This document shows positions 1 to 64,000 of a stretch of 64,000 nt of DNA, in pieces (the stretch's first letter is position 1; every line of letters starts with the position of its first letter). The stretch covers positions 2,108,001 to 2,172,000 of the forward strand of contig NC_020388.1 of assembly GCF_000591055.1 (NCBI RefSeq), in the 5' to 3' direction. This DNA comes from Natronomonas moolapensis 8.8.11 (GTDB lineage Archaea > Halobacteriota > Halobacteria > Halobacteriales > Haloarculaceae). A model generated the notes under the pieces. It worked only from the letters and a program-made list of their open reading frames with translations, had not been told where the DNA came from and did no database searches. A program made the translations under genes and the position numbers.

Positions 1-627
1 CGTCCACTCGCCCGCCTCACGGAGCTCTGCGAGCGCGAGGAGGAGGTCCTCGAGGTTCGAGTCGTCGTCGAGACGGGCCGCGAAGGCGACGTCGACGCGC
101 TCGCCGGGGTCGGTCGCCGTGATCGTCGGGAAGTCGATCCCGCCGGGGACGACGGTCGTGTTCGCCTCGCTCGCGCCGTACTCGCGGACGCGCGTCCGCT
201 GGTGCTCGGAGGGGGTAACGACCCGCGTCGGCAGGCTCGACGCCGGCCCGACCCACTCCGAACCGGACACGTCGGGCTCGTCACCGTACCAGTCGACGAA
301 AAGCGGCACCCGAGCCAGCCGCGCGCCGAGCCACGCCGAGAGGACCGCCCCGGGCGGGTCGGCCGACGCCACGACGAGATCCGGCCCGTATCGAACGAGC
401 AGCCCCGGGAGTCGGCTGTAATACAGCGCCGGGTGCTCGAAGGTGACGCCCTCGTGTTCGAGGCCGTCGATGTCGATCCGTCGCCCCGAGGTCTCCCACC
501 AGGGTAGACAGTAGATCCGGACCTCGTGGCCGCGGTCGTCCAGCGCCGCGGCGAGTCGCCGGAGCCGAGCCGCGCCGGCGCGCTCCGATTGGGGCGGTGG
601 ATCCCTGAAGACGACCGCGATTCGCAT
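1..627 (-). CDS. Glycosyltransferase family 4 protein, N-terminal part (cut by window edge)
   Basis: The frame is open from an ATG at 627 down to base 1, giving the first 209 residues. It begins MRIAVVFRDPPPQSERAG, the typical N-terminal beta-strand and loop of a GT-B fold. It continues with 'LLVRYGPDLVVASADPP' and 'VTPSEHQRTRVREYGAS', then 'VVPGGIDF', the hinge where the donor-binding C-terminal domain begins in GT4 enzymes. It probably transfers a sugar from a nucleotide sugar to a lipid or glycan at the cytoplasmic face of the membrane. Donor and acceptor cannot be read. The C-terminal half lies outside the window. Confidence 0.85.
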   Translation of the reverse strand, partial: MRIAVVFRDPPPQSERAGAARLRRLAAALDDRGHEVRIYCLPWWETSGRRIDIDGLEHEGVTFEHPALYYSRLPGLLVRYGPDLVVASADPPGAVLSAWLGARLARVPLFVDWYGDEPDVSGSEWVGPASSLPTRVVTPSEHQRTRVREYGASEANTTVVPGGIDFPTITATDPGERVDVAFAARLDDDSNLEDLLLALAELREAGEWT

Positions 628-713
628 ACGACGGCCGACGGCGGCCGCTGTCAAAAATGGCCCGGAACGACGCGGGGCGAACGGCTATCATCCGTCGGCC
701 CGACTGATCCGAC

Positions 714-1079
714 GTGTACGAGTACGACATCGAGCGATACCTGAACGTGCGTAGCGTCTTCGGGGCGTCGTTTCGGGCCGACGGGACGCTCTCGTTTCGG
801 ATGAACACGACCGGCACGCCGCAGGTGTGGACGATGCCGGAGGCGGTCTCGCCGATCAACTCGATAGGTCGGATCGAAGCGCCGCTTTTTGTCCTCCACG
901 GCGAGAACGACCCCCGGGTCCCGGTCGACGAGGCCAGACAGGTCGCCGAGGCCGCCGAGACCGCGGGCGTCCCCGTCGAGACGCTGGTCTTCGGGGACGA
1001 GGGCCACGGCATCTCGAAGCGCGAAAACCGAATCGAGACCTACGCCGCAGTCGTCGAGTTCCTCGACGTGTACGTGTGA
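714..1079 (+). pseudogene. S9 family (prolyl oligopeptidase-like) peptidase with a large internal deletion
   Basis: The 121-codon frame starts at GTG 714. Its first ~42 residues (MYEYDIERYLNVRSVFGAS ... TGTPQVWTM) look like the start of the beta-propeller domain of haloarchaeal S9 peptidases. From about residue 46 ('SPINSIGRIEAPLFVLHGEN') it jumps to the end of the alpha/beta-hydrolase domain, including the catalytic Asp region ('ENDPRVP') and catalytic His ('DEGHGISK'). The family is normally about 600 residues, so roughly 450-490 are missing, including the nucleophile Ser. The join is in frame, near 838-850. The stop codon coincides with the first bases of an IS200/IS605-type end. A functional peptidase is not expected; a folded small product cannot be excluded. 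Confidence 0.75.
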
Positions 1080-1401
1080 CATCCTCCCGCGCCTAAAGGC
1101 GCGGGCCTCCCACCCGGTGTTGACCGGGCAGGTCAATCCTGAACGTTGGGAGTCTCAGGTTTGCTGGACAGTCAGCCAGTGGCTCTGCCACGAAGCCGTT
1201 ACTCGTACCCGCTGAAGGGCTTCGAGATAGCTGATTGTTTTACGACTGTCGGCGTGGTCGGTTTACTTTTTGATTCCGGTTAGAAACCGTGGCAAACACC
1301 GAGTCAACTGCCAGTTCCCCACGCACAATTATACGTACTGTGTCTATACATAAACTTTTCTCGGATTCATCTGGTGGCTAAAGCCACCAGTATTCTCCTT
1401 G
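1077..1401. mobile_element. Non-autonomous IS200/IS605 (IS1341-type) derivative without tnpB
   Basis: The left edge reads TGACATCCTC followed by a hairpin (stem CCGCGCC, loop TAAA, at 1086-1105). The right edge has a second hairpin (GTGGCTAAAGCCAC) followed by TATTCTCCTTG. The same two ends, with hairpins of changed stem sequence but identical TAAAG or TGAAG cores, bound the complete TnpB element at 11230-12758. The ~325 bp between the ends contains no coding frame. Such internally deleted copies could be mobilised in trans. The stretch from 1402 to 1522 after it shows nothing beyond a possible promoter for the next gene. Confidence 0.7.
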
Positions 1402-1522
1402 TATCTCTATAAATACGAGAGCGTCGCCTCCCCGAGGTGTACGCTCCTCGGCGACGACCGGCGTCTCCCCCTCCTCAGGCGAAGGGGGAACGGTTTTGCA
1501 TCGGCAACCCGTAGATCGATCT

Positions 1523-2116
1523 ATGTACGTCCGGGATGCGAAGAACCGCGATGAGGCCTGGCTGTTAGAGCACATCGAGGCGATGGACCTGGACGAGACG
1601 GCGTTTCGGTCCCGCGATTACGTCATCGGCGTCGACGAGGAATCGAACGCCCGCGCCGGGTTCGGTCGGATCCGGCTCCACAAGGGCGATGGCGACGGCG
1701 AGGGGATCTGCGAGTTGACGAGCATCGGCGTGTTGGACGGCTGGACCGGCAACGGCGTCGGAGCCCACGTCGTCGAACGGCTCGTCGACGGGGCCGAGAC
1801 GGAGGGGTTCGATCGCGTCTACTCGCTCACGAGCGCCCACGAGTACCTCGCCCAGTTCGGGTTCGAAGCGGTCCCCGAACCCGAGTTGCCGGACGCTCTC
1901 GTCGAACGCCTCGAAACCAAACGCGAGCGACTCGACCCCGACGCCGTCCCGATGGCGATCGACACCGACAGCTTCCGGATGCCGGATCGGCTCCGCGAGC
2001 GGTTCAAGCGCGCGGCCGAACCCGAACCAGAGGACGGCCCCGGCTCCGAGGAGACGCCCGAGGACTTCGGGATCGACCCCGACGAGGCGACGTATAAATA
2101 CGACACGGGGCGCTGA
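1523..2116 (+). CDS. GNAT family N-acetyltransferase
   Basis: 197 residues from ATG 1523. The central part carries the acetyl-CoA-binding arrangement of GNAT enzymes: a beta-strand 'ICELTSIGVLDGWTGNGVG' (V-x-x-x-W-x-G-x-G-x-G, motif A) followed by the helix 'AHVVERLVDGAETEG', and later 'LAQFGFEAVPE', the usual FGF motif. The C-terminal ~60 residues are a charged acidic tail. The substrate is unknown. An in-frame upstream start at 1496 exists, but the extra nine residues do not look like family sequence. Confidence 0.75.
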   Translation: MYVRDAKNRDEAWLLEHIEAMDLDETAFRSRDYVIGVDEESNARAGFGRIRLHKGDGDGEGICELTSIGVLDGWTGNGVGAHVVERLVDGAETEGFDRVYSLTSAHEYLAQFGFEAVPEPELPDALVERLETKRERLDPDAVPMAIDTDSFRMPDRLRERFKRAAEPEPEDGPGSEETPEDFGIDPDEATYKYDTGR

Positions 2117-2158
2117 CGGCCTCCGGATTGGCGCCGACCTAGTCGGTGAATATCCCGA

Positions 2159-2599
2159 TCATCCGCGATCCAGCTGGTGAACCCGGTTGACCGCCGCGCG
2201 CAGCGCCGCCGACAGCGAGTCGACAGTCGCCAACACCCGCCGGGAGCGCCGGGGGTCGATCCGTTCGTATACTTCGATCTCGCCGGTCGGTTCCGCGTCG
2301 TCGACCGGTTTGAGCAGGATTCTCCGGCCGACACGCCTTCCCTCGAAGACGACCGTCTCCGCGAGCGGTGCCGATCCGAACTGGACGAGATCGGGCTTGA
2401 GTTCCCACCCGTCAGGGAGTTCCGTGCGAACCGTTTCGAAGTCGACCCGGTCGGCGATCGTTTCGACCCGACGAACGTGTCCCAGTAGGTCCGACCGACC
2501 GCGTTCGTCGGCTGTGTTGGCCGTCGTGGTGGCCACATCCCCCGTCGGTCCGTCGTCTCTCTCCCGCGTCAGGTCGTCTTTCGGATGATCTTCTGTCAT
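2159..2599 (-). CDS. Conserved haloarchaeal hypothetical protein
   Basis: 146 residues from ATG 2599 (MTEDHPKDDLTRERDD). The N-terminal third is acidic and low in structure. The C-terminal ~100 residues ('HVRRVETIADRVDFETVRTE' to 'AALRAAVNRVHQL') show alternating strands and helices with no motif I recognise. An upstream in-frame start at 2704 would add 35 Arg-rich residues and is less likely. There is no operon partner. Function unknown. Confidence 0.6.
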   Translation of the reverse strand: MTEDHPKDDLTRERDDGPTGDVATTTANTADERGRSDLLGHVRRVETIADRVDFETVRTELPDGWELKPDLVQFGSAPLAETVVFEGRRVGRRILLKPVDDAEPTGEIEVYERIDPRRSRRVLATVDSLSAALRAAVNRVHQLDRG

Positions 2600-2841
2600 G
2601 ACCGTGCCCGGGTTCCGATCGGCTCGGGTGTAACGTCGGACACCCGACACCGGAATCGGTACTCCATACTGTCGTATCCTGTGCGGTTTCCGCCGCCCCA
2701 TCAACCCACTATATATTTGTATCGGCTGTTTCGGCCTTTGTTACTGTTCGTGTTGAAAGATTATATAAATCTTGTGCCGATCGGGCACGAACCTCGACCA
2801 CACCGTGTGACACCAGCCGTTTTTCCGCCCGGGTGCCGAGA

Positions 2842-4326
2842 TCACATCGCCATGTCGACGCCCGAGGTCTCGAAACGCGCGCCGCCGAATTCGCTTTCGG
2901 TCGCCTCGACCGACCAGCCGTGGGCCGCGACGATCTCCTCGACGATCGCGAGCCCGAACCCCGTGCCGTCGGGCGAGAGCGACTGCCCGGGCTCGAAGAT
3001 CTCCTCGCCGGCGTACCCGGGGATGCCGGGGCCGTCGTCGGCGATGTAGAACCCATCGTCGTCGTCGAGTTCGCCGACGACGACGGTCACGTCCCCACCG
3101 CCGTGATCCGCGGCGCCGCCGGTCGCCGGCCGATCGTCCGTCGAGCCGTGCTCGACGGCGTTCGCAAAGAGGTTCTCGACGACCCGCCGCAGGCGCTCGC
3201 GGTCGGCCTCGACCGTGAGGCGGTCGGCCTCGATCCGGAGCGTCGCGTCGGATTCGAGCGGGTCGGCCCACCGCTCGGCGGCGGCGGCCAACTCGACCGG
3301 TTCGGTCTCGTCGACGACCTGCCCCTCGCGGGCCAGCGTCAGCGTCGCGTCGACGATGTCCTCCATGCGTTCGAGTGCGTCGCCGATTGCCGGAAGGTGC
3401 TCGCTGTCGCACTCGTCCATCGCGAGGTCGAGTTGGGCGTCGGCGACCGTGATCGGCGTCTGGAGGTCGTGGCTGACGATGCTGGCGAACTCGTCGAGCC
3501 GTTCGGTCTTCGCTTCGAGTTCGCGCTCTCTCGCCTTTCGATCGGAGATGTCGCGGCTGTTGATCAAGAACCCCTCGCCGCCGCCCCCGGCGCGGTCGCT
3601 GGCGACCGAGCCGATCCAGACCCACGAGTCATCGGCGTGTCGGAACCGATATTCGTACCGGACCCTGCTAGTTTCTCCGGATTCGACGAGCGCCTCGAAG
3701 TTCGACCGAACGTCAGCACGGTCCTCGGGATGGACGTATTCGTACGCGATCTCCCCGACGAGTTCGTCCTGATCGTAGCCGAGGACGGGTCCGATCGCCG
3801 GGCTGTTGTACCGTATCCGCCCGTCCGGCTCGATGATCGTGATGACGTCGGGGGAGTGTTTGACGAACGACTGAAACCGATCGTTTAGGCGCTCGAGTTC
3901 CCGCTTTCGTCGCTGCAGCGACCGGCGCGCGCGGCGCTTTTCGACGGCGTTGGCAAGGCGGGACGCGAGCAGCGAGTACTGCCCCTCGCGCCGCCCCTTC
4001 GGGACGTAGTCGGTCACGCCGGCCGAGATCGCCTCGCTCGCGACCATCTCGTCGCCCTCGCCGGTCAGGAGGACGAAGGGGAGCTCCTCGTGGGTCTCCC
4101 GGACCTCGCCGAGGAACTCGATGCCGTCCATCCCGACCATCCCGTAATCGGAGACGACACAGTCGATTCGATCGGCCTCGAGGATCTCCAGCCCCGCTTC
4201 CGCGTCGGTCGCCGTCCGGACGTCGAAGCGGCTGTCCTCGCGTTCTAAAACGGTCGCGATCGTTTCCACGAACTCCGGCTCGTCGTCCACGAGGAGGACG
4301 CGAATCGCGTTATCTGCCGCGTTCAT
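2842..4326 (-). CDS. Hybrid sensor histidine kinase: receiver-PAS-HisKA-HATPase
   Basis: 494 residues from ATG 4326 (MNAADNAIRVLLVDDEPEF). Domain order: a receiver (~8-125; acidic pair DDE, phospho-Asp in 'VVSDYGMVGMDG', Lys in 'VPKG'), a PAS domain (~165-285; 'HSPDVITIIEPDGRIRYNS' and a PAC stretch 'YEYRFRHADDSWVWIGS'), HisKA (phospho-His in 'FASIVSHDLQTPI') and HATPase (N-box 'NLFANAVEHGS', G1 'DDGPGIPG', G2 'GTGFGLAI'). There is no transmembrane segment, so it is a soluble kinase. This layout is common in haloarchaea. Signal and partner are unknown, and no response regulator gene is adjacent. Confidence 0.9.
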   Translation of the reverse strand: MNAADNAIRVLLVDDEPEFVETIATVLEREDSRFDVRTATDAEAGLEILEADRIDCVVSDYGMVGMDGIEFLGEVRETHEELPFVLLTGEGDEMVASEAISAGVTDYVPKGRREGQYSLLASRLANAVEKRRARRSLQRRKRELERLNDRFQSFVKHSPDVITIIEPDGRIRYNSPAIGPVLGYDQDELVGEIAYEYVHPEDRADVRSNFEALVESGETSRVRYEYRFRHADDSWVWIGSVASDRAGGGGEGFLINSRDISDRKARERELEAKTERLDEFASIVSHDLQTPITVADAQLDLAMDECDSEHLPAIGDALERMEDIVDATLTLAREGQVVDETEPVELAAAAERWADPLESDATLRIEADRLTVEADRERLRRVVENLFANAVEHGSTDDRPATGGAADHGGGDVTVVVGELDDDDGFYIADDGPGIPGYAGEEIFEPGQSLSPDGTGFGLAIVEEIVAAHGWSVEATESEFGGARFETSGVDMAM

Positions 4327-4544
4327 TCGGTTCCTCCAGCGCAGCTTGTGGTCTGTCCCCACATTCCCGGCCGGGAATACGGAAATCAGATATAAAAACA
4401 CTCCGGGGCCGACTCGAAAACTGGGTACGCACTACCGGTGAGCCGCCTCGGTTCGCTCAGCCTGTAGACACGACTAAGTTCGTCGTGACCGTAGCGTTGG
4501 TATGGAACTGTTCCGCGCGAACGGACATACACCGCACGTAGCGT

Positions 4545-6023
4545 ATGGCTGATTGGACGACGCGGTACCGACCGACGACGCTGTCGGCAGTCCGCGGCAA
4601 CAACAAGGCCCGCGACGCCTTCGAGGAGTGGGCCGACACCTGGAACGAACACGGCGAAGCGGTCGTCATCCACGGCTCACCGGGTGTCGGGAAGACCTCG
4701 GCCGCCCACGCGCTGGCCAACGACAAGGGGTGGCCGATCCTCGAAATGAACGCCTCCGACGCCCGGACGGCCGACGAGATCGAGCGCTTCGCCGGACGGG
4801 CGGCGTCGAACTCGACGCTCGGCGGCGACCGCCAGCTCGTCATCCTCGACGAGGCTGACAACCTCCACCGACACAAGGACCGCGGCGGGGCCGCCGCGAT
4901 GACGCGGCTGGTCAAAGAAGCCGCCCAGCCGATCGTCCTCATCGCCAACGACTACTACGAGATGTCCGCGGGGCTTCGAAGCGCCTGCCAAGAGATCGAA
5001 TTCCGCGACATTTCCGCCCGCTCGATCGTTCCCGTGCTGCGGGATGTCTGCCGACAGGAAGACATCGAGTTCGACGAGGCCGTCCTGGAGCGGATCGCCG
5101 AGGCGAACCGCGGGGATCTCCGGGGAGCGATCAAGGACACCCAATCGCGGGTGCAGGACGGCCAGATCCGCGCCGAGGGCAGCGAGGGCGAGCGCGACCG
5201 CACCGAGGACATCTTCTCGTTTCTCGATGCGGTGCTGAAAGAACAGCCCGCCGAGGACGCCCTCCAGACCGCCTACGCGGCCGACGAGACGCCCGACGAC
5301 CTGCTGTTGTGGATCGAGGACAAGGTCCCGAAGGTGTACGAAGGCGGGGAGTTAGCCGATGCCTACGAACACCTGGCCGACGCCGACGTCTGGCTCGGGC
5401 GGGTGCGGGCGACACAGAACTACAGCTACTGGCGTTACGCCACGGACAACGTCGCCGCGGGCGTCGCCGCCGTCAGGCGAAGCGACCGGGGCGGGTGGAC
5501 CCGCTACGGCGGTGCCCCGTACCGCTCGGCGCGGGACGCGACCCGCGATTACGTCGCCGAACGGATCGCCGCGTCGGCCGACGTCTCGACGGCGACCGCC
5601 AGACGCGAGATCCTGCCGTATCTCGAGGCGATGACCCACCACTGCCGGAACCGGGAGTTGACGGTCCGGATGGCCGCCCGCTACGACCTGGAGGCCGAAC
5701 ACGTCGCGTTCGTGACCGGATCGGGAAAGACCACGAACAAGGTTCAGGGGATCGTCGAGGCGGCCGAAGAGCGAACCGAAGCCGAGGCCGTCGAGCACTC
5801 GGGCGGCGCGTTCGCGGCGCCGGAGGGGGCCGCCGAGGACGCTGCCGGTGACGGGGACGACGATACCGACGGGACGCTCGCTGCGTTCGGGGCGGCGGAG
5901 TCGGAGAGCGACGCCGACGGGGGTGGTCCCGGCGACACCGATACCGATACCGACGCCAACACTCGTGCCGGCGCCGTCGAGGAGGAGGACGACGGGCAGG
6001 CCGGCCTCTCCGATTTCATGTGA
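4545..6023 (+). CDS. rfcL: Replication factor C large subunit
   Basis: 492 residues. The clamp-loader large subunit opens the PCNA ring and places it on primed DNA using ATP. Visible: N-terminal 'WTTRYRPTTLSAVRGN' (RFC box), Walker A 'GSPGVGKTSAAH', Walker B 'LVILDEADNL', sensor I 'IVLIANDYY' and sensor II region 'NRGDLRGAIKD'. The C-terminal ~100 residues are an acidic linker ending 'QAGLSDFM', which resembles a PCNA-interacting peptide. The small subunit is not in the window. The length fits haloarchaeal RfcL. Confidence 0.95.
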   Translation: MADWTTRYRPTTLSAVRGNNKARDAFEEWADTWNEHGEAVVIHGSPGVGKTSAAHALANDKGWPILEMNASDARTADEIERFAGRAASNSTLGGDRQLVILDEADNLHRHKDRGGAAAMTRLVKEAAQPIVLIANDYYEMSAGLRSACQEIEFRDISARSIVPVLRDVCRQEDIEFDEAVLERIAEANRGDLRGAIKDTQSRVQDGQIRAEGSEGERDRTEDIFSFLDAVLKEQPAEDALQTAYAADETPDDLLLWIEDKVPKVYEGGELADAYEHLADADVWLGRVRATQNYSYWRYATDNVAAGVAAVRRSDRGGWTRYGGAPYRSARDATRDYVAERIAASADVSTATARREILPYLEAMTHHCRNRELTVRMAARYDLEAEHVAFVTGSGKTTNKVQGIVEAAEERTEAEAVEHSGGAFAAPEGAAEDAAGDGDDDTDGTLAAFGAAESESDADGGGPGDTDTDTDANTRAGAVEEEDDGQAGLSDFM

Positions 6024-6024
6024 C

Positions 6025-6753
6025 CTACAAAAGCCGCGAGAGGAACTGCCGGCCGCGCTCGGTTTCGGGGCGCTCGAAGAACGCCTCGCTGTCGGTCACC
6101 TCGACGACTCGGCCGTCGGCCATCAGAACGATCCGATCGCCGACCTCGCGAGCGAAGCCCATCTCGTGGGTGACGAGCACCATGGTCATGCCATCGTCCG
6201 CAAGCCCCTCGATCACGTCGAGCACCTCACCGACCAACTCGGGGTCGAGCGCGCTCGTCACCTCGTCGAACAGCATCACCGTGGGATCCATCGCGAGCGC
6301 GCGGGCGATCGCGACGCGCTGTTGTTGGCCTCCCGAGAGCGCTTCGGGGTAGGAGCCAGTCTGGTCGCTGAGGCCGACACGATCGAGGAGTTCGCGGGCG
6401 CGGTCCTCGGCGGCGTCTTCCGGGAGCCCGCGTATCTTTTTCGGGGCGAGCGCGACGTTGCCGAGTGCGCTCTTGTGCGGAAAGAGGTTGAACGACTGAA
6501 ACACCATCCCGATGCGTTGGCGGACCTCGTTGACGTCCGCCTCGAGCACCGACTGACCGTCGAGTCTGATGTCGCCGCTGCGGATCTCCTCCAGGCGGTT
6601 CACACACCGCAACAGCGTCGATTTGCCGGACCCCGAGGGACCGATCACGACGACGACCTCGCGCTCCTCGATGGCGAGATCGACGTTCTTGAGAACGTGG
6701 GTCTTGCCGAAGAACTTGTCCACCCCGTCGAACTCGACGAGCGGGTCGGCCAT
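6025..6753 (-). CDS. Polar amino acid ABC transporter, ATP-binding protein
   Basis: 242 residues, GlnQ/HisP-like. Walker A 'GPSGSGKSTLLR', Q-loop 'IGMVFQSFNLFPH', signature 'LSGGQQQRVAIARALA', Walker B 'VMLFDEVTSALDPE' and switch His in 'LVTHEMGFAREV' are all intact. It hydrolyses ATP to drive uptake of an amino acid through the permease encoded directly upstream (stop of the permease at 6754, start here at 6753). It is the last gene of the three-gene transporter operon read from 8544 to 6025. The RfcL gene on the other strand ends 1 bp away. Confidence 0.93.
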   Translation of the reverse strand: MADPLVEFDGVDKFFGKTHVLKNVDLAIEEREVVVVIGPSGSGKSTLLRCVNRLEEIRSGDIRLDGQSVLEADVNEVRQRIGMVFQSFNLFPHKSALGNVALAPKKIRGLPEDAAEDRARELLDRVGLSDQTGSYPEALSGGQQQRVAIARALAMDPTVMLFDEVTSALDPELVGEVLDVIEGLADDGMTMVLVTHEMGFAREVGDRIVLMADGRVVEVTDSEAFFERPETERGRQFLSRLL

Positions 6754-7629
6754 TCAGCCCTCACCCCCGTCGGCGTCGCTCGGCCCCATCGAGAGGCGGC
6801 CCAACAGCCCGTGGTCGGAGCCCCAATCGGAGCGCCGTTCGAGGCCGTTGACGAGTTGGCTCATCGACATGGTGATCGCGAGATACAATACGCAGACCCA
6901 CACCAGCGGCGTCCAGGGGTCGAGTTGGTTGCTGTTTATGTTCCGGAAGACGCTCATGATCTCCGGGACGGCGATGACCGTCAGAAGCGATGTGTCTTTG
7001 ACGAGGATGATCTGATCGTTGCCGATGGCGGCGAGGGCGTTGCGCCACGCCTGTGGGAGTACGACCTCTCGGAGCGCCATAACGCGGGACATACCGAGCG
7101 AGCGGGCAGCCTCCATCTGCCCGTCGGGAACCGCGCTGATCCCGCCGCGTATCGCCTCGCCGACGTAAGCGGCGTGGTTCAGTGTCAACCCGATTATCGC
7201 CGCCGGAACCGCCCAGTCCTGGATCGGGAACTGTCCGGTCTCCCACAGCCGCGGGACGCCGAAGAAAATGACGAAGAGCTGAAACAAAAGCGGTGTCCCG
7301 CGGAAGAACTCGACGTACCCCTTTGCGATCCGGCCGGTAACCGCCGACGTCGAGATCCGACCGAGGCCGACCAACACGCCGAACGACACCGAGAGCAGAC
7401 TCGAGATGACGACGATCCGCACCACCAAAACGAACGCCTCGGCGAACCGCCCCGCGATCAGTGGTGAGGCGAGCAGCGTGTAGTTGACCTGCGTCGAGAG
7501 GATCCAGACGAGAAGACCGCCGATGGCCACGAGAAAGCCGGCGGCTGCGACCTCGCCGATCCGTTTGACCAGCCGGTCGCGCATCATCACGCCGCCGGTT
7601 CCGGACTCCGAATCAGTCTGTGTTGGCAT
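6754..7629 (-). CDS. Polar amino acid ABC transporter, permease
   Basis: 291 residues. It has several hydrophobic segments (first at ~25-45, then ~60-90 and more) and the HisM/GlnP family signature: the EAA loop 'AARSLGMSRVMALREVVLPQ' with 'FRGTPLLFQLFVIFFG' before it. As a membrane protein it forms the translocation path for the amino acid delivered by the binding protein encoded upstream (7684-8544). The ATG at 7629 was chosen; a start at the internal methionine pair (MMRDRLVKRIG) is also possible because the first ~14 residues are polar and poorly conserved in such proteins. Confidence 0.92.
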   Translation of the reverse strand: MPTQTDSESGTGGVMMRDRLVKRIGEVAAAGFLVAIGGLLVWILSTQVNYTLLASPLIAGRFAEAFVLVVRIVVISSLLSVSFGVLVGLGRISTSAVTGRIAKGYVEFFRGTPLLFQLFVIFFGVPRLWETGQFPIQDWAVPAAIIGLTLNHAAYVGEAIRGGISAVPDGQMEAARSLGMSRVMALREVVLPQAWRNALAAIGNDQIILVKDTSLLTVIAVPEIMSVFRNINSNQLDPWTPLVWVCVLYLAITMSMSQLVNGLERRSDWGSDHGLLGRLSMGPSDADGGEG

Positions 7630-7683
7630 AGTCGATGCGTTGTGAAGTGTTGGATGGGCGCGTCGTACGGTTCGGAGCCGCGA

Positions 7684-8544
7684 TCAGGCGGCGAAGTACT
7701 CGTCGTAGATCTCCTCGTATGTGCCGTCCTCGCGGATCGCAGCCAGGGCGTCGTTGACCTCCCCGCGGAACTCGTCGTCGTCCTGCCGGAAGGCGATGCC
7801 GTACTCCTCGATCGTCAGCGTGAGGTAGTCGGGAGCGTCGTCGCGGTCCGCGGCGACCCCGTCGCCTTCGAGGAAGACGACGCCGTCGGTTTCGGCGGCG
7901 AAGTCAGCGCTGACCGTGTTGTCGTTGATCACCGCCGAGACCTGGTTGTTGAGCAGCGCGTCGAAGGCACCGGTGATCTGGTCGTAGCTCTGTATCTCGA
8001 GGTCGCCGTCGAACTCGGACTGGAGGTCTTCGGCGGCCGCCTCGCCGGTCGTCCCGCGCTGGACGCCGACGGTCGCACCTTGGATGTCGGCGCGCTCAGC
8101 GATGTCGCCTCCCTCGAGAACCAGTACCGTCTGGTACGCGGTGAAGTACGGGTCCGAGAAGTCGACCTGTTCGGCCCGCGTCTCGTTGATCGTCATCGCG
8201 CTCATGATGACCCGGAAGTTCGCGTTGTTCAGCGACGCGATGATGCCGTCGAAGCCGGTCTGTTCGAACTCGTAGTCGAGGCCGAGTTGGTCGGCGAAGA
8301 CCGCCTCCGCGATGTCGACGTCGAAGCCCAGGAGTTCGCCGGCCTCGTTTCGGTACTCGAACGGCTCGTAGGGAATGTCCGAGCCGATGACGACGGTCTC
8401 GGGGTTGCCGTCGCTGCCTCCGTTACCGTTGCCGTCGCCGTCGCCGTCGCCGTTGCCGCCCATACAACCGGCCAGCGCGGCCACACCGCCAGCCCCGAGC
8501 GCGGTCAGGTACTGCCGTCGGTTGGGTGTCTGTTTACGTGTCAT
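7684..8544 (-). CDS. Amino acid ABC transporter substrate-binding protein (Tat lipoprotein)
   Basis: 286 residues from ATG 8544. The N-terminus has a twin-arginine motif ('PNRRQYLTALG'), a hydrophobic core and a lipobox 'LAGCMGG', so it is a Tat-exported lipoprotein anchored by lipid on the outer membrane face, as usual in haloarchaea. A Gly-Asp linker (GNGDGDGDGNGNGG) follows, then a periplasmic binding protein type 2 domain ('IPYEPFEYRNEAGELLGFDV'). It captures the amino acid for the permease and ATPase encoded just downstream. The extended frame upstream to 8655 would put the signal peptide inside the protein and is rejected. Confidence 0.92.
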   Translation of the reverse strand: MTRKQTPNRRQYLTALGAGGVAALAGCMGGNGDGDGDGNGNGGSDGNPETVVIGSDIPYEPFEYRNEAGELLGFDVDIAEAVFADQLGLDYEFEQTGFDGIIASLNNANFRVIMSAMTINETRAEQVDFSDPYFTAYQTVLVLEGGDIAERADIQGATVGVQRGTTGEAAAEDLQSEFDGDLEIQSYDQITGAFDALLNNQVSAVINDNTVSADFAAETDGVVFLEGDGVAADRDDAPDYLTLTIEEYGIAFRQDDDEFRGEVNDALAAIREDGTYEEIYDEYFAA

Positions 8545-8733
8545 ACCACCAGTCTCGGCTGAACGTGGTTTTAACGTTTCGACCTCGAATCCGTCGATAT
8601 CGCCGTTGCCGGCGGCGTTTCGAGCCGATCGTTCACCATTATCCACGCAGTTCATACGGGCCGACCGCCGGAGCGCAGAGCTGGACGGGACCGGCTAACG
8701 ACCCCGATTGATCGGGACGCGCCGCCCGACTGT

Positions 8734-8776
8734 GCGTCGACGACGGCGACGCCGGCGAGGTTGACGATGTCTTTGA
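8734..8776. repeat. 43-bp copy of the maeB 3' end (partner at 8879-8921)
   Basis: Bases 8734-8776 repeat 8879-8921 exactly over 43 bp, 145 bp apart. The second copy is the last coding part of maeB (protein stretch [16 protein letters not shown]). The first copy lies beyond the maeB stop and is not expressed as part of maeB. The gap between the transporter operon and maeB (8545-8859, 315 bp) otherwise holds no gene. A T-run in the maeB strand at about 8835-8840 (AAAAAA on the plus strand) may be the maeB terminator. Confidence 0.85.
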
Positions 8777-8859
8777 GCTCCACCGTTTTCGCCTCGGGGT
8801 CGCTTCGCGACCCGCTCGTCGAAACCCGTGGGCGAAAAAACCGCCCGCTACGCGTCTGG

Positions 8860-11118
8860 CTACTCCGCGTTGGACTGGGCGTCGACGACGGCGACGCCGG
8901 CGAGGTTGACGATGTCTTTGACCTCGTCGCCGCGCTGGAGGACGTGAACGGGTTTGTCCATGCCGACCAGCATCGGCCCGATGGCTTCGGCCCCGCCCAA
9001 CCGCTGCAGCAGTTTGTACGCGATGTTGCCCGCCTCGAGGTTCGGAAACACCAACACGTTCGCCGGCTCATCGAGGTCGGAGAACCCGTAGGTCCCCTCG
9101 AGCATGTCCTCGACGACGGCGGTGTCGGCCTGCATCTCGCCGTCGACGGGGAACTCGACTTCGGGGTCCTCTCGGAGCTTTCGGGCCGCCTGTCGTGGTT
9201 TCTGTGTCCCTTCGTTGTCGACGCTGCCGAAATCGGAGTACGACAGAAGGGCCGCCCGCGGTTCGACGTTGAAGCGGCGGGCGAGGTCGGCCGTCTGTCT
9301 CGTCACCTCCTCGAGGACGTCCTCGTCGGGGGCCTGGTTGACAGTAGCGTCGGCGACGAACACCACCCGGTTTTTGAACGTCAGCATGTACACCCCCGCC
9401 GCGTACTCGGAGTCCTCGGCGGTGCCGACGACCGACAGCGGCGGCCGCAACGCCGAGGGGTAGTGATGCATCAGCCCGGTGAGCATAGCGTCGGCGTCGC
9501 CCATCTCCACCATCACGCTACCGAGGTAGTTGCCGTCCTCGATGAGTTCGTCGGCCTCGCGTCGGGTAACGCCCTTGCGTCGTCGGAGTTCGTAGAGCCG
9601 GTCGGCGTAGGGTGCGAGGTTCCCCTCCTCGGGGTCGACGATCTCGGGATCGAAGTCCAGACCGAGCCGTTCGGTGTGCGCCCAGATCTCCTCGCGGTCG
9701 CCGATGAGGATCGGTTCTGCGATCCCCTGGTCGACCAGCTGATAGGCGGCCCGGACCATCTTTTCGTCGTCGCCCTCGGCGAGGACGAGCCGCTTGGGGT
9801 CGCTTTTGGCCTTGTTCAACACCACTCGCATCATCTCGCGGGACTTCCCCAACCGCGCCTCGAGGCGCTCGGCGTACTGCTCCGAATCGAGGTCGTCGCG
9901 TGCGACGCCGCTTTCGACGGCCGCCTCCGCAACGGCGGGGGCGACCTCGAAGAGGACGCGCGGGTCGAGCGGTTTGGGGATGATGTACTCGGAGCCGAAC
10001 TGCAGCGGCTGGTCACCGTAGGCTTTGACGACGGCGTCGGGGACGTCCTGTTTGGCGAGGTCCGCCAGCGCCTCGGCGGCGGCGACTTTCATCTCCTCGT
10101 TGATTTCGGTGGCGCGGACGTCCAGGGCGCCCCGGAAGATGAACGGGAATCCGAGGACGTTGTTGACCTGATTCGGGTAGTCCGACCGGCCCGTCGCCAT
10201 GATCACCGTGTCCTCGCGGGCGCCCTTGGCCGCCTCGTAACGGATCTCCGGGTCCGGGTTCGCCATCGCGAAGATGATCGGATCCGACGCCATCGACCGC
10301 ACCATCTCCTCCGAGACGATCCCTCCTACCGACAGCCCCACGAACACGTCCGCGCCAGCCATCGCGTCCGCCAACTCGCCGCCCGCACCCGAACTCGCGA
10401 ACTCCCGTTTGAACTCGTTTATATCGCCCGCCGCCGCGCGGTCCTCGGTGATGATCCCCGAAGAGTCACACATCGTGATGTTGTCGGGGGCGGCCCCCAA
10501 GGAGACGTAGAATCGGGCGGTCGCGATGGCCGATGCGCCGGCGCCGGAGAAGACGATATCGAGGTTTTCGAGCGACTTTCCGGCGACCTCGGCCGCGTTG
10601 AGAAGCGCCGCCCCGGAGATGATGGCGGTGCCGTGTTGGTCGTCGTGGAACACGGGGACGTCCATCTCCTCGCGGAGCCGCGTTTCGATCTCGAAACACT
10701 CGGGGGCCTTGATGTCCTCTAGGTTGATTCCGCCGAACGTCGGCTCCATCGCCGCGACGGAGGTGACGATGTCGTCCGGGTCGTCTTGATCCAACTCGAT
10801 GTCGAAGACGTCGATGTCGGCGAAGCGCTTGAAGAGGACGCCTTTGCCTTCCATGACGGGTTTTGAGGCCTGGGCGCCGATGTCGCCCAGCCCGAGCACG
10901 GCGGACCCGTTCGAGACCACACCCACCATATTGCCCTTGGTGGTGTAGGTGTAGGCCCGTTCGGGATCGGCGGCGATCTCGTTGCAGGGGGCGGCCACCC
11001 CCGGCGAGTACGCCAACGAGAGGTCCCGCTGGGTGTTGGTCGGCTTCGTCGTCGAAATCTCGATTTTCCCCGGCGGGTCGATCCGGTGATACTCTAATGA
11101 ATCTTCATCTAATCCCAT
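8860..11118 (-). CDS. maeB: NADP-dependent malic enzyme, fused to a phosphotransacetylase-like domain
   Basis: 752 residues. The N-terminal ~430 residues are malic enzyme: '[15 protein letters not shown]', catalytic region '[19 protein letters not shown]', 'FHDDQHGTA' and NADP-binding '[12 protein letters not shown]'. The C-terminal ~320 residues resemble phosphate acetyltransferase ('[17 protein letters not shown]'), the normal MaeB two-domain build, where the second domain is regulatory. It decarboxylates malate to pyruvate with NADP reduction in the cytoplasm. The start [20 protein letters not shown] matches the family. The gene is single, between the ABC operon and a TnpB element. Confidence 0.95.
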
Positions 11119-11230
11119 AGGGGTACGCCGTACAGCGACATTAAAAATGTACCTCCCGACGGCAACCGGCCCGACCCTGTTTTGTTCACCCCGACGGGGT
11201 CGATCCTAATACTGGTGGACGAACTCAATT

Positions 11231-11420
11231 GACATCCTCCTCCGCCTGAAGGCGGCGGAATCCCACGGCACCGCACCGCTGGATTGGGATATTAGGGTTT
11301 GCAGTCCACCACCTCTGTCCGAGGTTGGAATCCTCGGGAGAGGTCATGAAGGTAGACTTTGGGCTGTGCCAACCAGCCGGTACTCCTATCCCCACCCAAA
11401 TCGGGAGCAGACTCGGAGTT
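11231..11420 (-). ncRNA. Predicted omega/reRNA overlapping the tnpB 3' end
   Basis: TnpB proteins of this superfamily are known to bind an RNA transcribed across the 3' end of tnpB and the right end of the element, with the guide taken from flanking DNA just outside. By analogy the scaffold here would end at about 11231 on the minus strand, with the terminal hairpin at ~11241-11258, and the guide would be read from plus-strand bases below 11230. Boundaries are inferred; no structure was computed. Confidence 0.3.
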
Positions 11421-12611
11421 ACTTTGCTTCAACTCGAGACGGATGTTCTCCGCCCCATTCACGTCAGCGTTGAACGCCGCGTCACACGGCTCGCAGACAT
11501 ACAAGCCACGTTCGACACGCTGACTCTCGTCTTCTCTACCGCAGACGCAACACGTCTTGCTCGTGTCGCGCTCTGAAACCTCTACGACTTCGACACCCTC
11601 GACTTTGGCCTTGTATTCGAGGATGTTCGAGAACCTGTCGAACGCCCAGCCGTGCAGGTCGAGGTTCCCGTGTCGCCCCCAGTTCTTCGCCTCGCCGTTG
11701 TCGTCTTCACGGACACCACCGAGCTTCCCGATGTTGATACGCCCAACACCACGCTCGATACACGTCTCAACGATGTGTTTCGCTAACGAGTGGAAGAAGT
11801 GGGTGCGGCGCTCCGACCACTTCGCGTGGAGACGGGGCGCTTCTTTACCACCCGAGTCGTCGCACTTGGCGATTTCTTTCGGGAAGTAGTACCCGTCCTG
11901 TTTCAACCGGTTGCCGGGGTACAGGTCGGCTTGTTCAGTGCTGTATGCGACTGCCGCGAAGTTACAGATGCCGAGGTCGATACCCGCTGTCTCGTTTCCG
12001 GGTGCGGTGGGTGTCTCGATTTCATCCTTACAGACGAGATGCAGTTCCCAGCGCCTCTTTGCTTTGTCGTAGACGGCTCTGACCTGTTGTAAGTTCTCAA
12101 CAGTGACGCCGGGACGGGTTTCGTATTCGACAAGGATGTACTCCCATGCTTTCGGGTGTTCCTTGTGATTCGCGCCCTTTGAGAGACGGACACGGTTGTT
12201 CTTCGTGTCGTGTTTGATGCCGTTTTGTTTCCACGTCACCGTGCTACGCGGGTGTTCTTCGTGGACGCGGTTGCCGTGGTCATCGTAGTAGTTTTTCTTG
12301 CGGTAGCCGGGCGGATTCGCTCGATTATCAGACTTCCTCTTTTCGTACCACGAGTTGAAGGATTCAGCGAGTTCCTCCAGAACGCGCTGACTGGACTGCG
12401 AGTGCAATCCCTTGTACTTTGAGTGACCTTTCAACTCGTCTTTGAGGTCGCTGTGGTCTGGAATCTCACCCGTATCATCCCACTTTTGTCGAGAGTGGTA
12501 ATTAGCGACGTTCCAGAGTTTGCTGGCACTCCACCCGTGCCGGTCAAGCGGGTCCTCTACCTGTGAGTGGTTGAGGATTTTCGCCCGGTGGGTTCGATGG
12601 ATTTCCAGCAT
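11292..12611 (-). CDS. tnpB: RNA-guided endonuclease TnpB family protein
   Basis: 439 residues. RuvC-I 'GIDLGICNFAAVAY' (catalytic Asp), zinc ribbon 'CCVCGRED ... CEPCDAAF' and RuvC-III 'FNADVNGAENI' (Asp) are intact. The RuvC-II position reads 'VGRINIGKLGGVRED', where an acidic residue is usual in 'GDL' or 'EDL'; here it is Lys, so nuclease activity is uncertain. TnpB cuts the excision donor site with its reRNA and aids retention of the element. The N-terminal region 'HRTHRAKILNHSQVEDPLDR' is a typical haloarchaeal start. Confidence 0.9.
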   Translation of the reverse strand: MLEIHRTHRAKILNHSQVEDPLDRHGWSASKLWNVANYHSRQKWDDTGEIPDHSDLKDELKGHSKYKGLHSQSSQRVLEELAESFNSWYEKRKSDNRANPPGYRKKNYYDDHGNRVHEEHPRSTVTWKQNGIKHDTKNNRVRLSKGANHKEHPKAWEYILVEYETRPGVTVENLQQVRAVYDKAKRRWELHLVCKDEIETPTAPGNETAGIDLGICNFAAVAYSTEQADLYPGNRLKQDGYYFPKEIAKCDDSGGKEAPRLHAKWSERRTHFFHSLAKHIVETCIERGVGRINIGKLGGVREDDNGEAKNWGRHGNLDLHGWAFDRFSNILEYKAKVEGVEVVEVSERDTSKTCCVCGREDESQRVERGLYVCEPCDAAFNADVNGAENIRLELKQSNSESAPDLGGDRSTGWLAQPKVYLHDLSRGFQPRTEVVDCKP

Positions 12612-12906
12612 TCTGAACGCCTCTATAATCGCTTATACTCGCATTTGTTATAAAGGTTCGGTTTGAGAACGGTGGAATATCCAGCCGTGCTATCGGCGGT
12701 GGGTTGTGGAGGAGTTGTCGGATTCATCCTGCGGCTAAAGCCGCAGGTATTCTCCTTGCTCCCTATAACACCGGCACACGAGTGATCCGCCGGTCGCTCC
12801 GTCGAACGGCATGACCCTCATACGCCGTGTGTATATTCGTCTGTCTGTCTCGTCGGCTTCCGTTCCGGCTCGAACAATGCCCACTCACACTCTCGGTTCC
12901 GCGGAA

Positions 12907-12913
12907 TATATAT
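12907..12913 (+). promoter_or_regulatory. TATA box for ctaA (leaderless)
   Basis: TATATAT is centred 26 nt before the ctaA ATG at 12936, the haloarchaeal spacing at which transcription begins at or next to the start codon. The rest of the 12612-12935 gap is the left end of the TnpB element (to ~12758) and ~150 bp with no other recognisable feature. Confidence 0.6.
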
Positions 12914-12935
12914 CGGTCCGGAACCCATCCCCGTT

Positions 12936-13772
12936 ATGGACTTCCGACGGCTACTGCTCGTGACGACGGTCACGACGGCGATCACCGCGCTCATCGGGGT
13001 CATCACCGCGACGAGTGGCGCCGGGCTCACCTGCGAGGCCCGGTGGCCGCTGTGTGACGGCGCCGTCTTCGGACTCTTTCCGGCGAACTTCATGTCGTTC
13101 ATCGAGTGGTTTCACCGGCTCGTAGCGATGGTCACTGGCTTTTTGATCGTCGGATCGACGATCACCGCCTGGCGCGGCGCTGGCAGCCGGCGCGTCCGGT
13201 TCGCGACGCTCGTGGCGCTGCTTTTGACGCCGCTGCAAGTCGTCTTCGGCGCGTTCACCGTCCTCGTTCACGAGTTCGTGTTCGGCTACTCCGTGCTCGT
13301 GTTGACGCTCCACTTCAGTCTCGCGTCGCTCATTCTCGGGGCGCTCGTGGCGGCGACGGTGTGGACGTACGCCGACGGGAAAGCGGTCTCGACGACCCGA
13401 ATCCGGCAGGCCGGTGCCGTTGCGTTGTTGGTGTTTCCGATGATGGTCGCGCTCACCCCGCGGCTGTTTTTCAGCTTCGGAGAGGTCGTCCAGTTCAGCT
13501 ACTACGGGCTGGGGTTCGGACTGTTTTCGGCGCTGGTGGCACTCGCGCTGTGGAGCCGCGAGATCGGCTTCCGCGGCGTGTCGGCCGCCGGCGGCATCGC
13601 GGCAGTACTCGTCGTCGCCCAGCTCGTCGTGACGCGACAGGCGTTCGGCGACGCCGGACAGCTCCTCGTCGTCGGGCTCTCCTTCGTGGCGTTCGCGCTG
13701 ACGCTCGCCTCGGTGTACCGCGTCCGGACGGTCGCGACAGGGCCGAGCGCGTCGCCGCTGGCGAGCGATTGA
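12936..13772 (+). CDS. ctaA: Heme A synthase, COX15/CtaA family
   Basis: 278 residues, nearly all hydrophobic: about seven to eight membrane spans beginning at residue 5. Family signatures: 'TATSGAGLTCEARWPLCDG' after the first span (with the conserved Cys pair), 'EWFHRLVAMVTGF' (heme-ligand His) and 'VLTLHFSLASLIL' (second conserved His). It oxidises heme O to heme A in the membrane for terminal oxidases. It is short, as archaeal versions are. It stands alone next to the TnpB element. Confidence 0.9.
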   Translation: MDFRRLLLVTTVTTAITALIGVITATSGAGLTCEARWPLCDGAVFGLFPANFMSFIEWFHRLVAMVTGFLIVGSTITAWRGAGSRRVRFATLVALLLTPLQVVFGAFTVLVHEFVFGYSVLVLTLHFSLASLILGALVAATVWTYADGKAVSTTRIRQAGAVALLVFPMMVALTPRLFFSFGEVVQFSYYGLGFGLFSALVALALWSREIGFRGVSAAGGIAAVLVVAQLVVTRQAFGDAGQLLVVGLSFVAFALTLASVYRVRTVATGPSASPLASD

Positions 13773-13896
13773 TCGGCGCGACACCCGCCCGACGCCCGCA
13801 CCTCGCCGACCCACGTCGCCCCCGAGCGGTCAGTCGATACGTTCCGGCCGGTCGAGGCGACCAACGCTTATGCGGACGCAGGCCTATCGACTACGT

Positions 13897-14175
13897 ATGA
13901 GTGACGTACTCGACGACGAGGCGATCGAGGCGGGACTTCCGGACGGATGGACACGCGACGGCGACGAGATCGCCCGGACCTTCGAGTTCGACTCCTATCT
14001 GGAGGGCGTCGGGTTCGCCTCCGGGGCGGCTGGCATCGCCGAGGAGGCGTTTCACCATCCCGAGATGACGATCGGCTGGCGCGAGGTCGAGGTCCGGTTG
14101 ACGACCCACGACGCCGGCGGAATCACCGGGAAGGATCTCGACCTCGCGGCTCGGTTCGACGAGCTGGCCGGGTGA
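13897..14175 (+). CDS. 4a-hydroxytetrahydrobiopterin dehydratase (pterin carbinolamine dehydratase)
   Basis: 92 residues from ATG 13897. The family core is present: 'GWTRDGDEIARTFEFDSY', then 'AEEAFHHPEM' (catalytic His pair), 'VEVRLTTHDAGGIT' and 'DLDLAARFDEL'. The enzyme dehydrates 4a-hydroxy-tetrahydropterin and can act in molybdopterin or folate-related metabolism. Length is normal for the family. The upstream start at 13870 would add nine residues not seen in the family. It is a cytoplasmic protein and stands alone. Confidence 0.9.
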   Translation: MSDVLDDEAIEAGLPDGWTRDGDEIARTFEFDSYLEGVGFASGAAGIAEEAFHHPEMTIGWREVEVRLTTHDAGGITGKDLDLAARFDELAG

Positions 14176-14258
14176 GGACCGACGACGGCCCGAACCGGAT
14201 TTGATGTCCCACAGTTCGAAGGCTGTGGACGTATTCGGGGTTCGCGGCTACCACGGGT

Positions 14259-14660
14259 ATGTCCGGCCACAACGCGACGGAGGCTGCGACCGAAACGGCG
14301 ACCGACGACGGGACCCTCCCGGAACTCGAATCCGTTCGCCCGCGCGCGACGACCGCCGACGGCGATCCGACCGTCGAGATCCGGTTCGAAAACGGTGCGA
14401 CGATCTGCTATCGGGCGGCCGACGACGGGATCGAGGAGGCGTGGATCGCTCCCGGCGAGACCGAGCCGACGCGGTCACACGCCGCCGACTTGCCGAGCGT
14501 GGGGGATGACACCCCGACGAGGAGCGCGCTCTCGGATCGCGCCCTGTGTACGGTCGCGTCGTATCTCTCCTTCGACGACCGTCGCCGCGCCGCGTTCTCG
14601 TGGGGGGACGCGAACGTCTCGGTGTTGCTGGGCGAGACCTCGAACGACGAAGCGGAGTGA
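14259..14660 (+). CDS. Hypothetical haloarchaeal protein
   Basis: 133 residues. An acidic, Thr/Ala-rich start (MSGHNATEAATETATDDG) is followed by a compact domain of strands ('TVEIRFENGATICYRAADDG', 'AAFSWGDANVSVLLGE'). There is no membrane segment and no known catalytic motif. It is followed, after a ~70-bp gap, by the DUF2240 gene on the same strand. Function unknown. Confidence 0.6.
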   Translation: MSGHNATEAATETATDDGTLPELESVRPRATTADGDPTVEIRFENGATICYRAADDGIEEAWIAPGETEPTRSHAADLPSVGDDTPTRSALSDRALCTVASYLSFDDRRRAAFSWGDANVSVLLGETSNDEAE

Positions 14661-14729
14661 GCGGGCACTCCCGCCACCGGGTGCAGACGGGACCGACGGC
14701 TATTTTACTGGCCGAACGGACGGATGGGT

Positions 14730-15170
14730 ATGAGTCTCCGGACGGCTGTCGCCGCCCCGTTCCGTGAGGAAGGGGACACGCGGATGGGCGAGAGCGCGTT
14801 CGTCGTCGCGCTCTCGCTCGACCGCGATTGGTTCTCGCCGGATCAAGCAAAGCGGCTGATCGACGTCGCCGCCAGCGAGGGGCTGCTCCGGCGCGAGGAC
14901 GGAACGCTCGAGGCTCGTTTCGATCCACAGGAGACGGCGGTCCCGGACGGGTTCGAGCCGGACGAGTCGATCCTACGGAAGCGTTCGACGTTCGAGCGTC
15001 TCCTCGGTACCCTCGTTGAGGCAGGCGAGGACAAACAAGAGGCGGTCGCGGCGATCAACGGCCTCCAGTCGGACCTCGCGGTCACCGTCGAAGCCGCCGC
15101 CGCCCTCTACGCCCACCGCCGGGGTATCGACGTCAGCGACCTCGCGGGCACCGCGCGGAGGGAACTGTAG
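14730..15170 (+). CDS. DUF2240 family protein
   Basis: 146 residues from ATG 14730 (MSLRTAVAAPFREEG). It contains a winged-helix-like N-terminus ('SPDQAKRLIDVAASEGLLRR'), a short middle ('FDPQETAVPDGFEPDES') and a helical C-terminus ('AAALYAHRRGIDVSDLA'). I recognise it as the archaeal DUF2240 family, of unknown function. Its stop codon shares one base with the GTG start of the next gene, indicating translational coupling. An ATG two codons upstream (14724) is also possible. Confidence 0.75.
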   Translation: MSLRTAVAAPFREEGDTRMGESAFVVALSLDRDWFSPDQAKRLIDVAASEGLLRREDGTLEARFDPQETAVPDGFEPDESILRKRSTFERLLGTLVEAGEDKQEAVAAINGLQSDLAVTVEAAAALYAHRRGIDVSDLAGTARREL

Positions 15171-15601
15171 TGGTTACCGACGAAATTCTCGACGGGACGC
15201 GCATCGGTCGGCTGTTTTCTTCGGAGGTTCACGGTCACGAACGCGGCGCGTTGGGGCGTCTCGGGGTCACCGAGGCGGACCCAGACGTCGAGGCGGCCGA
15301 AGGCGGCGCGTTCGCGTTCGCCGTCGCCCTCGACGATGGAGGGGACGGGGACGCGGGTGATTTAACTGGGGTCGAACGGCGGATCGCCGAGGCGTACGTT
15401 CACCCCGACCGGCTCCGGATCGAGTTTCTCGTCGAAGCGAAGACGGCCGCCGAAGCCGGGGCGACGGCGGGGCTCAGAGTCCGGCCGAAGGCCGTCGAGC
15501 CGCCGCGGACACTGGTTTTCGTCGAGCGCGCCGCGGACGCGAAGGCAGGACTACGCGTCGTCCGCGACGTCGCCAAAGCGGTCCTCGATGACGTCGGGTA
15601 G
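15170..15601 (+). CDS. Conserved haloarchaeal hypothetical protein
   Basis: 143 residues from GTG 15170, whose first base is the last base of the upstream stop. Its content is mainly alternating strands and helices ('RIEFLVEAKTAAEAGATAG', 'RTLVFVERAADAKAGLRVV'), cytoplasmic, with no recognised motif. Its last 51 bp overlap the end of the convergent HAD-family gene. Coupling to the DUF2240 gene suggests a shared role, unknown. Confidence 0.6.
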   Translation: MVTDEILDGTRIGRLFSSEVHGHERGALGRLGVTEADPDVEAAEGGAFAFAVALDDGGDGDAGDLTGVERRIAEAYVHPDRLRIEFLVEAKTAAEAGATAGLRVRPKAVEPPRTLVFVERAADAKAGLRVVRDVAKAVLDDVG

Positions 15602-16216
15602 CGCGGCCAACGCCGAGCGCCGGAGGGTCGCGTCGGCGTCGGGATGTTGCTCCGGGCCGCCCGGGTACCGCAGCTGGACGGTCCTGAAGCCCGCGTCGAC
15701 AGCTCCTGCGACATCGCGTTCGGGATCGTCGCCGACGTAGACGGCGTCGCCGGGGTCGACGCCGAGTTCGTCGGCGATCGCCTCGAAGCCCCGGCGATCC
15801 GGTTTCGGGGCCCCGATCGGCCCGGTGACGACGACGGCGTCGAAGGCGTCTGTCCAGCCCAACCGCCGGAGCTTGTCGCGTTGGGTGCGACCGGGGCCGT
15901 CGGTCAACAGCCCGAGGCGGTATCGCCTCCGGAGCGTCTCGAGAACCGTCGCCGCGCCCTCTGTCGGAGTGAGCGCCTCGCCGATCGTCTCGCGGTACGC
16001 CCGGGTCAGCGCCGGGGCATCCGAACCGACGAGCGCGCCGAAGACGGGGAGTCGACTCTCGGCCCCGCTGTGTTCGCGGTGGGCATCGAGATACGCCTCG
16101 CGGTCGAACGACAGCGACACGCCGGCCCGGTCGGCGGCGGCCGCCAACAGCGCGGACCGGTCGCCGTCGGTCACCGCGAGCGTGTCGTCGAGGTCGAAGA
16201 CGACGGCCGTTAGCAC
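15551..16216 (-). CDS. HAD superfamily hydrolase
   Basis: 221 residues from GTG 16216. HAD motif I 'VVFDLDDTLAVTDGD' (nucleophile Asp), motif II 'GLLTDGP', motif III Lys in 'GAPKPDRRGF' and motif IV 'VYVGDDPERDVAGA' are present, with a helical cap between I and II. It is a cytoplasmic phosphatase of phosphoglycolate-phosphatase type; the substrate is not readable. A TATA box at ~16240-16248 (minus strand) lies ~28 nt before the GTG, so the mRNA is probably leaderless. The 3' end overlaps the convergent gene by 51 bp. Confidence 0.88.
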   Translation of the reverse strand: MLTAVVFDLDDTLAVTDGDRSALLAAAADRAGVSLSFDREAYLDAHREHSGAESRLPVFGALVGSDAPALTRAYRETIGEALTPTEGAATVLETLRRRYRLGLLTDGPGRTQRDKLRRLGWTDAFDAVVVTGPIGAPKPDRRGFEAIADELGVDPGDAVYVGDDPERDVAGAVDAGFRTVQLRYPGGPEQHPDADATLRRSALAALPDVIEDRFGDVADDA

Positions 16217-16362
16217 GGGATCGGCTTCGACGGCCCGAAATATATATTATCCGGCGCGGGAGGCGGCGGTCGTCGGCCAGCGTCCGACTCGCGTCCGGGC
16301 GATGGGCGGTTCGCGACCGACCGAACAGGAGCACTTTTGATCGCACGCCGACAGCCGCACGT

Positions 16363-17172
16363 ATGGTGTTCTTCGAGGCGCTCGATGCCCGGATCGAAGC
16401 GGCCGACAGCGTCGTCTCCGTCGGGCTCGACCCCGACCCGGCCCGTCTACCGTCGTTTCTCGACGCTGAGCTGCCGCGGTGGGCGTTCAATCGCCGGGTC
16501 ATCGACGCGACGCACGAACACGCCGCCTGTTATAAACCGAACGCGGCGTTTTATGAGGACCCCGACGGCTGGCGCGCGCTGGCGGAGACGATCGCCTACG
16601 CCCACGGGAAGGACGTCCCCGTCCTGTTGGACGCAAAACGCGGCGACATCGGCAACACCGCCAGACAGTACGCGAGCGCGCTCAACCCCGACGGTCTCGA
16701 CGCCGACGCGATCACCGTCAACCCGTATATGGGCCGGGACACGCTGGAGCCGTATCTGTCCCGCCCCGAGAAGGGCGTCTTCGTTCTCTGTCGGACCTCG
16801 AACAGCGGCGGAGCGGACTTCCAGAAGCTCGACGTCGGCAACGACAAGCCGCTGTATCAGTACGTCGCCGAACGGTGTGCGGCGTGGGACGAACACGACA
16901 ACGTCGGGTTGGTCGTCGGCGCGACGGCACCGGAGGAGCTAGAGCGGCTACGCGATGCTGTCGACCGCCCGTTTCTCGTGCCCGGCGTCGGTGCCCAGGG
17001 CGGCGACGCCGAGGCGGCCGTCGAGTACGGCCTCGCCGGCGGCGTCGGGTTGGTGAACTCCTCGCGCGGGATCATTTTCGCCGGCGAGGGGGCCGACGAC
17101 GAGAGCGCGTACTTCCGGGCCGTCGGAGACGCCGCAAGGAAACTCAAACGACGGCTCAACGAGTTCCGGTAG
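16363..17172 (+). CDS. pyrF: Orotidine 5'-phosphate decarboxylase (type 2)
   Basis: 269 residues. The last step of UMP synthesis: decarboxylation of OMP. Visible: 'VSVGLDPDPARLP', 'ACYKPNAAFYE', catalytic 'VLLDAKRGDIGNTA' (Lys and Asp) and the phosphate-binding 'LVPGVGAQGGDAEAAVEYG' with 'VNSSRGIIF'. The length fits the longer type-2 form. No pyrimidine neighbour is in the window. A weakly T-rich stretch follows the stop. Confidence 0.95.
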   Translation: MVFFEALDARIEAADSVVSVGLDPDPARLPSFLDAELPRWAFNRRVIDATHEHAACYKPNAAFYEDPDGWRALAETIAYAHGKDVPVLLDAKRGDIGNTARQYASALNPDGLDADAITVNPYMGRDTLEPYLSRPEKGVFVLCRTSNSGGADFQKLDVGNDKPLYQYVAERCAAWDEHDNVGLVVGATAPEELERLRDAVDRPFLVPGVGAQGGDAEAAVEYGLAGGVGLVNSSRGIIFAGEGADDESAYFRAVGDAARKLKRRLNEFR

Positions 17173-17261
17173 GCCGTCGGTGGTCAGGTGTGTCGGTGGT
17201 CTGAGAGACGTCCGAAAGCCGACGGACAAAGGCCGGGGCGGAAAAGAGAATCAAGGGACAA

Positions 17262-17522
17262 TTAAACCGCGAGCGGGCCGGCCGAGGAGTCGTCGCCGTC
17301 AGCGAGGTGGTAGTTCGACTTCCGGGCGTCCATGAGGTAGACCGACTCCTCGACGACGTCCGCCGACTCGAGTTTTTTCAGCGCGTGTCGGACGGTTCGC
17401 TGTGGGAGCAACGACGCGTCGGCGAGTTGGGCCTGCGTCATCGCGCCCTCGTACTGGAGAGTCTTATATACGAGTTTGGCACTCGGTGGGAGCGACGCAA
17501 CTGCTGATTCGATGTCTGCCAT
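17262..17522 (-). CDS. Small winged helix-turn-helix regulator
   Basis: 86 residues from ATG 17522. A single winged-helix fold: 'LPPSAKLVYKTLQYEGAM', recognition helix 'LPQRTVRHALKKLESADVV' and wing 'ESVYLMDARKSNYHLAD'. It is like MarR/TrmB-type one-domain proteins frequent in haloarchaea. A TATA-like GTATTAAT at ~17549-17556 (minus) is ~29 nt before the start, and a second at ~17592-17600 lies further up. Target genes unknown. The IS630 element is inserted ~150 bp upstream, so its promoter is still intact. Confidence 0.8.
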   Translation of the reverse strand: MADIESAVASLPPSAKLVYKTLQYEGAMTQAQLADASLLPQRTVRHALKKLESADVVEESVYLMDARKSNYHLADGDDSSAGPLAV

Positions 17523-17669
17523 ATGTTTCTGAACACGCCCCACTTCATTAATACTCGGTCGGTCGGACGAGCCGCACACACGAGGGGAACAGGTATATAT
17601 ACACACTTGTAATTGGCCGAAACACGGGCCAGAGGCGGGTGGGAGAGACTGTTCGACGAGCCGGATTCA

Positions 17670-18739
17670 TACTGAGGGCTAAAAATTCATGTAACTCCAG
17701 CCACGAGAAACGGTATGGCGAGGCTGGAGAAGGTCTCTGTCGAAGACCTCCGCCAGATCCTGGCGGAGGTCGATGAAGCCGACGCAGCAAAGCGGATTAT
17801 GGCTGCGATTACCTACAAGGAGATCGACGATCTGACGCAGACAGACGCTGCCGAACTCTACGGATTTTCCAGTAGTTGGGCCTCAAAGTGGTTCACCCGA
17901 CTCGAACGGCTCGCCGACGAGCCGTTCGAGGAGGTTGTCTATGATAAACCACGAGAAGGCAGGCCGTCCGAGCTTTCTGACAAAGAACACGACCAGTTCG
18001 TCGAGGCTCTTCACGACTCACCCGGAGAAGTCAGATACGACGCACCCGCGTGGTCTGTTCCATTGGCGCGTCACTATCTCTCCGAGGAGTTCGGTGTTGA
18101 GTACTGCGAACGTCACGTCCGACGACTGATCTCCGAGGCCGGGCTGTCCTGGAAGACAGCCCGGCCGGAGTTCTACAAATCCGACGAGAGAGCCCAAGAA
18201 GCCTGGCAGGAAGGGTTCAAAAAAAGCGCGACAACTTGGACGATGAATACACGATCCTGACCATCGATCAGACGCGTCAGGTACTCTCGACGCTGATCTA
18301 TGCGTGGTTTCCGGAAGGGGAGCGCCCGTCACTTCCGGTGACGGGCGCGTGGGATAGCATCAAGTTGCTCGGTGCAGTCAGCGATTCTAGGGAGACGTTC
18401 TTTCTGCCGTGTGCAGAGAACTTCAACAGCGACACGACGATTCGCTTGCTAGACGCACTCCAGACAGAGTTCGGCAAGAAAATCTGCGTCATCTTGGACA
18501 ACGCGTCGTATTTCACGGCTAACGCAGTCCAGGAGTTCGTCGAAGACACGCCGATCGAACTATGCTACCTTCCGCGGGGTTCACCGGAGCTGAACCCCGC
18601 GGAAGAGTGCTGGCGACAACTCGATCAAGAACTTGGCAACCGTCTGTTCGACACACTCGACGAACTTCGTGATGCTGCGCTCTGTGCACTCAACCGGATT
18701 ACCGTTCCAGATGTCTTTACGTACTTATGTCCGTGAGTA
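17670..18739 (+). mobile_element. IS630 family insertion sequence
   Basis: About 1.07 kb, bounded by TA dinucleotides (17670-17671 and 18738-18739), the target duplicated by this family. Imperfect inverted ends start CTGAGGGCTAAAA on the left and CTCACGGACATAA on the right (read inward); about 12 of 20 bases agree. It carries one transposase split over two frames. It lies between two minus-strand genes without evident damage to either. Confidence 0.75.
17715..18736 (+). CDS. IS630 transposase, two frames joined by a probable -1 frameshift
   Basis: Frame one (17715-18260) has the helix-turn-helix DNA-binding part ('AELYGFSSSWASKWFTRL', 'LSEEFGVEYCERHVRRLI'). Frame two (open through 18736) carries the DDE catalytic domain: Asp in 'TILTIDQTRQ', Asp in 'ICVILDNASYF' and Glu in 'LNPAEECW' after the conserved 'YLPRGSPELNP'. 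Seven A residues at 18219-18225 in the codons AAA AAA AGC give a -1 slippery site; after the slip the reading continues KRDNLDDEYTIL. Fused length is ~340 residues, normal for the family. A true mutation is the alternative. Confidence 0.85.
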
Positions 18740-18804
18740 TCAGTCGGCGGGGCGGTTCGGCGGGGGGTTCGACGAGTCGCGACTGGAGGTCGGCCCGCTA
18801 CGTA

Positions 18805-19014
18805 TCAGTCTTCCAACAGCCCCAGATCCGACGCGACGTGATCGGCGAGGTGATCGAAGACGTCGGGATCGACGGAGGCGATCGATTCGCCGTCGTGGAG
18901 CCGTTCGTTGTGCCCGGCGACCGCGTCCTCGACGTCCGAGAACGGGATCCGGGACTGGGTCTCACACTCCGGACAGACGATCGGGATCTCCGGGAGCTCT
19001 GAGTCGTCGCTCAT
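18805..19014 (-). CDS. Small CxxC protein, hypothetical
   Basis: 69 residues. It has one 'IVCPECETQSRIPF' (CPxC knuckle) near the N-terminus and an acidic helical remainder. A second Cys pair is absent, so zinc could be bound only with other ligands or as a dimer. It lies downstream of the divergent IS630 end and before a two-domain CheC on the same strand. Function unknown. Confidence 0.6.
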   Translation of the reverse strand: MSDDSELPEIPIVCPECETQSRIPFSDVEDAVAGHNERLHDGESIASVDPDVFDHLADHVASDLGLLED

Positions 19015-19062
19015 ACCACCGATATCGCACCCGAAAATAAAACCGCCCCGGTTCGATCGGAG

Positions 19063-20232
19063 CTACGCGCGCTGTGGAGGCAGGGCGGCGAGCGCCTCGG
19101 TGAGTTCGCGGGTGTTCGGGAGGACGTACAGCCGCACCTCGGCCTCGCGGTCGTCGACCTCGATGGCGGTGTCGATGGTGAAGGCGTACTCCTGGTTCCC
19201 GGAGAGGCGGCGCTGGACGCTCCGGACGACGTCCGCGCCCGAATCCCGGAGCAGTTCCGGGGGTGTGTGTTCGATGCTGCTTTCGAGGGTGTTCGCCCAC
19301 CCGTCGATGAACCCGCTGGTGACGATGTTGCCGAGTTCCTTGATCGCCTCCTCGGTCATATCTCCGCCGGGATCGACGCCGTCGGGGAGCATCGCGTCGG
19401 CGACGCGGCGGGCCGACGCCTCGCTGAACATCGCAATAAAAAAGCCGCTGGGCAGCCCGGTCAACTCGAAGACGACGCTGATGTACCGGCCGGGACCGAC
19501 TGCGGCCGACATATCGGAAAACGAGAGGAACCGAAGCTGGCTCACCGAGACGTCGGTGTCGAGCCCGGTCAGCTGTGCGATCTGTCCCGACGCCCGCTCG
19601 GCGCTCCGGTCGGCGAACCCGTTGAACACCGCGAGTTTCTGGGCCGGCACCGCCAGGTGGCTCGGCTGTGCCTCCAGCAAGCTGACGAACTCCTCGTACT
19701 CGGGGATCAGATAGATCGGTACCGAGAGGTCGTACTCGACCGCCTCGAGGCGGCTCTCGAAGAGGAAAACGCCGGTCTCGGAGGCCTCCCGGCGGGTCAT
19801 CCGTGGGAGGATCCGGGTGCCGGTCGCCTCGATGTACGTCGGCGGCGTCATGTCAATTTGCGTGCCGACGTGGTTCGCCCAGCCGTCGACGAACCCGCCG
19901 ATCATGATGTTGCCGAGTTCGGCGAACGCCCCGCCGGCGAGGGTCCCCGTCGATCCCCGCGATTCGAGCCGCTTGCGGAGCCGTCCGGCCGCGTCCGGGT
20001 CGAAAATCAACACGGTCTCCCCGGAGAGCCCACCGGCGAGGCCGACCTGCACGCCGACGTAGCGGCGTCCGGTGAAGACGTCCTCGAGTGCCCCGTCGGA
20101 GACGAGGCTGACGCCGGTCACGTCGTGTTGCATCCGAACGCCGATCATCTGTGAGAGCGCCCTAGCCGCCTGTCTGGCCCCGTCGGAGGCGAGGTGATTG
20201 TACTCTTCGAGTTGGTTGATGGCGATCTTCAT
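19063..20232 (-). CDS. cheC: CheC-like phosphatase with two CheC domains
   Basis: 389 residues from ATG 20232 (MKIAINQLEEYNHLASDG). Two tandem CheC domains: first with 'AFAELGNIMIGGFVDGWAN' and 'DMTPPTY', second with 'AIKELGNIVTSGFIDGWAN' and 'EHTPPEL'; these are the Glu/Asn phosphatase motifs of the CheC/CheX family. It probably dephosphorylates CheY or binds CheD. A second, similar two-domain protein is at 56102-57298 in the chemotaxis cluster, so this is a paralogue away from the main cluster. The frame stays open upstream to 20379 because of 24-bp repeats; that extension is not family sequence. Confidence 0.88.
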   Translation of the reverse strand: MKIAINQLEEYNHLASDGARQAARALSQMIGVRMQHDVTGVSLVSDGALEDVFTGRRYVGVQVGLAGGLSGETVLIFDPDAAGRLRKRLESRGSTGTLAGGAFAELGNIMIGGFVDGWANHVGTQIDMTPPTYIEATGTRILPRMTRREASETGVFLFESRLEAVEYDLSVPIYLIPEYEEFVSLLEAQPSHLAVPAQKLAVFNGFADRSAERASGQIAQLTGLDTDVSVSQLRFLSFSDMSAAVGPGRYISVVFELTGLPSGFFIAMFSEASARRVADAMLPDGVDPGGDMTEEAIKELGNIVTSGFIDGWANTLESSIEHTPPELLRDSGADVVRSVQRRLSGNQEYAFTIDTAIEVDDREAEVRLYVLPNTRELTEALAALPPQRA

Positions 20233-20301
20233 GGGTCGTGCGTGTGGGTCGATCGGGCCGCGCCCGCCCGAGGCGGTCCAGTGACCTGGGCGGTCGAACG
20301 C

Positions 20302-20410
20302 GAACGGGACCGAGCACTCGGACGCGAACGAGACCGACCACCCGGGCGCGAGCGGGACCGAGCACTCGGACGCGGACAAAGCCGACCACCCGGGCGCGAA
20401 CGGCGACGAC
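20302..20410. repeat. 24-bp imperfect tandem repeat, ~4.5 copies
   Basis: Units begin at 20302, 20326, 20350, 20374 and 20398 (partial). Alternate units are most alike (period 48): GGGACCGAGCACTCGGACGC versus GAGACCGACCACCCGGGCGC. Each 24 bp is eight codons, so the repeat keeps the upstream frame of the cheC-like gene open. It lies ~70-180 bp before that gene's start, in the 291-bp gap to the cysteine synthase gene. Role unknown. Confidence 0.8.
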
Positions 20411-20523
20411 AGTACCCCGGCGGCAGGGTTAGGCTCATGTGGTGGTCTTCATCCGTGCCTGTAGTAACTCTCCGGAACGACACAGCGCTCGAAACACGGG
20501 TGGTCGACCCCTCCCCGAAGCGG

Positions 20524-21513
20524 TCACTCGAACATTCCGGTCGACATGTAGCGTTCGCCGGAGTCCCAAAAGACGGTGACGACGAGGGGGCAGTCCCCGC
20601 CGATCGACGCGGGGTCCGCCGGGTCGTCCTCGAGGATGCCGATGTCGTTGTCGGGACCGGGACACTGCTCGGGGTCGACGTCGCGCGCTGCGGCCAGGCG
20701 ACGGGCGACGCGCTTTGCGGCGACCAGCGATCCGCCGGAGGACTGCCCGGCGAGGATACCCTCCTCGCGGGCGAGGCGACGGCACTCGGCCTCGGCGGCC
20801 TCGACACCGACGGTCTCGACGTCGGTCAGGAGCTCCCGATCGAGGTTCGGCGAGACGAACCCGGGACCCATCCCCTGGAAGTCGTCGTCGCCGGGGGCGC
20901 CGCCCGAGAGGACGGCGTTCGTCTCGGGTTCGACGCCGACGACCGCCATGTCGGGATACGCTTCGAGGAGCCGTCTCGCGGTCCCGGTGATCGTCCCGCC
21001 GGTACCGATCCCGGCGACGAGGGCGTCGATCCGCCGCTCGCCGACCTGCTCGAGGATCTCGGCCCCGGTCGTTCGGTAGTGGGCCTCGGGGTTGGCGGGG
21101 TTCTCGAACTGGCCGAGTTGGACCATCCCGGCCTCGGCCTCGAGTTCGTCCGCGCGCACTTTCGCGTCCGAGATGGTCCCCTCGACGAGTTCCAGGTCGG
21201 CGCCGTAGGCGGCCATCAACTGCCGGCGCTCCGGCGACTTCGACGCCGGCATCACGACGGTGATGTCGTAGCCCTTCGCAGCGGCGACGACCGAGAGGCC
21301 GATGCCGGTGTTGCCGGAGGTCGGTTCGACGATCCGATCGCCGGGCTCGAGGTCGCCGGCCGCCTCGGCGGCTTCGACCATCGCCAACGCCGGGCGGTCC
21401 TTCGCCGACCCGCCGGGGTTCTTCGATTCGAGTTTGGCGACAACGACGGAGCCGGGCGGCGATTCGAGTTGTACCAGCGGTGACCCGATCGTATCGAGGA
21501 TGCCCCGTTTCAT
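20524..21513 (-). CDS. cysK: Cysteine synthase family PLP enzyme
   Basis: 329 residues. PLP Lys in 'NPGGSAKDRPALAM', substrate loop 'EPTSGNTGIGLSVV', glycine loop 'VAGIGTGGTITGTA' and the serine near the pyridine N in 'AGQSSGGSLVAA' are intact. It makes cysteine from O-acetylserine (or O-phosphoserine) and sulfide in the cytoplasm; the exact donor cannot be read. The C-terminal ~30 residues ('VTVFWDSGERYMSTGMFE') are normal for the family. CysK and CysM cannot be separated by eye. Confidence 0.9.
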   Translation of the reverse strand: MKRGILDTIGSPLVQLESPPGSVVVAKLESKNPGGSAKDRPALAMVEAAEAAGDLEPGDRIVEPTSGNTGIGLSVVAAAKGYDITVVMPASKSPERRQLMAAYGADLELVEGTISDAKVRADELEAEAGMVQLGQFENPANPEAHYRTTGAEILEQVGERRIDALVAGIGTGGTITGTARRLLEAYPDMAVVGVEPETNAVLSGGAPGDDDFQGMGPGFVSPNLDRELLTDVETVGVEAAEAECRRLAREEGILAGQSSGGSLVAAKRVARRLAAARDVDPEQCPGPDNDIGILEDDPADPASIGGDCPLVVTVFWDSGERYMSTGMFE

Positions 21514-21573
21514 TGTCCGGGGTTCGACGCGGGGCTACAAAACCCCGATGGACCGCCGCGCCGCGGCGGCCGG

Positions 21574-22134
21574 CTACTCAGGGCGGTCGGCACCGCCCCG
21601 TTCGGGCCGGTCGGAACGACTCGGCCGTTCGGCTCCCTCGATCCGCTCGGAGCCCTCGGCGTGCCGCCGCGACAGCTCGACGTAGCGGTCGCCGGCGCTA
21701 GCCCACGGCGAGTCCTCGACCTCTTTTATAAATTCGACCGGAACGCCGGCGTACAGCGTGTCGGCTTCGATTTCCGTGTCCTCGGTGACTACGCTGTTGG
21801 CTCCGACCATCGCCCGCTCGCCGAGGACCGACCGATCGAGGACGGTCGCGCCCATCCCGACGAGCGCCCGGGACCGCACCTCGGCGGCGTGGACGATCGC
21901 GGTGTGGCCGACGGTCGCGTAGGGGCCGATCTCGGCCCCCTCGTGGAGGACCGCGTTGTCCTGAACGTTCGCGCCTTCCGCGACCGTGATCGGCCCGTGG
22001 TCCCCGCGTAGCGTCACGTTGGGCCAGACGCTCGCGTCGGCCCCGATTGTCACGTCGCCGATAACGACCGAACTCGGGTCGACGTAGGCGTCCTCGTGAA
22101 TATCCGGTTCGTGTCCCTCGAAGCTCCGTAGCAT
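21574..22134 (-). CDS. Gamma-carbonic anhydrase-like hexapeptide-repeat protein
   Basis: 186 residues. A left-handed beta-helix with hexapeptide repeats ('SSVVIGDVTIGADASVWPNV'); metal-site motifs 'LRGDHGPITV', 'NVQDNAVLHEG' and 'GHTAIVHAAEV' match the gamma-carbonic anhydrase/YrdA group, with three His-type ligands. The last ~25 residues are a charged Arg/Glu/Pro tail. It may hydrate CO2 or be a related acyl-transfer fold. A TATA box at ~22157-22164 (minus) sits ~27 nt before the ATG, so it is leaderless. Confidence 0.85.
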   Translation of the reverse strand: MLRSFEGHEPDIHEDAYVDPSSVVIGDVTIGADASVWPNVTLRGDHGPITVAEGANVQDNAVLHEGAEIGPYATVGHTAIVHAAEVRSRALVGMGATVLDRSVLGERAMVGANSVVTEDTEIEADTLYAGVPVEFIKEVEDSPWASAGDRYVELSRRHAEGSERIEGAERPSRSDRPERGGADRPE

Positions 22135-22234
22135 ACGCCGTCGAGGCGGGCGCTCGTTTATAAACCCTGGCCCGACGGGATCGGCGATGTATAAATACCT
22201 CCTCGGATGGAGGCGGCTGAAAAAACCGATCGAC

Positions 22235-22603
22235 TCAGACGAGTCTGGCGACGCAGTCGTTGAGGTCGCCGGGGCTGAACGGCTTGTGGACGTAGTCTTC
22301 GATCCGCCCCTCGATGTCGGAGACGATGTCGGAATCGCGGTCGTGGCCGCTGAGGAAGACGACCGGGAGCGAACACAGCCGCGTGTCGCTTCGGATGCGG
22401 TCGAGGACGCCCGCGCCGTCGAGTCCCGGCATGGAGACGTCGAGGATAACGAGGTCCGGCGGGTCGCCGGTTTCGAGTCGCTCCCAGCAGTCGTCGCCGG
22501 CTCCGAAGCTCTCGACTGTGTGCCCTGCGGACTCCAGTGTCACTCCGACGAGGTCCCGGATGCCGGCGTCGTCCTCGGCGACCACGACGTTCGCTGCCGC
22601 CAT
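22235..22603 (-). CDS. Single-domain response regulator
   Basis: 122 residues, one receiver domain: acidic pocket 'VVVAEDDAGIRD', phospho-Asp in 'DLVILDVSMPGLDG', Thr/Ser position in 'VVFLSGHD' and Lys in 'VHKPFSPGDL'. There is no output domain, so it acts by protein contact or phospho-relay. A TATA-like element ~28 nt before the start suggests a leaderless mRNA. T6 on the minus strand after the stop (plus-strand A run at ~22218-22223) may end transcription. The partner kinase is not adjacent. Confidence 0.88.
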   Translation of the reverse strand: MAAANVVVAEDDAGIRDLVGVTLESAGHTVESFGAGDDCWERLETGDPPDLVILDVSMPGLDGAGVLDRIRSDTRLCSLPVVFLSGHDRDSDIVSDIEGRIEDYVHKPFSPGDLNDCVARLV

Positions 22604-22734
22604 ACCGATCCGGTAACGTACCCCGGTATCTATAGCTTTCGTTCCGAAACGGAGCGTTCGGCTCGGAATGGCGGGGGCGTCCGGCGGTCCGAGTGACCGG
22701 GGGCACTCGAGCCGCCGGGGAGTCGTACAGGCAA

Positions 22735-22743
22735 CTTTAAATA
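22735..22743 (+). promoter_or_regulatory. TATA box for the leuA transcript
   Basis: TTTAAATA lies about 27-30 nt before the ATG at 22770. In haloarchaea this spacing places the transcription start at or next to that ATG, giving a leaderless message whose first codon is not in the LeuA frame. Confidence 0.6.
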
Positions 22744-22773
22744 GAACGAAGACGCTCTATCGAACTGCAATGA

Positions 22774-23985
<1,212 letters not shown>

Positions 23986-24072
23986 CGATGATCCCGCCGG
24001 CCGTTCGCGCCCACCCCGAGCGGTCGGTACGCGCCAGTGGCGCGGCGATCGGCGACACCGCGACGCGGAACG

Positions 24073-24080
24073 TTTATAAA
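24073..24080 (+). promoter_or_regulatory. TATA box of the ilvB leader transcript
   Basis: TTTATAAA centred ~30 nt before ATG 24106 (and 27 before GTG 24103), the usual haloarchaeal distance for a leaderless start. The transcript would therefore begin at the leader ORF, about 215 nt before ilvB. The gap from leuA to ilvB (23986-24319, 334 bp) is filled by this promoter and the elements below. Confidence 0.65.
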
Positions 24081-24105
24081 CGTCCGCGATACAACACACG
24101 CTGTG

Positions 24106-24183
24106 ATGACGGGCACGACGGCCGGAACGGCAGCCCGCGCGGTCGCCGTCAGCTTCGTGTCCGGTATTGTAGGGGCTCGATAG
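24106..24183 (+). CDS. Putative ilvB leader peptide
   Basis: 25 codons from ATG 24106, at the predicted mRNA 5' end, ending at TAG 24181-24183. The peptide begins MTGTTAGTAARA and ends VAVSFVSGIVGAR; four Val, one Ile in its last 13 residues are branched-chain amino acids, products of the pathway encoded downstream. Its stop codon lies in the loop and second arm of a perfect hairpin. This resembles bacterial leader-peptide attenuators, but no such mechanism is established for this locus; the branched residue content could be chance. Confidence 0.45.
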   Translation: MTGTTAGTAARAVAVSFVSGIVGAR

Positions 24184-24191
24184 CCCCTACA
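24168..24191 (+). promoter_or_regulatory. Perfect 10-bp stem-loop overlapping the leader stop codon
   Basis: TGTAGGGGCT at 24168-24177 and AGCCCCTACA at 24182-24191 pair exactly around loop CGAT. The leader stop TAG (24181-24183) spans loop and stem, so a terminating ribosome would hold the stem open while an earlier stalled ribosome would let it form. No U-run follows, so a bacterial-type terminator is not evident; it could block ribosomes, pause polymerase or bind a protein. Confidence 0.6.
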
Positions 24192-24248
24192 CCACACTTC
24201 TCACGACCGCGGTTCGTATCGGATCCAGACCACCCCACAGCCGGAACA

Positions 24249-24323
24249 ATGCACACACGAGACACCAACCGACGGTATCGAGCAACGAACGACGACGCGG
24301 AACGAACGGAGGGGCGACGATGA
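24249..24323 (+). CDS. Second short ORF coupled to ilvB
   Basis: 24 codons (MHTRDTNRRYRATNDDAERT and EGRR) from ATG 24249; its TGA overlaps the ilvB ATG as ATGA at 24320-24323. The peptide is Arg-rich and has no family. The exact overlap suggests it feeds ribosomes to ilvB. It may alternatively be an N-terminal region relic. Starting ATG position and overlap are seen; expression is inferred. Confidence 0.4.
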   Translation: MHTRDTNRRYRATNDDAERTEGRR

Positions 24324-26062
24324 GCAAAGAGCAGGCACGAACGACGCCCGAGGCGGACGAAGAGTCGAAGGCGGGCGATATCGAGACGGGGGCGGACGCG
24401 GTCGTTCGCGCCCTCGAGAACGCGGGGGTCGAACACCTCTTCGGCGTGCAGGGCGGCGCGATCATGCCCGTGTACGACGCGCTGTACTACTCGGAGATGA
24501 CGCACGTCACGATGGCCCACGAGCAGGGCGCCGCCCACGCCGCCGACGCCTACGGGATCGTCACCGGCGACCCGGGCGTCTGCATGGCGACCTCGGGACC
24601 GGGGGCGACGAACCTGGTGACCGGGATCGCCGACGCCAGTATGGACTCGGACCCGCTCGTCGCGCTGACCGGACAGGTGCCGACGGAGTTCGTCGGCAAC
24701 GACGCCTTCCAAGAGACGGACACGATCGGCGTCACCGCCCCGGTCACCAAGGCGAACACCTTCGCAGACGACGCCGGGACAGTCGGCACCGACGTCGGGA
24801 CGGCGTTCGCCCTCGCCGAGAGCGGTCGTCAGGGTCCCACCCTCGTCGACCTTCCGAAGGACGTGACCAACGACCCGACGACGGAAGATCCCGGCGCGCC
24901 GACGCTCCCGGACACGTACAACCCGCCGGAGACGGCCGACCCGGACGCCGTCTCAGACGCGGCCGGCGTGCTGTCGGCGGCCGAGAAGCCGGTCATCCTG
25001 GCCGGCGGCGGCGTGATCAAAGCCGAGGCGAGCGACGAACTCCGCCGGTTCGCGAAAGCACACGACATTCCGGTGATCACGACGATGCCCGGCACCGGGT
25101 CGTTCCCCGAGGACCACGAACTCTCCCTCGAGATCGCGGGTATGCACGGCACCGGTTACGCCAACATGGCGATCACGGTGACCGACTGTATGCTGGCGAT
25201 CGGGACCCGGTTCGACGACCGGCTCACGGGCGGCGTCGAGACGTTCGCTCCCGACGCCGAGATCATCCACGTCGACATCGATCCCGCAGAGATCTCGAAG
25301 AACATCGAGGCGGATCACCCACTCATCGGCGATGCGAAGGCCGTGCTGGACCAGCTCGCGGACGCGATGATCCACTCGCCGTCGACCGACGCGTGGCTCG
25401 AACAGTGCGAGGCGTGGAAGGACGAGTACCCGATGGACTACGCGGCCCCCGAAGACGAGCCGGTCAAACCGCAGTACGTCGTCGAGGTCTTCGACGAGAA
25501 GACCGACGACGACACAGTCGTCACCACGGGCGTCGGCCAACACCAGATGTGGGCCTGGCAGTACTGGACGTGGACGGAGCCCCGGACGTGGGTCACCTCT
25601 CACGGCCTCGGGACGATGGGTTATGGGTTGCCATCGGCGATCGGCGCGAAGTTCGCCGCGCCCGATCGGGACGTCGTCTGCTTCGACGGCGACGGCTCGT
25701 TCCTCATGACGTGTCAGGAGCTTTCGGTCGCCGTTCGGGAGGACCTCGACATCGTGATTGTCGTCCTCAACAACGACGCGATCGGGATGGTCAGACAGTG
25801 GCAAGACGCCTTTTTCGGCGAGCGCCACATGGCCTCGGAGTACCCGTGGATCCCCGAATTCGACACGCTCGCGGAGGCCTTCGGAGCCCGCGGCTTCCGG
25901 ATCGACACCTACGACGAGGTCGAGGCGGTCGTCGAGGACGCCTTAGCGTACGACGGCCCGAGCGTCGTCGACGTCCACATCGACCCCGACGAGAACGTCT
26001 ACCCGATGGTGCCGAGCGGCGGGGACAACGGGCTCTTCGCGCTGACGGAGGGGCAGCTATGA
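24320..26062 (+). CDS. ilvB: Acetolactate synthase, large (catalytic) subunit
   Basis: 580 residues. A ThDP enzyme: N-terminal PYR domain 'GVEHLFGVQGGAIMPVYDAL' with catalytic Glu in 'VTMAHEQGAAHAAD', middle domain ('AEKPVILAGGGVIKAEAS'), and ThDP motif 'FDGDGSFLMTCQEL' to 'VLNNDAIGMVRQWQ'. It joins two pyruvates to acetolactate, or pyruvate with 2-oxobutyrate, first step to valine, leucine and isoleucine. The stop overlaps the ilvN start (ATGA). The start codon overlaps a 24-codon upstream ORF. Confidence 0.95.
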   Translation: MSKEQARTTPEADEESKAGDIETGADAVVRALENAGVEHLFGVQGGAIMPVYDALYYSEMTHVTMAHEQGAAHAADAYGIVTGDPGVCMATSGPGATNLVTGIADASMDSDPLVALTGQVPTEFVGNDAFQETDTIGVTAPVTKANTFADDAGTVGTDVGTAFALAESGRQGPTLVDLPKDVTNDPTTEDPGAPTLPDTYNPPETADPDAVSDAAGVLSAAEKPVILAGGGVIKAEASDELRRFAKAHDIPVITTMPGTGSFPEDHELSLEIAGMHGTGYANMAITVTDCMLAIGTRFDDRLTGGVETFAPDAEIIHVDIDPAEISKNIEADHPLIGDAKAVLDQLADAMIHSPSTDAWLEQCEAWKDEYPMDYAAPEDEPVKPQYVVEVFDEKTDDDTVVTTGVGQHQMWAWQYWTWTEPRTWVTSHGLGTMGYGLPSAIGAKFAAPDRDVVCFDGDGSFLMTCQELSVAVREDLDIVIVVLNNDAIGMVRQWQDAFFGERHMASEYPWIPEFDTLAEAFGARGFRIDTYDEVEAVVEDALAYDGPSVVDVHIDPDENVYPMVPSGGDNGLFALTEGQL

Positions 26063-26694
26063 GCCGCCGCCAGGACGACGTCCGTCGGACTGGTCTCGAG
26101 GGACCGCCGCCGGAGGAACGGACGCGACCCGTCGGCCGCCGAAACTCCCAGGGGATCCGGATCGATCCCGAGATCGAGGCCGAACACGAGCCGCGTCGGA
26201 CGACGATCTCGGCGTACGTCAGGGACGAACCCGGCGTGTTGGCCCGCGTCTCGGGGCTGTTCCACAGGCGGCAGTTCAACATCGAATCGCTCACGGTCGG
26301 CCCGACGCAGAACGAGGGGTACTCCCGGATCACACTCGTCGTCGAGGAGCCCGATCCCGGGATCGACCAGATCAAAAAACAGTTGAACAAACTGGTCCCG
26401 GTCATCCACGTTCGGGAGCTCGACGGCAACCCCGTCGCGGTCGAACTCGTCATCCTGAAAGTCGACGGCGACGACCCGGACAAGGTGCAGGCGATCACGG
26501 AAATGTACGACGGCCAGACGCTCGACGCCGGTCCCCGAAGCATAACGGTTCAGATCACCGGCTCGGAGAGCGAGATCGACGACGCGATCGACGCCTACGA
26601 GCAGTTCGGCATCCGCGAGATCGCACGGACCGGCCAGGCCGCCCTAGCCCGCGGCGAGACGGAGACGGCGAGAGTCGAGGAGAAACACACCTGA
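26059..26694 (+). CDS. ilvN: Acetolactate synthase, small (regulatory) subunit
   Basis: 211 residues from ATG 26059, overlapping the ilvB stop. An Arg-rich N-terminal extension of ~50 residues precedes an ACT domain ('[20 protein letters not shown]', '[20 protein letters not shown]') and the C-terminal ALS-small domain ('[14 protein letters not shown]', '[18 protein letters not shown]'). It binds valine and controls IlvB. The family is usually ~160-170 residues, so the N-terminal extension is notable but common in haloarchaea by my recollection. Confidence 0.93.
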
Positions 26695-26695
26695 C

Positions 26696-27694
<999 letters not shown>

Positions 27695-27701
27695 ACACAC
27701 G

Positions 27702-27935
27702 ATGACGAACGAACCGAAGACACTGGGCGAGATGGATCACACGAACCCGTACACGGGACGCGTGTTCGGCGAGACACGGACGTATAGCCGGGGAGAACGC
27801 GTCGCCGCGGACGGCGGCGAGTCCGGGTTCGGGACCGACGCGGACGACGCCGGGACGCTCTCGAATATCTCACACGCCCCCGAGGACGACGCCGACGGCG
27901 TACAACGGAGCTTCGATCGCGGTGAGAGCCGATGA
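27702..27935 (+). CDS. Small hypothetical protein in the ilvC-leuC interval
   Basis: 77 residues from ATG 27702 (MTNEPKTLGEMDHTNPYTGR). Acidic, Gly/Asp-rich, no membrane segment and no motif I recognise. Seven bases separate it from ilvC, and its TGA overlaps the leuC ATG (ATGA at 27932-27935), so it is cotranslated with both. Its position inside the pathway operon suggests an accessory or regulatory role in branched-chain synthesis, untested. Confidence 0.65.
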   Translation: MTNEPKTLGEMDHTNPYTGRVFGETRTYSRGERVAADGGESGFGTDADDAGTLSNISHAPEDDADGVQRSFDRGESR

Positions 27936-29392
27936 GCGAGGGCACGCTGTACGACAAGGTCTGGGAGAAACACAAGGTGACGGAGCTACCGAACGGGCAA
28001 GATCAGCTGTTCGTCGGGCTCCATCTCGTTCACGAAGTGACGAGCCCGCAAGCCTTTGGGATGCTCGAGGAACGCGAGCTCGACGTCGCGTTCCCCGGCC
28101 GGACCTACGCCACGACGGACCACATCGCGCCGACCGAGGCCGAAAAGCGCGAGCGACCGCTGGCCGACGGCGAGGCCGAGGAGATGCTCTCGGCGCTCGA
28201 GCGCAACACCGCCGACAACGGGATCACCTTCTTCGGCTTCGAGTCCGGCAAGCAGGGGATCACCCACGTCGTCGCGCCGGAGTTGGGGCTGTCCCAGCCC
28301 GGCATGACCGTCGCCTGCGGCGATAGCCACACCGCCACCCACGGCGCGTTCGGCTCGATCGGCGTCGGCATCGGCACATCCCAGATCCGCGACGTGTTGG
28401 CGACCGGCTGCATCGCCGCCGACAAGCAGCACGTGCGGCGGATCGACGTCGAGGGGAGCCTCGGCGAAGGCGTCTACGCCAAGGACATCATCCTGAAGAT
28501 CATCCAGGAACTCGGCGTCGACGGCGGCGTCGGCCATGTCTACGAGTACGGCGGCTCGGCGATCGAGTCACTCGACATGGAGGGCCGGCTCGCCGTCTGC
28601 AACATGTCGATCGAGGGCGGTGCCCGTGCCGGCTACATCAATCCGGACGAGACGACCTACGAGTACCTCCGCGGCCGCGAGTACGTCCCCGAGGGCGACG
28701 CCTTCGAGGAGCGGAAGGCCTACTGGGAGTCGATCGCCTCGGACGAGGACGCCGAGTACGACGACGTCGTCACGGTCGACGCCGACGGGATCGATCCCCT
28801 CGTCACGTGGGGTATCAACCCCGGGCAGGTGATCGAGATCGGGGAGTCGATCCCCGCCCCCGAGAGCTTCGACTCCAGGACCGACCGCGAGGCCGCCGAG
28901 AAGGCGCTCGAACACATGGAACTAGAGCCCGGGCAGTCGATGCTCGGCTACGACGTCGACGTCGCGTTCCTCGGGACCTGCACGAACGGCCGCGTCTCGG
29001 ACTTCGAGGAGGCCGCGCGGGTCCTCGAGGGCAACACGGTCGCGGAGGACGTGCGCGCCCTCGCCGTTCCCGGATCCGAGACCGTCCGCGAAGAGTGCGA
29101 ACGCCGCGGGATCGATCAGACGTTCATCGAGGCTGGATTCCAGTGGCGGCGCGCAGGCTGTTCGATGTGCCTGGCGATGAACGACGACGCACTCGAGGGC
29201 GACGAGGTCTGTGCGTCCTCCTCGAACCGGAACTTCGTCGGGCGACAGGGATCGAAAGACGGCCGGACCGTGCTCATGAGTCCGGCGATGGTCGCCGCCG
29301 CCGCGGTCGAGGGCGCGGTCGCCGACGCGCGCGAGCATCTCGACGACGACCGCTCCGGAACCGCGGGTGGCGTCGAGGAGGTGGCCGACTGA
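27932..29392 (+). CDS. leuC: 3-isopropylmalate dehydratase, large subunit
   Basis: 486 residues. Aconitase-type: 'LFVGLHLVHEVTSPQAFGML', 'CGDSHTATHGAFGSIGVGIG', and the three [4Fe-4S] Cys in 'AFLGTCTNGRVSDFEEA' and 'RRAGCSMCLAMNDD', with 'CASSSNRNFVGRQG' for substrate binding. It forms the LeuCD enzyme that isomerises 2-isopropylmalate to 3-isopropylmalate. Coupled to the upstream small ORF by ATGA; its stop shares a base with the mini-ORF before leuD. Confidence 0.95.
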   Translation: MSEGTLYDKVWEKHKVTELPNGQDQLFVGLHLVHEVTSPQAFGMLEERELDVAFPGRTYATTDHIAPTEAEKRERPLADGEAEEMLSALERNTADNGITFFGFESGKQGITHVVAPELGLSQPGMTVACGDSHTATHGAFGSIGVGIGTSQIRDVLATGCIAADKQHVRRIDVEGSLGEGVYAKDIILKIIQELGVDGGVGHVYEYGGSAIESLDMEGRLAVCNMSIEGGARAGYINPDETTYEYLRGREYVPEGDAFEERKAYWESIASDEDAEYDDVVTVDADGIDPLVTWGINPGQVIEIGESIPAPESFDSRTDREAAEKALEHMELEPGQSMLGYDVDVAFLGTCTNGRVSDFEEAARVLEGNTVAEDVRALAVPGSETVREECERRGIDQTFIEAGFQWRRAGCSMCLAMNDDALEGDEVCASSSNRNFVGRQGSKDGRTVLMSPAMVAAAAVEGAVADAREHLDDDRSGTAGGVEEVAD

Positions 29393-29472
29393 TGAGCGAC
29401 GACTCCCCTCACGCGTCTCCGACGCGTGACGTAGCCGTCGCTATCGGTCCCACCGGAGGCGAGACGCGATGA
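29392..29472 (+). CDS. 26-codon mini-ORF bridging leuC and leuD
   Basis: ATG 29392 uses the last base of the leuC stop (TGATG), and its TGA overlaps the leuD ATG at 29469 (ATGA). The peptide starts [14 protein letters not shown] and ends GGETR. Its first 12 bases repeat exactly as the first 12 bases of leuD, so the whole looks like a 77-bp insertion or duplication that kept translational coupling. Product function unknown; it may act only to pass ribosomes. Confidence 0.45.
29409..29429. promoter_or_regulatory. Perfect 9-bp palindrome in the leuC-leuD junction
   Basis: TCACGCGTC and GACGCGTGA pair around loop TCC. It lies within the mini-ORF, 40 bp before leuD. As RNA it is a strong hairpin; as DNA a dyad that a dimeric protein could bind. 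No T-run follows. Confidence 0.6.
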
Positions 29473-30074
29473 GCGACGACCAACACATCACCGACGTCTC
29501 GGGGACCGGCGTTCCGATCCCCGGCGACGACGTCGACACCGACCAGATCCTTCCGGCGCGGTTCATGAAGGAGGTCACGTTCGACAACATGGCGGACTAC
29601 CTGTTCTACGACGTCCGCCGCGACGGGGACGGCGAGTTCAACGATCACCCGCTGAACCGCTTCGACGGGGCGTCGATCGCAGTCGTCAACTCCAACTTCG
29701 GCTGTGGCTCCTCGCGGGAGCACGCCCCGCAGGCGATGATGCGATGGGGCGTCGACGGCGTCGTCGGCGAATCCTACGCCGAGATCTTCCGCGACAACTG
29801 CAAGTCGCTCGGAATCCCGGCCGCGACGGCCGACCACGAGACGGTCACCGAACTGCAGTCGTGGATCGAGGACAACCCCGACGGCGATATCCACATCGAC
29901 GTCGAGTCCGAGACCGTCACCTACGGCGGTCGGACGATCGATGTCGAGATCGACGGGGCGATGCAGGAGGCGCTCACCGAGGGGATCTGGGATACGACGG
30001 CGCTCATGTACTCGAACATGAGCAAGGTCGAGACGACCGTCGACGGCCTTCCGTACGTCGAAAGCGACGACTGA
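29469..30074 (+). CDS. leuD: 3-isopropylmalate dehydratase, small subunit
   Basis: 201 residues. Swivel-domain motifs '[16 protein letters not shown]', '[18 protein letters not shown]' and '[16 protein letters not shown]' are complete. It pairs with LeuC. The C-terminus '[19 protein letters not shown]' is somewhat long for the archaeal short form. It starts within ATGA overlap of the mini-ORF; the next gene, leuB, starts ~80 bp on. Confidence 0.94.
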
Positions 30075-30154
30075 CCGCGGGCTCGGCCCGTGGGGGAGAC
30101 GACCCGCCCGCGAACATCGGTATCCTCTTTTCGGCCGCTCGTGCAGGTACTGAC

Positions 30155-31135
30155 ATGGCTGAAACCATCGCGGTCATCCCCGGCGACGGGATCGGACAGG
30201 AGGTCATACCGGCTGCCATCGACGTTCTCGAGACGCTCGACGTCGACTTCGAGTTCGTCGAGGGCGAGGCGGGCGACGACGTACTCGACTCGCGCGGCGA
30301 GGCGCTCCCCGAGGCGACCTACGAGTTGGCGGCCGGCGCCGACGCGACGCTCTTCGGTGCGGCGGGCGAGACGGCCGCGGACGTCATCCTCCCGCTTCGT
30401 GAGGCCGTCGGCTCCTTTGCGAACATCCGGCCCGCGCGGGCGTATCCGGGTGTCGACTCGCTGCAGCCGGAGACGGATCTCGTCTTCGTCCGCGAGAACA
30501 CCGAAGGCGTCTACAGCGGTATCGAACACGAGATCGCCGACGGCGTGACGACGCTGACCCGCGTGATCACCGACGAGGCGTCCCGGAAGATCGCCGAGTA
30601 CGGCTTCGAGTACGCCGAGGCGAACGGCTACGACGACGTGACCGTCGCCCACAAGGCCAACGTGATGCGGACGACCGACGGGCAGTTCCTCGAAAGCGTC
30701 GAGAGCGTCGCCGAGGCGGGCGGCCACGGATATGACGAGGCGCTCATGGACGCGTTGGCGATGCATTTGCTCCTCCGGCCCGAGGAGTACGGCGTCGTGA
30801 TCTGTCCGAACCTCGCCGGCGACGTGCTCTCGGATCTCGCCGCGGGGCTCGTCGGCGGGCTCGGGCTGTTGCCGAGCGCCAACGTCGGCGAGGACAACGC
30901 CCTCTTCGAACCGGTTCACGGGTCGGCGCCCGACATCGCCGGCGAGGGGATCGCGAACCCGGCCGCAACAGTGTTCTCGGCGGCGATGCTGCTCGAACAT
31001 CTCGGCTACGGCGGAGCGGCCGATCGAGTCAGAGGCGCCGTCGAAGCGGTTCTCGAGGGCGGTCCCCGGACGCCGGACCTCGGGGGCGAGGCTTCGACGG
31101 ACGAGGTGACCGCGGCGATCGTCGACCGGCTGTAG
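30155..31135 (+). CDS. leuB: 3-isopropylmalate dehydrogenase
   Basis: 326 residues from ATG 30155. Isocitrate/isopropylmalate dehydrogenase family: '[16 protein letters not shown]', '[16 protein letters not shown]', Lys in '[13 protein letters not shown]', Asp in '[10 protein letters not shown]', '[17 protein letters not shown]' and '[18 protein letters not shown]'. It oxidises 3-isopropylmalate with NAD to the leucine precursor. It is the last gene of the block; the next gene converges right after its stop. Homoisocitrate dehydrogenase activity cannot be excluded, but context fits LeuB. Confidence 0.94.
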
Positions 31136-31591
31136 CTACTCGCTGGCCGCCTCGGCCCTAATTTCGTCCCACCGATCGTCCGATTCGAGGTGGGCTTGTA
31201 GCTCTGTGGCGTAGTCGGCGACGAGCGCCTCGGCGGCCTCGAGTTTCTCCTCGTCGACACCGCCGTGACCGCCGCCGCCCCCGCCCAGTCCGAGCGCGCT
31301 AAAGACGGATCCGAGGAACCCGCCGCCCGAGTCGGTGTCGTCGGTCGGATTCCCCCCCATCGGGTCCATTTCCGCGACCTTCTCGATCTCGGGCATCATC
31401 CCCCGTAGCTCCTCGGTGTTCGCGACGAGTTCGGCCGCCTCATCGTCTTCGGGGCTCTCGATCTCGAACGTCGTCGCCGTCATGATGAGCCCCCACTCCT
31501 GTCGAGTGAAGCGGGAGTCGTCGACGCGCGGGTCGAACTCGCCGTCGACGGCCATCCGGTCGCCGACGATCATGTCCTGCCAGTCGGTCAT
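31136..31591 (-). CDS. Haloarchaeal hypothetical protein (DUF5799-like)
   Basis: 151 residues. Begins MTDWQDMIVGDRMAVDGEF, with a conserved 'QEWGLIMTATTFEIE', then a Gly-rich linker of eight or more Gly with one His, and a helical C-terminus 'EKLEAAEALVADYATELQAH'. I recall this start as the haloarchaeal DUF5799 family, function unknown; the family name is from memory. A TATATAAG-type box at ~31616-31624 (minus) lies ~28 nt before the ATG, so leaderless. Confidence 0.7.
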   Translation of the reverse strand: MTDWQDMIVGDRMAVDGEFDPRVDDSRFTRQEWGLIMTATTFEIESPEDDEAAELVANTEELRGMMPEIEKVAEMDPMGGNPTDDTDSGGGFLGSVFSALGLGGGGGGHGGVDEEKLEAAEALVADYATELQAHLESDDRWDEIRAEAASE

Positions 31592-31806
31592 ACGCCCACA
31601 TAGGTCCCCCGCCGACTTATATACGGGGCGTGGCTGCCCGGACGGTCGGGCCCCGCGTCAGTGTGGCGAACAGGCGGCGCGATACTGCCCGGCGGCCGCG
31701 CTCTCTCCGAGGCCGGACAGCGATCGAGTCGGGCATACGCCGTCTGGCCGCGTCTCGGTATATAAACGATCGGAAACAGCGGCGGTGCCCCGAACGCGCT
31801 CGGCCC

Positions 31807-32205
31807 TCAAAACGCGTTCGGCGTGACCTCGACATCGGCGTACAGCGACTCCTTCATCGCGTTGTGGACGTGGCAGATCCCCTCGCCCAGCTCGACGACC
31901 TCCTCGATCTGGTCGTCGTCGAGGTCGGCCTCGACGTAGAGGTGAAATCGGATCGCAGTGAGGTCGTCGCTGTCGTCGAGGTCGGCTTCGGCCTCGGTTT
32001 CGATCTCCCCGAGGTCAACGTCGAGGTGGCGGTTCGCGCCGGCCCGACAGGCGAAAGTGAAACAGGAGGCGTAGTCGGCGACCAACACCTCATTCGGCGT
32101 CGGTCCCTCGGCCGTGGTCGCGTCGATGCTGAGTTCGAACTCGCCCGCGCGGCTCAGCGCGTGATACTTTCCCTCGTTGACGGTCGTGGTCTCGATGTCG
32201 GCCAT
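31807..32205 (-). CDS. OsmC family protein
   Basis: 132 residues from ATG 32205. The two peroxidatic Cys of OsmC/Ohr proteins are in 'VADYASCFTFACRAGAN' and 'GEGICHVHNAMKES', with the usual spacing. It probably reduces organic hydroperoxides in the cytoplasm. The frame is open to 32235, but the ten extra residues are not family sequence. No regulator is adjacent. Confidence 0.88.
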   Translation of the reverse strand: MADIETTTVNEGKYHALSRAGEFELSIDATTAEGPTPNEVLVADYASCFTFACRAGANRHLDVDLGEIETEAEADLDDSDDLTAIRFHLYVEADLDDDQIEEVVELGEGICHVHNAMKESLYADVEVTPNAF

Positions 32206-32277
32206 ACTACTTCGGATCACTCGGCGGGACCACAAAAATCCCTCGTGGCGCGGCCACCGCTCGTTCCGAAGCAGTCC

Positions 32278-33003
32278 TCACTCCAGGGTGAACGACTCGT
32301 CGCCCTCGAGGAGCACCGCCTCGGCCGTCGCACCGGCGGCCGCAAGTTCTCGCTCGAACTCCGCGGTGTCGATCTCGATCGGCGGGAACGTGTCGTAGTG
32401 CATCGGCGCGGCGTAGTCGACGCCGAGCCAGTCGGCCGCGATCGCGGCCTGTGCCGGCCCCATAGTGAAGTGATCGCCGGCGGGCAAGGCGGCGAAGTCC
32501 GGTTCGAGGAACGGGCCGATGACCTCCCGCATCTCGGCCATGAGGCTGGTGTCGCCTGCGTGATAAAAAGCCGTGCTGTCGGCGTCTGACGCCTGGGTCG
32601 GCTTCGCTTCGGAGACCACGAATCCGCCCGGCATCCCCGCGGCGGTCTCATAGCCTGTCTCGATGCCGTTGGAGTGGTCGGCCCGCACCATCGTCACCCA
32701 CGCGTCATCACACTCGACCGTCCCACCGAGGTTCATCCCCATGCCGCCAACGGCGTCCTCGAAGCCGTAGTTGTCCTCGGCGTAACCGACGAGTTCCGGC
32801 GTCGCGACGAGGGTCGCGTCGTTGAACTCGCCCGCGTGTGCGACGTGATCCTCGTGGCCGTGCGTCAACAGCACGTAGTCGGGATCGTCGACGTCGGCCG
32901 GGTCGAGGTCCGTCTGTGGGTTCCCGAAGAACGGGTCGATCAACAGGTCGGTTCCGTCGACGGTGACGTACCACGTGGAGTGGCCGTGCCAGGTGAGTTC
33001 CAT
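32278..33003 (-). CDS. Metal-dependent hydrolase, metallo-beta-lactamase fold (UPF0173-like)
   Basis: 241 residues from ATG 33003. Starts [19 protein letters not shown], with the metal site '[16 protein letters not shown]' (HxHxDH), later '[15 protein letters not shown]' and '[11 protein letters not shown]'. The group hydrolyses small molecules of unknown identity in the cytoplasm. A much longer open frame upstream to 33594 is antisense to the GNAT gene and is not real. It is divergent from the GNAT gene. Confidence 0.9.
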
Positions 33004-33096
33004 TGCGGGCGGGGGTACTCGGCTCACGGTCTTAATTATGATGTGTCTGTCCGAATCCATCGACGGCGTTAGGCCGACGGACGGACATGGGGACGT

Positions 33097-33618
33097 ATGG
33101 AAATCCGACGGATCGACGGCGGCCGGCCACCGGATGCCGTCTCGGTGCGGCGGGCGGTGTTCGTCGACGAGCAAGGGGTTCCGGCGGAACTCGAACTCGA
33201 CGGGAGAGACGAGGAAGCGACCCACTTCGTCGCCTCCGACGGCGGACGGCCGGTCGGGACGGCACGCCTGCGGGCGTACGGGGGGGCCGTCGATTGCGGG
33301 ACCGACGACGAGACAGCAGGGCAAAGCGAGGGGACGGCATCGAAGGGGGCGACGGCGTCGGGTGAGGAAAGTGCCGACCCGACCGCGGTCGCGAAGGTCG
33401 AACGCGTCGCGGTCCGCGCCGAGCGCCGCGGCGAGGGGATCGGCCGCGAGTTGATGGCCGCCGTCGAGCGGGCCGCCGACGCGGCGGGGTACGGCCGACT
33501 CGTACTCCACGCGCAGGTCTCGGTGGTCTCCTTTTACGAACGACTCGGCTACGAGGCCGTCGGCGATCCCTTCGAGGAGGCGGAGATCCCACACCGGCGG
33601 ATGAGCAAAGAGTTGTGA
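33097..33618 (+). CDS. GNAT family N-acetyltransferase (ElaA-like)
   Basis: 173 residues. '[20 protein letters not shown]' and '[17 protein letters not shown]' are typical of the ElaA/YjcF branch; motif A is '[20 protein letters not shown]', followed by '[20 protein letters not shown]'. Between them (~70-92) is a low-complexity insert rich in Thr, Glu and Gly. Acetylates an unknown small molecule or protein. Confidence 0.85.
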
Positions 33619-33640
33619 GCGCGCCGGGACGCGCCCGTCG

Positions 33641-33680
33641 TCGATCCGGGAACGCTTGTTTCGATCCGGGAACGCTTATA
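33641..33680 (+). promoter_or_regulatory. Duplicated 20-bp promoter segment
   Basis: TCGATCCGGGAACGCTTGTT is followed directly by the same 20 bp ending ATA instead of GTT. The second copy supplies CTTATA, centred ~27 nt before the ATG at 33705, the functional TATA position; in the first copy the same place is degenerate. Confidence 0.65.
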
Positions 33681-33704
33681 GCCGACCCGGGAGACGCCCC
33701 GGCT

Positions 33705-34469
33705 ATGCGACGGATACGATTCCGCGACGCCGACGGGGAGGTCCGCTATGGCGAGTTGACCGACGACGGGACTGTCCGTGCGGATCCGACGCGGGACGGG
33801 CGGGTCACCGACGAGGTCGGAACGTTCGACGTCGAAGGCGTCGACGTGTTGGCGCCGTGTGAGCCCTCGAAGATCGTCTGTGTCGGGTTGAACTACGCCG
33901 ACCACGCCGCCGAGCGGGGCTCGGAGGTGCCGGATCGGCCCCTGCTGTTCGTGAAGACCCCGAACACGGTCACGAGCCACGGCTCGACGGTCGAACTCCT
34001 CCCCGGCAAGGAGCAAATCGAGTACGAGGCCGAACTCGGCGTCGTCATCGGACAGCGGTGTCGGAACGTCGACGCGGCCGACGCCGAGGAAGTCGTCGCC
34101 GGCTACACTTGCGTCAACGACATCTCCAACCGCGACGACCAGCGTGTCGAGACGAACTGGGTCAGAGGGAAGTCCTTCGACGACGCGGCCCCGATCGGCC
34201 CCGCCATCGCCGCCCCGGAGGACGTCCCCGGGGACGCCGCGGTCCGGTGTCGGCTCAACGGCGAGTTGCGGCAGGACTCCTCGCGCGATCAGTTCATCTT
34301 CGACGTCCCCGAACTGATCGAGGAGATCACGACGTACATGACATTAGAGGAGGGCGACGTGATCTCGACGGGGACGCCGGAGGGCGTCGGCCCGCTCTCG
34401 GACGGCGACACCGTCGAGGTCGAAATCGAGGGCGTCGGGACGCTGGAAAACCGGGTCCGAATCCCGTGA
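33705..34469 (+). CDS. Fumarylacetoacetate hydrolase family protein
   Basis: 254 residues from ATG 33705. 'KIVCVGLNYADHAAERG', metal ligands in 'IEYEAELGVVIGQRC' (Glu pair) and 'YTCVNDISNRDDQ' (Asp), 'NWVRGKSFDDAAPIGP', and 'VISTGTPEGVGPL' are all present. The family opens C-C bonds of acylpyruvates or decarboxylates/isomerises catabolic intermediates; in archaea it may also be an oxaloacetate decarboxylase-type enzyme. A leaderless promoter is described at 33641-33680. Confidence 0.9.
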   Translation: MRRIRFRDADGEVRYGELTDDGTVRADPTRDGRVTDEVGTFDVEGVDVLAPCEPSKIVCVGLNYADHAAERGSEVPDRPLLFVKTPNTVTSHGSTVELLPGKEQIEYEAELGVVIGQRCRNVDAADAEEVVAGYTCVNDISNRDDQRVETNWVRGKSFDDAAPIGPAIAAPEDVPGDAAVRCRLNGELRQDSSRDQFIFDVPELIEEITTYMTLEEGDVISTGTPEGVGPLSDGDTVEVEIEGVGTLENRVRIP

Positions 34470-34477
34470 GACGGGCT

Positions 34478-34936
34478 TCACAGGATCGGGGACGGCGTCC
34501 CGAGCAACCCGGAGACGACGAGTAGGCCGACCGCGGCGGCCGACGCGAGGAGATAGAACGGCCGGGCGTCGCGGGCCGGCTGGCGGATCTTGTCGTTGTC
34601 GACGCCGCGCATCGCCTTTCCGCTGCCGATCTCGACGAGCGCGGCGAGGCCGAACCAGAGCGCAAGCATCGTCAAGACGAGGTAGCCGCTCGTCGTCCCC
34701 GTCAGCGATCCGACAGTATACTGCGTCCCGGCGAGGTGCCCGCCCGAGAGGAACAACAACAGCGCGCTGATCCGCGTCACCCACCGCAGCGTCGAGACGA
34801 TGCTCCCGAAGGCGTCCGGCGTGAGTTCGCCGTCCATCGCGAGCGGGAGCACCGCTGCGGCGACGAACAGCACCGCGCCGGCCCACAGCGCGGAGAATCC
34901 GGTGTGTATCGTGTACATCGCAGTGTCTACGACCAT
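34478..34936 (-). CDS. Small integral membrane protein (CopD-like)
   Basis: 152 residues with four hydrophobic spans (~5-33, ~50-70, ~78-100, ~125-147). The pattern 'MYTIHTGFSALWAGAVLFVA' with a His in the first span and 'RWVTRISALLLFLSGGHLAG' resembles the CopD/TMEM205-like heme or copper membrane proteins, but assignment is weak. It converges on the FAH gene with a 9-bp gap. Confidence 0.7.
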   Translation of the reverse strand: MVVDTAMYTIHTGFSALWAGAVLFVAAAVLPLAMDGELTPDAFGSIVSTLRWVTRISALLLFLSGGHLAGTQYTVGSLTGTTSGYLVLTMLALWFGLAALVEIGSGKAMRGVDNDKIRQPARDARPFYLLASAAAVGLLVVSGLLGTPSPIL

Positions 34937-35011
34937 ACCGTATCGCCGTCTGCCGGGGGCTTATAAGCCATCGTCTCGGAACCGCTTCGGTCGGATCGCC
35001 CCCGGGACCGG

Positions 35012-35620
35012 TCAGCCGAGTCTGGACGTGGCCCACTCGACGTCGTCGGGCGTGTCGACGCTCTCGAAACTGTCCAGAGAGCCGTGTGCGAGCAGGTCGT
35101 CCCGGTCGACGACCACCCGATCGAGCGTCGACAGCGGCTCGATGATCCGGGGGTCTTCCACCTCGAGGGCGCGTTCGCACGCTTCTATCGACGGGGCCGC
35201 CCGATACACGGCGTGGAGCGGCTCGAACCACTCGCCCGGCCGCGGGACGGCGGCCTCGTGGTCCGCCGCCCGTTCGAAGAGATACGAGAGGAGGTCGGGA
35301 TCGAGAAACGGCATGTCGGCCGCTACGACGACCGAGTACTCCGTTTCCGCCGCCTCCAAGCCGGTCTCGATGCCGGCGACCGGGCCGCGGTCGGGGACCT
35401 CGTCGACGGCAAAACGGGGGTCGAGTCCGTCGAGCGCCCCCGCGATCGAATCGCGTTGGTCCTCGCGACAGTTGATCACCAGCTCGTCGGTCGCCGCACA
35501 CAGGCGGTCTGCGACCCGTCGTATGAGTGGCGTCCCCGCGACGTCGACGACGGTCTTTTCGGTGCCGCCCATCCGAACCGACCGCCCGCCGGCGACGATC
35601 ACGCCGCTCCTCGCGTCCAT
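35012..35620 (-). CDS. mobA: Molybdenum cofactor guanylyltransferase
   Basis: 202 residues from ATG 35620. Nucleotidyltransferase signature 'GVIVAGGRSVRMGGTEKTVV' and metal-site 'YSVVVAADMPFLDPDLLS', plus 'GPVAGIETGLEAAETEY'. It attaches GMP to molybdopterin. The related GTP:adenosylcobinamide-phosphate enzyme is the alternative. A start at 35692 would add 24 basic residues. Divergent from hisC. Confidence 0.82.
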   Translation of the reverse strand: MDARSGVIVAGGRSVRMGGTEKTVVDVAGTPLIRRVADRLCAATDELVINCREDQRDSIAGALDGLDPRFAVDEVPDRGPVAGIETGLEAAETEYSVVVAADMPFLDPDLLSYLFERAADHEAAVPRPGEWFEPLHAVYRAAPSIEACERALEVEDPRIIEPLSTLDRVVVDRDDLLAHGSLDSFESVDTPDDVEWATSRLG

Positions 35621-35724
35621 GTATCGATGGTTACCGCGTCTACCCTTTTGAACCGAACGGTTACCGGGGGTTCGCCGCGCCCCGTTGCGCACCCCTTAAG
35701 ACCGACCGACCGCTTGCCCCACGT

Positions 35725-36792
35725 ATGCACCCACGGGATCTGTCGGATCACGTCGCCTACGAGGCCGGTCGGGGGATCGAGGAAGTGGCCCGCGAGTTGG
35801 GCCTCGACCCCGACGACCTCGTGAAGCTCTCCTCGAACGAGAACGCCTTGGGACCCGCGCCGAAGGCCGTCGAAGCGATCGAGGCGTACGCGCCGTCGGT
35901 CCACACCTACCCGAAGTCCTCCGCCGCCGACCTCAGAGAGCGGCTGGCCGACCGACACGGCGTCACCCCCGCGCAGGTGTGGCTCGCAAACGGCGGCGAC
36001 GGGGCGCTCGATTACCTCTCGCGTGCGCTGTTGGAACCGGGCGATAGCGTGCTCGTCCCGGACCCGGGCTTCGCCTACTACGCGATGAGCGCCCGCTATC
36101 ACCACGGCTCGGTCAACGAGTACCCGATCCGGCGCGCCGACGACTTCGAGCAGTCCGCGGAGACAGTGCTCGACCACTACGACGGCGAGCGGATCGTCTA
36201 CCTCACGAGTCCGCACAACCCGACCGGCAGCGAGATCGACCGCGCCGACGTCGAGACGATCGCCGAGGGAACCGCCGAGGAGACGCTCTCGCTCGTCGAC
36301 GAGGCCTACGTCGAGTTCTCGGAGTCCCCCTCGATGACCGACCTCCTCGCGGACCGGGAGGACGTCGCGGTGCTCCGGACGTTCTCGAAGGCTTACGGCC
36401 TCGCGGGGCTCAGACTCGGGTACGCGGTCGTCCCCGAGGCGTGGGCCGACGCCTACGCCCGCATCAACACGCCCTTCGCCGCCTCCGAGGTCGCCTGCCG
36501 GGCGGGCCTCGCGGCACTGGAGGACGAGGAGTTCCTCGAACAGACCCTCGAAACCGCGGCGTGGGCCAAGGAGTACATCCGCGACACCATCGCGTGTCCG
36601 ACGTGGGCCAGTTCCGGGAATTTCGTGCTCTGTGACGTCGGGGACGGGACGGCGGTCGCCGAAGCGGCCCAGCGGGAGGGGATCATCGTCCGCGACACGA
36701 CGTCGTTCGGGCTGCCGGGGTGTGTCCGGATCACCTGCGGGACGCGGCAGGGAACGAAGCGCGCGGTGGCGGTACTCAACGACCTCCTATGA
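35725..36792 (+). CDS. hisC: Histidinol-phosphate aminotransferase
   Basis: 355 residues. Class I/II fold: 'DLVKLSSNENALGPAPKAVE', 'VWLANGGDGALDYLSRALL', 'YLTSPHNPTGSEI', PLP Lys in 'LRTFSKAYGLAGLRLGYAV'. It transfers an amino group to imidazole-acetol phosphate in histidine synthesis. The stop overlaps the next start (ATGA), so coupled to the adenylate kinase-like gene. ATG 35725 chosen since the upstream open frame is antisense to mobA. Confidence 0.93.
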   Translation: MHPRDLSDHVAYEAGRGIEEVARELGLDPDDLVKLSSNENALGPAPKAVEAIEAYAPSVHTYPKSSAADLRERLADRHGVTPAQVWLANGGDGALDYLSRALLEPGDSVLVPDPGFAYYAMSARYHHGSVNEYPIRRADDFEQSAETVLDHYDGERIVYLTSPHNPTGSEIDRADVETIAEGTAEETLSLVDEAYVEFSESPSMTDLLADREDVAVLRTFSKAYGLAGLRLGYAVVPEAWADAYARINTPFAASEVACRAGLAALEDEEFLEQTLETAAWAKEYIRDTIACPTWASSGNFVLCDVGDGTAVAEAAQREGIIVRDTTSFGLPGCVRITCGTRQGTKRAVAVLNDLL

Positions 36793-37295
36793 GGGTCGCA
36801 GTGACCGGGACCCCAGGGGTCGGCAAGACGACCGCGACGGAGGGTCTTTCGACCGATCTCGACGTGCTCCACCTGAACGACCTCGTCCGCGAGGCCGACC
36901 TGACCGAGGGGACCGACGAGGCCCGTGGGAGCCTCGTCGTCGATCTCGAAGCCGTCTCGGCGCGCCTCGAGGGCCGCGAGAACCTCCTCGTCGAGTCGCA
37001 CGTCGCCCACCACCTCGACGTCGACCGCGCGATCGTGTTGCGCTGTCGCCCCGACGTCCTCGAGACGCGGTTGCTCGACCGCGGCGACGGCGAGGCGAAG
37101 GCGGCCGAAAACGCCGAGGCGGAGGCGCTCGACGTGATCCTCTCCGAGACCGTCGACCGACACGGCGTCGATGCGACCTACGAGATAGACACCACCGACC
37201 GGCCCGTCGGCGCGGTGCGCTCCGACATCGAGGCCGTCCTCGCCGGCGACCGTCGCCCCTCGGCCGGGACGGTCGACTTCACGGGGTATCTGTGA
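36789..37295 (+). CDS. Adenylate kinase-like protein (AK6/Fap7 family)
   Basis: 168 residues. 'VAVTGTPGVGKTTATEGL' is the P-loop; 'LLVESHVAHHLDVDRAIVL' and 'LRCRPDVLETRLLDRG' follow as in AK6. It binds ATP; relatives act in maturation of the small ribosomal subunit and have low adenylate kinase activity. It is coupled at both ends: ATGA with hisC and GTGA with the CDP-alcohol phosphotransferase gene. Confidence 0.88.
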   Translation: MRVAVTGTPGVGKTTATEGLSTDLDVLHLNDLVREADLTEGTDEARGSLVVDLEAVSARLEGRENLLVESHVAHHLDVDRAIVLRCRPDVLETRLLDRGDGEAKAAENAEAEALDVILSETVDRHGVDATYEIDTTDRPVGAVRSDIEAVLAGDRRPSAGTVDFTGYL

Positions 37296-37909
37296 CGCTC
37301 GACAGACTCAGGCCGCTGGCCGAGCGGGGACTCGATCCCTTCGTCGGGGCGGCCGATCGGGTCGGATTGAGCCCGGACGGCGTTAGCGTCGTCGCGATCG
37401 GGTTCGCCGTCCTCGCGGGGGGCGCATACGCCGTCGCCGGGACCGAACTGTGGGGGATCGGCCCGGTCCCGGCGCTGTATCCCGTCGGGGCAGCCTTCGT
37501 CTTCCTGAACGGGTGGATGGACCTCGTCGACGGGGCTCTCGCCCGGCGTCAGGGGGTAGATTCCGTATCGGGCGATCTGCTCGATCACGTCCTCGACCGC
37601 TATGCCGACATCGTCGTCATCGCCGGTCTCGCCGCGGGCGTGGAGGCGTACCTCCTCGGCTTTCTGGCGGTCACCGGCGTGTTGATGACGTCGTACCTCG
37701 GCACGCAGGCCCAGGCGGTCGGCCTCGATCGCGTCTACGGCGGCCTCGTCGGCCGCGCCGACCGCCTGGCTATCATCGGCACCGTCACCGCGCTCTCGCC
37801 GGCGGTCGCCGGATACTCGCCCGTCGGCTGGCTGTTGGGTTTTCTCGCCGCTGTGGGCCACCTCACCGCCCTCCAACGCTTTTCGGCCGCGATGGGCGCA
37901 CTCGAGTGA
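37292..37909 (+). CDS. CDP-alcohol phosphatidyltransferase family protein
   Basis: 205 residues from GTG 37292. The signature D-G-x2-A-R-x8-G-x3-D-x3-D reads from 'DLVDGALARRQGVDS' to 'GDLLDHVLDRYAD'. About five to six membrane spans. It joins CDP-archaeol with a polar head group alcohol; in archaea likely archaetidylinositol-phosphate or archaetidylglycerol-phosphate synthesis, not resolved. Third gene of the hisC operon. Confidence 0.88.
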   Translation: MTLDRLRPLAERGLDPFVGAADRVGLSPDGVSVVAIGFAVLAGGAYAVAGTELWGIGPVPALYPVGAAFVFLNGWMDLVDGALARRQGVDSVSGDLLDHVLDRYADIVVIAGLAAGVEAYLLGFLAVTGVLMTSYLGTQAQAVGLDRVYGGLVGRADRLAIIGTVTALSPAVAGYSPVGWLLGFLAAVGHLTALQRFSAAMGALE

Positions 37910-37964
37910 CAGCGCCGGCCCGGGAGGCGGAAAACCCTTTTGTGCCGACGCGGTAAGGGCGGGT

Positions 37965-38486
37965 ATGGTCCAGTGTGAGATGTGCGGCACCGAGACGGGG
38001 TCGCCGAAGACGGTCAAGATCGAGGGGGCCGAACTCGACGTGTGCGACGAGTGTGCCGGCTTCGGGACGGAGGTGCGGACCGAAGACACGTCCTCAACGT
38101 CGACGAAGTACTCGACGTCCTCCTCGTCGTCGTCCTCCTCGTCGGAGTCGCAGTCGTCCTCACGCGGGTCCGGCAGCGGCAGCCGACGCGACATGTTCGA
38201 CGAGATGGACGAGGTCGTCCAGGACTACGACGACCGTGTCCGGAGCGCGCGCGAATCCGGGGGCCACACCCAAGAGGAACTCGCCGACCGCCTCAACGAG
38301 AAGGCGAGCCTCATCCGCAAGATCGAACGCGGCGACGTGCTCCCCAGCGACGACGTCCAGCGGAAACTAGAACGCGAACTCGGAATCGACCTCTCGATGG
38401 GCGGGTCCGACGACGACGCCGAGTGGTCTGGCGGTTCCTCGACTGGCGGGACGACGCTCGGCGACGTCGTCAAGCGAAAAGACTGA
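37965..38486 (+). CDS. MBF1-like multiprotein bridging factor (zinc ribbon plus HTH)
   Basis: 173 residues. N-terminal zinc ribbon 'QCEMCGTE ... VCDECAGFG', a Ser-rich linker of ~30 residues, and a C-terminal Xre-type HTH ('TQEELADRLNEKASLIRKI', 'IERGDVLPSDDVQRKLE'). This is the archaeal MBF1-like (TIGR00270) family, a basal transcription or translation factor. The last ~25 residues are acidic with Gly. Cytoplasmic. Confidence 0.88.
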   Translation: MVQCEMCGTETGSPKTVKIEGAELDVCDECAGFGTEVRTEDTSSTSTKYSTSSSSSSSSSESQSSSRGSGSGSRRDMFDEMDEVVQDYDDRVRSARESGGHTQEELADRLNEKASLIRKIERGDVLPSDDVQRKLERELGIDLSMGGSDDDAEWSGGSSTGGTTLGDVVKRKD

Positions 38487-38579
38487 ACCGTGCGGGGGCG
38501 TCGCGCTCCCGACCCGAACGGCCGTTTCCGCGGCCGAAACGACCCGAATCCCTTTTGAACGGCACCGAATAGAGCCCGC

Positions 38580-39452
38580 ATGGCAACGGGGCCGGCGACC
38601 GACGGCGACCGGACAAACGCGGGCGGGCGACCCTCGGCTCGGTCGATCGGTCGGACGCTGTTGTCGGCGCTCGTCTCGACGCCGGGACGGAGCACGGCGA
38701 CGGTGTTGGTCGCCGGGCCGTACCTGTGGCTCGGCTACTACGTGGTCGGCACCGCGAGCGGCCGCCTCGACGATGTCATCGTCGGCGGCGACTGGCTGAC
38801 GCTCGTGTTCACCACATACGCGCTGTTGTCGGCGCTCGCGCTCGCCCACCGGATTCTCCGTATCGGGGTGACGTCGCTGACCGTGGCGTACCTCCTCGAC
38901 GTCCTCGCGCTGACGTGGTTGACCGCTTTCTACTTCGTGTGGATGCTGGCCCGGGAACCGGTCGCGACGTCGACGACGGTGTCGGAGCTATACACACCAG
39001 TTCTCGCCGGCGAGCCGGCGGCGCTGTTGCAGGCCGGAACCGTCGCGGTCGTCGCGGTCGTCGTGGCGGGGATCGTTCTGTTTCCCCGCGAGGACCGCCG
39101 ACCGTTCAAAAACGAATTCCGGACGGCGCTCGTCACGTTCCCCGTCGTCGTGACCGCGGTCGTGTTGAGCGTCCGCCCCGGCCCGGACTCGTTGGTGTGG
39201 TCGCTCGTCGGTGGGGTGTTCGTCGGGACGCTCCTCGGCGGGCTCGGCCGGATCCACGTGATCGCGAGCGCGATCGCGAGGGGGCTTTTCGCGGCGCTGT
39301 CGCTGCTCGTGTGGGCGGCCGGTGCGCTCGCTTGGCTACTCGTGTACCGCCGACCGCCACCGAGCACCCACGTCGTCCTCGAACACGCCGGATGGACCCG
39401 CGAGGACGACCCCGAGGGCGACGCAAAAGAGGGGGCGAACCGCCGTCGATGA
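38580..39452 (+). CDS. Polytopic membrane protein, hypothetical
   Basis: 290 residues with about seven to eight hydrophobic spans (first 'TATVLVAGPYLWLGYYVVG', then 'WLTLVFTTYALLSALALAH', 'VTSLTVAYLLDVLALTWLT'). No transporter signature seen. The C-terminus is polar and acidic. Its stop overlaps the start of the next small gene (ATGA), linking it to the archaellum region by position. The role is unknown. Confidence 0.7.
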   Translation: MATGPATDGDRTNAGGRPSARSIGRTLLSALVSTPGRSTATVLVAGPYLWLGYYVVGTASGRLDDVIVGGDWLTLVFTTYALLSALALAHRILRIGVTSLTVAYLLDVLALTWLTAFYFVWMLAREPVATSTTVSELYTPVLAGEPAALLQAGTVAVVAVVVAGIVLFPREDRRPFKNEFRTALVTFPVVVTAVVLSVRPGPDSLVWSLVGGVFVGTLLGGLGRIHVIASAIARGLFAALSLLVWAAGALAWLLVYRRPPPSTHVVLEHAGWTREDDPEGDAKEGANRRR

Positions 39453-39676
39453 CCGGGTTCGACCTCCGCGGCGAGCGACACCGGCTCAAACAACTCACAG
39501 ACGACGGCGACGCGAAGCTATTCGAAAACAGAGCGGGCGTTCCGTGTCCCGTCTGCGGCGAGCGGTTCGCTCGGCTGTTCGTGGCCGAACGCGAGAGCGT
39601 CTCCTTTCCGGAAAACGACGGGTCGCGGTTCTGTCTCCTCCGGGACGGAGCCAGCGTGCACCTGTTTCGCCATTGA
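39449..39676 (+). CDS. Small zinc-knuckle protein beside the archaellum operon
   Basis: 75 residues. Contains one 'VPCPVCGERFARLFVAE' (CPxC) and ends 'FCLLRDGASVHLFRH', giving possible zinc ligands Cys2-Cys-His. I recall similar proteins labelled 'flagella cluster protein' in haloarchaea; that label is from memory. Coupled to the membrane protein upstream by ATGA. No activity can be read. Confidence 0.7.
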   Translation: MTGFDLRGERHRLKQLTDDGDAKLFENRAGVPCPVCGERFARLFVAERESVSFPENDGSRFCLLRDGASVHLFRH

Positions 39677-39702
39677 CCGGGGGAGACGCTGCCGGGACGT
39701 TA

Positions 39703-39710
39703 TTTATATA
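39703..39710 (+). promoter_or_regulatory. TATA box upstream of the archaellum motor operon
   Basis: TTTATATA is ~260 nt before the arlCDE ATG at 39966. With a start ~25 nt downstream, the transcript would have a leader of ~230 nt, unusual in haloarchaea. The stretch 39677-39965 carries no other gene. A second AT-rich site (CTAATTAG, ~39827-39834) could give a shorter leader. Confidence 0.45.
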
Positions 39711-39965
39711 TCCGGTCCGGTGGTCCTCGGTCCGATCGTCCGGGATCGGGAGCGAAAAAACCCCGGGACGGCGTCCGTATCCGGGTTCGATTTCGCCGGC
39801 GACACGGGCGGTGAAACGCCCCAAACCTAATTAGTGGATCTGGACCTACCGGAGAGTAACACGGCTACGGGCGATTCCCCCGCTCGCCGGACGCGCCACG
39901 AGGGACGGCGTTCCCGGACGCCATCCCGGACCCGACGGCCATCCGGGCTATACGAGGAACCCACA

Positions 39966-41615
39966 ATGATCGACAATCTGCTTGGCGGCGACGACGACGA
40001 TGGCTCCGACGAGAGCGACGCGGACGACATGGACGGTGGGCTGTTCGACGGGAACGAGAGCGACGACGACATGATGGGCGGCGACGACATGATGGGTGGC
40101 GACGACATGATGGGTGGTGACGATATGATGGGTGGCGACGACATGGGGTTCGACGACATGGACGACGGAGGCGGTGGGACGTCCGCGGAGATGGACAACC
40201 GGATCGACGAACTCGAAAACGAGGTCGCGTCGCTGTCGTCGACTGTCAACACGGTCAAAAGCGAGAACGAACAGATCAGCGAGTCGGTCGGCGAGGTCGA
40301 AGAGAACGTCCGGAAGCTGCTCGAGGTCTACGAGATGGTGACGCGCGGAGTAAATCCGTTCGTCGACGAGAACGAGATTGGTGACGCGTTCGGCGGCGGT
40401 ACCGGGGGTGGCGCTGGCGGCGGTTCGATGGGGCTGTTCGGTGACGACGAGGACGAACAGGCCGACGTCGACGACGCCGTCTCGGCTGCGGACGCGGACG
40501 AGTTCTTCGACGACGACCTCGACGACGACCTCGACGGCGGGGACGGCGACTTCGACGACTTCGACGACGGTGACTTCGACGACTCCGACGACGGCTTCGA
40601 CGACTCCGACGACGGCTTCGACGACTCCGACGACGGCTTCGACGATTTCGATGACGGCGGCTTCGACGGCACGGACGGCGATGCCGACGACGACGGGGGT
40701 GGAGGCGACGGGAAATCCTTCGAGGAGCTCAAAGCCGAATACGACTCCGGGGAGGCCGACTGGGACGACGAAGGCGAAGACGCTGTCGACGCCGCCGACG
40801 AGGCGGACCCGGTCGGGAACGCAGCCGACGCGGAGCCGACCGAGGGAGCCGACGACGGCGTTTTCGACCCCGAGGGGTCCGACACGGACGACGAAATTGG
40901 ATCATCGACGGCCTCCGAACCGATAGCGGCGACGGTGACAGAAGACGTCGACGAGGGTGTCACAGACGCCGACTCCACCGGGAGCGCCGGGACGGCGTCA
41001 GCCGATACCGGACCGCCCGTGGGCGGTGGAAAGCCCTATCTCGACACCCTCCCGTCGGGATACGTCGCTGACATCGTCGTCATGGACTGGCTGGAGTTCC
41101 TCGTCGAGGAGGCGGGAGTCGACGGGGCGGCGCGGACGATCGCCTATTACGAGGCGATCGATTGGATCGACGAGGCGGCCGGAGAGACCCTACAGACGTT
41201 TCTGAATGGATTCGGTGACGGCGCCGAGACTGATCCCGACCCCCGATCCTCGCTGACCGTCGCCCACCACAACCGGAGCCTCCGATTCATTAGCCGGATC
41301 GCGAACCCGGATATGGAGCTGGTGGCGTTCGACGAGCGGGCCGAGGCTGGAGCCTCCGGGCGCGGGTCGGAACGGAACGCGGGACCGGTGCCGCGGGCGT
41401 CCGACGGGCAGGGCGTCCGGTCCGGGCGGCCCGACGGGCGGGGCGTCGAGTCGGACGGCGGCCGGAACCTCGCCGGAAGCTGGGATCGGGCGTCCGGGGG
41501 CTCGCACGATGAGGGCCGCTCCGAACCCGGATCGCGGTCGGGGGGACGGCCCGCGGACGAAGAGACCGGTCGGACGGAATCGGGGTTCGACTGGGGCGAC
41601 GAGGGGACGGAGTAA
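39966..41615 (+). CDS. arlCDE: Archaellum motor protein ArlCDE (FlaC/D/E fusion)
   Basis: 549 residues from ATG 39966. The N-terminal part is acidic with four MMGGDD repeats, then a coiled coil 'RIDELENEVASLSSTVNTVK' and 'YEMVTRGVNPFVDENE' (FlaC-like). A long Asp/Gly/Phe-rich linker with 21-bp repeats follows, then the FlaD/E domain 'YLDTLPSGYVADIVVMDWLE' to 'LTVAHHNRSLRFISRIANPD', ending in a disordered Arg/Gly/Ser tail. It links the archaellum motor to the chemotaxis adaptor CheF at the cytoplasmic face. First gene of the motor operon. Confidence 0.92.
   Translation: MIDNLLGGDDDDGSDESDADDMDGGLFDGNESDDDMMGGDDMMGGDDMMGGDDMMGGDDMGFDDMDDGGGGTSAEMDNRIDELENEVASLSSTVNTVKSENEQISESVGEVEENVRKLLEVYEMVTRGVNPFVDENEIGDAFGGGTGGGAGGGSMGLFGDDEDEQADVDDAVSAADADEFFDDDLDDDLDGGDGDFDDFDDGDFDDSDDGFDDSDDGFDDSDDGFDDFDDGGFDGTDGDADDDGGGGDGKSFEELKAEYDSGEADWDDEGEDAVDAADEADPVGNAADAEPTEGADDGVFDPEGSDTDDEIGSSTASEPIAATVTEDVDEGVTDADSTGSAGTASADTGPPVGGGKPYLDTLPSGYVADIVVMDWLEFLVEEAGVDGAARTIAYYEAIDWIDEAAGETLQTFLNGFGDGAETDPDPRSSLTVAHHNRSLRFISRIANPDMELVAFDERAEAGASGRGSERNAGPVPRASDGQGVRSGRPDGRGVESDGGRNLAGSWDRASGGSHDEGRSEPGSRSGGRPADEETGRTESGFDWGDEGTE
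40071..40142 (+). repeat. 18-bp tandem repeat in arlCDE, four copies
   Basis: Four units of ATGATGGGTGGCGACGAC type (40071, 40089, 40107, 40125), differing at a few third positions; they encode MMGGDD four times. In-frame, so copy-number change would keep the protein open. Confidence 0.85.
40575..40658 (+). repeat. 21-bp tandem repeat in arlCDE, three exact plus one degenerate copy
   Basis: Three copies of a 21-bp unit (40575, 40596, 40617) encode FDDSDDG three times; a fourth degenerate copy encodes FDDFDDG. Lies in the acidic linker between the FlaC-like and FlaD/E-like parts. Confidence 0.85.
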
Positions 41616-41622
41616 CGCCACT

Positions 41623-42381
41623 ATGCAAGACACACGAAACATACGCTCGCTGGGACTCGAGGACCACGACCGACTCAACAAGGAGCTGGGGGGCGGGATC
41701 CCGCGGGGGAGCATCGTCCTCATGGAGGGTGATTACGGCGCCGGCAAGAGCGCCATCTCCCAGCGGTTCGCCTACGGGTTCTGCGAGGAGGAGACGACCG
41801 TCAGTTTCCTCTCAACGGAGCTCACGGTCGGCGGTTTCCTCGACCAGATGCACTCGCTGTCCTACGACGTCGTCGATCACCTCCTCGACGAGCGGCTGTT
41901 GTTCCTGCACGCCAACCTCGACACCGGTGGCGTCCTCTCCGGGGGGAACGACGACGAAAGTCGGATGGACCTGCTCACGCGTCTGATGGACGCCGAAACG
42001 ATGTGGACCGCCGACGTCGTCATCGTCGACACGTTCGACGCCATCCTCCGGAACGACCCGACCTTCGAGGCGCTGATCCGGAAGAACGAGGAGCGACAGG
42101 CCGCCCTGGAGATCATCTCTTTTTTCCGCGATATGATCTCCGAGGGTAAGATCATCGTGTTGACGGTCGATCCGTCGACGGTCGACGGCGACGCGATCGG
42201 GCCGTTCCGGGCCATCGCCGACGTGTTCATCGAACTCGAGATGGTGGAGGTCGGCAACGACGTGCGCCGACAGGTCTCGGTGAAGCGCTTTGCGGGTATG
42301 GGCGAACAGGTCGGTGACACGATCGGGTACTCCGTCCGCTCGGGAACCGGAATCGTCATCGAGAGCCGAAGCGTCGCATAA
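41623..42381 (+). CDS. arlH: Archaellum ATP-binding protein ArlH (FlaH)
   Basis: 252 residues from ATG 41623. KaiC/RecA-like fold: Walker A 'LMEGDYGAGKSAISQRF', Walker B-like 'ADVVIVDTFDAIL', and C-terminal strands 'ADVFIELEMVEVGNDVRRQV'. It binds but hardly hydrolyses ATP and forms a ring under ArlI in the motor. Its last base is the first of the arlI ATG (TAATG). Confidence 0.94.
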   Translation: MQDTRNIRSLGLEDHDRLNKELGGGIPRGSIVLMEGDYGAGKSAISQRFAYGFCEEETTVSFLSTELTVGGFLDQMHSLSYDVVDHLLDERLLFLHANLDTGGVLSGGNDDESRMDLLTRLMDAETMWTADVVIVDTFDAILRNDPTFEALIRKNEERQAALEIISFFRDMISEGKIIVLTVDPSTVDGDAIGPFRAIADVFIELEMVEVGNDVRRQVSVKRFAGMGEQVGDTIGYSVRSGTGIVIESRSVA

Positions 42382-44054
42382 TGACGGAACTGGGAACCGC
42401 CAAACCCTCGGACGAACTCAGACAGGCCGCGGCGAACAGACCGCACCTCCGCGAGCACCTCAAGAAGTTCAAACAGATAACCGGGGAGTTCCCCCTGTTC
42501 ATAGAGGAGGCCGACGGCGAGTACGAGACGAACCGACCGAACGTCCTCTACCCCGTCGGCGGGCCGATCTACTGTCACATCTACGGCGACGTCGGCCGCG
42601 ACATGAAGTACTACGCGATCGAACCGACGCTGTCAGGCGACGAGATGGAGGTGTTCGAGGGGATCAAAGACGAACTCCTCCGACGCAGCGTCACGAAGGC
42701 GGCCCCACAGAGCGAGTCCGAGTACGGCGACCGGATCGAGGAACTCCTCTCGGAGGCGACGCAGATCGAGGGCGAAGAACCCGAGGACCTCCTCGAACGC
42801 ATCCGCTTTCGGATCGACCCCAACACCGAGGAAGTCTCGCGGGGCACGTTCGAGAACATCCGCTATCGGTTGAACCGCGACATCGTCGGGTTGGGCCCGC
42901 TCGAACCGGTGATGCGCGATCCGGCCAACGAGGACATCCACGTCATCGGCCCCAACGAGTGTTACGTCGACCACAGCGTCTACGGGATGTTGAAAACGAC
43001 GGTCGACTTCGGAACGGAGGCGGAGTTCGACAACTGGCTCCGGAACATGGGCGAACGGATCGGCGACCCCTTGAGCGACTCGGACCCGATCGTCGACTCG
43101 ACGCTTCCCGACGGCTCCCGGCTGAACGTCATCTACAGCGACGACGTGAGCCTGAAAGGGCCGAGCCTCACGATCCGCCAGGGCGATGACGTCCCCCTTT
43201 CTGTCAACCAGATTACAAAATGGGGGACGCTGTCGCCGGAGCTGGCGGCGTACCTGTGGCTCTGTCTCGAGAACGAACAGACCGTCTTCGTCGTCGGCGA
43301 GACGGCCTCGGGGAAGACCACGACGTTGAACTCCATCATGTCGTTCATTCCCCGGGACTCGAAGATCTACTCGGCGGAGGACACCGCCGAGGTGATGCCG
43401 CCCCACGACACCTGGCAGCAACTGCTCACGCGGGAGGGCGGCGGCGAGGACTCCCAAGACGTCGATATGTTCAATCTCGTCGAGGCGGCGTTGCGGTCGC
43501 GCCCCGAGTACATCATCGTCGGCGAGGTTCGCGGCGAGGAGGGGCGGATGGCCTTTCAGGCGGCCCAGACCGGCCATCCGGTCATGTTGACGTTTCACGC
43601 CTCCGACATCGTCTCGATGATCCAGCGCTTCACCGGCGAACCGATCAACGTCCCGGAGACGTTCATGGACAACGCCGACGTCGCGCTGTTCCAGAACCGC
43701 GTCAAACAGGGCGACGACGTGTTGCGCCGGGTGACGAGCGTCCAAGAGATCGAAGGCTACTCGAAGGAGATGGACGGCGTCGTCACCCGCCAGGCGTTCT
43801 ACTGGGACCCCGTCGAGGACGAGATCGTCTTCCAGGGGATGAACAACTCCTACGTCCTCGAGGACCAGATCGCCGAGTTGCTCGGCTACCCCGACACCCG
43901 AAAGATCTACGACGACCTCCAGTACCGCGCGGACATCATCGAGCGGATGATCCAGGAGGACATCCTCGGTTACCACGAGGTCAACGACGCGATCGCGAGC
44001 TTCCAGCGCGACGGTATCGAGGGCCTCCCGTTTACCATCACCCGGAGTGATTGA
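42381..44054 (+). CDS. arlI: Archaellum assembly and rotation ATPase ArlI (FlaI)
   Basis: 557 residues. N-terminal domain ('KFKQITGEFPLFIEEADGEY'), then the secretion-ATPase core: Walker A 'VGETASGKTTTLNSIM', Asp box 'IYSAEDTAEVMPPHD', Walker B 'PEYIIVGEVRGEEGRM', His box 'GHPVMLTFHASD'. Hexameric; drives archaellin export and filament rotation. Overlaps arlH by one base and arlJ by four. Confidence 0.95.
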   Translation: MTELGTAKPSDELRQAAANRPHLREHLKKFKQITGEFPLFIEEADGEYETNRPNVLYPVGGPIYCHIYGDVGRDMKYYAIEPTLSGDEMEVFEGIKDELLRRSVTKAAPQSESEYGDRIEELLSEATQIEGEEPEDLLERIRFRIDPNTEEVSRGTFENIRYRLNRDIVGLGPLEPVMRDPANEDIHVIGPNECYVDHSVYGMLKTTVDFGTEAEFDNWLRNMGERIGDPLSDSDPIVDSTLPDGSRLNVIYSDDVSLKGPSLTIRQGDDVPLSVNQITKWGTLSPELAAYLWLCLENEQTVFVVGETASGKTTTLNSIMSFIPRDSKIYSAEDTAEVMPPHDTWQQLLTREGGGEDSQDVDMFNLVEAALRSRPEYIIVGEVRGEEGRMAFQAAQTGHPVMLTFHASDIVSMIQRFTGEPINVPETFMDNADVALFQNRVKQGDDVLRRVTSVQEIEGYSKEMDGVVTRQAFYWDPVEDEIVFQGMNNSYVLEDQIAELLGYPDTRKIYDDLQYRADIIERMIQEDILGYHEVNDAIASFQRDGIEGLPFTITRSD

Positions 44055-45787
44055 CTGTGGGTACCGCCGGACGCACCGCCCAGGCGACCCAACTCGCCGG
44101 ATCGATTCTCGACGCCTACGACCGGATGGAGATGGACACGCGGCGGTACGTGCTTACGGTGCTTCTCCCGACGACGGTCCTCTTCGTCGGGACGGTCGCC
44201 CTCGCGATCGCCTGGCCGACGCTGTTTCTCGTTCGGTTGCTGTTGCCGGTGCTCGGGCTGGTGTTTCTTGTGACCGGCGTCGCGTACCCAAAGGTCGCGG
44301 TCGACCGCCGCCGTATCGGGATGGAAAATCGGTTTCACCTGATGGTCACACACATGACGGTCCTCTCGACGACGAACATCGACCGGATGGAGGTGTTCCG
44401 GAAACTCGCAAACGAGGACGAGTACGGCGAACTCACCGTCGAGAACCGCCGGATCGTCCAGTTGGTCGACACCTGGAATCAGAGCCTCGACGACGCCCTG
44501 CGCCGCCGTGCCAAGCAGGTTCCGAGCGATTCTCTCACCGACCTCTATGACCGACTCGCCTACACCCTCGGCGCAGGCCAGGAGATGTCGGATTTCCTCT
44601 TCGAGGAGCAAAGCGTCATAATCGAAAACTACAGTACGATCTACGAGCAGTCCCTCGAGAACCTCGACGTGATGAAGGACCTGTACCTGTCGATGGTGCT
44701 GTCGATGACGTTCGCGCTGGTCTTCGCCGTCGTTCTCCCGATCCTGACGGGGACGAACCCGACGTGGACGGTGGCGGCGGTCATCGCCATGTTCGTCTTC
44801 GTCCAGCTGGGCTTTTTTCTCGTCATCCGCGCGATCGTCCCCTACGACCCGCTTTGGTACGTCGAGGAGGGCTACCGGACGCGTTCGAAGCAGCTCCTCG
44901 TGGGGAGTTCCGCGGTCGCCGTTGGGCTGTTCTCGCTCGTCGTCCTCTCGATGCTCGCGAGCACGTTCGGCGTCGCGCCGTTTCCGACGCTGGTTCCGAT
45001 GGGAGCCATCCCGCAGCCGCTGTATCTGGCGATCCCGACGCTGCCGTTTTTATTTCCGGCGTTCGTCTTCCGCCGGCAGGAGCGGGCGATCATCGACCGC
45101 GACGAGGAGTTTCCGAGCTTCATCAGGGCGCTCGGGGCCAGCGAGAGCGCGAAACAGTCGACCACGTCGATGGTGTTGCGGACGCTTCGGAAGAAGGACT
45201 TCGGGGCGCTGACCGAGAACCTCGACGACCTCTATCGCCGCCTCAACATGCGGCTCGACACCGAGAGCGCCTGGCGGTACTTCGCCGAGGACACCAACTC
45301 CTACGTGATCCAGAAGTTCAGCGAGATGTATCTCATCGGCCGCGAAATGGGCGGGGACCCGAAGCTGCTCGGGGAGTTGATAAGCAAGAACATGAACGAA
45401 CTCGCACAGCTCCGCGAGCGCCGCCGACAGGTCGCGGTGACGCTCGTCGGACTGCTGTACGGGATCAGTGCCGCGTCGGCGTTCGCCTTCTTTACCGGCC
45501 TCGAGATCGCGGTGATCATGGCCGGGTTCGACATCGACGTCGGCAGCGGCGCGGTCGATTTCGGCCAGCTCATCCACACCGAGATGTACAACGTCCCGCT
45601 GTTGCGGTATTTGTTGTTCCTCGTGTTGTTGTTCAACGCGGTCGTCTCCTCGTTGACGATCCGGACCGCCGACGGCGGCCACTACGGCAATGCGCTGTTG
45701 CACTTCGTCGGGTTGATCTGGGTCGGCTGTCTGACCGCTGTCGCGACCGAATCGCTGATCAGCATGCTCCTCGATGTAGACCTATGA
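44051..45787 (+). CDS. arlJ: Archaellum membrane platform protein ArlJ (FlaJ)
   Basis: 578 residues from TTG 44051 (overlapping the arlI stop as TTGA); GTG 44057 is the alternative start. Contains two type II secretion F domains with hydrophobic segments near ~35-75, ~215-265, ~285-340 and ~465-570. It is the membrane anchor for ArlI and ArlH. Followed by cheF with an ATGA overlap at 45784. Confidence 0.93.
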   Translation: MTVGTAGRTAQATQLAGSILDAYDRMEMDTRRYVLTVLLPTTVLFVGTVALAIAWPTLFLVRLLLPVLGLVFLVTGVAYPKVAVDRRRIGMENRFHLMVTHMTVLSTTNIDRMEVFRKLANEDEYGELTVENRRIVQLVDTWNQSLDDALRRRAKQVPSDSLTDLYDRLAYTLGAGQEMSDFLFEEQSVIIENYSTIYEQSLENLDVMKDLYLSMVLSMTFALVFAVVLPILTGTNPTWTVAAVIAMFVFVQLGFFLVIRAIVPYDPLWYVEEGYRTRSKQLLVGSSAVAVGLFSLVVLSMLASTFGVAPFPTLVPMGAIPQPLYLAIPTLPFLFPAFVFRRQERAIIDRDEEFPSFIRALGASESAKQSTTSMVLRTLRKKDFGALTENLDDLYRRLNMRLDTESAWRYFAEDTNSYVIQKFSEMYLIGREMGGDPKLLGELISKNMNELAQLRERRRQVAVTLVGLLYGISAASAFAFFTGLEIAVIMAGFDIDVGSGAVDFGQLIHTEMYNVPLLRYLLFLVLLFNAVVSSLTIRTADGGHYGNALLHFVGLIWVGCLTAVATESLISMLLDVDL

Positions 45788-46662
45788 GCGGGGAGGAACG
45801 CGCCGTTGCGGACTTCGTCGGCCGGTTCGCCCGGAACCCGAAGACGGGCGTCGGCGACGAACCCGAACGCGCTCGCGTCGTGATGAGTCAAAAACGGCTC
45901 GTCGTCGCCGGCGAGGACCGGATCGCGGTGCCGCTGTCGTCCGTCGTCGACGTCGTCGTCGGCAACGTCCCGCCGAACCTGCGTGACCTCTTCGATTCGA
46001 CCGTCACAGTAGGGTACCGAGAAAACGATAGCGTCGAGACCCTCCTCATCGAGGGGGGCGACGAAACGATGGCGAAGTTCCAGACGGTCCTATTTAAGTG
46101 CCTCCTCAACGGGACGAAAGCGCGGGTCAAACACCCGGCCAGAGTCGGCGGACGAGTGGCTGACAGCCCGGTCCGGACCGCGAAGCTCTCGATCACGTCC
46201 GAGCGGGTCGCGTTCGAGACCAGGGCCGGGACGGTCGGGATCGACATCACGAACGTCGTCGGCTTCGAGCGCACCGAGCGCGCCCCGGACGGGACCGAGC
46301 GCCCGACGCTCCTGGTCAGACACGCCGACGACGGCCAGGTGACGATGTCGCTCGTCGCGCCGAGTTCGACGCGTCGGTTGAACCTCCTCGGGCGGTTCCT
46401 CCGGATCGAGTACGGCCAACTGCTCTCGGCGGTCGCCGACATCAACCTCAGCGAACCCGAGACGCAGCTTCTCGTCGCGGTCTACGCCACCGGGGGCGAC
46501 ATCGACTTCGCGAGCGTCCTCGACGGCGACGCCGCCCGGGCCACCAACGTCGTGAACTCGCTGCGCGAGAAGGGCCTGATCGAGGAGGACCCGGCGGGGA
46601 TCTCCCTGACGACTCACGGCCAGGTCGTGGTGACCCAGCGGGTCGAGGACGTCAATATATGA
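45784..46662 (+). CDS. cheF: Taxis protein CheF
   Basis: 292 residues from ATG 45784. Archaeal CheF (DUF439) type: starts MSGEERAVADFVGRFARNP, with strand-rich middle 'RIAVPLSSVVDVVVGNVPP' and a C-terminal winged helix 'EPETQLLVAVYATGGDIDFA' to 'EKGLIEEDPAGISLTTHGQV'. It connects CheY, CheD and CheC to ArlCDE. Last gene of the motor operon; the facing phosphoesterase gene ends 4 bp away. Confidence 0.9.
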   Translation: MSGEERAVADFVGRFARNPKTGVGDEPERARVVMSQKRLVVAGEDRIAVPLSSVVDVVVGNVPPNLRDLFDSTVTVGYRENDSVETLLIEGGDETMAKFQTVLFKCLLNGTKARVKHPARVGGRVADSPVRTAKLSITSERVAFETRAGTVGIDITNVVGFERTERAPDGTERPTLLVRHADDGQVTMSLVAPSSTRRLNLLGRFLRIEYGQLLSAVADINLSEPETQLLVAVYATGGDIDFASVLDGDAARATNVVNSLREKGLIEEDPAGISLTTHGQVVVTQRVEDVNI

Positions 46663-46666
46663 GCCG

Positions 46667-47401
46667 TCACGCCCGCCCGTAGGGACCGAGCCGCGTGCCG
46701 TCCAGCAGGTACGCCTCCCCATCCCGGAGGCCGGAGGGCAGAAACGGCGAGAGGAAGCCCTCGTCCTCGTTCACCGCCGAGCCGCCCGAACGGTCGTTGA
46801 ACGCCGGGCAGACGACGAGCCGATCCCCGACCGCGTCGTAGCCGGAAAACCCCGCGGGATCGAGCCGTCCCCGGAGCCAGACGCGCTCGGTCCGGGACCC
46901 GCCGACCGCGTCGGTCAGCCGGACGAGGGGGTGCTCGTGGGCGGCACAGACCAACGGCGCGGCGGCGACTCGATCCGCGGGCCAAGTGTGGCCGTGACAG
47001 AAGCCGACGTCGCCGATCCGAACGCCGTCGCCGTCGGCGACCTCGACGTTGCCGATCCCGTCGGTAACGGCCTCGATACCGCCGTCGTGGTTGCCCTTCG
47101 CGACGGTTACGGGGCACTCGGCTGCGACACGATCTAGTAGGGTCCGAAGCTCCGTTCGCTCTTCGCGCCCGGCGGTCCCGATTGCGTCGCCGAGGTCGCC
47201 GAGGAACACCACCCGATCGACCGACACGCGGGCCAAGAGCGCGAGTAGCCGTTCGCGGCGGTTCGCGGCGTGGCTATCGAGTTCGACGCCGTCGCGCCGG
47301 AGACCGACCTCGATGCCGGCGTGGTAATCAGCGATCACGAGGGCGCGCTCGTCGCCGCAGTCCGCGACCGCGGCGGGTTCGTCGGGGACCGGATCGAGCA
47401 T
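46667..47401 (-). CDS. RPA-operon calcineurin-like phosphoesterase
   Basis: 244 residues. Metallophosphoesterase motifs: 'ALVIADYHAGIEVGL' (Asp, His), 'RVVFLGDLGDAIG' (GD), 'VTVAKGNHDGGIEAV' (GNHD) and 'VGFCHGHTWP' (GHTW). It is the third gene after rpa and its partner on the same strand, with zero gap to the middle gene; in Haloferax volcanii the rpa1 operon has the same order (there named rpe, not ribulose epimerase). A role in DNA repair is inferred. Confidence 0.88.
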   Translation of the reverse strand: MLDPVPDEPAAVADCGDERALVIADYHAGIEVGLRRDGVELDSHAANRRERLLALLARVSVDRVVFLGDLGDAIGTAGREERTELRTLLDRVAAECPVTVAKGNHDGGIEAVTDGIGNVEVADGDGVRIGDVGFCHGHTWPADRVAAAPLVCAAHEHPLVRLTDAVGGSRTERVWLRGRLDPAGFSGYDAVGDRLVVCPAFNDRSGGSAVNEDEGFLSPFLPSGLRDGEAYLLDGTRLGPYGRA

Positions 47402-49093
47402 TCAGATCCGCTTCAGCGTGTCGTCCGAGGGCTCATAACACCGCCCGCTCATCAACGCGTCCTGTATCGCGTCCTCGACGTCGGCGGGGGCGACCCCGCG
47501 TGCGTCGGCGACCGCCGAGACGAGCTCGTCGCGGTCGACCCCCTCGCCGTCGTCGAGGTCGCCCATCGTCGCCACGACGGCCTCGTCGAGGTCGACCGGT
47601 TCGGCGTCGGCCGGTGTGTCGGGCTCGGCGTCGCCGGCCGCTTCCGCTTCGGGGGTATCGCCCCCCGCGCTCTCGGAGGCGGGCGTTTCTGCTGTGTGGG
47701 GCTCGCCCGGTTCCCCGTCGACCCCGGTGGCGTCGGTCCCGGTGGCGTCGGTCCCGGTGTCCGGCTCGGCGTCGGGAGCCGTCCCCGCCCCCTCGGGTTC
47801 GATGTCGGCCGGTTCGACCTCGTCGGCGGTCGAGAACTCCGTCCCGTACTCCTCCTCGACCGCTTGGCGTTCGGACTCGTCGAGCTCGAACTCGCCGGGA
47901 TCGACGTCCTCGGGATCACTGAGCGCGTCGTCGCCGACGGGCTCCGGGTCCGGCGTCGGACCGTCGAGTGGGTCGGCGGCATCCGTGCCCGCCCCGAGGC
48001 TCGATTCCGCGCCGGGATCCGATCCCGTTTCCGGGGTCGGCTCAGACCCGGGCTCGGACGGCGTCGTCGGCTCCGAGTCCGCCGCCGCATCCGACATCGA
48101 CGCCGGTTCCGCGGTCGTATCGGCGTCCGCCGGCGGTCCTGGATCGGCGGCCGTCTCCGCGGTCGCTTCCGGTTCGGCATCCGTCCCAACACCGGTTTCC
48201 GGTCCCGGCTCCGTTTCGGACGTCGGGTCGGGATCGGGTTCCGGTTCCGGTTCCACACCCGCGTCCGGCTCCGCGCCGGCATCGGCGGCGTCGGATCCGT
48301 CGTCCCCCACGCCGGCCGCGGCCGCCGCGCTCTCCGGCGTCGGCGCCCCGGCGAGATCGACCGTCGCCAGCTCGCCCGCGTCGCCGGTTCCCTCCCCCGG
48401 CGCGAGTTCGAGCTCGGAGACCGCCTCGCGCTCGCCGGCGACGACCGCGACGGCCTCGAGGGCGACCCGCCTGAGATCGGCGAGGTACGCCGGCGTCGTC
48501 CCGTAGTAGTCGACCGCGAGCGCGACGCCGTCGGCCAGTCGGTCGTCGACGCCGGCCTCGGCGAGCGCGGCCCGAAGCTGATCGCCGACGAGGCCCGATT
48601 CGATCGCGGCGGCCATCACGCCGATCCGCTCGAGCGTGCGCTCGGCGGCGGTCACGACCCACCGGTCCCTCGTTTCGGCGTCGACCTCGCTCACCGTCTC
48701 GGGGCGAACCGAGCTGTAGATCCGGTCGCCGTCGTCGGGTTCGTACGTTCGGGCCTTCCCCGAGAGCGAAAAGAAGGCGGGCGGGTCGGCGCGCTCGAGG
48801 ACCGCCAGGGCGTCGGGTTGGTACTGCCCGGCGTAGGTGACGAATGCCCCCGTCGGATCGACGAGTCGGCCCCGGACCATCTCGGGGTTCACGTCGTCGA
48901 CTTCCGTGAGGACGCCGATGGCGAAGAGGCGGTTGACCCGCGCGCCGGTCGGCGTCACGACGTAGTTCGGGGCGCGCTCCTCGTTGCTCTCGCTGTAGGA
49001 GCGCTCCGAATCGTCGAACTCGACGGCGAAGAGCCGGTAGGCGACTTCCCGGCGGCCGGGGGCGGACCCGGACCCGGATTCGGAGTCGCTCAT
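47402..49093 (-). CDS. RPA-associated protein (Rpap-like)
   Basis: 563 residues from ATG 49093. The N-terminal ~150 residues ('EVAYRLFAVEFDDSERSYSE', 'VNRLFAIGVLTEVDDVNPEM') form the OB-fold-like RPA-associated domain. A middle of ~200 residues is low-complexity Asp/Glu/Pro/Ala. The C-terminus ('ELVSAVADARGVAPADVEDA') is a winged-helix-like end. By family it forms a single-stranded-DNA-binding complex with its cognate RPA. Overlaps the rpa stop by four bases (ATGA). Confidence 0.87.
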   Translation of the reverse strand: MSDSESGSGSAPGRREVAYRLFAVEFDDSERSYSESNEERAPNYVVTPTGARVNRLFAIGVLTEVDDVNPEMVRGRLVDPTGAFVTYAGQYQPDALAVLERADPPAFFSLSGKARTYEPDDGDRIYSSVRPETVSEVDAETRDRWVVTAAERTLERIGVMAAAIESGLVGDQLRAALAEAGVDDRLADGVALAVDYYGTTPAYLADLRRVALEAVAVVAGEREAVSELELAPGEGTGDAGELATVDLAGAPTPESAAAAAGVGDDGSDAADAGAEPDAGVEPEPEPDPDPTSETEPGPETGVGTDAEPEATAETAADPGPPADADTTAEPASMSDAAADSEPTTPSEPGSEPTPETGSDPGAESSLGAGTDAADPLDGPTPDPEPVGDDALSDPEDVDPGEFELDESERQAVEEEYGTEFSTADEVEPADIEPEGAGTAPDAEPDTGTDATGTDATGVDGEPGEPHTAETPASESAGGDTPEAEAAGDAEPDTPADAEPVDLDEAVVATMGDLDDGEGVDRDELVSAVADARGVAPADVEDAIQDALMSGRCYEPSDDTLKRI

Positions 49094-50361
49094 CCCTTCA
49101 CCTCCGCGAGGAAGGCCGCCGCGCGCGCCTCGGGGTCCGCGTCGCTCTCGGCGAACTCGGAGGCGTTGAGATTCGCGCCGTACTCGTCGACCGACAGCGA
49201 CCCCCGGACGCGGTACGCCCGGCCCTCGAGTCGGGTCGCGATCCGGTCGGCGACGACGTCCCGGTTCATCTCGTCGCGGGCGTGCTCGAGGGCGTCCTCG
49301 AGGGTGCCGCCGTAGACCTCGGCGGTCAACTCCCGGTCGAGGATGGCGGTGACGGTGTCGGTACCGTCGTCGAGGATAGCCTTCACGCGCAGGTCGTCCT
49401 CGGGGTCGACCTGGCCGTGGGTGCGACACTGGTCGTTCTGGACGACGCGGCCACACTCCGGACAACGCTGGATGAGCCCCGAGCCGTCCCGGACCTCGAT
49501 GACGTTCCCCGTCAGGAGGACGTCGTAGACGCCGCCCGAGGCGACCGCCTCCCGTACCGACAACTCGGTCGCGGAGTCGCTGACGTCGACGGCGGCGACG
49601 GGGGCGACCGACGAGAACTCCGTGACGTTCACCGAGGGGACGCCGCGGAACTCGTCGACGTAGACGTCCGCCAGACGCACCGACGCGCCCTCGGTGAGTT
49701 CGTCGTGGGGAGCCCAGTCGGTGAAGGGGAGCCGCGTCGTCTCGTCGCCCACCTCACCGCTGAGGATCTCCGTCTCGCCGTCCCGACCGTCGATCGTCCG
49801 GCGCTCGACGTCGAGAACCCGGACCTCGATCGTTCGACCGCGATCGCCCGCTTCGAGCTCGATGAGGTCGCGCTCGCCGCCGACCGGGTAGGGGACCTCG
49901 AGTGGGTCCTCGCGTACGGTCACCGTTGTCGACCCACCGAGGTTCAACTCCGGCTCCCCGTCCCATTCGCGGACGCCGGCGTTGCCCGCGGTGATCGTGT
50001 CGCCCGACGACAACGAAAAGTCGTTCCAAGCGGTGTAGGAGATCCGCCCCGACTCGTCGGCGAGCTCGCCCTCGAAAATGATCTGCTCGTCGCCCTCATA
50101 TTGGATGGACCGCTTGCCGACGGTCAACACCCGCGCCGAGACAGTCACGTTGCCCGACTCCGGCGTGATGTCGGCGATGTCCGTCTCCGAGGGCGTCCCG
50201 CCGCCGCTCGGCCCGCCGTCGCCGTACTTGCGGCGCAGGCTCTGTTTGGCCTCGTCCATCGGCACCGAGTACGAGACGAGCTTCTCGAGATCCGCCTTGA
50301 CCTCCGTTTTGTCCACGCCGAGGGTGGAGGCGAGCTCCTCGGCCGCGTCGTCGAGACTCAT
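49090..50361 (-). CDS. rpa1: Replication protein A (single-stranded DNA-binding, Rpa1-like)
   Basis: 423 residues from ATG 50361. Three OB-fold stretches ('NVTVSARVLTVGKRSIQ', 'RTIEVRVLDVERRTIDG', 'YDVLLTGNVIEVRDGSG') and a C-terminal zinc finger 'QRCPECGRVVQNDQCRTHG'. Coats single-stranded DNA in replication and repair. Operon order with Rpap and phosphoesterase matches the H. volcanii rpa1 operon. A palindromic TATA (GGTTTATAAACC) at ~50411-50422 is ~50 nt before the start. A TTG at 50388 is a possible alternative. Confidence 0.88.
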   Translation of the reverse strand: MSLDDAAEELASTLGVDKTEVKADLEKLVSYSVPMDEAKQSLRRKYGDGGPSGGGTPSETDIADITPESGNVTVSARVLTVGKRSIQYEGDEQIIFEGELADESGRISYTAWNDFSLSSGDTITAGNAGVREWDGEPELNLGGSTTVTVREDPLEVPYPVGGERDLIELEAGDRGRTIEVRVLDVERRTIDGRDGETEILSGEVGDETTRLPFTDWAPHDELTEGASVRLADVYVDEFRGVPSVNVTEFSSVAPVAAVDVSDSATELSVREAVASGGVYDVLLTGNVIEVRDGSGLIQRCPECGRVVQNDQCRTHGQVDPEDDLRVKAILDDGTDTVTAILDRELTAEVYGGTLEDALEHARDEMNRDVVADRIATRLEGRAYRVRGSLSVDEYGANLNASEFAESDADPEARAAAFLAEVKG

Positions 50362-50442
50362 ACCGGACGGTTCGTCGCCCCGTGGCAAAAGGGTTCGTGA
50401 CGCCCGGCGGGGTTTATAAACCCACCGTCGGGACCGATCGAT

Positions 50443-53241
50443 TCAGGAGTAAAACAACGCCGGGCGACGCGTCTCCGATCCGGCCCCACGCGCGCCGTCG
50501 TACGCGTCGAAGGACTCGATCGAGGCCTCGCCCAGCAGGAGTTCGAGGATGTCGATCGCCGAGGCCCGGAGCAGGGGCCGGTTGTCGTTGCCGCAGTTCT
50601 CGTCGAACGTGCACGCCGGGCAACCGTTCGGCCGGCCACAGCGGCACTCGCGGAGCTGATCGCGGGCGCGGACCGCGAGCGACTCGAAGGACTCGTAGAT
50701 CGCGCGGGCGAAACCGAGGCCGCCTTCGACCCCGTCATATATAAACCACCCCGAGGCGGGCGGGCCGTCGAGGCGGCCGCTCCGAGCGTCGATTTCGTGC
50801 TCGGCCGCCCGGAGCGATTCGGGGACCGAACCGGGGTCGGGGACCGAGTCACTCGCGGCGACGCGTCGGACCGCCTCCGAGCCGTCGGGGTCCCGGGCCG
50901 ATCCAGCGCCGTCGGCGGCGTAGTGCGAGTCCAACACCAGCGTCGCCAGTCCGCCGAGGTCGCCCTTGTCGACGCGCAACTCCAGCGGCGCGGTCTGTAT
51001 CGTAGCGTGTTCGGCGGCGTGCAGCCCGGCGACGTAGCCGAGATGCGGCGGGTCGGCCGCGTCGGCGTCGACGCCCGTCTCGACGCCGTAGTCGCGGTAC
51101 GTCTCGACCAGCGTCCGCTCGATCGTTTTCGGGACCTCGACCCAGCAGAGCTGTGTCTCCATCGCGATCGGGTCCGTCCCGGTCGGGATCCCGGCATCGA
51201 CGGTCTCGCTGTTGCCGATTGACACCCGATCGTAGGCGTCGTGGTGGACGAGCACCGTCCCGCGGCCGAAGTGGAGGTCGAACCCGTTGACCGTGCGTGA
51301 TTCCTCGGCGTCGGCGTCGACGACGTTCACGTCGGTTCGGGTCCGGGTGTAGTAGTCGACGTCGACGGGCACGAGTTCGATCACCGGGGTCGGGCGCGAC
51401 TCGTCGACGGCGACGACCTCGAACTGCTGGCCGCTGTGGAGCCGGACCGCCCCCTCGTGGTAGTCGCGGGCGGCGCGGTTCCGGTCGACCGGTTCGAGGT
51501 CTAACTCCTCGGGGAGGCCCCAGCGGTCGCGGTCGACGCCGTCGGCGAGCGTCAGCCGGTAGTCGGTCCCGTCCGTCCCGTAGACGTTCACGTCCGTCTG
51601 GGGTCGCGGCGGCCCGACGTAGTGGACGGCGGCTTCTCGATGACCCTCGAGTTTGCCGGCGCGGCGCCACATCTCGATCCCGGCCCGGAGCCGGTCGGCG
51701 TCAGCGAACGACCCGAAGTCGTCGGTCCCGAGCGCGATCTCGTCGGCCGCACACAGCAGGTGGCTGGCGAAGACGGCGTCGTTCGAGGTGTCGACGACCG
51801 CGTCCTCGACGTCGGACTCGAGGAGGTACTCGGGGTTCGAGACGACGTACTGATCCAGCGTCCGGTGGTCGGCGACCAACACGGCGAGGCTGCGGTCGGT
51901 CCCCCGTCCCGCCCGGCCGATCCGCTGACGGAAGGACTGCCGCTGGCCGGGATATCCCATCAACACCGTCGCCTCCAGAGAGCCGATGTCGATGCCGAGT
52001 TCGAGTGCCGAGGTCGTCGCGAGGCCGCACAACGCGTCGGTTTTGAACTCCGTCTCGCGCGCGTGTCGTGTCCGCTTCCCGAGGCCGGCGTGATAGGGCG
52101 CGATCCGCGCCGTCGCCGCCTCGCCGTAGGTTCGCGGGTTCGCCTGGACGTGGGCGTTCGCCCGCCGGACGCTCAACTCGGTGAGCTTGCGGCTCGGGCA
52201 AAACAGGAGCGTCCCGACGTCGTCGGCGAGGTGGCCGAACACCTTCGGCGCGTCGACGCTCGCGGGCACGCGGTCGGCGACGCCGTCGTCGACGCGCGAT
52301 TCCACGTCTCTGTCGCCCGTCGAGGAGGCCTCTCCGGTCGTCGCCCCGTCGCCCGCCGGAGAGGCAGTTTCGCTCGACATCCCGTCCGAGCGCTCGCGCG
52401 GCGGCGGGTTCCAGAGGACGACGTCCCGGGCTCCCCGCGGCGAGCCGTCGTCGTCGACGACGGTCACGGGCGCGCCGAGCAGCGCCTCCGAGTGGGCCGC
52501 CGGGTTGCCGACCGTCGCCGACGCGAGCGCGTACGTCGGGTCGCCGCCCCAGTACTCGAGGACCCGTTCGAGCCGCCGGAGGATCCAGGCCGCGTGCATT
52601 CCCTGCACCCCGGTGTACGTGTGGGACTCGTCGACGGCGACCACCTCGAGGGCGCTGTAGAACCGGCTCCAGCGGTCGTGGTGCTCGAGGTAGACGTTCA
52701 GCGCCTGGACGTTCGTCAGGACGACGTCGGCGTCCTCGCGGATCGACCGCCGCTCGGCGGTCGGCGTGTCGCCGTCGTACACCCGCACGCGAATATCGAG
52801 CCCCAGTTCCTCGTACAGCGCGTCGAGCGCGTCGCGTTGGTCGTTGGTCAGCGCCTTCGTCGGGTAGAGACACAGCGCGGTCGCCCCCTCGTTGCGGTCC
52901 GCGGCCCGGGTTCCGTCGGGGGCGAGCACGCCGGCGTCGAGCAGCCGTCTGGCGATCTCGACGCCGTAGACGTGGGTCTTGCCGCTGGCCGTCGAGGTCG
53001 ACACGCAGACGTGCTCGTCCGCCCGGAGCGCCCGCAGGGCGGCCGCCTGATGGCTGTACAGCTCGAAGGGGTACCGGTCCGCGAGGACCGAGTCCAAGAC
53101 CGTCTCAGCCGGGACTGTTTCGGCTTCGCGGGCGGGGATAGTGAGGACGGACGCGGACGCCGAGTCCGGTCCGAGTCCGGCGCGCGGAAACGCTTCGAGC
53201 AGTCGGTCGCCGTCGGTCGGTCGTGTGTCGCTGTCGCGCAT
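50443..53241 (-). CDS. DEAD/DEAH-box helicase with DUF1998-type zinc C-terminus (MrfA/Hrq1-like)
   Basis: 932 residues. Motif I 'VSTSTASGKTHVYGVEI', Ia 'CLYPTKALTNDQRDAL', II 'EVVAVDESHTYTGVQ' (DESH), III 'YALASATVGNP', VI 'FRQRIGRAGRGTDRS'. The C-terminal Cys cluster 'CRCGRPNGCPACTFDENCGN' is the DUF1998/MrfA zinc site. The family (yeast Hrq1, Bacillus MrfA) unwinds DNA in crosslink or mitomycin repair. An acidic stretch (~290-325) is inserted after motif III. The next gene up encodes the exonuclease partner, 1 bp apart. Confidence 0.88.
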   Translation of the reverse strand: MRDSDTRPTDGDRLLEAFPRAGLGPDSASASVLTIPAREAETVPAETVLDSVLADRYPFELYSHQAAALRALRADEHVCVSTSTASGKTHVYGVEIARRLLDAGVLAPDGTRAADRNEGATALCLYPTKALTNDQRDALDALYEELGLDIRVRVYDGDTPTAERRSIREDADVVLTNVQALNVYLEHHDRWSRFYSALEVVAVDESHTYTGVQGMHAAWILRRLERVLEYWGGDPTYALASATVGNPAAHSEALLGAPVTVVDDDGSPRGARDVVLWNPPPRERSDGMSSETASPAGDGATTGEASSTGDRDVESRVDDGVADRVPASVDAPKVFGHLADDVGTLLFCPSRKLTELSVRRANAHVQANPRTYGEAATARIAPYHAGLGKRTRHARETEFKTDALCGLATTSALELGIDIGSLEATVLMGYPGQRQSFRQRIGRAGRGTDRSLAVLVADHRTLDQYVVSNPEYLLESDVEDAVVDTSNDAVFASHLLCAADEIALGTDDFGSFADADRLRAGIEMWRRAGKLEGHREAAVHYVGPPRPQTDVNVYGTDGTDYRLTLADGVDRDRWGLPEELDLEPVDRNRAARDYHEGAVRLHSGQQFEVVAVDESRPTPVIELVPVDVDYYTRTRTDVNVVDADAEESRTVNGFDLHFGRGTVLVHHDAYDRVSIGNSETVDAGIPTGTDPIAMETQLCWVEVPKTIERTLVETYRDYGVETGVDADAADPPHLGYVAGLHAAEHATIQTAPLELRVDKGDLGGLATLVLDSHYAADGAGSARDPDGSEAVRRVAASDSVPDPGSVPESLRAAEHEIDARSGRLDGPPASGWFIYDGVEGGLGFARAIYESFESLAVRARDQLRECRCGRPNGCPACTFDENCGNDNRPLLRASAIDILELLLGEASIESFDAYDGARGAGSETRRPALFYS

Positions 53242-53242
53242 A

Positions 53243-54802
53243 TCAGAACTCCGTCAGTCCGCTCTGTCGACCGCTCGCACCGCCCGACCCGCTGTCGGTC
53301 GTGTCCCGGCGGTCGGCGCTCTCGATCGCCTCGTAGACGTGCCAAAGCGCCTCGCAGTCGTCCCGGCAGTACCGCTCGTGCCGCGCCCAGTCGGGTTCGG
53401 CCGCCGGGTCGTCAGGTCGTCGCATGAAGCGTCGGTACGCGGCCGCGGTCCGGGCGCCGGAGAGTCCCCGTTCGCGCGGTTCGTAGCCCAGCGCCTCGGC
53501 GACGTCTCCGAGGCGGTTCGTCCGCCCGGGCAACAGCGCGTTGCCGTCTCGGACGGCCCATTCGTACAGGTCGTACCGCCGGACGTCGGTCCAGGCCTCG
53601 ACGTAGTGGGGGTAGTGCCGGTGGAGGAAGCGCTCGATCTGTGGGTAGTCGAACCGGGTCCCGTTCCACGTCAGGAGCGCCCGGTCGGCGTGGGTTCCGA
53701 GCAGCCACTCCACGAAGCGGCCGAGGACGCCTGCGGCGTCGGCCGGGTCGGTGCGCTCGAGGAACGCCCGGTAGGTGTCCGCCGCGGGGTCATAGACCCC
53801 GAACTGCCAGATGATCGTCGGCGAGAGACCGTCGGTTTCGATATCGAGGCACAGCGGCGGCTGCCCCGACCGCGTCGGGGCGGGCGACTCGTTCGTCAGT
53901 TTGAGCGGCGCGCCGGTCTCGATCACCTCGGCGTGGGCGTGGAGGCGCTCGGCCGTGCGCCGGCCGATCCCCTCGATCGTCGCCAACTCGGCGACCGCGA
54001 CGTCGCCGACGTCGGCCCTGGTTCGACAGCCGACGTCGGCCAGGCGTTCTTCCGTCGCCGCCCCGACGCCGTCGAGTGCCCGAAGCCCGAAGCGGTCGGC
54101 GGCGATGGCGTCTGCCGACGCGACCCCGTCCGGCCCGCAGACGACGTCGACGAACGCAGCCCCGCCCTCGCCGCCGGCCCCGAGGCCGACAACCGGAACG
54201 TCGACCGTCGGGGAGTCGGGAGCCGGGTCGGCTTCCGGGACGCTCGCGGGACTCCCCGACGCGGAGGCGTCGATCGGGAGCGTCCAGACGTGGTGATAGC
54301 CCGCGGGCTGGCCGCCGGCCAACACGGCAAGCGGGCCGTCGATCGAGGCGGCGATCGCGGCCACGTCGTCGGCAAACGGTAGGGTCGCACACAGCGAAGT
54401 GCGGTCGGCCTCGACGGAGAACTCCGGGACGAACAGGTACGTCGCGTCCGCGCCGGGCGCGATCGGGTCCGGGCGCCCCCGGAGGTCGGCGAGGACGGCC
54501 CCCGACTGGATCGCGAGGAGGGTCGGTGTTTCGGCTTCGCCGCCCTCGGCCGGCCGGAGGCCCCTCTGGCCCGGACCGTACCGGGACGCCCGCTCGCCGT
54601 TTCGGCCCAACTGCGGATGGATCGCCGGGACGGCGTCGAGTTCGGTCCGGACGGCGGCGTACCCGCGAGCGTTCCGATTCCCGGGCAGGAGTACCGCGTC
54701 AGGGTCGAAATACGAGGTCGCGTCGGCGAGCGTCGCGCCGGACAGCCGGTCGGCCGCGGCGGCGGGGACCGACAGCAACCGGACGGGCGACGCTCCGGAC
54801 AT
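53243..54802 (-). CDS. RNase H-like exonuclease with HhH motif (MrfB/YprB-like)
   Basis: 519 residues from ATG 54802. The N-terminal ~240 residues are unassigned. A helix-hairpin-helix pair 'LRALDGVGAATEERLADVGC' and 'LATIEGIGRRTAERLHAHAE' follows, then a DEDDh-type exonuclease: 'PLCLDIETDGLSPTII' (D, E), 'LTWNGTRFDYPQIERFL' (D) and 'HERYCRDDCEALWHVY' (D). Bacillus MrfB (YprB) has the same nuclease and sits next to MrfA. Start at 54910 would add 36 residues not resembling family sequence. Confidence 0.85.
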   Translation of the reverse strand: MSGASPVRLLSVPAAAADRLSGATLADATSYFDPDAVLLPGNRNARGYAAVRTELDAVPAIHPQLGRNGERASRYGPGQRGLRPAEGGEAETPTLLAIQSGAVLADLRGRPDPIAPGADATYLFVPEFSVEADRTSLCATLPFADDVAAIAASIDGPLAVLAGGQPAGYHHVWTLPIDASASGSPASVPEADPAPDSPTVDVPVVGLGAGGEGGAAFVDVVCGPDGVASADAIAADRFGLRALDGVGAATEERLADVGCRTRADVGDVAVAELATIEGIGRRTAERLHAHAEVIETGAPLKLTNESPAPTRSGQPPLCLDIETDGLSPTIIWQFGVYDPAADTYRAFLERTDPADAAGVLGRFVEWLLGTHADRALLTWNGTRFDYPQIERFLHRHYPHYVEAWTDVRRYDLYEWAVRDGNALLPGRTNRLGDVAEALGYEPRERGLSGARTAAAYRRFMRRPDDPAAEPDWARHERYCRDDCEALWHVYEAIESADRRDTTDSGSGGASGRQSGLTEF

Positions 54803-54866
54803 CAGTGCTGTCGGTTTCGACGCCCGCGACGGAAATAAGTGTGTCCGCGCCGGCAGGGCCGCGGGG

Positions 54867-55241
54867 TCACTCGGCGAGCTGTTCGGCCAGACGGACGACG
54901 ATCGGGACATCGGCGTCCTCGACGAAGCGGGCGCGTTCGGCCCCCGACTCGGCGTCCTCGACGACGACGGTCGGGATCAACTCGACGTTGTAGGCCTCGA
55001 CCCCGGGGCCGACCTTCGAGCCGTCGTCGGCCTTCTCGACGGGGCGGTGTTCGACCGCTTCGACGCCGGCGGCCTCCATCGCCGCGCCGAAGTCCGGGAG
55101 CTGGGATCGGCAGTCGACGCACCAATCGCCACCCCAGACCTTCACGACGACGTCGTCGGCGACGGCCTCGAAAGCCGCGACGGCCTCATCGTAGGAGTCG
55201 GCGTCCCAGGCGGGGTTCGGACGGAGGGTTTCGAGTTCCAT
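54867..55241 (-). CDS. Thioredoxin-like protein
   Basis: 124 residues from ATG 55241. 'VVVKVWGGDWCVDCRSQLPD' carries a CVDC redox pair after the Trp, and 'NVELIPTVVVEDAES' carries the cis-Pro. It is a cytoplasmic thioredoxin fold with an atypical active-site sequence. Function likely thiol-disulfide exchange; partner unknown. Stands between the repair block and the chemotaxis genes. Confidence 0.85.
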   Translation of the reverse strand: MELETLRPNPAWDADSYDEAVAAFEAVADDVVVKVWGGDWCVDCRSQLPDFGAAMEAAGVEAVEHRPVEKADDGSKVGPGVEAYNVELIPTVVVEDAESGAERARFVEDADVPIVVRLAEQLAE

Positions 55242-55317
55242 GCCGCCGCATTCGTCGCGTGTCCTCTTAAAAAGCGCGCTCGGCGGGACGCCGGGCGACA
55301 CCGAAGGTACGCACCCG

Positions 55318-55479
55318 TCACTCGCCGGTGACGAGGAACGTCCGGCCGCCGCGGCGCTCGAAGTGGACGTCCTCCGCCACGGACGCACAGCCGTCGATCC
55401 GAGAAACGGGGAGGTCGCTGACCTCGAGCACGCGAGCGCCGATGCGGTCGTCGGGGCGGGGGCTTGATCGGGTGGACAT
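55318..55479 (-). CDS. Small hypothetical protein
   Basis: 53 residues from ATG 55479 (MSTRSSPRPDDRIGARVLEV). It has one Cys ('RIDGCASVAEDVHFERRGG') and a short strand-rich end 'GGRTFLVTGE'. It resembles small haloarchaeal proteins of unknown role; the frame is longer upstream but this ATG excludes a repeat-encoded extension. Moderately supported by codon pattern only. Confidence 0.5.
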   Translation of the reverse strand: MSTRSSPRPDDRIGARVLEVSDLPVSRIDGCASVAEDVHFERRGGRTFLVTGE

Positions 55480-55526
55480 ATTCCACGTTACGGGCGTCGT
55501 CTGTAAATGCGCCAGCCATGCCCGGA

Positions 55527-55591
55527 GTGAAAGTGAAAGTGAAAATGATGGTGAAGCTGAACGCGAGAGTGAGGGTGAAACTGAAAATGAA
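55527..55591. repeat. Degenerate GTGAAA hexamer repeat
   Basis: About eleven GTGAAA-like hexamers (AGTGAAAGTGAAAGTGAAA and variants) between the small protein gene and cheD. No gene on either strand is supported here. A-rich low-complexity DNA in an otherwise G+C-rich region. Confidence 0.75.
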
Positions 55592-55603
55592 CCCGGAGAA
55601 CGC

Positions 55604-56098
55604 CTACAACTCCGTGTCGACGCCGTCGGTCCGTTCGACGACGACGGCGCCGCTGGCGGCGTCGACGCGCATCGTCCGGCCACAACTGCCGCCGACCTCC
55701 TCGCCGACCAGTTCGATCCCACGGACGGCGAGCACCTCGCGGGCGGCCGCAACGTTCCGGTCGCCGATCGACGCCCCGCCGTCGGTGCCGAAATCGACGA
55801 CCGCGGCGCCGCCAGTCACCTTCGCACGCAGCGACGACGGGTCCGCGCCCGCGTCGTCGAGCGCGTCGACGACCGAGTCGATCCCCGAGTCGACGAACCG
55901 GGCGGGCGGGCGGTCGTCGCCGTCTCGGCGGGGCAACATCGGATGGAGTAACGACCCGAGTCCTGCGTCGGGGTCGTAGATCGCGACCCCGAGACACGAC
56001 CCGAGCCCGCTCGTCGTGATGGTGCCCGCGGAAGCGACGGCGAACTCCGCGATCGAGACCTTGATTCGTTCTCCTCCGGTTCCCCTGTCCCCACCCAC
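55604..56098 (-). CDS. cheD: Chemoreceptor glutamine deamidase CheD
   Basis: 164 residues. Active Cys in 'TTSGLGSCLGVAIYD', His in 'LGSLLHPMLPRRD', Thr in 'LRAKVTGGAAVVDFG' and 'SIGDRNVAAAREVLA'. It deamidates receptor glutamines and binds CheC, which lowers its activity. Cotranscribed with cheC (start here 3 bp from the cheC stop) and cheY. In haloarchaea it also contacts CheF. Confidence 0.92.
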   Translation of the reverse strand: MGGDRGTGGERIKVSIAEFAVASAGTITTSGLGSCLGVAIYDPDAGLGSLLHPMLPRRDGDDRPPARFVDSGIDSVVDALDDAGADPSSLRAKVTGGAAVVDFGTDGGASIGDRNVAAAREVLAVRGIELVGEEVGGSCGRTMRVDAASGAVVVERTDGVDTEL

Positions 56099-56101
56099 GG
56101 T

Positions 56102-57298
56102 TCAGAACACCTCGTCCGGGTCGACGTGCGTTCTGTCGGCCCGTTCGACGAGGAGGCCGTCCAGCACCTCTCTGAGCTCGGCCTCGTCGGGTAGCGCGAA
56201 CAGCTCACACCGGAAGACGCCGTCGCCGTCGGTTCGGATCGTCGAATCGAGCAGGAAGGCGTACTCCTGGGTTCGGGCCATCCGTCCGACGACCGGACTC
56301 ATGATCGACGAACCCATATCGGAGACGAACGTCGGCGGCGAGTGGTCGATCGACGACTCGAGGACGTTCGCCCACCCGTCGATGAAGCCGCTGGTCATGA
56401 TGTTGCCGAGTTCTTTCATGGCGCTCTGTTCCATCTCGGACCACTCGCCGTCCGTCTCCATCGGCACGAGCGCGTCGACGACGGCCTCCGCGGAGGGACG
56501 GTCGAAGAGGATGACGAGATACCCACTCGGCTTGCCCGTGTACTCCATGACCGTCCCGACGTAGCGTTGCTCGCCCACGGTCGCGGGCACTTCGTCGATC
56601 GGGACGAAGCGCATCCGGTTGACCTCGACGTCGGTCTCAAGTCCCGTCATCGTCGTGACGTTGTCGGCGGCGCGCTCGGCGCCGGATTTCGTCATCTCGT
56701 TGAACACCTCGAGCTTCTCGAAGGGGATGGCGTCGTCCGCCGTGGGGTCGAGCGCCTCGACGAGCGACTCGCGCTCGGGGACGAGCAGGATGTGGAAATC
56801 CAGCGACCCGGAGGCGGACTCGACGCTGCTCCGGAAGACGAACACCTGCTCGTCGGCGTCGGCCGTCCCCGCCGGCAGTACGTCGGTGCCCGCCCCCTGT
56901 ATATACGTCGGCGTCGAGATATCGATAATCGCGTCGAGGTGGTCAGCCCACCCGTCAATGAAGCCGCTGGTCAGAATGTTGCCGACCTCCTCGATCGAAC
57001 TCCGTCGCATCTCTGGGCCGGCGCCGGGCGCGAGCACGTCGGCGATGGTCTCTCTGGCCGCCTCGTCGAAGGTGAGCACTGTCTCGCCGTCGAGAGCGCC
57101 GTCCAACTCGATGCGGACCCCCGAGAAGTCCCCGCCGAGGTACTCGTACTCGAGGTCCGAGGGCGACATAAGCGAGACGTTCGTCACTTCGACGCGGGTG
57201 TCGATCCCCGTCAGCCCCGAGAGCGACTCGGCGGCCGACTGTGCGCCCTCGCGGGCGAGACGGCTGTACGTCTCCAGCGAATCGATGTCGATCTGCAT
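56102..57298 (-). CDS. cheC: CheY phosphatase, two-domain CheC
   Basis: 398 residues. Two CheC domains with motifs 'SIEEVGNILTSGFIDGWAD' and 'AMKELGNIMTSGFIDGWAN', each followed by '...STPTY' or '...HSPPTF'. Starts MQIDIDSLETYSRLAREGA. It dephosphorylates CheY and interacts with CheD. It is similar in layout to the protein at 19063-20232, a paralogue outside the cluster. One-base gap to the cheY stop. Confidence 0.93.
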   Translation of the reverse strand: MQIDIDSLETYSRLAREGAQSAAESLSGLTGIDTRVEVTNVSLMSPSDLEYEYLGGDFSGVRIELDGALDGETVLTFDEAARETIADVLAPGAGPEMRRSSIEEVGNILTSGFIDGWADHLDAIIDISTPTYIQGAGTDVLPAGTADADEQVFVFRSSVESASGSLDFHILLVPERESLVEALDPTADDAIPFEKLEVFNEMTKSGAERAADNVTTMTGLETDVEVNRMRFVPIDEVPATVGEQRYVGTVMEYTGKPSGYLVILFDRPSAEAVVDALVPMETDGEWSEMEQSAMKELGNIMTSGFIDGWANVLESSIDHSPPTFVSDMGSSIMSPVVGRMARTQEYAFLLDSTIRTDGDGVFRCELFALPDEAELREVLDGLLVERADRTHVDPDEVF

Positions 57299-57299
57299 C

Positions 57300-57656
57300 C
57301 TACCCGGCCACCACGTTCTCGATCTCCTCTAAGACGCTCGGCTTCTGGAAAGGCTTCGTGATGTACCCCTCCGCGCCGGCCTGGATTGCGTTCTTCATTT
57401 TCTGTTCTTGACCGACGCTGGTACACATAATCACCTTCGCGCCGGGGTCCGAATCGGTGATCTCGTCCGTCGCCTCGATGCCGTCCCTGATCGGCATCAC
57501 GATGTCCATCATCACGAGGTCGGGGTCGTTCTCGTCGTACAGCTCGATGGCCTCGACGCCGTTTTCGGCCTCCCCGGCGATGGTGTACTCTTCCTCTAGG
57601 ATCTCTCTGAGGAGGCTTCGCATGAACTCGGAGTCGTCCGCGATCAGGACATTCAT
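57300..57656 (-). CDS. cheY: Chemotaxis response regulator CheY
   Basis: 118 residues from ATG 57656. Receiver: 'NVLIADDSEFMRSLLREIL', phospho-Asp in 'PDLVMMDIVMPIRDGIEA', Thr in 'VIMCTSVGQE', Lys in 'EGYITKPFQKPSVLEE'. It carries the CheA signal to the archaellum through CheF and ArlCDE. First gene of the cheY-cheC-cheD operon. cheA is not in the window. Confidence 0.93.
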   Translation of the reverse strand: MNVLIADDSEFMRSLLREILEEEYTIAGEAENGVEAIELYDENDPDLVMMDIVMPIRDGIEATDEITDSDPGAKVIMCTSVGQEQKMKNAIQAGAEGYITKPFQKPSVLEEIENVVAG

Positions 57657-57751
57657 TTCTACGCGGTGTTGGTCCAGCGAGTACGTCAACCCATGTTCGG
57701 GTTCAGCGCTCGAAACGGATCGGAAACGGTCGGGGTCCCCCGCCGTCCGCC

Positions 57752-58366
57752 CTACCTCCCGCCCGCTTCCTCGCGGATCGCGACGACCAGCTCCTCGATC
57801 GTGTCGGTGCGGTCGAGGTCGTGGGCGGACAAAAGCTTCGCGAGATTCGGCGTCTCCGCCGTCTCGAAGGTCGACTCCCGAAGCAGGATGTCGACGACCT
57901 CGTCCGGCGGCGTCCCGTCGGTGACGTGGCTGGCGTACCACCGCACCAGCCCCTCGAACGTCGAGATCACGTCGTCGGAGACCGTCCGGTGGCGGGCGGT
58001 GTCGCCCTCGAAGGAGGCGACGATGTCCAGCCCGTAGCGGGCGTTCGACCGCGAGAGCTCCTCGGCGAGCAGCGTCCGGGCCGTCTCGGGGCTCCGAGGG
58101 CGTTCGGGACCGTGACCCCTCGGCTCCGGATCGCGTCGGGTGCCTTCGGAGCCGTCGTCGCCACCCGTCGCCGAGTCGGGGACGTTCGGCGGGCCGCCCC
58201 CCGGCGAGACGACGTAGCGCCCCGAATCGTCCAACTCCTCGACGTACTCGCTGTCGGAGAGGTCGAGTTCCTCCGGGGAGAGCACCTTGCCCTCCTCGGC
58301 GTCGCCGCCGGTCGGCGGGTCGATACGGGCGTCGTCGTCTGAATCGGGATCTGGATCGTCGGGCAT
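57752..58366 (-). CDS. Hypothetical protein in the archaellum cluster
   Basis: 204 residues from ATG 58366. N-terminal half acidic and disordered (MPDDPDPDSDDDARIDPP), with a short conserved stretch 'EEGKVLSPEELDLSDSEYV'. C-terminal ~100 residues helical ('TARTLLAEELSRSNARYGLD', 'ETPNLAKLLSAHDLDRTDTI'). Two bases separate it from arlG. Position suggests a link to motility; no activity known to me. Confidence 0.7.
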   Translation of the reverse strand: MPDDPDPDSDDDARIDPPTGGDAEEGKVLSPEELDLSDSEYVEELDDSGRYVVSPGGGPPNVPDSATGGDDGSEGTRRDPEPRGHGPERPRSPETARTLLAEELSRSNARYGLDIVASFEGDTARHRTVSDDVISTFEGLVRWYASHVTDGTPPDEVVDILLRESTFETAETPNLAKLLSAHDLDRTDTIEELVVAIREEAGGR

Positions 58367-58368
58367 GG

Positions 58369-58827
58369 TTACGCGGTGAATCTGATGCTGTCCTCGTTCT
58401 CGCGGACGGAGACGGTGACGCGGGTGGGGCCGCTGGGCGCCGGACTGGGGGAGTCGACCGTCACCTCGACCACCGTCCCCGGCGGCCACCGATCGTTCTG
58501 CCCGTCAACTCGTGACACGGTGTCCGGGCTATTAAATGATCCCTCGATTAACACGTCGATCGACCCCACGTCCGGCGTCAGTTCGGTCCCGCCGGTGTTC
58601 TTGACGTAGAGGGTGAGTGCCCCCGTACCGGTGTAGATGGAGTCGGGACTCCCGGTGTCGCTGACGATCCGAATGTCGGTGTCGATGCGCTCCTCGACGT
58701 CCTCGTTTTGATTCACGATCGACGTGCTGACGCGGTCGACCTGCGTGACGAGCGTGCCCGCCACTCCTGCTGCCACGACGATGCTGGCGATGAAAATCAC
58801 GAGGTGGGAGGCCGAGACGCTGCTCAT
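58369..58827 (-). CDS. arlG: Archaellum stator-like protein ArlG (FlaG), copy 1
   Basis: 152 residues. One N-terminal membrane span 'HLVIFIASIVVAAGVAGTL', followed by an immunoglobulin-like outer domain ('DSIYTGTGALTLYVKNTGGT'). ArlG and ArlF form the part outside the membrane that anchors the motor to the S-layer. A similar protein is encoded next to it (58904-59374). Cotranscribed with it and arlF. Confidence 0.9.
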   Translation of the reverse strand: MSSVSASHLVIFIASIVVAAGVAGTLVTQVDRVSTSIVNQNEDVEERIDTDIRIVSDTGSPDSIYTGTGALTLYVKNTGGTELTPDVGSIDVLIEGSFNSPDTVSRVDGQNDRWPPGTVVEVTVDSPSPAPSGPTRVTVSVRENEDSIRFTA

Positions 58828-58903
58828 GCCTGTTCACCCCCTCGGGCGAGGGTGGCGGTCGGCGTCGGTCGGTTCGTGTCGTGTCGTGTTCGGATCATGG
58901 GTG

Positions 58904-59374
58904 CTATACGCTGAATTCGATGGATCGTTCGGTGCCTTTCGTCGAGACGCTGAGGCGGTTGCCGCCGGCGTCGAGGCCACTATCCAACGCGACTGTTATT
59001 TCGAGGACTTCGCCTTCGGCCCAGACGTCCGCGCTGCCGTCGTCGTTCGCTACGGAGGTGATCGTCAGATCCGCAGCCGGGACGAACTGCCCATTTATAA
59101 GCACGTTGATGTCGTCCCCGGTCTGAAACAACGCGTTCGATCCGGTGTTCCTGACGTAGAACGTAACGGTGTCCGTACCGTCGTAGAAGTTCGACCCGCC
59201 GCCGTCGTTCAGGATCTCGAAGTCGGCGTCGATCGACTCGGTGATCGCGTCGCCTTTCGTCTCCGCGGAGTTCGAGATGTCCCCGACGGTCGCGACGAGC
59301 GTCCCGGCCACCCCCGCGGCGACGAGGATCGAGGCGATGAAGATCACCAGCGTGGAGGCCGAGACGCCGCTCAT
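58904..59374 (-). CDS. arlG: Archaellum stator-like protein ArlG (FlaG), copy 2
   Basis: 156 residues. The first ~30 residues (MSGVSASTLVIFIASILVAA) match copy 1 closely; the outer domain ('SNFYDGTDTVTFYVRNTGSN') is related but diverged. Overlaps the arlF stop by four bases (start 59374, arlF stop 59371). A 76-bp gap separates it from copy 1. Confidence 0.9.
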   Translation of the reverse strand: MSGVSASTLVIFIASILVAAGVAGTLVATVGDISNSAETKGDAITESIDADFEILNDGGGSNFYDGTDTVTFYVRNTGSNALFQTGDDINVLINGQFVPAADLTITSVANDDGSADVWAEGEVLEITVALDSGLDAGGNRLSVSTKGTERSIEFSV

Positions 59375-59829
59375 ACTACCACGATTCCGTCGCTCACTGT
59401 CTCGGCGATGCCGTTCTCCGCCACGACCTTCACGCGATTAGGACCGGAGTAGTCTATCTCGATTGTGAGTGTCTGGCCGGGGAGCCAAAGCGCCGCAGTC
59501 GAGTCCCCGTCGACGTCGGTGCTCTGGATATCGGCATCGCGCTGGATCGTTCCGTCGACGAGCACGCTCGTCTCATTAACACCGAGGGTCGTACTGCCGG
59601 TGTTCCGTAATTCGAGCGTCAGTTCTGTGTTGTTGCTGTCGTACGTCGCCGACGTGATCTCGAACTCCGTGTTCAGCGCGTCGATTCCTCTATCGACTTG
59701 CTCGCCCTGCGAGTCGGCCAGCGCGCCCATGCTGCCGACCAGCGAGGGGACGGCGATGCCGGCGGCGACCATCACGCCGACGAAGACGATGGCCGCCGAG
59801 CCGCTGACGCTAAAGCCCACGTCGGCCAC
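59371..59829 (-). CDS. arlF: Archaellum stator-like protein ArlF (FlaF)
   Basis: 152 residues from GTG 59829. N-terminal span 'FSVSGSAAIVFVGVMVAAGI' and outer beta-domain ('TELTLELRNTGSTTLGVNET'). It binds the S-layer in known archaea. First gene of the arlF-arlG-arlG operon. A TATA-like site at ~59834-59842 is too near the GTG to be its promoter; a better one lies at ~60072-60080. Confidence 0.9.
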   Translation of the reverse strand: MADVGFSVSGSAAIVFVGVMVAAGIAVPSLVGSMGALADSQGEQVDRGIDALNTEFEITSATYDSNNTELTLELRNTGSTTLGVNETSVLVDGTIQRDADIQSTDVDGDSTAALWLPGQTLTIEIDYSGPNRVKVVAENGIAETVSDGIVVV

Positions 59830-59947
59830 CCCAATTATAAAAGAGTCGTCGATCGACGGACGGGCGTCTGAGGGGCCCGGCGTCCGTCGGGGTGGTGTCG
59901 TCGAATCGGCTCATTCGAGTAGCGCGGAGCGCGGTACCTGCTGGTGG

Positions 59948-59971
59948 GCGACTGGCCTGCAGACCAGTCGC
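59948..59971. promoter_or_regulatory. 24-bp near-perfect palindrome in the arlF leader
   Basis: GCGACTGGCCTGCAGACCAGTCGC: eight outer bases pair exactly (GCGACTGG with CCAGTCGC), with CTGCAG in the middle and one mismatched pair. It lies ~120 bp before arlF, between it and a TATA site at 60072-60080 (minus strand), so it would be in the leader mRNA or act as an operator. Confidence 0.6.
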
Positions 59972-60071
59972 CGCACTCGTCGATTACTTCTCGCGTGTCG
60001 TACTAAATCGGGCAGTCGGTTTCAGCCCCCGAAACGACGGGGAATATCGGGGCGGTGGAGAGGCAGGGGAG

Positions 60072-60080
60072 TTATAAATA
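60072..60080 (-). promoter_or_regulatory. Possible promoter of the arlF operon
   Basis: TATTTATAA on the minus strand, just beyond the stop of the antitoxin gene. Transcription would begin near 60048, giving a ~220-nt leader to arlF that includes the 24-bp palindrome. Read-through from the antitoxin gene is the alternative. Confidence 0.4.
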
Positions 60081-60088
60081 GGAGCGAG

Positions 60089-60283
60089 TCAGCGAGCGGC
60101 GGAGACGGCGTCTTCGAGGTCCTCGGCAGCGCCGTCGGGGAGCGTTCCGAAGCCCTCGCGCCAGTCCGTCCGGCGCTCCGCGACGAGTCGGTCGACGAGG
60201 TCGCTGAAGCTCTCGTCCTCGCGCTTGCGGGCCTTCAGTCGCTCGTGAACCGCCTCCCGCAGGCCGATCGTCTTCGTTCCCAT
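60089..60283 (-). CDS. VapB-like ribbon-helix-helix antitoxin (DUF217-type), no toxin adjacent
   Basis: 64 residues from ATG 60283. 'MGTKTIGLREAVHERLKARK' and 'EDESFSDLVDRLVAERR' match the archaeal VapB/DUF217 antitoxin pattern (K-T-I-x-L, then E-S-F-S-D). A TATATATAC box at ~60300-60308 gives a leaderless mRNA. A PIN-domain VapC gene would normally follow; arlF follows instead, so it is an orphan or a free regulator. Confidence 0.75.
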   Translation of the reverse strand: MGTKTIGLREAVHERLKARKREDESFSDLVDRLVAERRTDWREGFGTLPDGAAEDLEDAVSAAR

Positions 60284-60375
60284 ACGTCGTGTTTGTGTGT
60301 ATATATACAACTGCGTATTGCCGCGAGAGGTGACCTATCATTACATCTATTACAGCAGATTACATACCGACGAGT

Positions 60376-60732
60376 ATGCCGATCGACATCGAACGCTTCG
60401 AGACCGATCCCGAGGAAGCGTTGAACGCTCGGGGTCGCACGAACGCGGCGGCGGTCCTCTCGTTTCTCGCCGCCTCCCCCGACCGAGCGTACACGCCAAA
60501 GGAAATTCACGAAGCGACTGGTCTCCCACGCGGGAGTGTCGGCGTCGTACTCTCTCGACTGGAAGACCGCGGGCTCGTCCGGCACCGAGGCGAATACTGG
60601 GCGGTCGCCGCCGACGAGGCCGTCGAAAAGACGCTCAGTTCGATGCGGGCAGCCCAGGCCGCGACCGATCGGTTCGGACCGGAGGATCCCGAGGAATGGG
60701 GACCGGGGGTCGAAGACGACGAGGAGACGTGA
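60376..60732 (+). CDS. MarR-like winged-helix regulator (probable antitoxin)
   Basis: 118 residues. Starts MPIDIERFETDPEEALNARG, with winged helix 'AVLSFLAASPDRAYTPKEIH', 'GLPRGSVGVVLSRLEDRGLV' and an acidic C-terminus. In haloarchaea this type precedes a PemK/MazF-family toxin. Its stop is followed directly by the ATG of a MazF-like start that is broken after ~16 residues. Divergent from the VapB-like gene. Confidence 0.8.
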   Translation: MPIDIERFETDPEEALNARGRTNAAAVLSFLAASPDRAYTPKEIHEATGLPRGSVGVVLSRLEDRGLVRHRGEYWAVAADEAVEKTLSSMRAAQAATDRFGPEDPEEWGPGVEDDEET

Positions 60733-60876
60733 ATGGCGGTCACGCAGGGGGACGTCTGGTGGGGGCCAGCACCGCGTAAAAATCAAAAAAGCGGGCGTCG
60801 AATCCCCAACCGACTCCAACGGAATCCCCAAGCACGCAAAGCGACTCATCGCGAAGATGACTGCCGACCGCGGTAA
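60733..60876 (+). pseudogene. Truncated PemK/MazF-like toxin
   Basis: From ATG 60733 the first ~14 residues, 'MAVTQGDVWWGPAP', are a clear MazF/PemK start (QGDVWW). From ~60776 the sequence becomes unrelated (RKNQKSGRRIPN...) and ends at TAA 60874. The rest of the toxin, ~100 residues, is absent. The break lies in DNA of lower G+C leading to IS6 debris. Confidence 0.7.
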
Positions 60877-61208
60877 GACAACAAGTCATAATAACACCTC
60901 TAATCCAACTGCTCAGAGTCACGAAGCGCCCGCTGGATGGGGAGTAGGACAAGGCAACGGATACGTGGCGATGGGGCGTACTCAACTCAGTGAAGATAGC
61001 GGGTCAGACGACTATCCCGTGCAGGTGGCGGCCGATGGGGACCCCAGACGGTAAGAATAATCAACAAGACCATCGGGCAATGCAGCGCGCTAGGGCTGAA
61101 CCGTGCTAAATCTAGTTCGTGATAAAGAAACTGCTGGTTTACGTCGAAAACACTTGAGACGTGGCTACAGGAACTAGGCAGCTCATCGACACGAAACTCT
61201 CCTAAGAG
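60877..61208. other. Unassigned stretch between broken toxin and IS6
   Basis: About 330 bp with no supported gene. A frame on the plus strand to 61054 contains 'SPTDSNGIPKHAKRLIAK', which looks like a piece of a real protein but I cannot name it; a minus-strand frame contains 'SCSHVSSVFDVNQQFLYHEL', also possibly a fragment. Likely remnants of mobile DNA. Confidence 0.4.
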
Positions 61209-61904
61209 GGCGGTGTTCAGATACGGATGAAGGGTGAGGCGATACGTTTTTTGAGTGTCTATGCCAGAAAACGCCCGCCTCAACGACAATTTGGACGAGA
61301 TCGACTTAGAGTTTGTTGAACGAGAAGCGACACCACGATTTCTGATGAAGCTTAGTATTCAGCTCCATCTCGCTGGATTATCACTTTCGAATACTGTTTC
61401 TATTCTTGAATTATTTGGTGTCAATCGTGCTCGGTCAACTGTGCATAATTGGGTTCAGAAAGCAGATCTACAGCCTGAGTCTGGTCAAAATCCGGATCAC
61501 GTCGCCGTTGACGAGACGGTGATCCGGCTCAATGATAAACAATATTGGCTGTACGCGGCTGTCGATCCTGAAACAAACGAATTGCTATACACAACGCTTG
61601 AGCCAATCATAAAAAGCGTGATTGTTCACGCATTCTTTGCTGAACTCCGCGAGAAACACGACGTAGAACACGCCGTGTTTCTCATCGATGGCTCGCACTC
61701 ATTGAAAGACGCTTGCCGCCGCCACAGCCTCGATTTCAGATATGAACGCCATGGAAATCGGAATAGCGTCGAACGTGTCTTTCGAGAGATAAAACGTAGA
61801 ACTACCAGTTTTTCAAACTGTTTCAGCAACGCCGAAGCAGACACCGCCGACGATTGGCTTCGATCCTTCGCCTTCGCATAGAATCAGCTTATCTGAACAC
61901 TACC
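61209..61904 (+). mobile_element. IS6 family insertion sequence
   Basis: About 696 bp with inverted ends GGCGGTGTTCAGATA (61209-61223) and, read inward, GGTAGTGTTCAGATA (61890-61904): 13 of 15 agree. One transposase inside. No flanking 8-bp duplication is visible, as after IS6-mediated deletion or co-integrate resolution. Confidence 0.8.
61255..61881 (+). CDS. IS6 transposase, slightly truncated at the C-terminus
   Basis: 208 residues. DDE triad: Asp in 'DHVAVDETVIRLND', Asp in 'AVFLIDGSHSLKDA' and Glu in 'RNSVERVFREIKRR'; 'SIQLHLAGLSLSNTVSIL' begins the DNA-binding part. TAG at 61879 sits where the related remnant reads TGG, so the last ~5 residues are lost; activity may be unaffected. A+T-richer than the region average. 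Confidence 0.85.
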   Translation: MSMPENARLNDNLDEIDLEFVEREATPRFLMKLSIQLHLAGLSLSNTVSILELFGVNRARSTVHNWVQKADLQPESGQNPDHVAVDETVIRLNDKQYWLYAAVDPETNELLYTTLEPIIKSVIVHAFFAELREKHDVEHAVFLIDGSHSLKDACRRHSLDFRYERHGNRNSVERVFREIKRRTTSFSNCFSNAEADTADDWLRSFAFA

Positions 61905-61937
61905 CGACGACACGGACTCAATTTTAAGTACAAAAAA

Positions 61938-62091
61938 CATAGAAATTGGAACAGCGCTGAATATGTCTTTTGAGAATAAAACGAAGAATTACCAGCTTCT
62001 CAAACTGTTTTAGCAACGCCAAAGCAGAAACTGCTGATGAGTGGCTCAGATCGTTTAGCTTCGCATGGAATCAGCTTATTTGAACACTACC
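61938..62091 (+). pseudogene. Remnant of the 3' end of a second IS6 element
   Basis: About 150 bp closely related to the end of the IS6 transposase at 61747-61904, with a frameshift and stops, ending in the same terminal sequence GAACACTACC. It follows the complete copy after ~35 bp. 62092-62214 holds nothing recognisable; it is A+T-rich. Confidence 0.75.
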
Positions 62092-62214
62092 GCACTAACG
62101 CTAGCAGTTTGTTTTTATCCGCGAAATGAAGGAGAGCAACGCATCTGAACTACTGTCTAATCAATAACTCATAAATAAAACCTGTCTCAAAGTTAACTTA
62201 ATATAATTTATACG

Positions 62215-62847
62215 CTACAGTTGAATATCATCGCCGTTGCTGCCAATAAGCGGGTCATCTACGATAACTTCGTCAACCCTCTGAGTACCATCAGCAGTAA
62301 TAAACCGGAACTGTGCTGATTGGCCCTCTCCAAGTACAGTATCCTGTGCTCCGTATATTCCATCAAAATTCCCGTCTCCGCCATCACCCTCAAGCCTGAC
62401 AGTTAGCTCAACACGCTCGGAGGAGCTTTCAAGTAAAGTTGCGTCCCCTCCACCAGAGATCTCAGTAAGTTCTGTTGAGGCACCATCTGCTTCGACAGCT
62501 CCGTCTTCTATACTGGTCGTTATTGGTCCATTGGGGCCGACATATTCTAGTGTCGTATCAAGCAAATTGATACTATCAGATCCTGGTGCGAGGCTGAGTA
62601 TAAATGTTACTTGATCTATACCAGTATTATCAGCATCAACTTGACCGGTTGTACTGATAATGTCAAGGTTGTTAGAGACTTGATCTGTACTTTCTTGACC
62701 GGTCGATTCAGCCTGTGTTTGCAGGAAGCCAGCGGTGTTGATCAGCACCCCGGCCGCGATCGCCGCCACCAACACGAGGGCGATGAACACAATGAGGGTA
62801 CCGATTCCTACCTGACCGCGATCCTGCTTGTTGATTCTATCAAACAT
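62215..62847 (-). CDS. arlB: Archaellin (archaellum filament protein)
   Basis: 210 residues. Class III signal peptide '[20 protein letters not shown]', cut after the Gly of 'DRG' by prepilin-type peptidase, then the hydrophobic filament core '[20 protein letters not shown]'. The outer domain is Gly/Asp/Thr-rich. The first ~60 codons are almost identical to the two genes upstream; the rest diverges and is A+T-rich. Third gene of the tandem array in reading order; 2-bp gap to the next. Confidence 0.95.
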
Positions 62848-62849
62848 TA

Positions 62850-63428
62850 TTATAACTCCGTTGAATCCGTAGCACTAAGTGGGTCATCAACATTTAACTC
62901 AACAACGGTTTCGCCACCACTAGGCAATGAAAGGATCACTGTTGCTGAATTTCCTGGATCCAGTGTTTCTCCACTGAGTCCATTTGATCCAGCAATATTT
63001 AATTCAAGTATCAATTCATTATTGCCGTCCCCGAGCGTGGTTGCTGTTACTCCTTCAGCGCCAACAGCAAATGAATCAACATCTCCGTCACCATCAACAC
63101 CGCCTATATTAACAACATTTTCACCGACGTAGGTTATCGTTACCTGGTTCAGATTAACTGGATCGGATCCAGGAGCGAGACCAAGGGTTAATCGAACTCT
63201 ATCAATACTATTTGTATCAATGCTTCCAACAGCAGATGTAACTTGTAGGTTATTTGATACTTGATCTGTACTTTCTTGACCGGTCGATTCAGCCTGTGTT
63301 TGCAGGAACCCGGCAGTGTTGATCAGCACCCCAGCCGCGATCGCCGCCACCAGCACGAGGGCGATGAACACGATGAGGGTGCCGATCCCCACCTGACCGC
63401 GATCCTGCTTGTTGATTCTATCAAACAT
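62850..63428 (-). CDS. arlB: Archaellin (archaellum filament protein)
   Basis: 192 residues. Same N-terminus through '[10 protein letters not shown]'; outer domain '[20 protein letters not shown]' and a C-terminal '[17 protein letters not shown]' similar to the others ('DPL' near the end). Assembles into the filament with its neighbours. Two bases from each neighbour, so one transcript. Confidence 0.95.
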
Positions 63429-63430
63429 TG

Positions 63431-64000
63431 TTATAGTGTGATTGCCTGAGTGCCTGCTTCGGCGTCAATTCCATTGAGTGGATCAGGTACGTTGACTTCA
63501 ATAGCTGTCTGACCGCCATCGACAGTTGTAATTAAAAGAGAGACAGAGTCACCAGCCGACAGCGCTCCATCAGTTGTAGTAGTAAGGTCAATTGTTAATC
63601 TACTAACATCACTGTTCTGATCAAGGATTGTATTACCACTACTACCTTGAACCTCTAAATACCCGCTAATTTCTGGATTTGTTTCAGCCCCGCTAAACGA
63701 GTCAGAGGCTGAATTGATGTATTCATAAGTAAAATCTGTAAGGTCGACAGGATCCGAACCAGGGCCAAGTGAAATAATAAATTGTAATTCTTGTAAATCT
63801 TCGCCACTATTAGTACTAACGCCTACCACTTGGCTCACTTGGATATTGTTAGAGACTTGATCCGTACTTTCTTGACCGGTCGATTCAGCCTGCGTTTGCA
63901 GGAACCCGGCGGTGTTGATCAACACCCCAGCCGCGATCGCCGCCACCAGCACGAGGGCGATGAAGACGATGAGGGTACCGATCCCCACCTGACCGCGATC
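63431..64000 (-). CDS. arlB: Archaellin, 5' end cut by the window
   Basis: 189 residues visible; by comparison about eight N-terminal residues (MFDRINKQ) lie beyond base 64000. Begins [18 protein letters not shown]. Outer domain '[20 protein letters not shown]' and end '[19 protein letters not shown]'. First gene of the array seen in this window; others may lie further on. Confidence 0.94.

Follow-up and report, generated by a model that had tools for sequence, protein, structure and literature searches.

An exonuclease–helicase gene pair of haloarchaea, probably a PCNA-tethered DNA-repair module, that adjoins the rpa operon seemingly by chance in Natronomonas moolapensis

What does a helicase–exonuclease gene pair do, and does it belong with the genes of the single-stranded DNA-binding protein RPA when the two are found side by side? 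The question is raised by Natronomonas moolapensis 8.8.11, where six genes run on the minus strand of the window, the whole stretch of 64,000 nucleotides that was analysed, in the order trx – exo – hel – rpa – rpap – phosphoesterase. A preliminary description had read the locus as a MrfA/MrfB-like repair couple working together with the RPA operon; open reading frames and profile matches agree with all the genes it named, their positions and their common strand. The features are as follows.

54867..55241, minus strand: trx, thioredoxin-like gene, preceding exo
53243..54802, minus strand: exo, DEDDy 3'-5' exonuclease-like protein of 519 aa (Pfam RNase_H_2 and HHH_5; invariant catalytic residues; AF2 model)
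50443..53241, minus strand: hel, MrfA/YprA-family SF2 helicase of 932 aa (DEAD, Helicase_C, MZB; 6znp; TIGR03817)
50608..50823, minus strand: MZB (DUF1998) zinc-binding domain of hel (PF09369, E 5e-14; Cys cluster intact)
50386..50397, minus strand: promoter-like element of rpa, CGAACCCTTTTG, present in all relatives examined
49090..50361, minus strand: rpa, RPA1-type single-stranded DNA-binding protein (NF005554, 631 bits), a neighbour outside the conserved pair
47402..49093, minus strand: rpap, RPA-associated protein (adjacent to rpa in the relatives examined; weak PF25215)
46667..47401, minus strand: calcineurin-like phosphoesterase (PE) of the rpa operon (PF00149, TIGR00024-like; kept after rpap)

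A single base pair separates exo from hel. The start of rpa is most likely the ATG at 50361 rather than the TTG at 50388, which places it 81 bp from the hel stop. The same genome holds a second exonuclease–helicase pair 0.58 Mb away, and the exonuclease of that pair misses about 42 N-terminal residues.

Across haloarchaea, exo–hel behaves as a two-gene unit: the genes were adjacent, on the same strand and in the same order in all 80 retrieved loci, and their neighbours were compared by an all-against-all clustering of open reading frames in a filtered set. The couple proposed in the preliminary description is thus borne out beyond this genome, by these loci and by further pairs in methanogens. 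The distribution is patchy, with the pair found in 148 of 381 haloarchaeal genomes and frequently on large plasmids (in Halobacterium salinarum R1 it lies on plasmid PHS3, OE_RS12870–OE_RS12865), and this is not what a core repair role would predict. Near-identical helicases of the pair occur in different families and point to transfer; no phage record carries the pair. Haloarchaea also have a standalone MrfA-like helicase, and the two nearly exclude each other: 125 genomes have the pair only, 201 the standalone helicase only, 32 neither and just 23 both, against 87 expected under independence (Fisher P ~3e-45, prior to any correction for phylogeny). The exclusivity is partly phylogenetic, and it suggests that the pair and the standalone helicase have interchangeable roles.

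The helicase itself is of the DUF1998 type, as had been noted. DEAD, Helicase_C and MZB domains are present with intact helicase motifs, and the best solved relative is Bacillus subtilis MrfA/YprA (6znp, E 3e-86). In a helicase tree rooted only at the midpoint, a long branch (0.98) separates the pair clade from MrfA, its methanogen counterparts and the haloarchaeal helicases that stand alone; the B. subtilis branch in the same tree is also long.

The exonuclease has a more composite build, with four parts that can be placed on the sequence.

54098..54802, minus strand: exo residues 1-235, pseudo-MPE domain, inferred to be a degenerate metallophosphoesterase of calcineurin-like type (Foldseek search with the domain model)
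53915..54088, minus strand: exo residues 239-296, helix-hairpin-helix (HhH) DNA-binding region (HHH_5; HhH matches of RadA, Rad51 and L32e; five model helices)
53318..53854, minus strand: exo residues 317-495, RNase_H_2 (DnaQ/DEDDy) catalytic domain (Pfam, conserved residues, model)
53246..53266, minus strand: exo residues 513-519, QSGLTEF, putative C-terminal PIP (PCNA-interacting) motif after a disordered linker (conservation, low pLDDT)

The preliminary call of a DEDD exonuclease with HhH motifs holds (RNase_H_2 E 5e-27, HHH_5 E 9e-9) and can be sharpened: the catalytic residues D320, E322, D385, Y478 and D482 are invariant in 69 homologues, and the residue that counts, four ahead of the last catalytic Asp, is a tyrosine, making the enzyme DEDDy whereas MrfB is DEDDh. 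The AF2 model of the protein is confident (pLDDT 91, pTM 0.88), and its catalytic domain matches the T7 Pol exonuclease domain, ExoI and a TREX1 homologue in Foldseek. For the N-terminal domain, the first structural match is YmdB (probability 0.97, E 3.8e-3), followed by TT1561, aq_1956, Mre11, PP1 and LpxH, with TM values of ~0.41-0.46 for the best of them, a moderate likeness. We call the domain a degenerate phosphoesterase because the metal-binding motifs sought (DxH, GDxxD, GNHD/E, GHxH) yield no conserved Asp/His/Asn ligand set in 68 alignment rows. Direct profile comparison with phosphoesterase alignments gave nothing significant (hhalign E 0.08-0.6), and the assignment of the fold therefore rests on structure and on the architecture of a related fusion protein; together these suggest an inactive calcineurin-type phosphoesterase that has lost its metal ligands. 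Other identities for the domain fared worse. A RecB/Cas4-like fold, prompted by a TIGR03491 match in the C-terminal part, is unsupported, as Foldseek favours phosphoesterases, and whole-protein matches to B-family polymerases were discounted, spanning ~380 columns at an rmsd of ~17 A. The universal haloarchaeal RNase_H_2 protein of 250-290 aa is a different protein: blast finds no resemblance to exo, and no helicase adjoins it. Our literature search, restricted to open-licence papers, found no description of the exo family.

At its very end, the exonuclease carries what appears to be a clamp tag. All 67 intact homologues terminate in QxxhxxF/W, Q513 is invariant in 69 alignment rows, and a comparable C-terminal motif occurs in only 4 of 1311 other genes. 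A PIP motif is expected as QxxhxxF/W/Y at the terminus behind a flexible linker, and this is what exo has, residues 502-512 and 517-519 having pLDDT <50; the consensus in Haloferax volcanii is QxxLxxFx (PMC7776575). Judging from the sequence, the motif should dock the pair on the replication clamp PCNA. There is a precedent in H. volcanii, where the PIP motif of NreA is required for mitomycin repair (PMC4929162).

Taken together, we consider it probable, by analogy, that exo–hel is a two-gene DNA-repair module for PCNA-tethered unwinding and 3'-5' resection at bulky DNA damage and, jointly with that, that it represents a branch of MrfAB-like pairs specific to haloarchaea. The reading draws on the unbroken adjacency, the intact helicase motifs and zinc cluster, the invariant DEDD and Tyr set, the terminal motif set against its low background and the NreA precedent, as well as on the gene order shared with methanogen MrfAB pairs and the near-exclusivity with the standalone helicase; it is weakened by the long, separate helicase branch, the weak profile match to MrfB and the patchy distribution. 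In such a module, the helicase, acting like MrfA, would load on a 3' strand, either at a bulky lesion or close by, and unwind 3'-5', and the exonuclease would degrade the strand that carries the lesion once it is unwound, starting at the 3' end, by the two-metal chemistry that its catalytic set predicts. The HhH motifs may hold the DNA backbone, and the inactive phosphoesterase domain may serve as a structural platform or as a docking site, possibly one for the helicase. The PIP motif would keep the exonuclease on PCNA, from where excision could pass to polymerase B/D. RPA may cover the exposed strand, as in any comparable pathway; nothing indicates that the pair is specially tied to the adjacent rpa operon.

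That tie was the core of the preliminary description, by which the pair forms a crosslink-excision operon working specifically with the adjacent RPA–RPAP–phosphoesterase complex, and we now regard it as very improbable. The shared strand and the short distance to rpa speak for it, it is plausible on general grounds that RPA coats unwound strands, and in five Natrinema loci, the only other case of proximity, the rpa operon lies 4-5 kb upstream of the pair. However, rpa is directly downstream of the pair in none of the 80 haloarchaeal pair loci; in the closest relative (G003), trx–exo–hel stand together and rpa lies elsewhere in the genome, and in two others (G019 and G004) trx immediately precedes rpa and the pair is missing. 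In all relatives examined, rpa retains a promoter-like element of its own whatever stands upstream, and a H. volcanii delta-rpa1 mutant has no damage phenotype (PMC7776575). The rpa – rpap – phosphoesterase arrangement, correctly recognized from the start, is kept in these relatives, and their rpa loci have a Lhr-like helicase after the phosphoesterase in many cases, or no helicase, and never exo–hel. These contexts rule out a conserved exo–hel–rpa operon, and the rpa genes look like chance neighbours of the pair in this genome.

Two further explanations concern the pair alone. Several defence systems are built around YprA-family helicases (PMC12458937), and with its patchy, often plasmid-borne distribution and apparent transfer, the pair could be an anti-virus or anti-plasmid module in the manner of the YprA-family DISARM, Dpd, Druantia and ARMADA. 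We find this distinctly unlikely: the exonuclease matches no PADLOC model, and the helicase scores at most 125 bits to PADLOC DruE, SngC, BrxH and DrmA versus 449 bits to TIGR03817, the model of a YprA-type family not involved in defence, though under that model's cut-off. The module has two genes only, with the methylase, PLD and Vsr partners of those systems absent from the neighbourhoods examined, it is in no phage record, and near-exclusivity with an MrfA-like helicase speaks against defence. Also unlikely is a replication-associated function, a PCNA-bound helicase–exonuclease for 3'-end processing or fork restart rather than lesion excision. The PIP motif would fit it, as would a catalytic fold closest to polymerase proofreading and ExoI/TREX-type exonucleases; against it, the pair is missing from more than half of the haloarchaeal genomes and is thus dispensable for replication, and the precedent that the family offers is one of damage repair (PMC11194089).

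How archaea repair bulky adducts and crosslinks is poorly mapped; in H. volcanii, UvrABC, Hef and NreA, which bears a PIP motif, take part in the response to mitomycin (PMC4929162). The repair reading would add a helicase–exonuclease module that is widespread and bears a clamp tag, open to deletion genetics in H. salinarum R1, and the near-exclusivity with the standalone helicase predicts which strains should reveal a phenotype and which should mask it. We also entertain, with somewhat less than even confidence, a wider proposal: that haloarchaea evolved a distinct PCNA-tethered excision pathway, in which a DEDDy exonuclease with inactivated phosphoesterase, HhH and PIP parts acts with an MrfA-like helicase, spread partly by transfer and substitutes for the standalone helicase. 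Haloarchaea would then possess a clamp-coupled equivalent of the bacterial MrfAB system, with a dead phosphoesterase reused as a scaffold. The B-subunits of eukaryotic polymerases are a case of a dead phosphoesterase serving in this way.

Among known systems, the closest in kind is the mitomycin-repair pair MrfA–MrfB (YprA–YprB) of B. subtilis, likewise a YprA-family SF2 helicase with MZB beside a DnaQ-fold RNase_H_2 exonuclease, and among YprA helicases it is the branch associated with MrfB that serves repair (PMC12458937). In N. moolapensis, however, the exonuclease gene comes first, and the profile of exo matches MrfB itself weakly (E 0.043). The HhH part and the N-terminal region of ~240 residues had been noted as differences from MrfB, and the HHH_5 match and the pseudo-MPE model agree; the sequence points to two more, the DEDDy set, with Y478 where MrfB has His258 (PMC11194089), and the PIP motif. 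Exo also lacks the TPR, having past residue 495 just a low-confidence tail and that motif. The reading as MrfAB-like excision holds as an analogy. Methanogen pairs (L252, L253, L255, L256, L260), with adjacent exonuclease and helicase genes in that order and matches to MrfA (E 5e-145) and MrfB (E 5e-24), demonstrate that the MrfAB kind exists in archaea; their exonucleases of 360-390 aa have HNxxD (DEDDh), are close to MrfB and, unlike exo, have neither pseudo-MPE domain nor PIP motif. The standalone haloarchaeal helicase (A4 family) is ~31-33% identical to hel, forms a separate clade and has no adjoining exonuclease. A haloarchaeal MPE–HhH–RNase_H_2 fusion (L257-L259) shares the domain order of exo and 27-28% identity over HhH–RNase_H_2 (hhalign E 2e-28), but has intact phosphoesterase motifs, no C-terminal PIP motif and no helicase partner seen alongside. 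One such fusion gene (L257) adjoins a SRAP gene. A further candidate picked by eye (L254) was dropped, Pfam giving RNase_H_2 and an integrase-like stretch only. The neighbouring rpa – rpap – phosphoesterase genes have their own counterpart in the H. volcanii rpa1–rpap1 operon, where a phosphoesterase completes the same arrangement (PMC7776575).

The window belongs to a complete haloarchaeal chromosome of 2.91 Mb, and family searches upheld every gene naming of the preliminary description:

54867-55241, minus strand, trx (thioredoxin-like)
53243-54802, minus strand, exo (exonuclease; naming confirmed)
50443-53241, minus strand, hel (helicase; naming confirmed)
49090-50361, minus strand, rpa (naming confirmed)
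47402-49093, minus strand, rpap (naming confirmed)
46667-47401, minus strand, phosphoesterase of the rpa operon (naming confirmed)

That description had suggested one crosslink-excision pathway for exo, hel and the RPA operon and asked for their adjacency in other archaea. Scanning GTDB genome contigs for exonuclease relatives gave 80 loci, and in all 80 a hel relative lies directly downstream of the exo relative on the same strand. RPA is not part of this unit: rpa follows the pair in none of the 80, and the rpa operon lies 4-5 kb upstream of it in five Natrinema loci. Among relatives with the pair, the nearest is a Natronomonas MAG; its matching genome, G003, was assigned to the window's genus. 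There, trx is followed by the pair and rpa lies elsewhere. In G019, whose rpa is 88% identical, and in G004, rpa stands directly after trx with no pair between, an 'empty' arrangement. As the element CGAACgCTTTTG shortly before the rpa ATG is kept in the window and in eight relatives that show five kinds of upstream context, transcription of rpa need not, judging from its promoter region, depend on hel; exo has a TATA-like stretch of its own after trx. Between the hel stop and the rpa element, the window holds a near-perfect palindrome (50399-50442, GGTGGGTTTATAAACCCCGCC), possibly a regulator site or an extra TATA box. In many haloarchaea (L215-L218, L221, L222, L224, L225, L227, L228), rpa-rpap-phosphoesterase is followed by an Lhr-like SF2 helicase, a more conserved RPA helicase neighbour than the window's pair.

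The exonuclease was modelled with AlphaFold2 using 69 homologues (pLDDT 91, pTM 0.88). Its DnaQ/RNase-H-like domain spans residues 317-495, with D320, E322, D385, Y478 and D482 invariant across the 69-homologue alignment; the tyrosine four residues ahead of the last aspartate makes it DEDDy. The helix-hairpin-helix (HhH) and N-terminus, already singled out as differences from MrfB, map to residues 239-296 and to a phosphoesterase-like fold at 1-235. Modelled alone (pLDDT 91), residues 1-235 match calcineurin-like phosphoesterases, YmdB at the top (probability 0.97), then TT1561 and aq_1956, with Mre11, PP1 and LpxH ranked lower; the best matches, at TM about 0.41-0.46, are distant. A search of the homologue alignment found no conserved metal-ligand set, so the domain should be inactive. 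The phosphoesterase reading is supported by a third haloarchaeal exonuclease family (L257:5326-6780, L258:5741-7198, L259:4558-6015), which has an intact calcineurin-like phosphoesterase in the equivalent place, then the HhH–RNase_H_2 part known from exo; its alignment with exo (hhalign E 2e-28) extends as far as the last portion of the phosphoesterase domain. At L257, a divergent SRAP gene with a PIP-like C-terminus (QSGLGEF) adjoins the fusion gene. A separate 250-290 aa DEDDy RNase_H_2 exonuclease (L070-L099) is probably near-universal in haloarchaea (RNase_H_2 matches in 389 of 391 genomes); a SRAP (HMCES/YedK-type) gene within 1.5 kb in 26 of its 30 top-scoring loci, a biased sample, suggests a link to abasic-site repair.

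Beyond residue 495, the model continues as a low-confidence linker and ends in QSGLTEF. The pattern QxxhxxF/W forms the C-terminal end of all 67 intact homologues, its glutamine is invariant in the 69-row alignment while the linker varies, and a comparable motif occurs in the last ten residues of only 4 among the remaining 1311 genes of the retrieved loci. The H. volcanii PIP consensus is QxxLxxFx (PMC7776575), and there is good evidence for a predicted PCNA-interacting motif here.

The pair loci fall into two groups: B, with the window (exo 41-64% and helicase 52-70% identical to it), and A (about 31-41% and 37-46%). In a midpoint-rooted helicase tree, B is a clade (support 100/100) surrounded by A, and a split with 100/100 support sets A+B apart from the MrfA of methanogens and of B. 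subtilis and from the standalone helicases of haloarchaea. B copies of Halobellus and Natrinema are near-identical despite belonging to different families, and therefore the pair moves; large plasmids hold several copies, and a search of phage records found no carrier of the exonuclease. A second pair in the window's genome (1571560-1575389; 1.572-1.575 Mb; L026) is A-type. Its exonuclease is shorter at the N-terminus by about 42 residues than that of G017, another genome; because no coding sequence for them lies upstream, the gene's 5' end may be decaying. On Halobacterium salinarum R1 plasmid PHS3 (L261), an A-type pair (OE_RS12870-OE_RS12865) precedes a further RNase-H-like gene, OE_RS12860, of about 214 aa. 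In Natrialbaceae (L114-L144), B-type pairs keep a stable position in the chromosome, behind a divergently oriented thymidylate-synthase-like gene, and many of these loci have trx and a DUF255 protein gene 5-9 kb upstream; in some Natronomonas the rpa operon is likewise flanked by trx and DUF255.

Of 381 haloarchaeal genomes with a completeness of 90% or more, 148 encode the exonuclease (E at most 1e-60) and 224 the standalone helicase (E below 1e-220). The helicase count omits 20 weaker matches (about 1e-150 to 1e-201); 19 of these fall in genomes with the pair and were taken to be the helicase of that pair. Both occur in 23 genomes, where independence predicts 87; 32 have neither, and the other 326 have just one of the two (Fisher p about 3e-45, shared ancestry uncorrected), a pattern also seen within the window's own genus. 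This near-exclusive distribution suggests that pair and standalone helicase do one job. That the job is defence seems quite unlikely, as PADLOC assigns no system, its helicase matches are weak, and the helicase is a far better match to TIGR03817 than to PADLOC models; a fork-processing module is also rather improbable. For the excision reading, we infer activities, partner binding and lesion type. By analogy to MrfAB, hel would unwind DNA and exo would degrade the damaged strand from its 3' end. The PIP motif would couple excision to PCNA and gap filling.

The proposed likeness to MrfAB holds in part. The best solved relative of hel is B. subtilis MrfA, and an MrfA-related helicase does adjoin an exonuclease; exo differs from MrfB in its DEDDy site, N-domain and PIP motif. 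Where exo carries Y478, B. subtilis MrfB is DEDDh, with His258 (PMC11194089). Five methanogen loci (L252, L253, L255, L256, L260) have a shorter exonuclease upstream of an MrfA-like helicase, and the pairs tested, with strong matches to MrfA (5e-145) and MrfB (5e-24) and an HNxxD exonuclease, are ordinary MrfAB. Full-length exo relatives, with N-domain and PIP motif, were confined to Halobacteria among the relatives found. By its sequence features, the haloarchaeal pair is best described as a divergent variant of MrfAB rather than a plain member.
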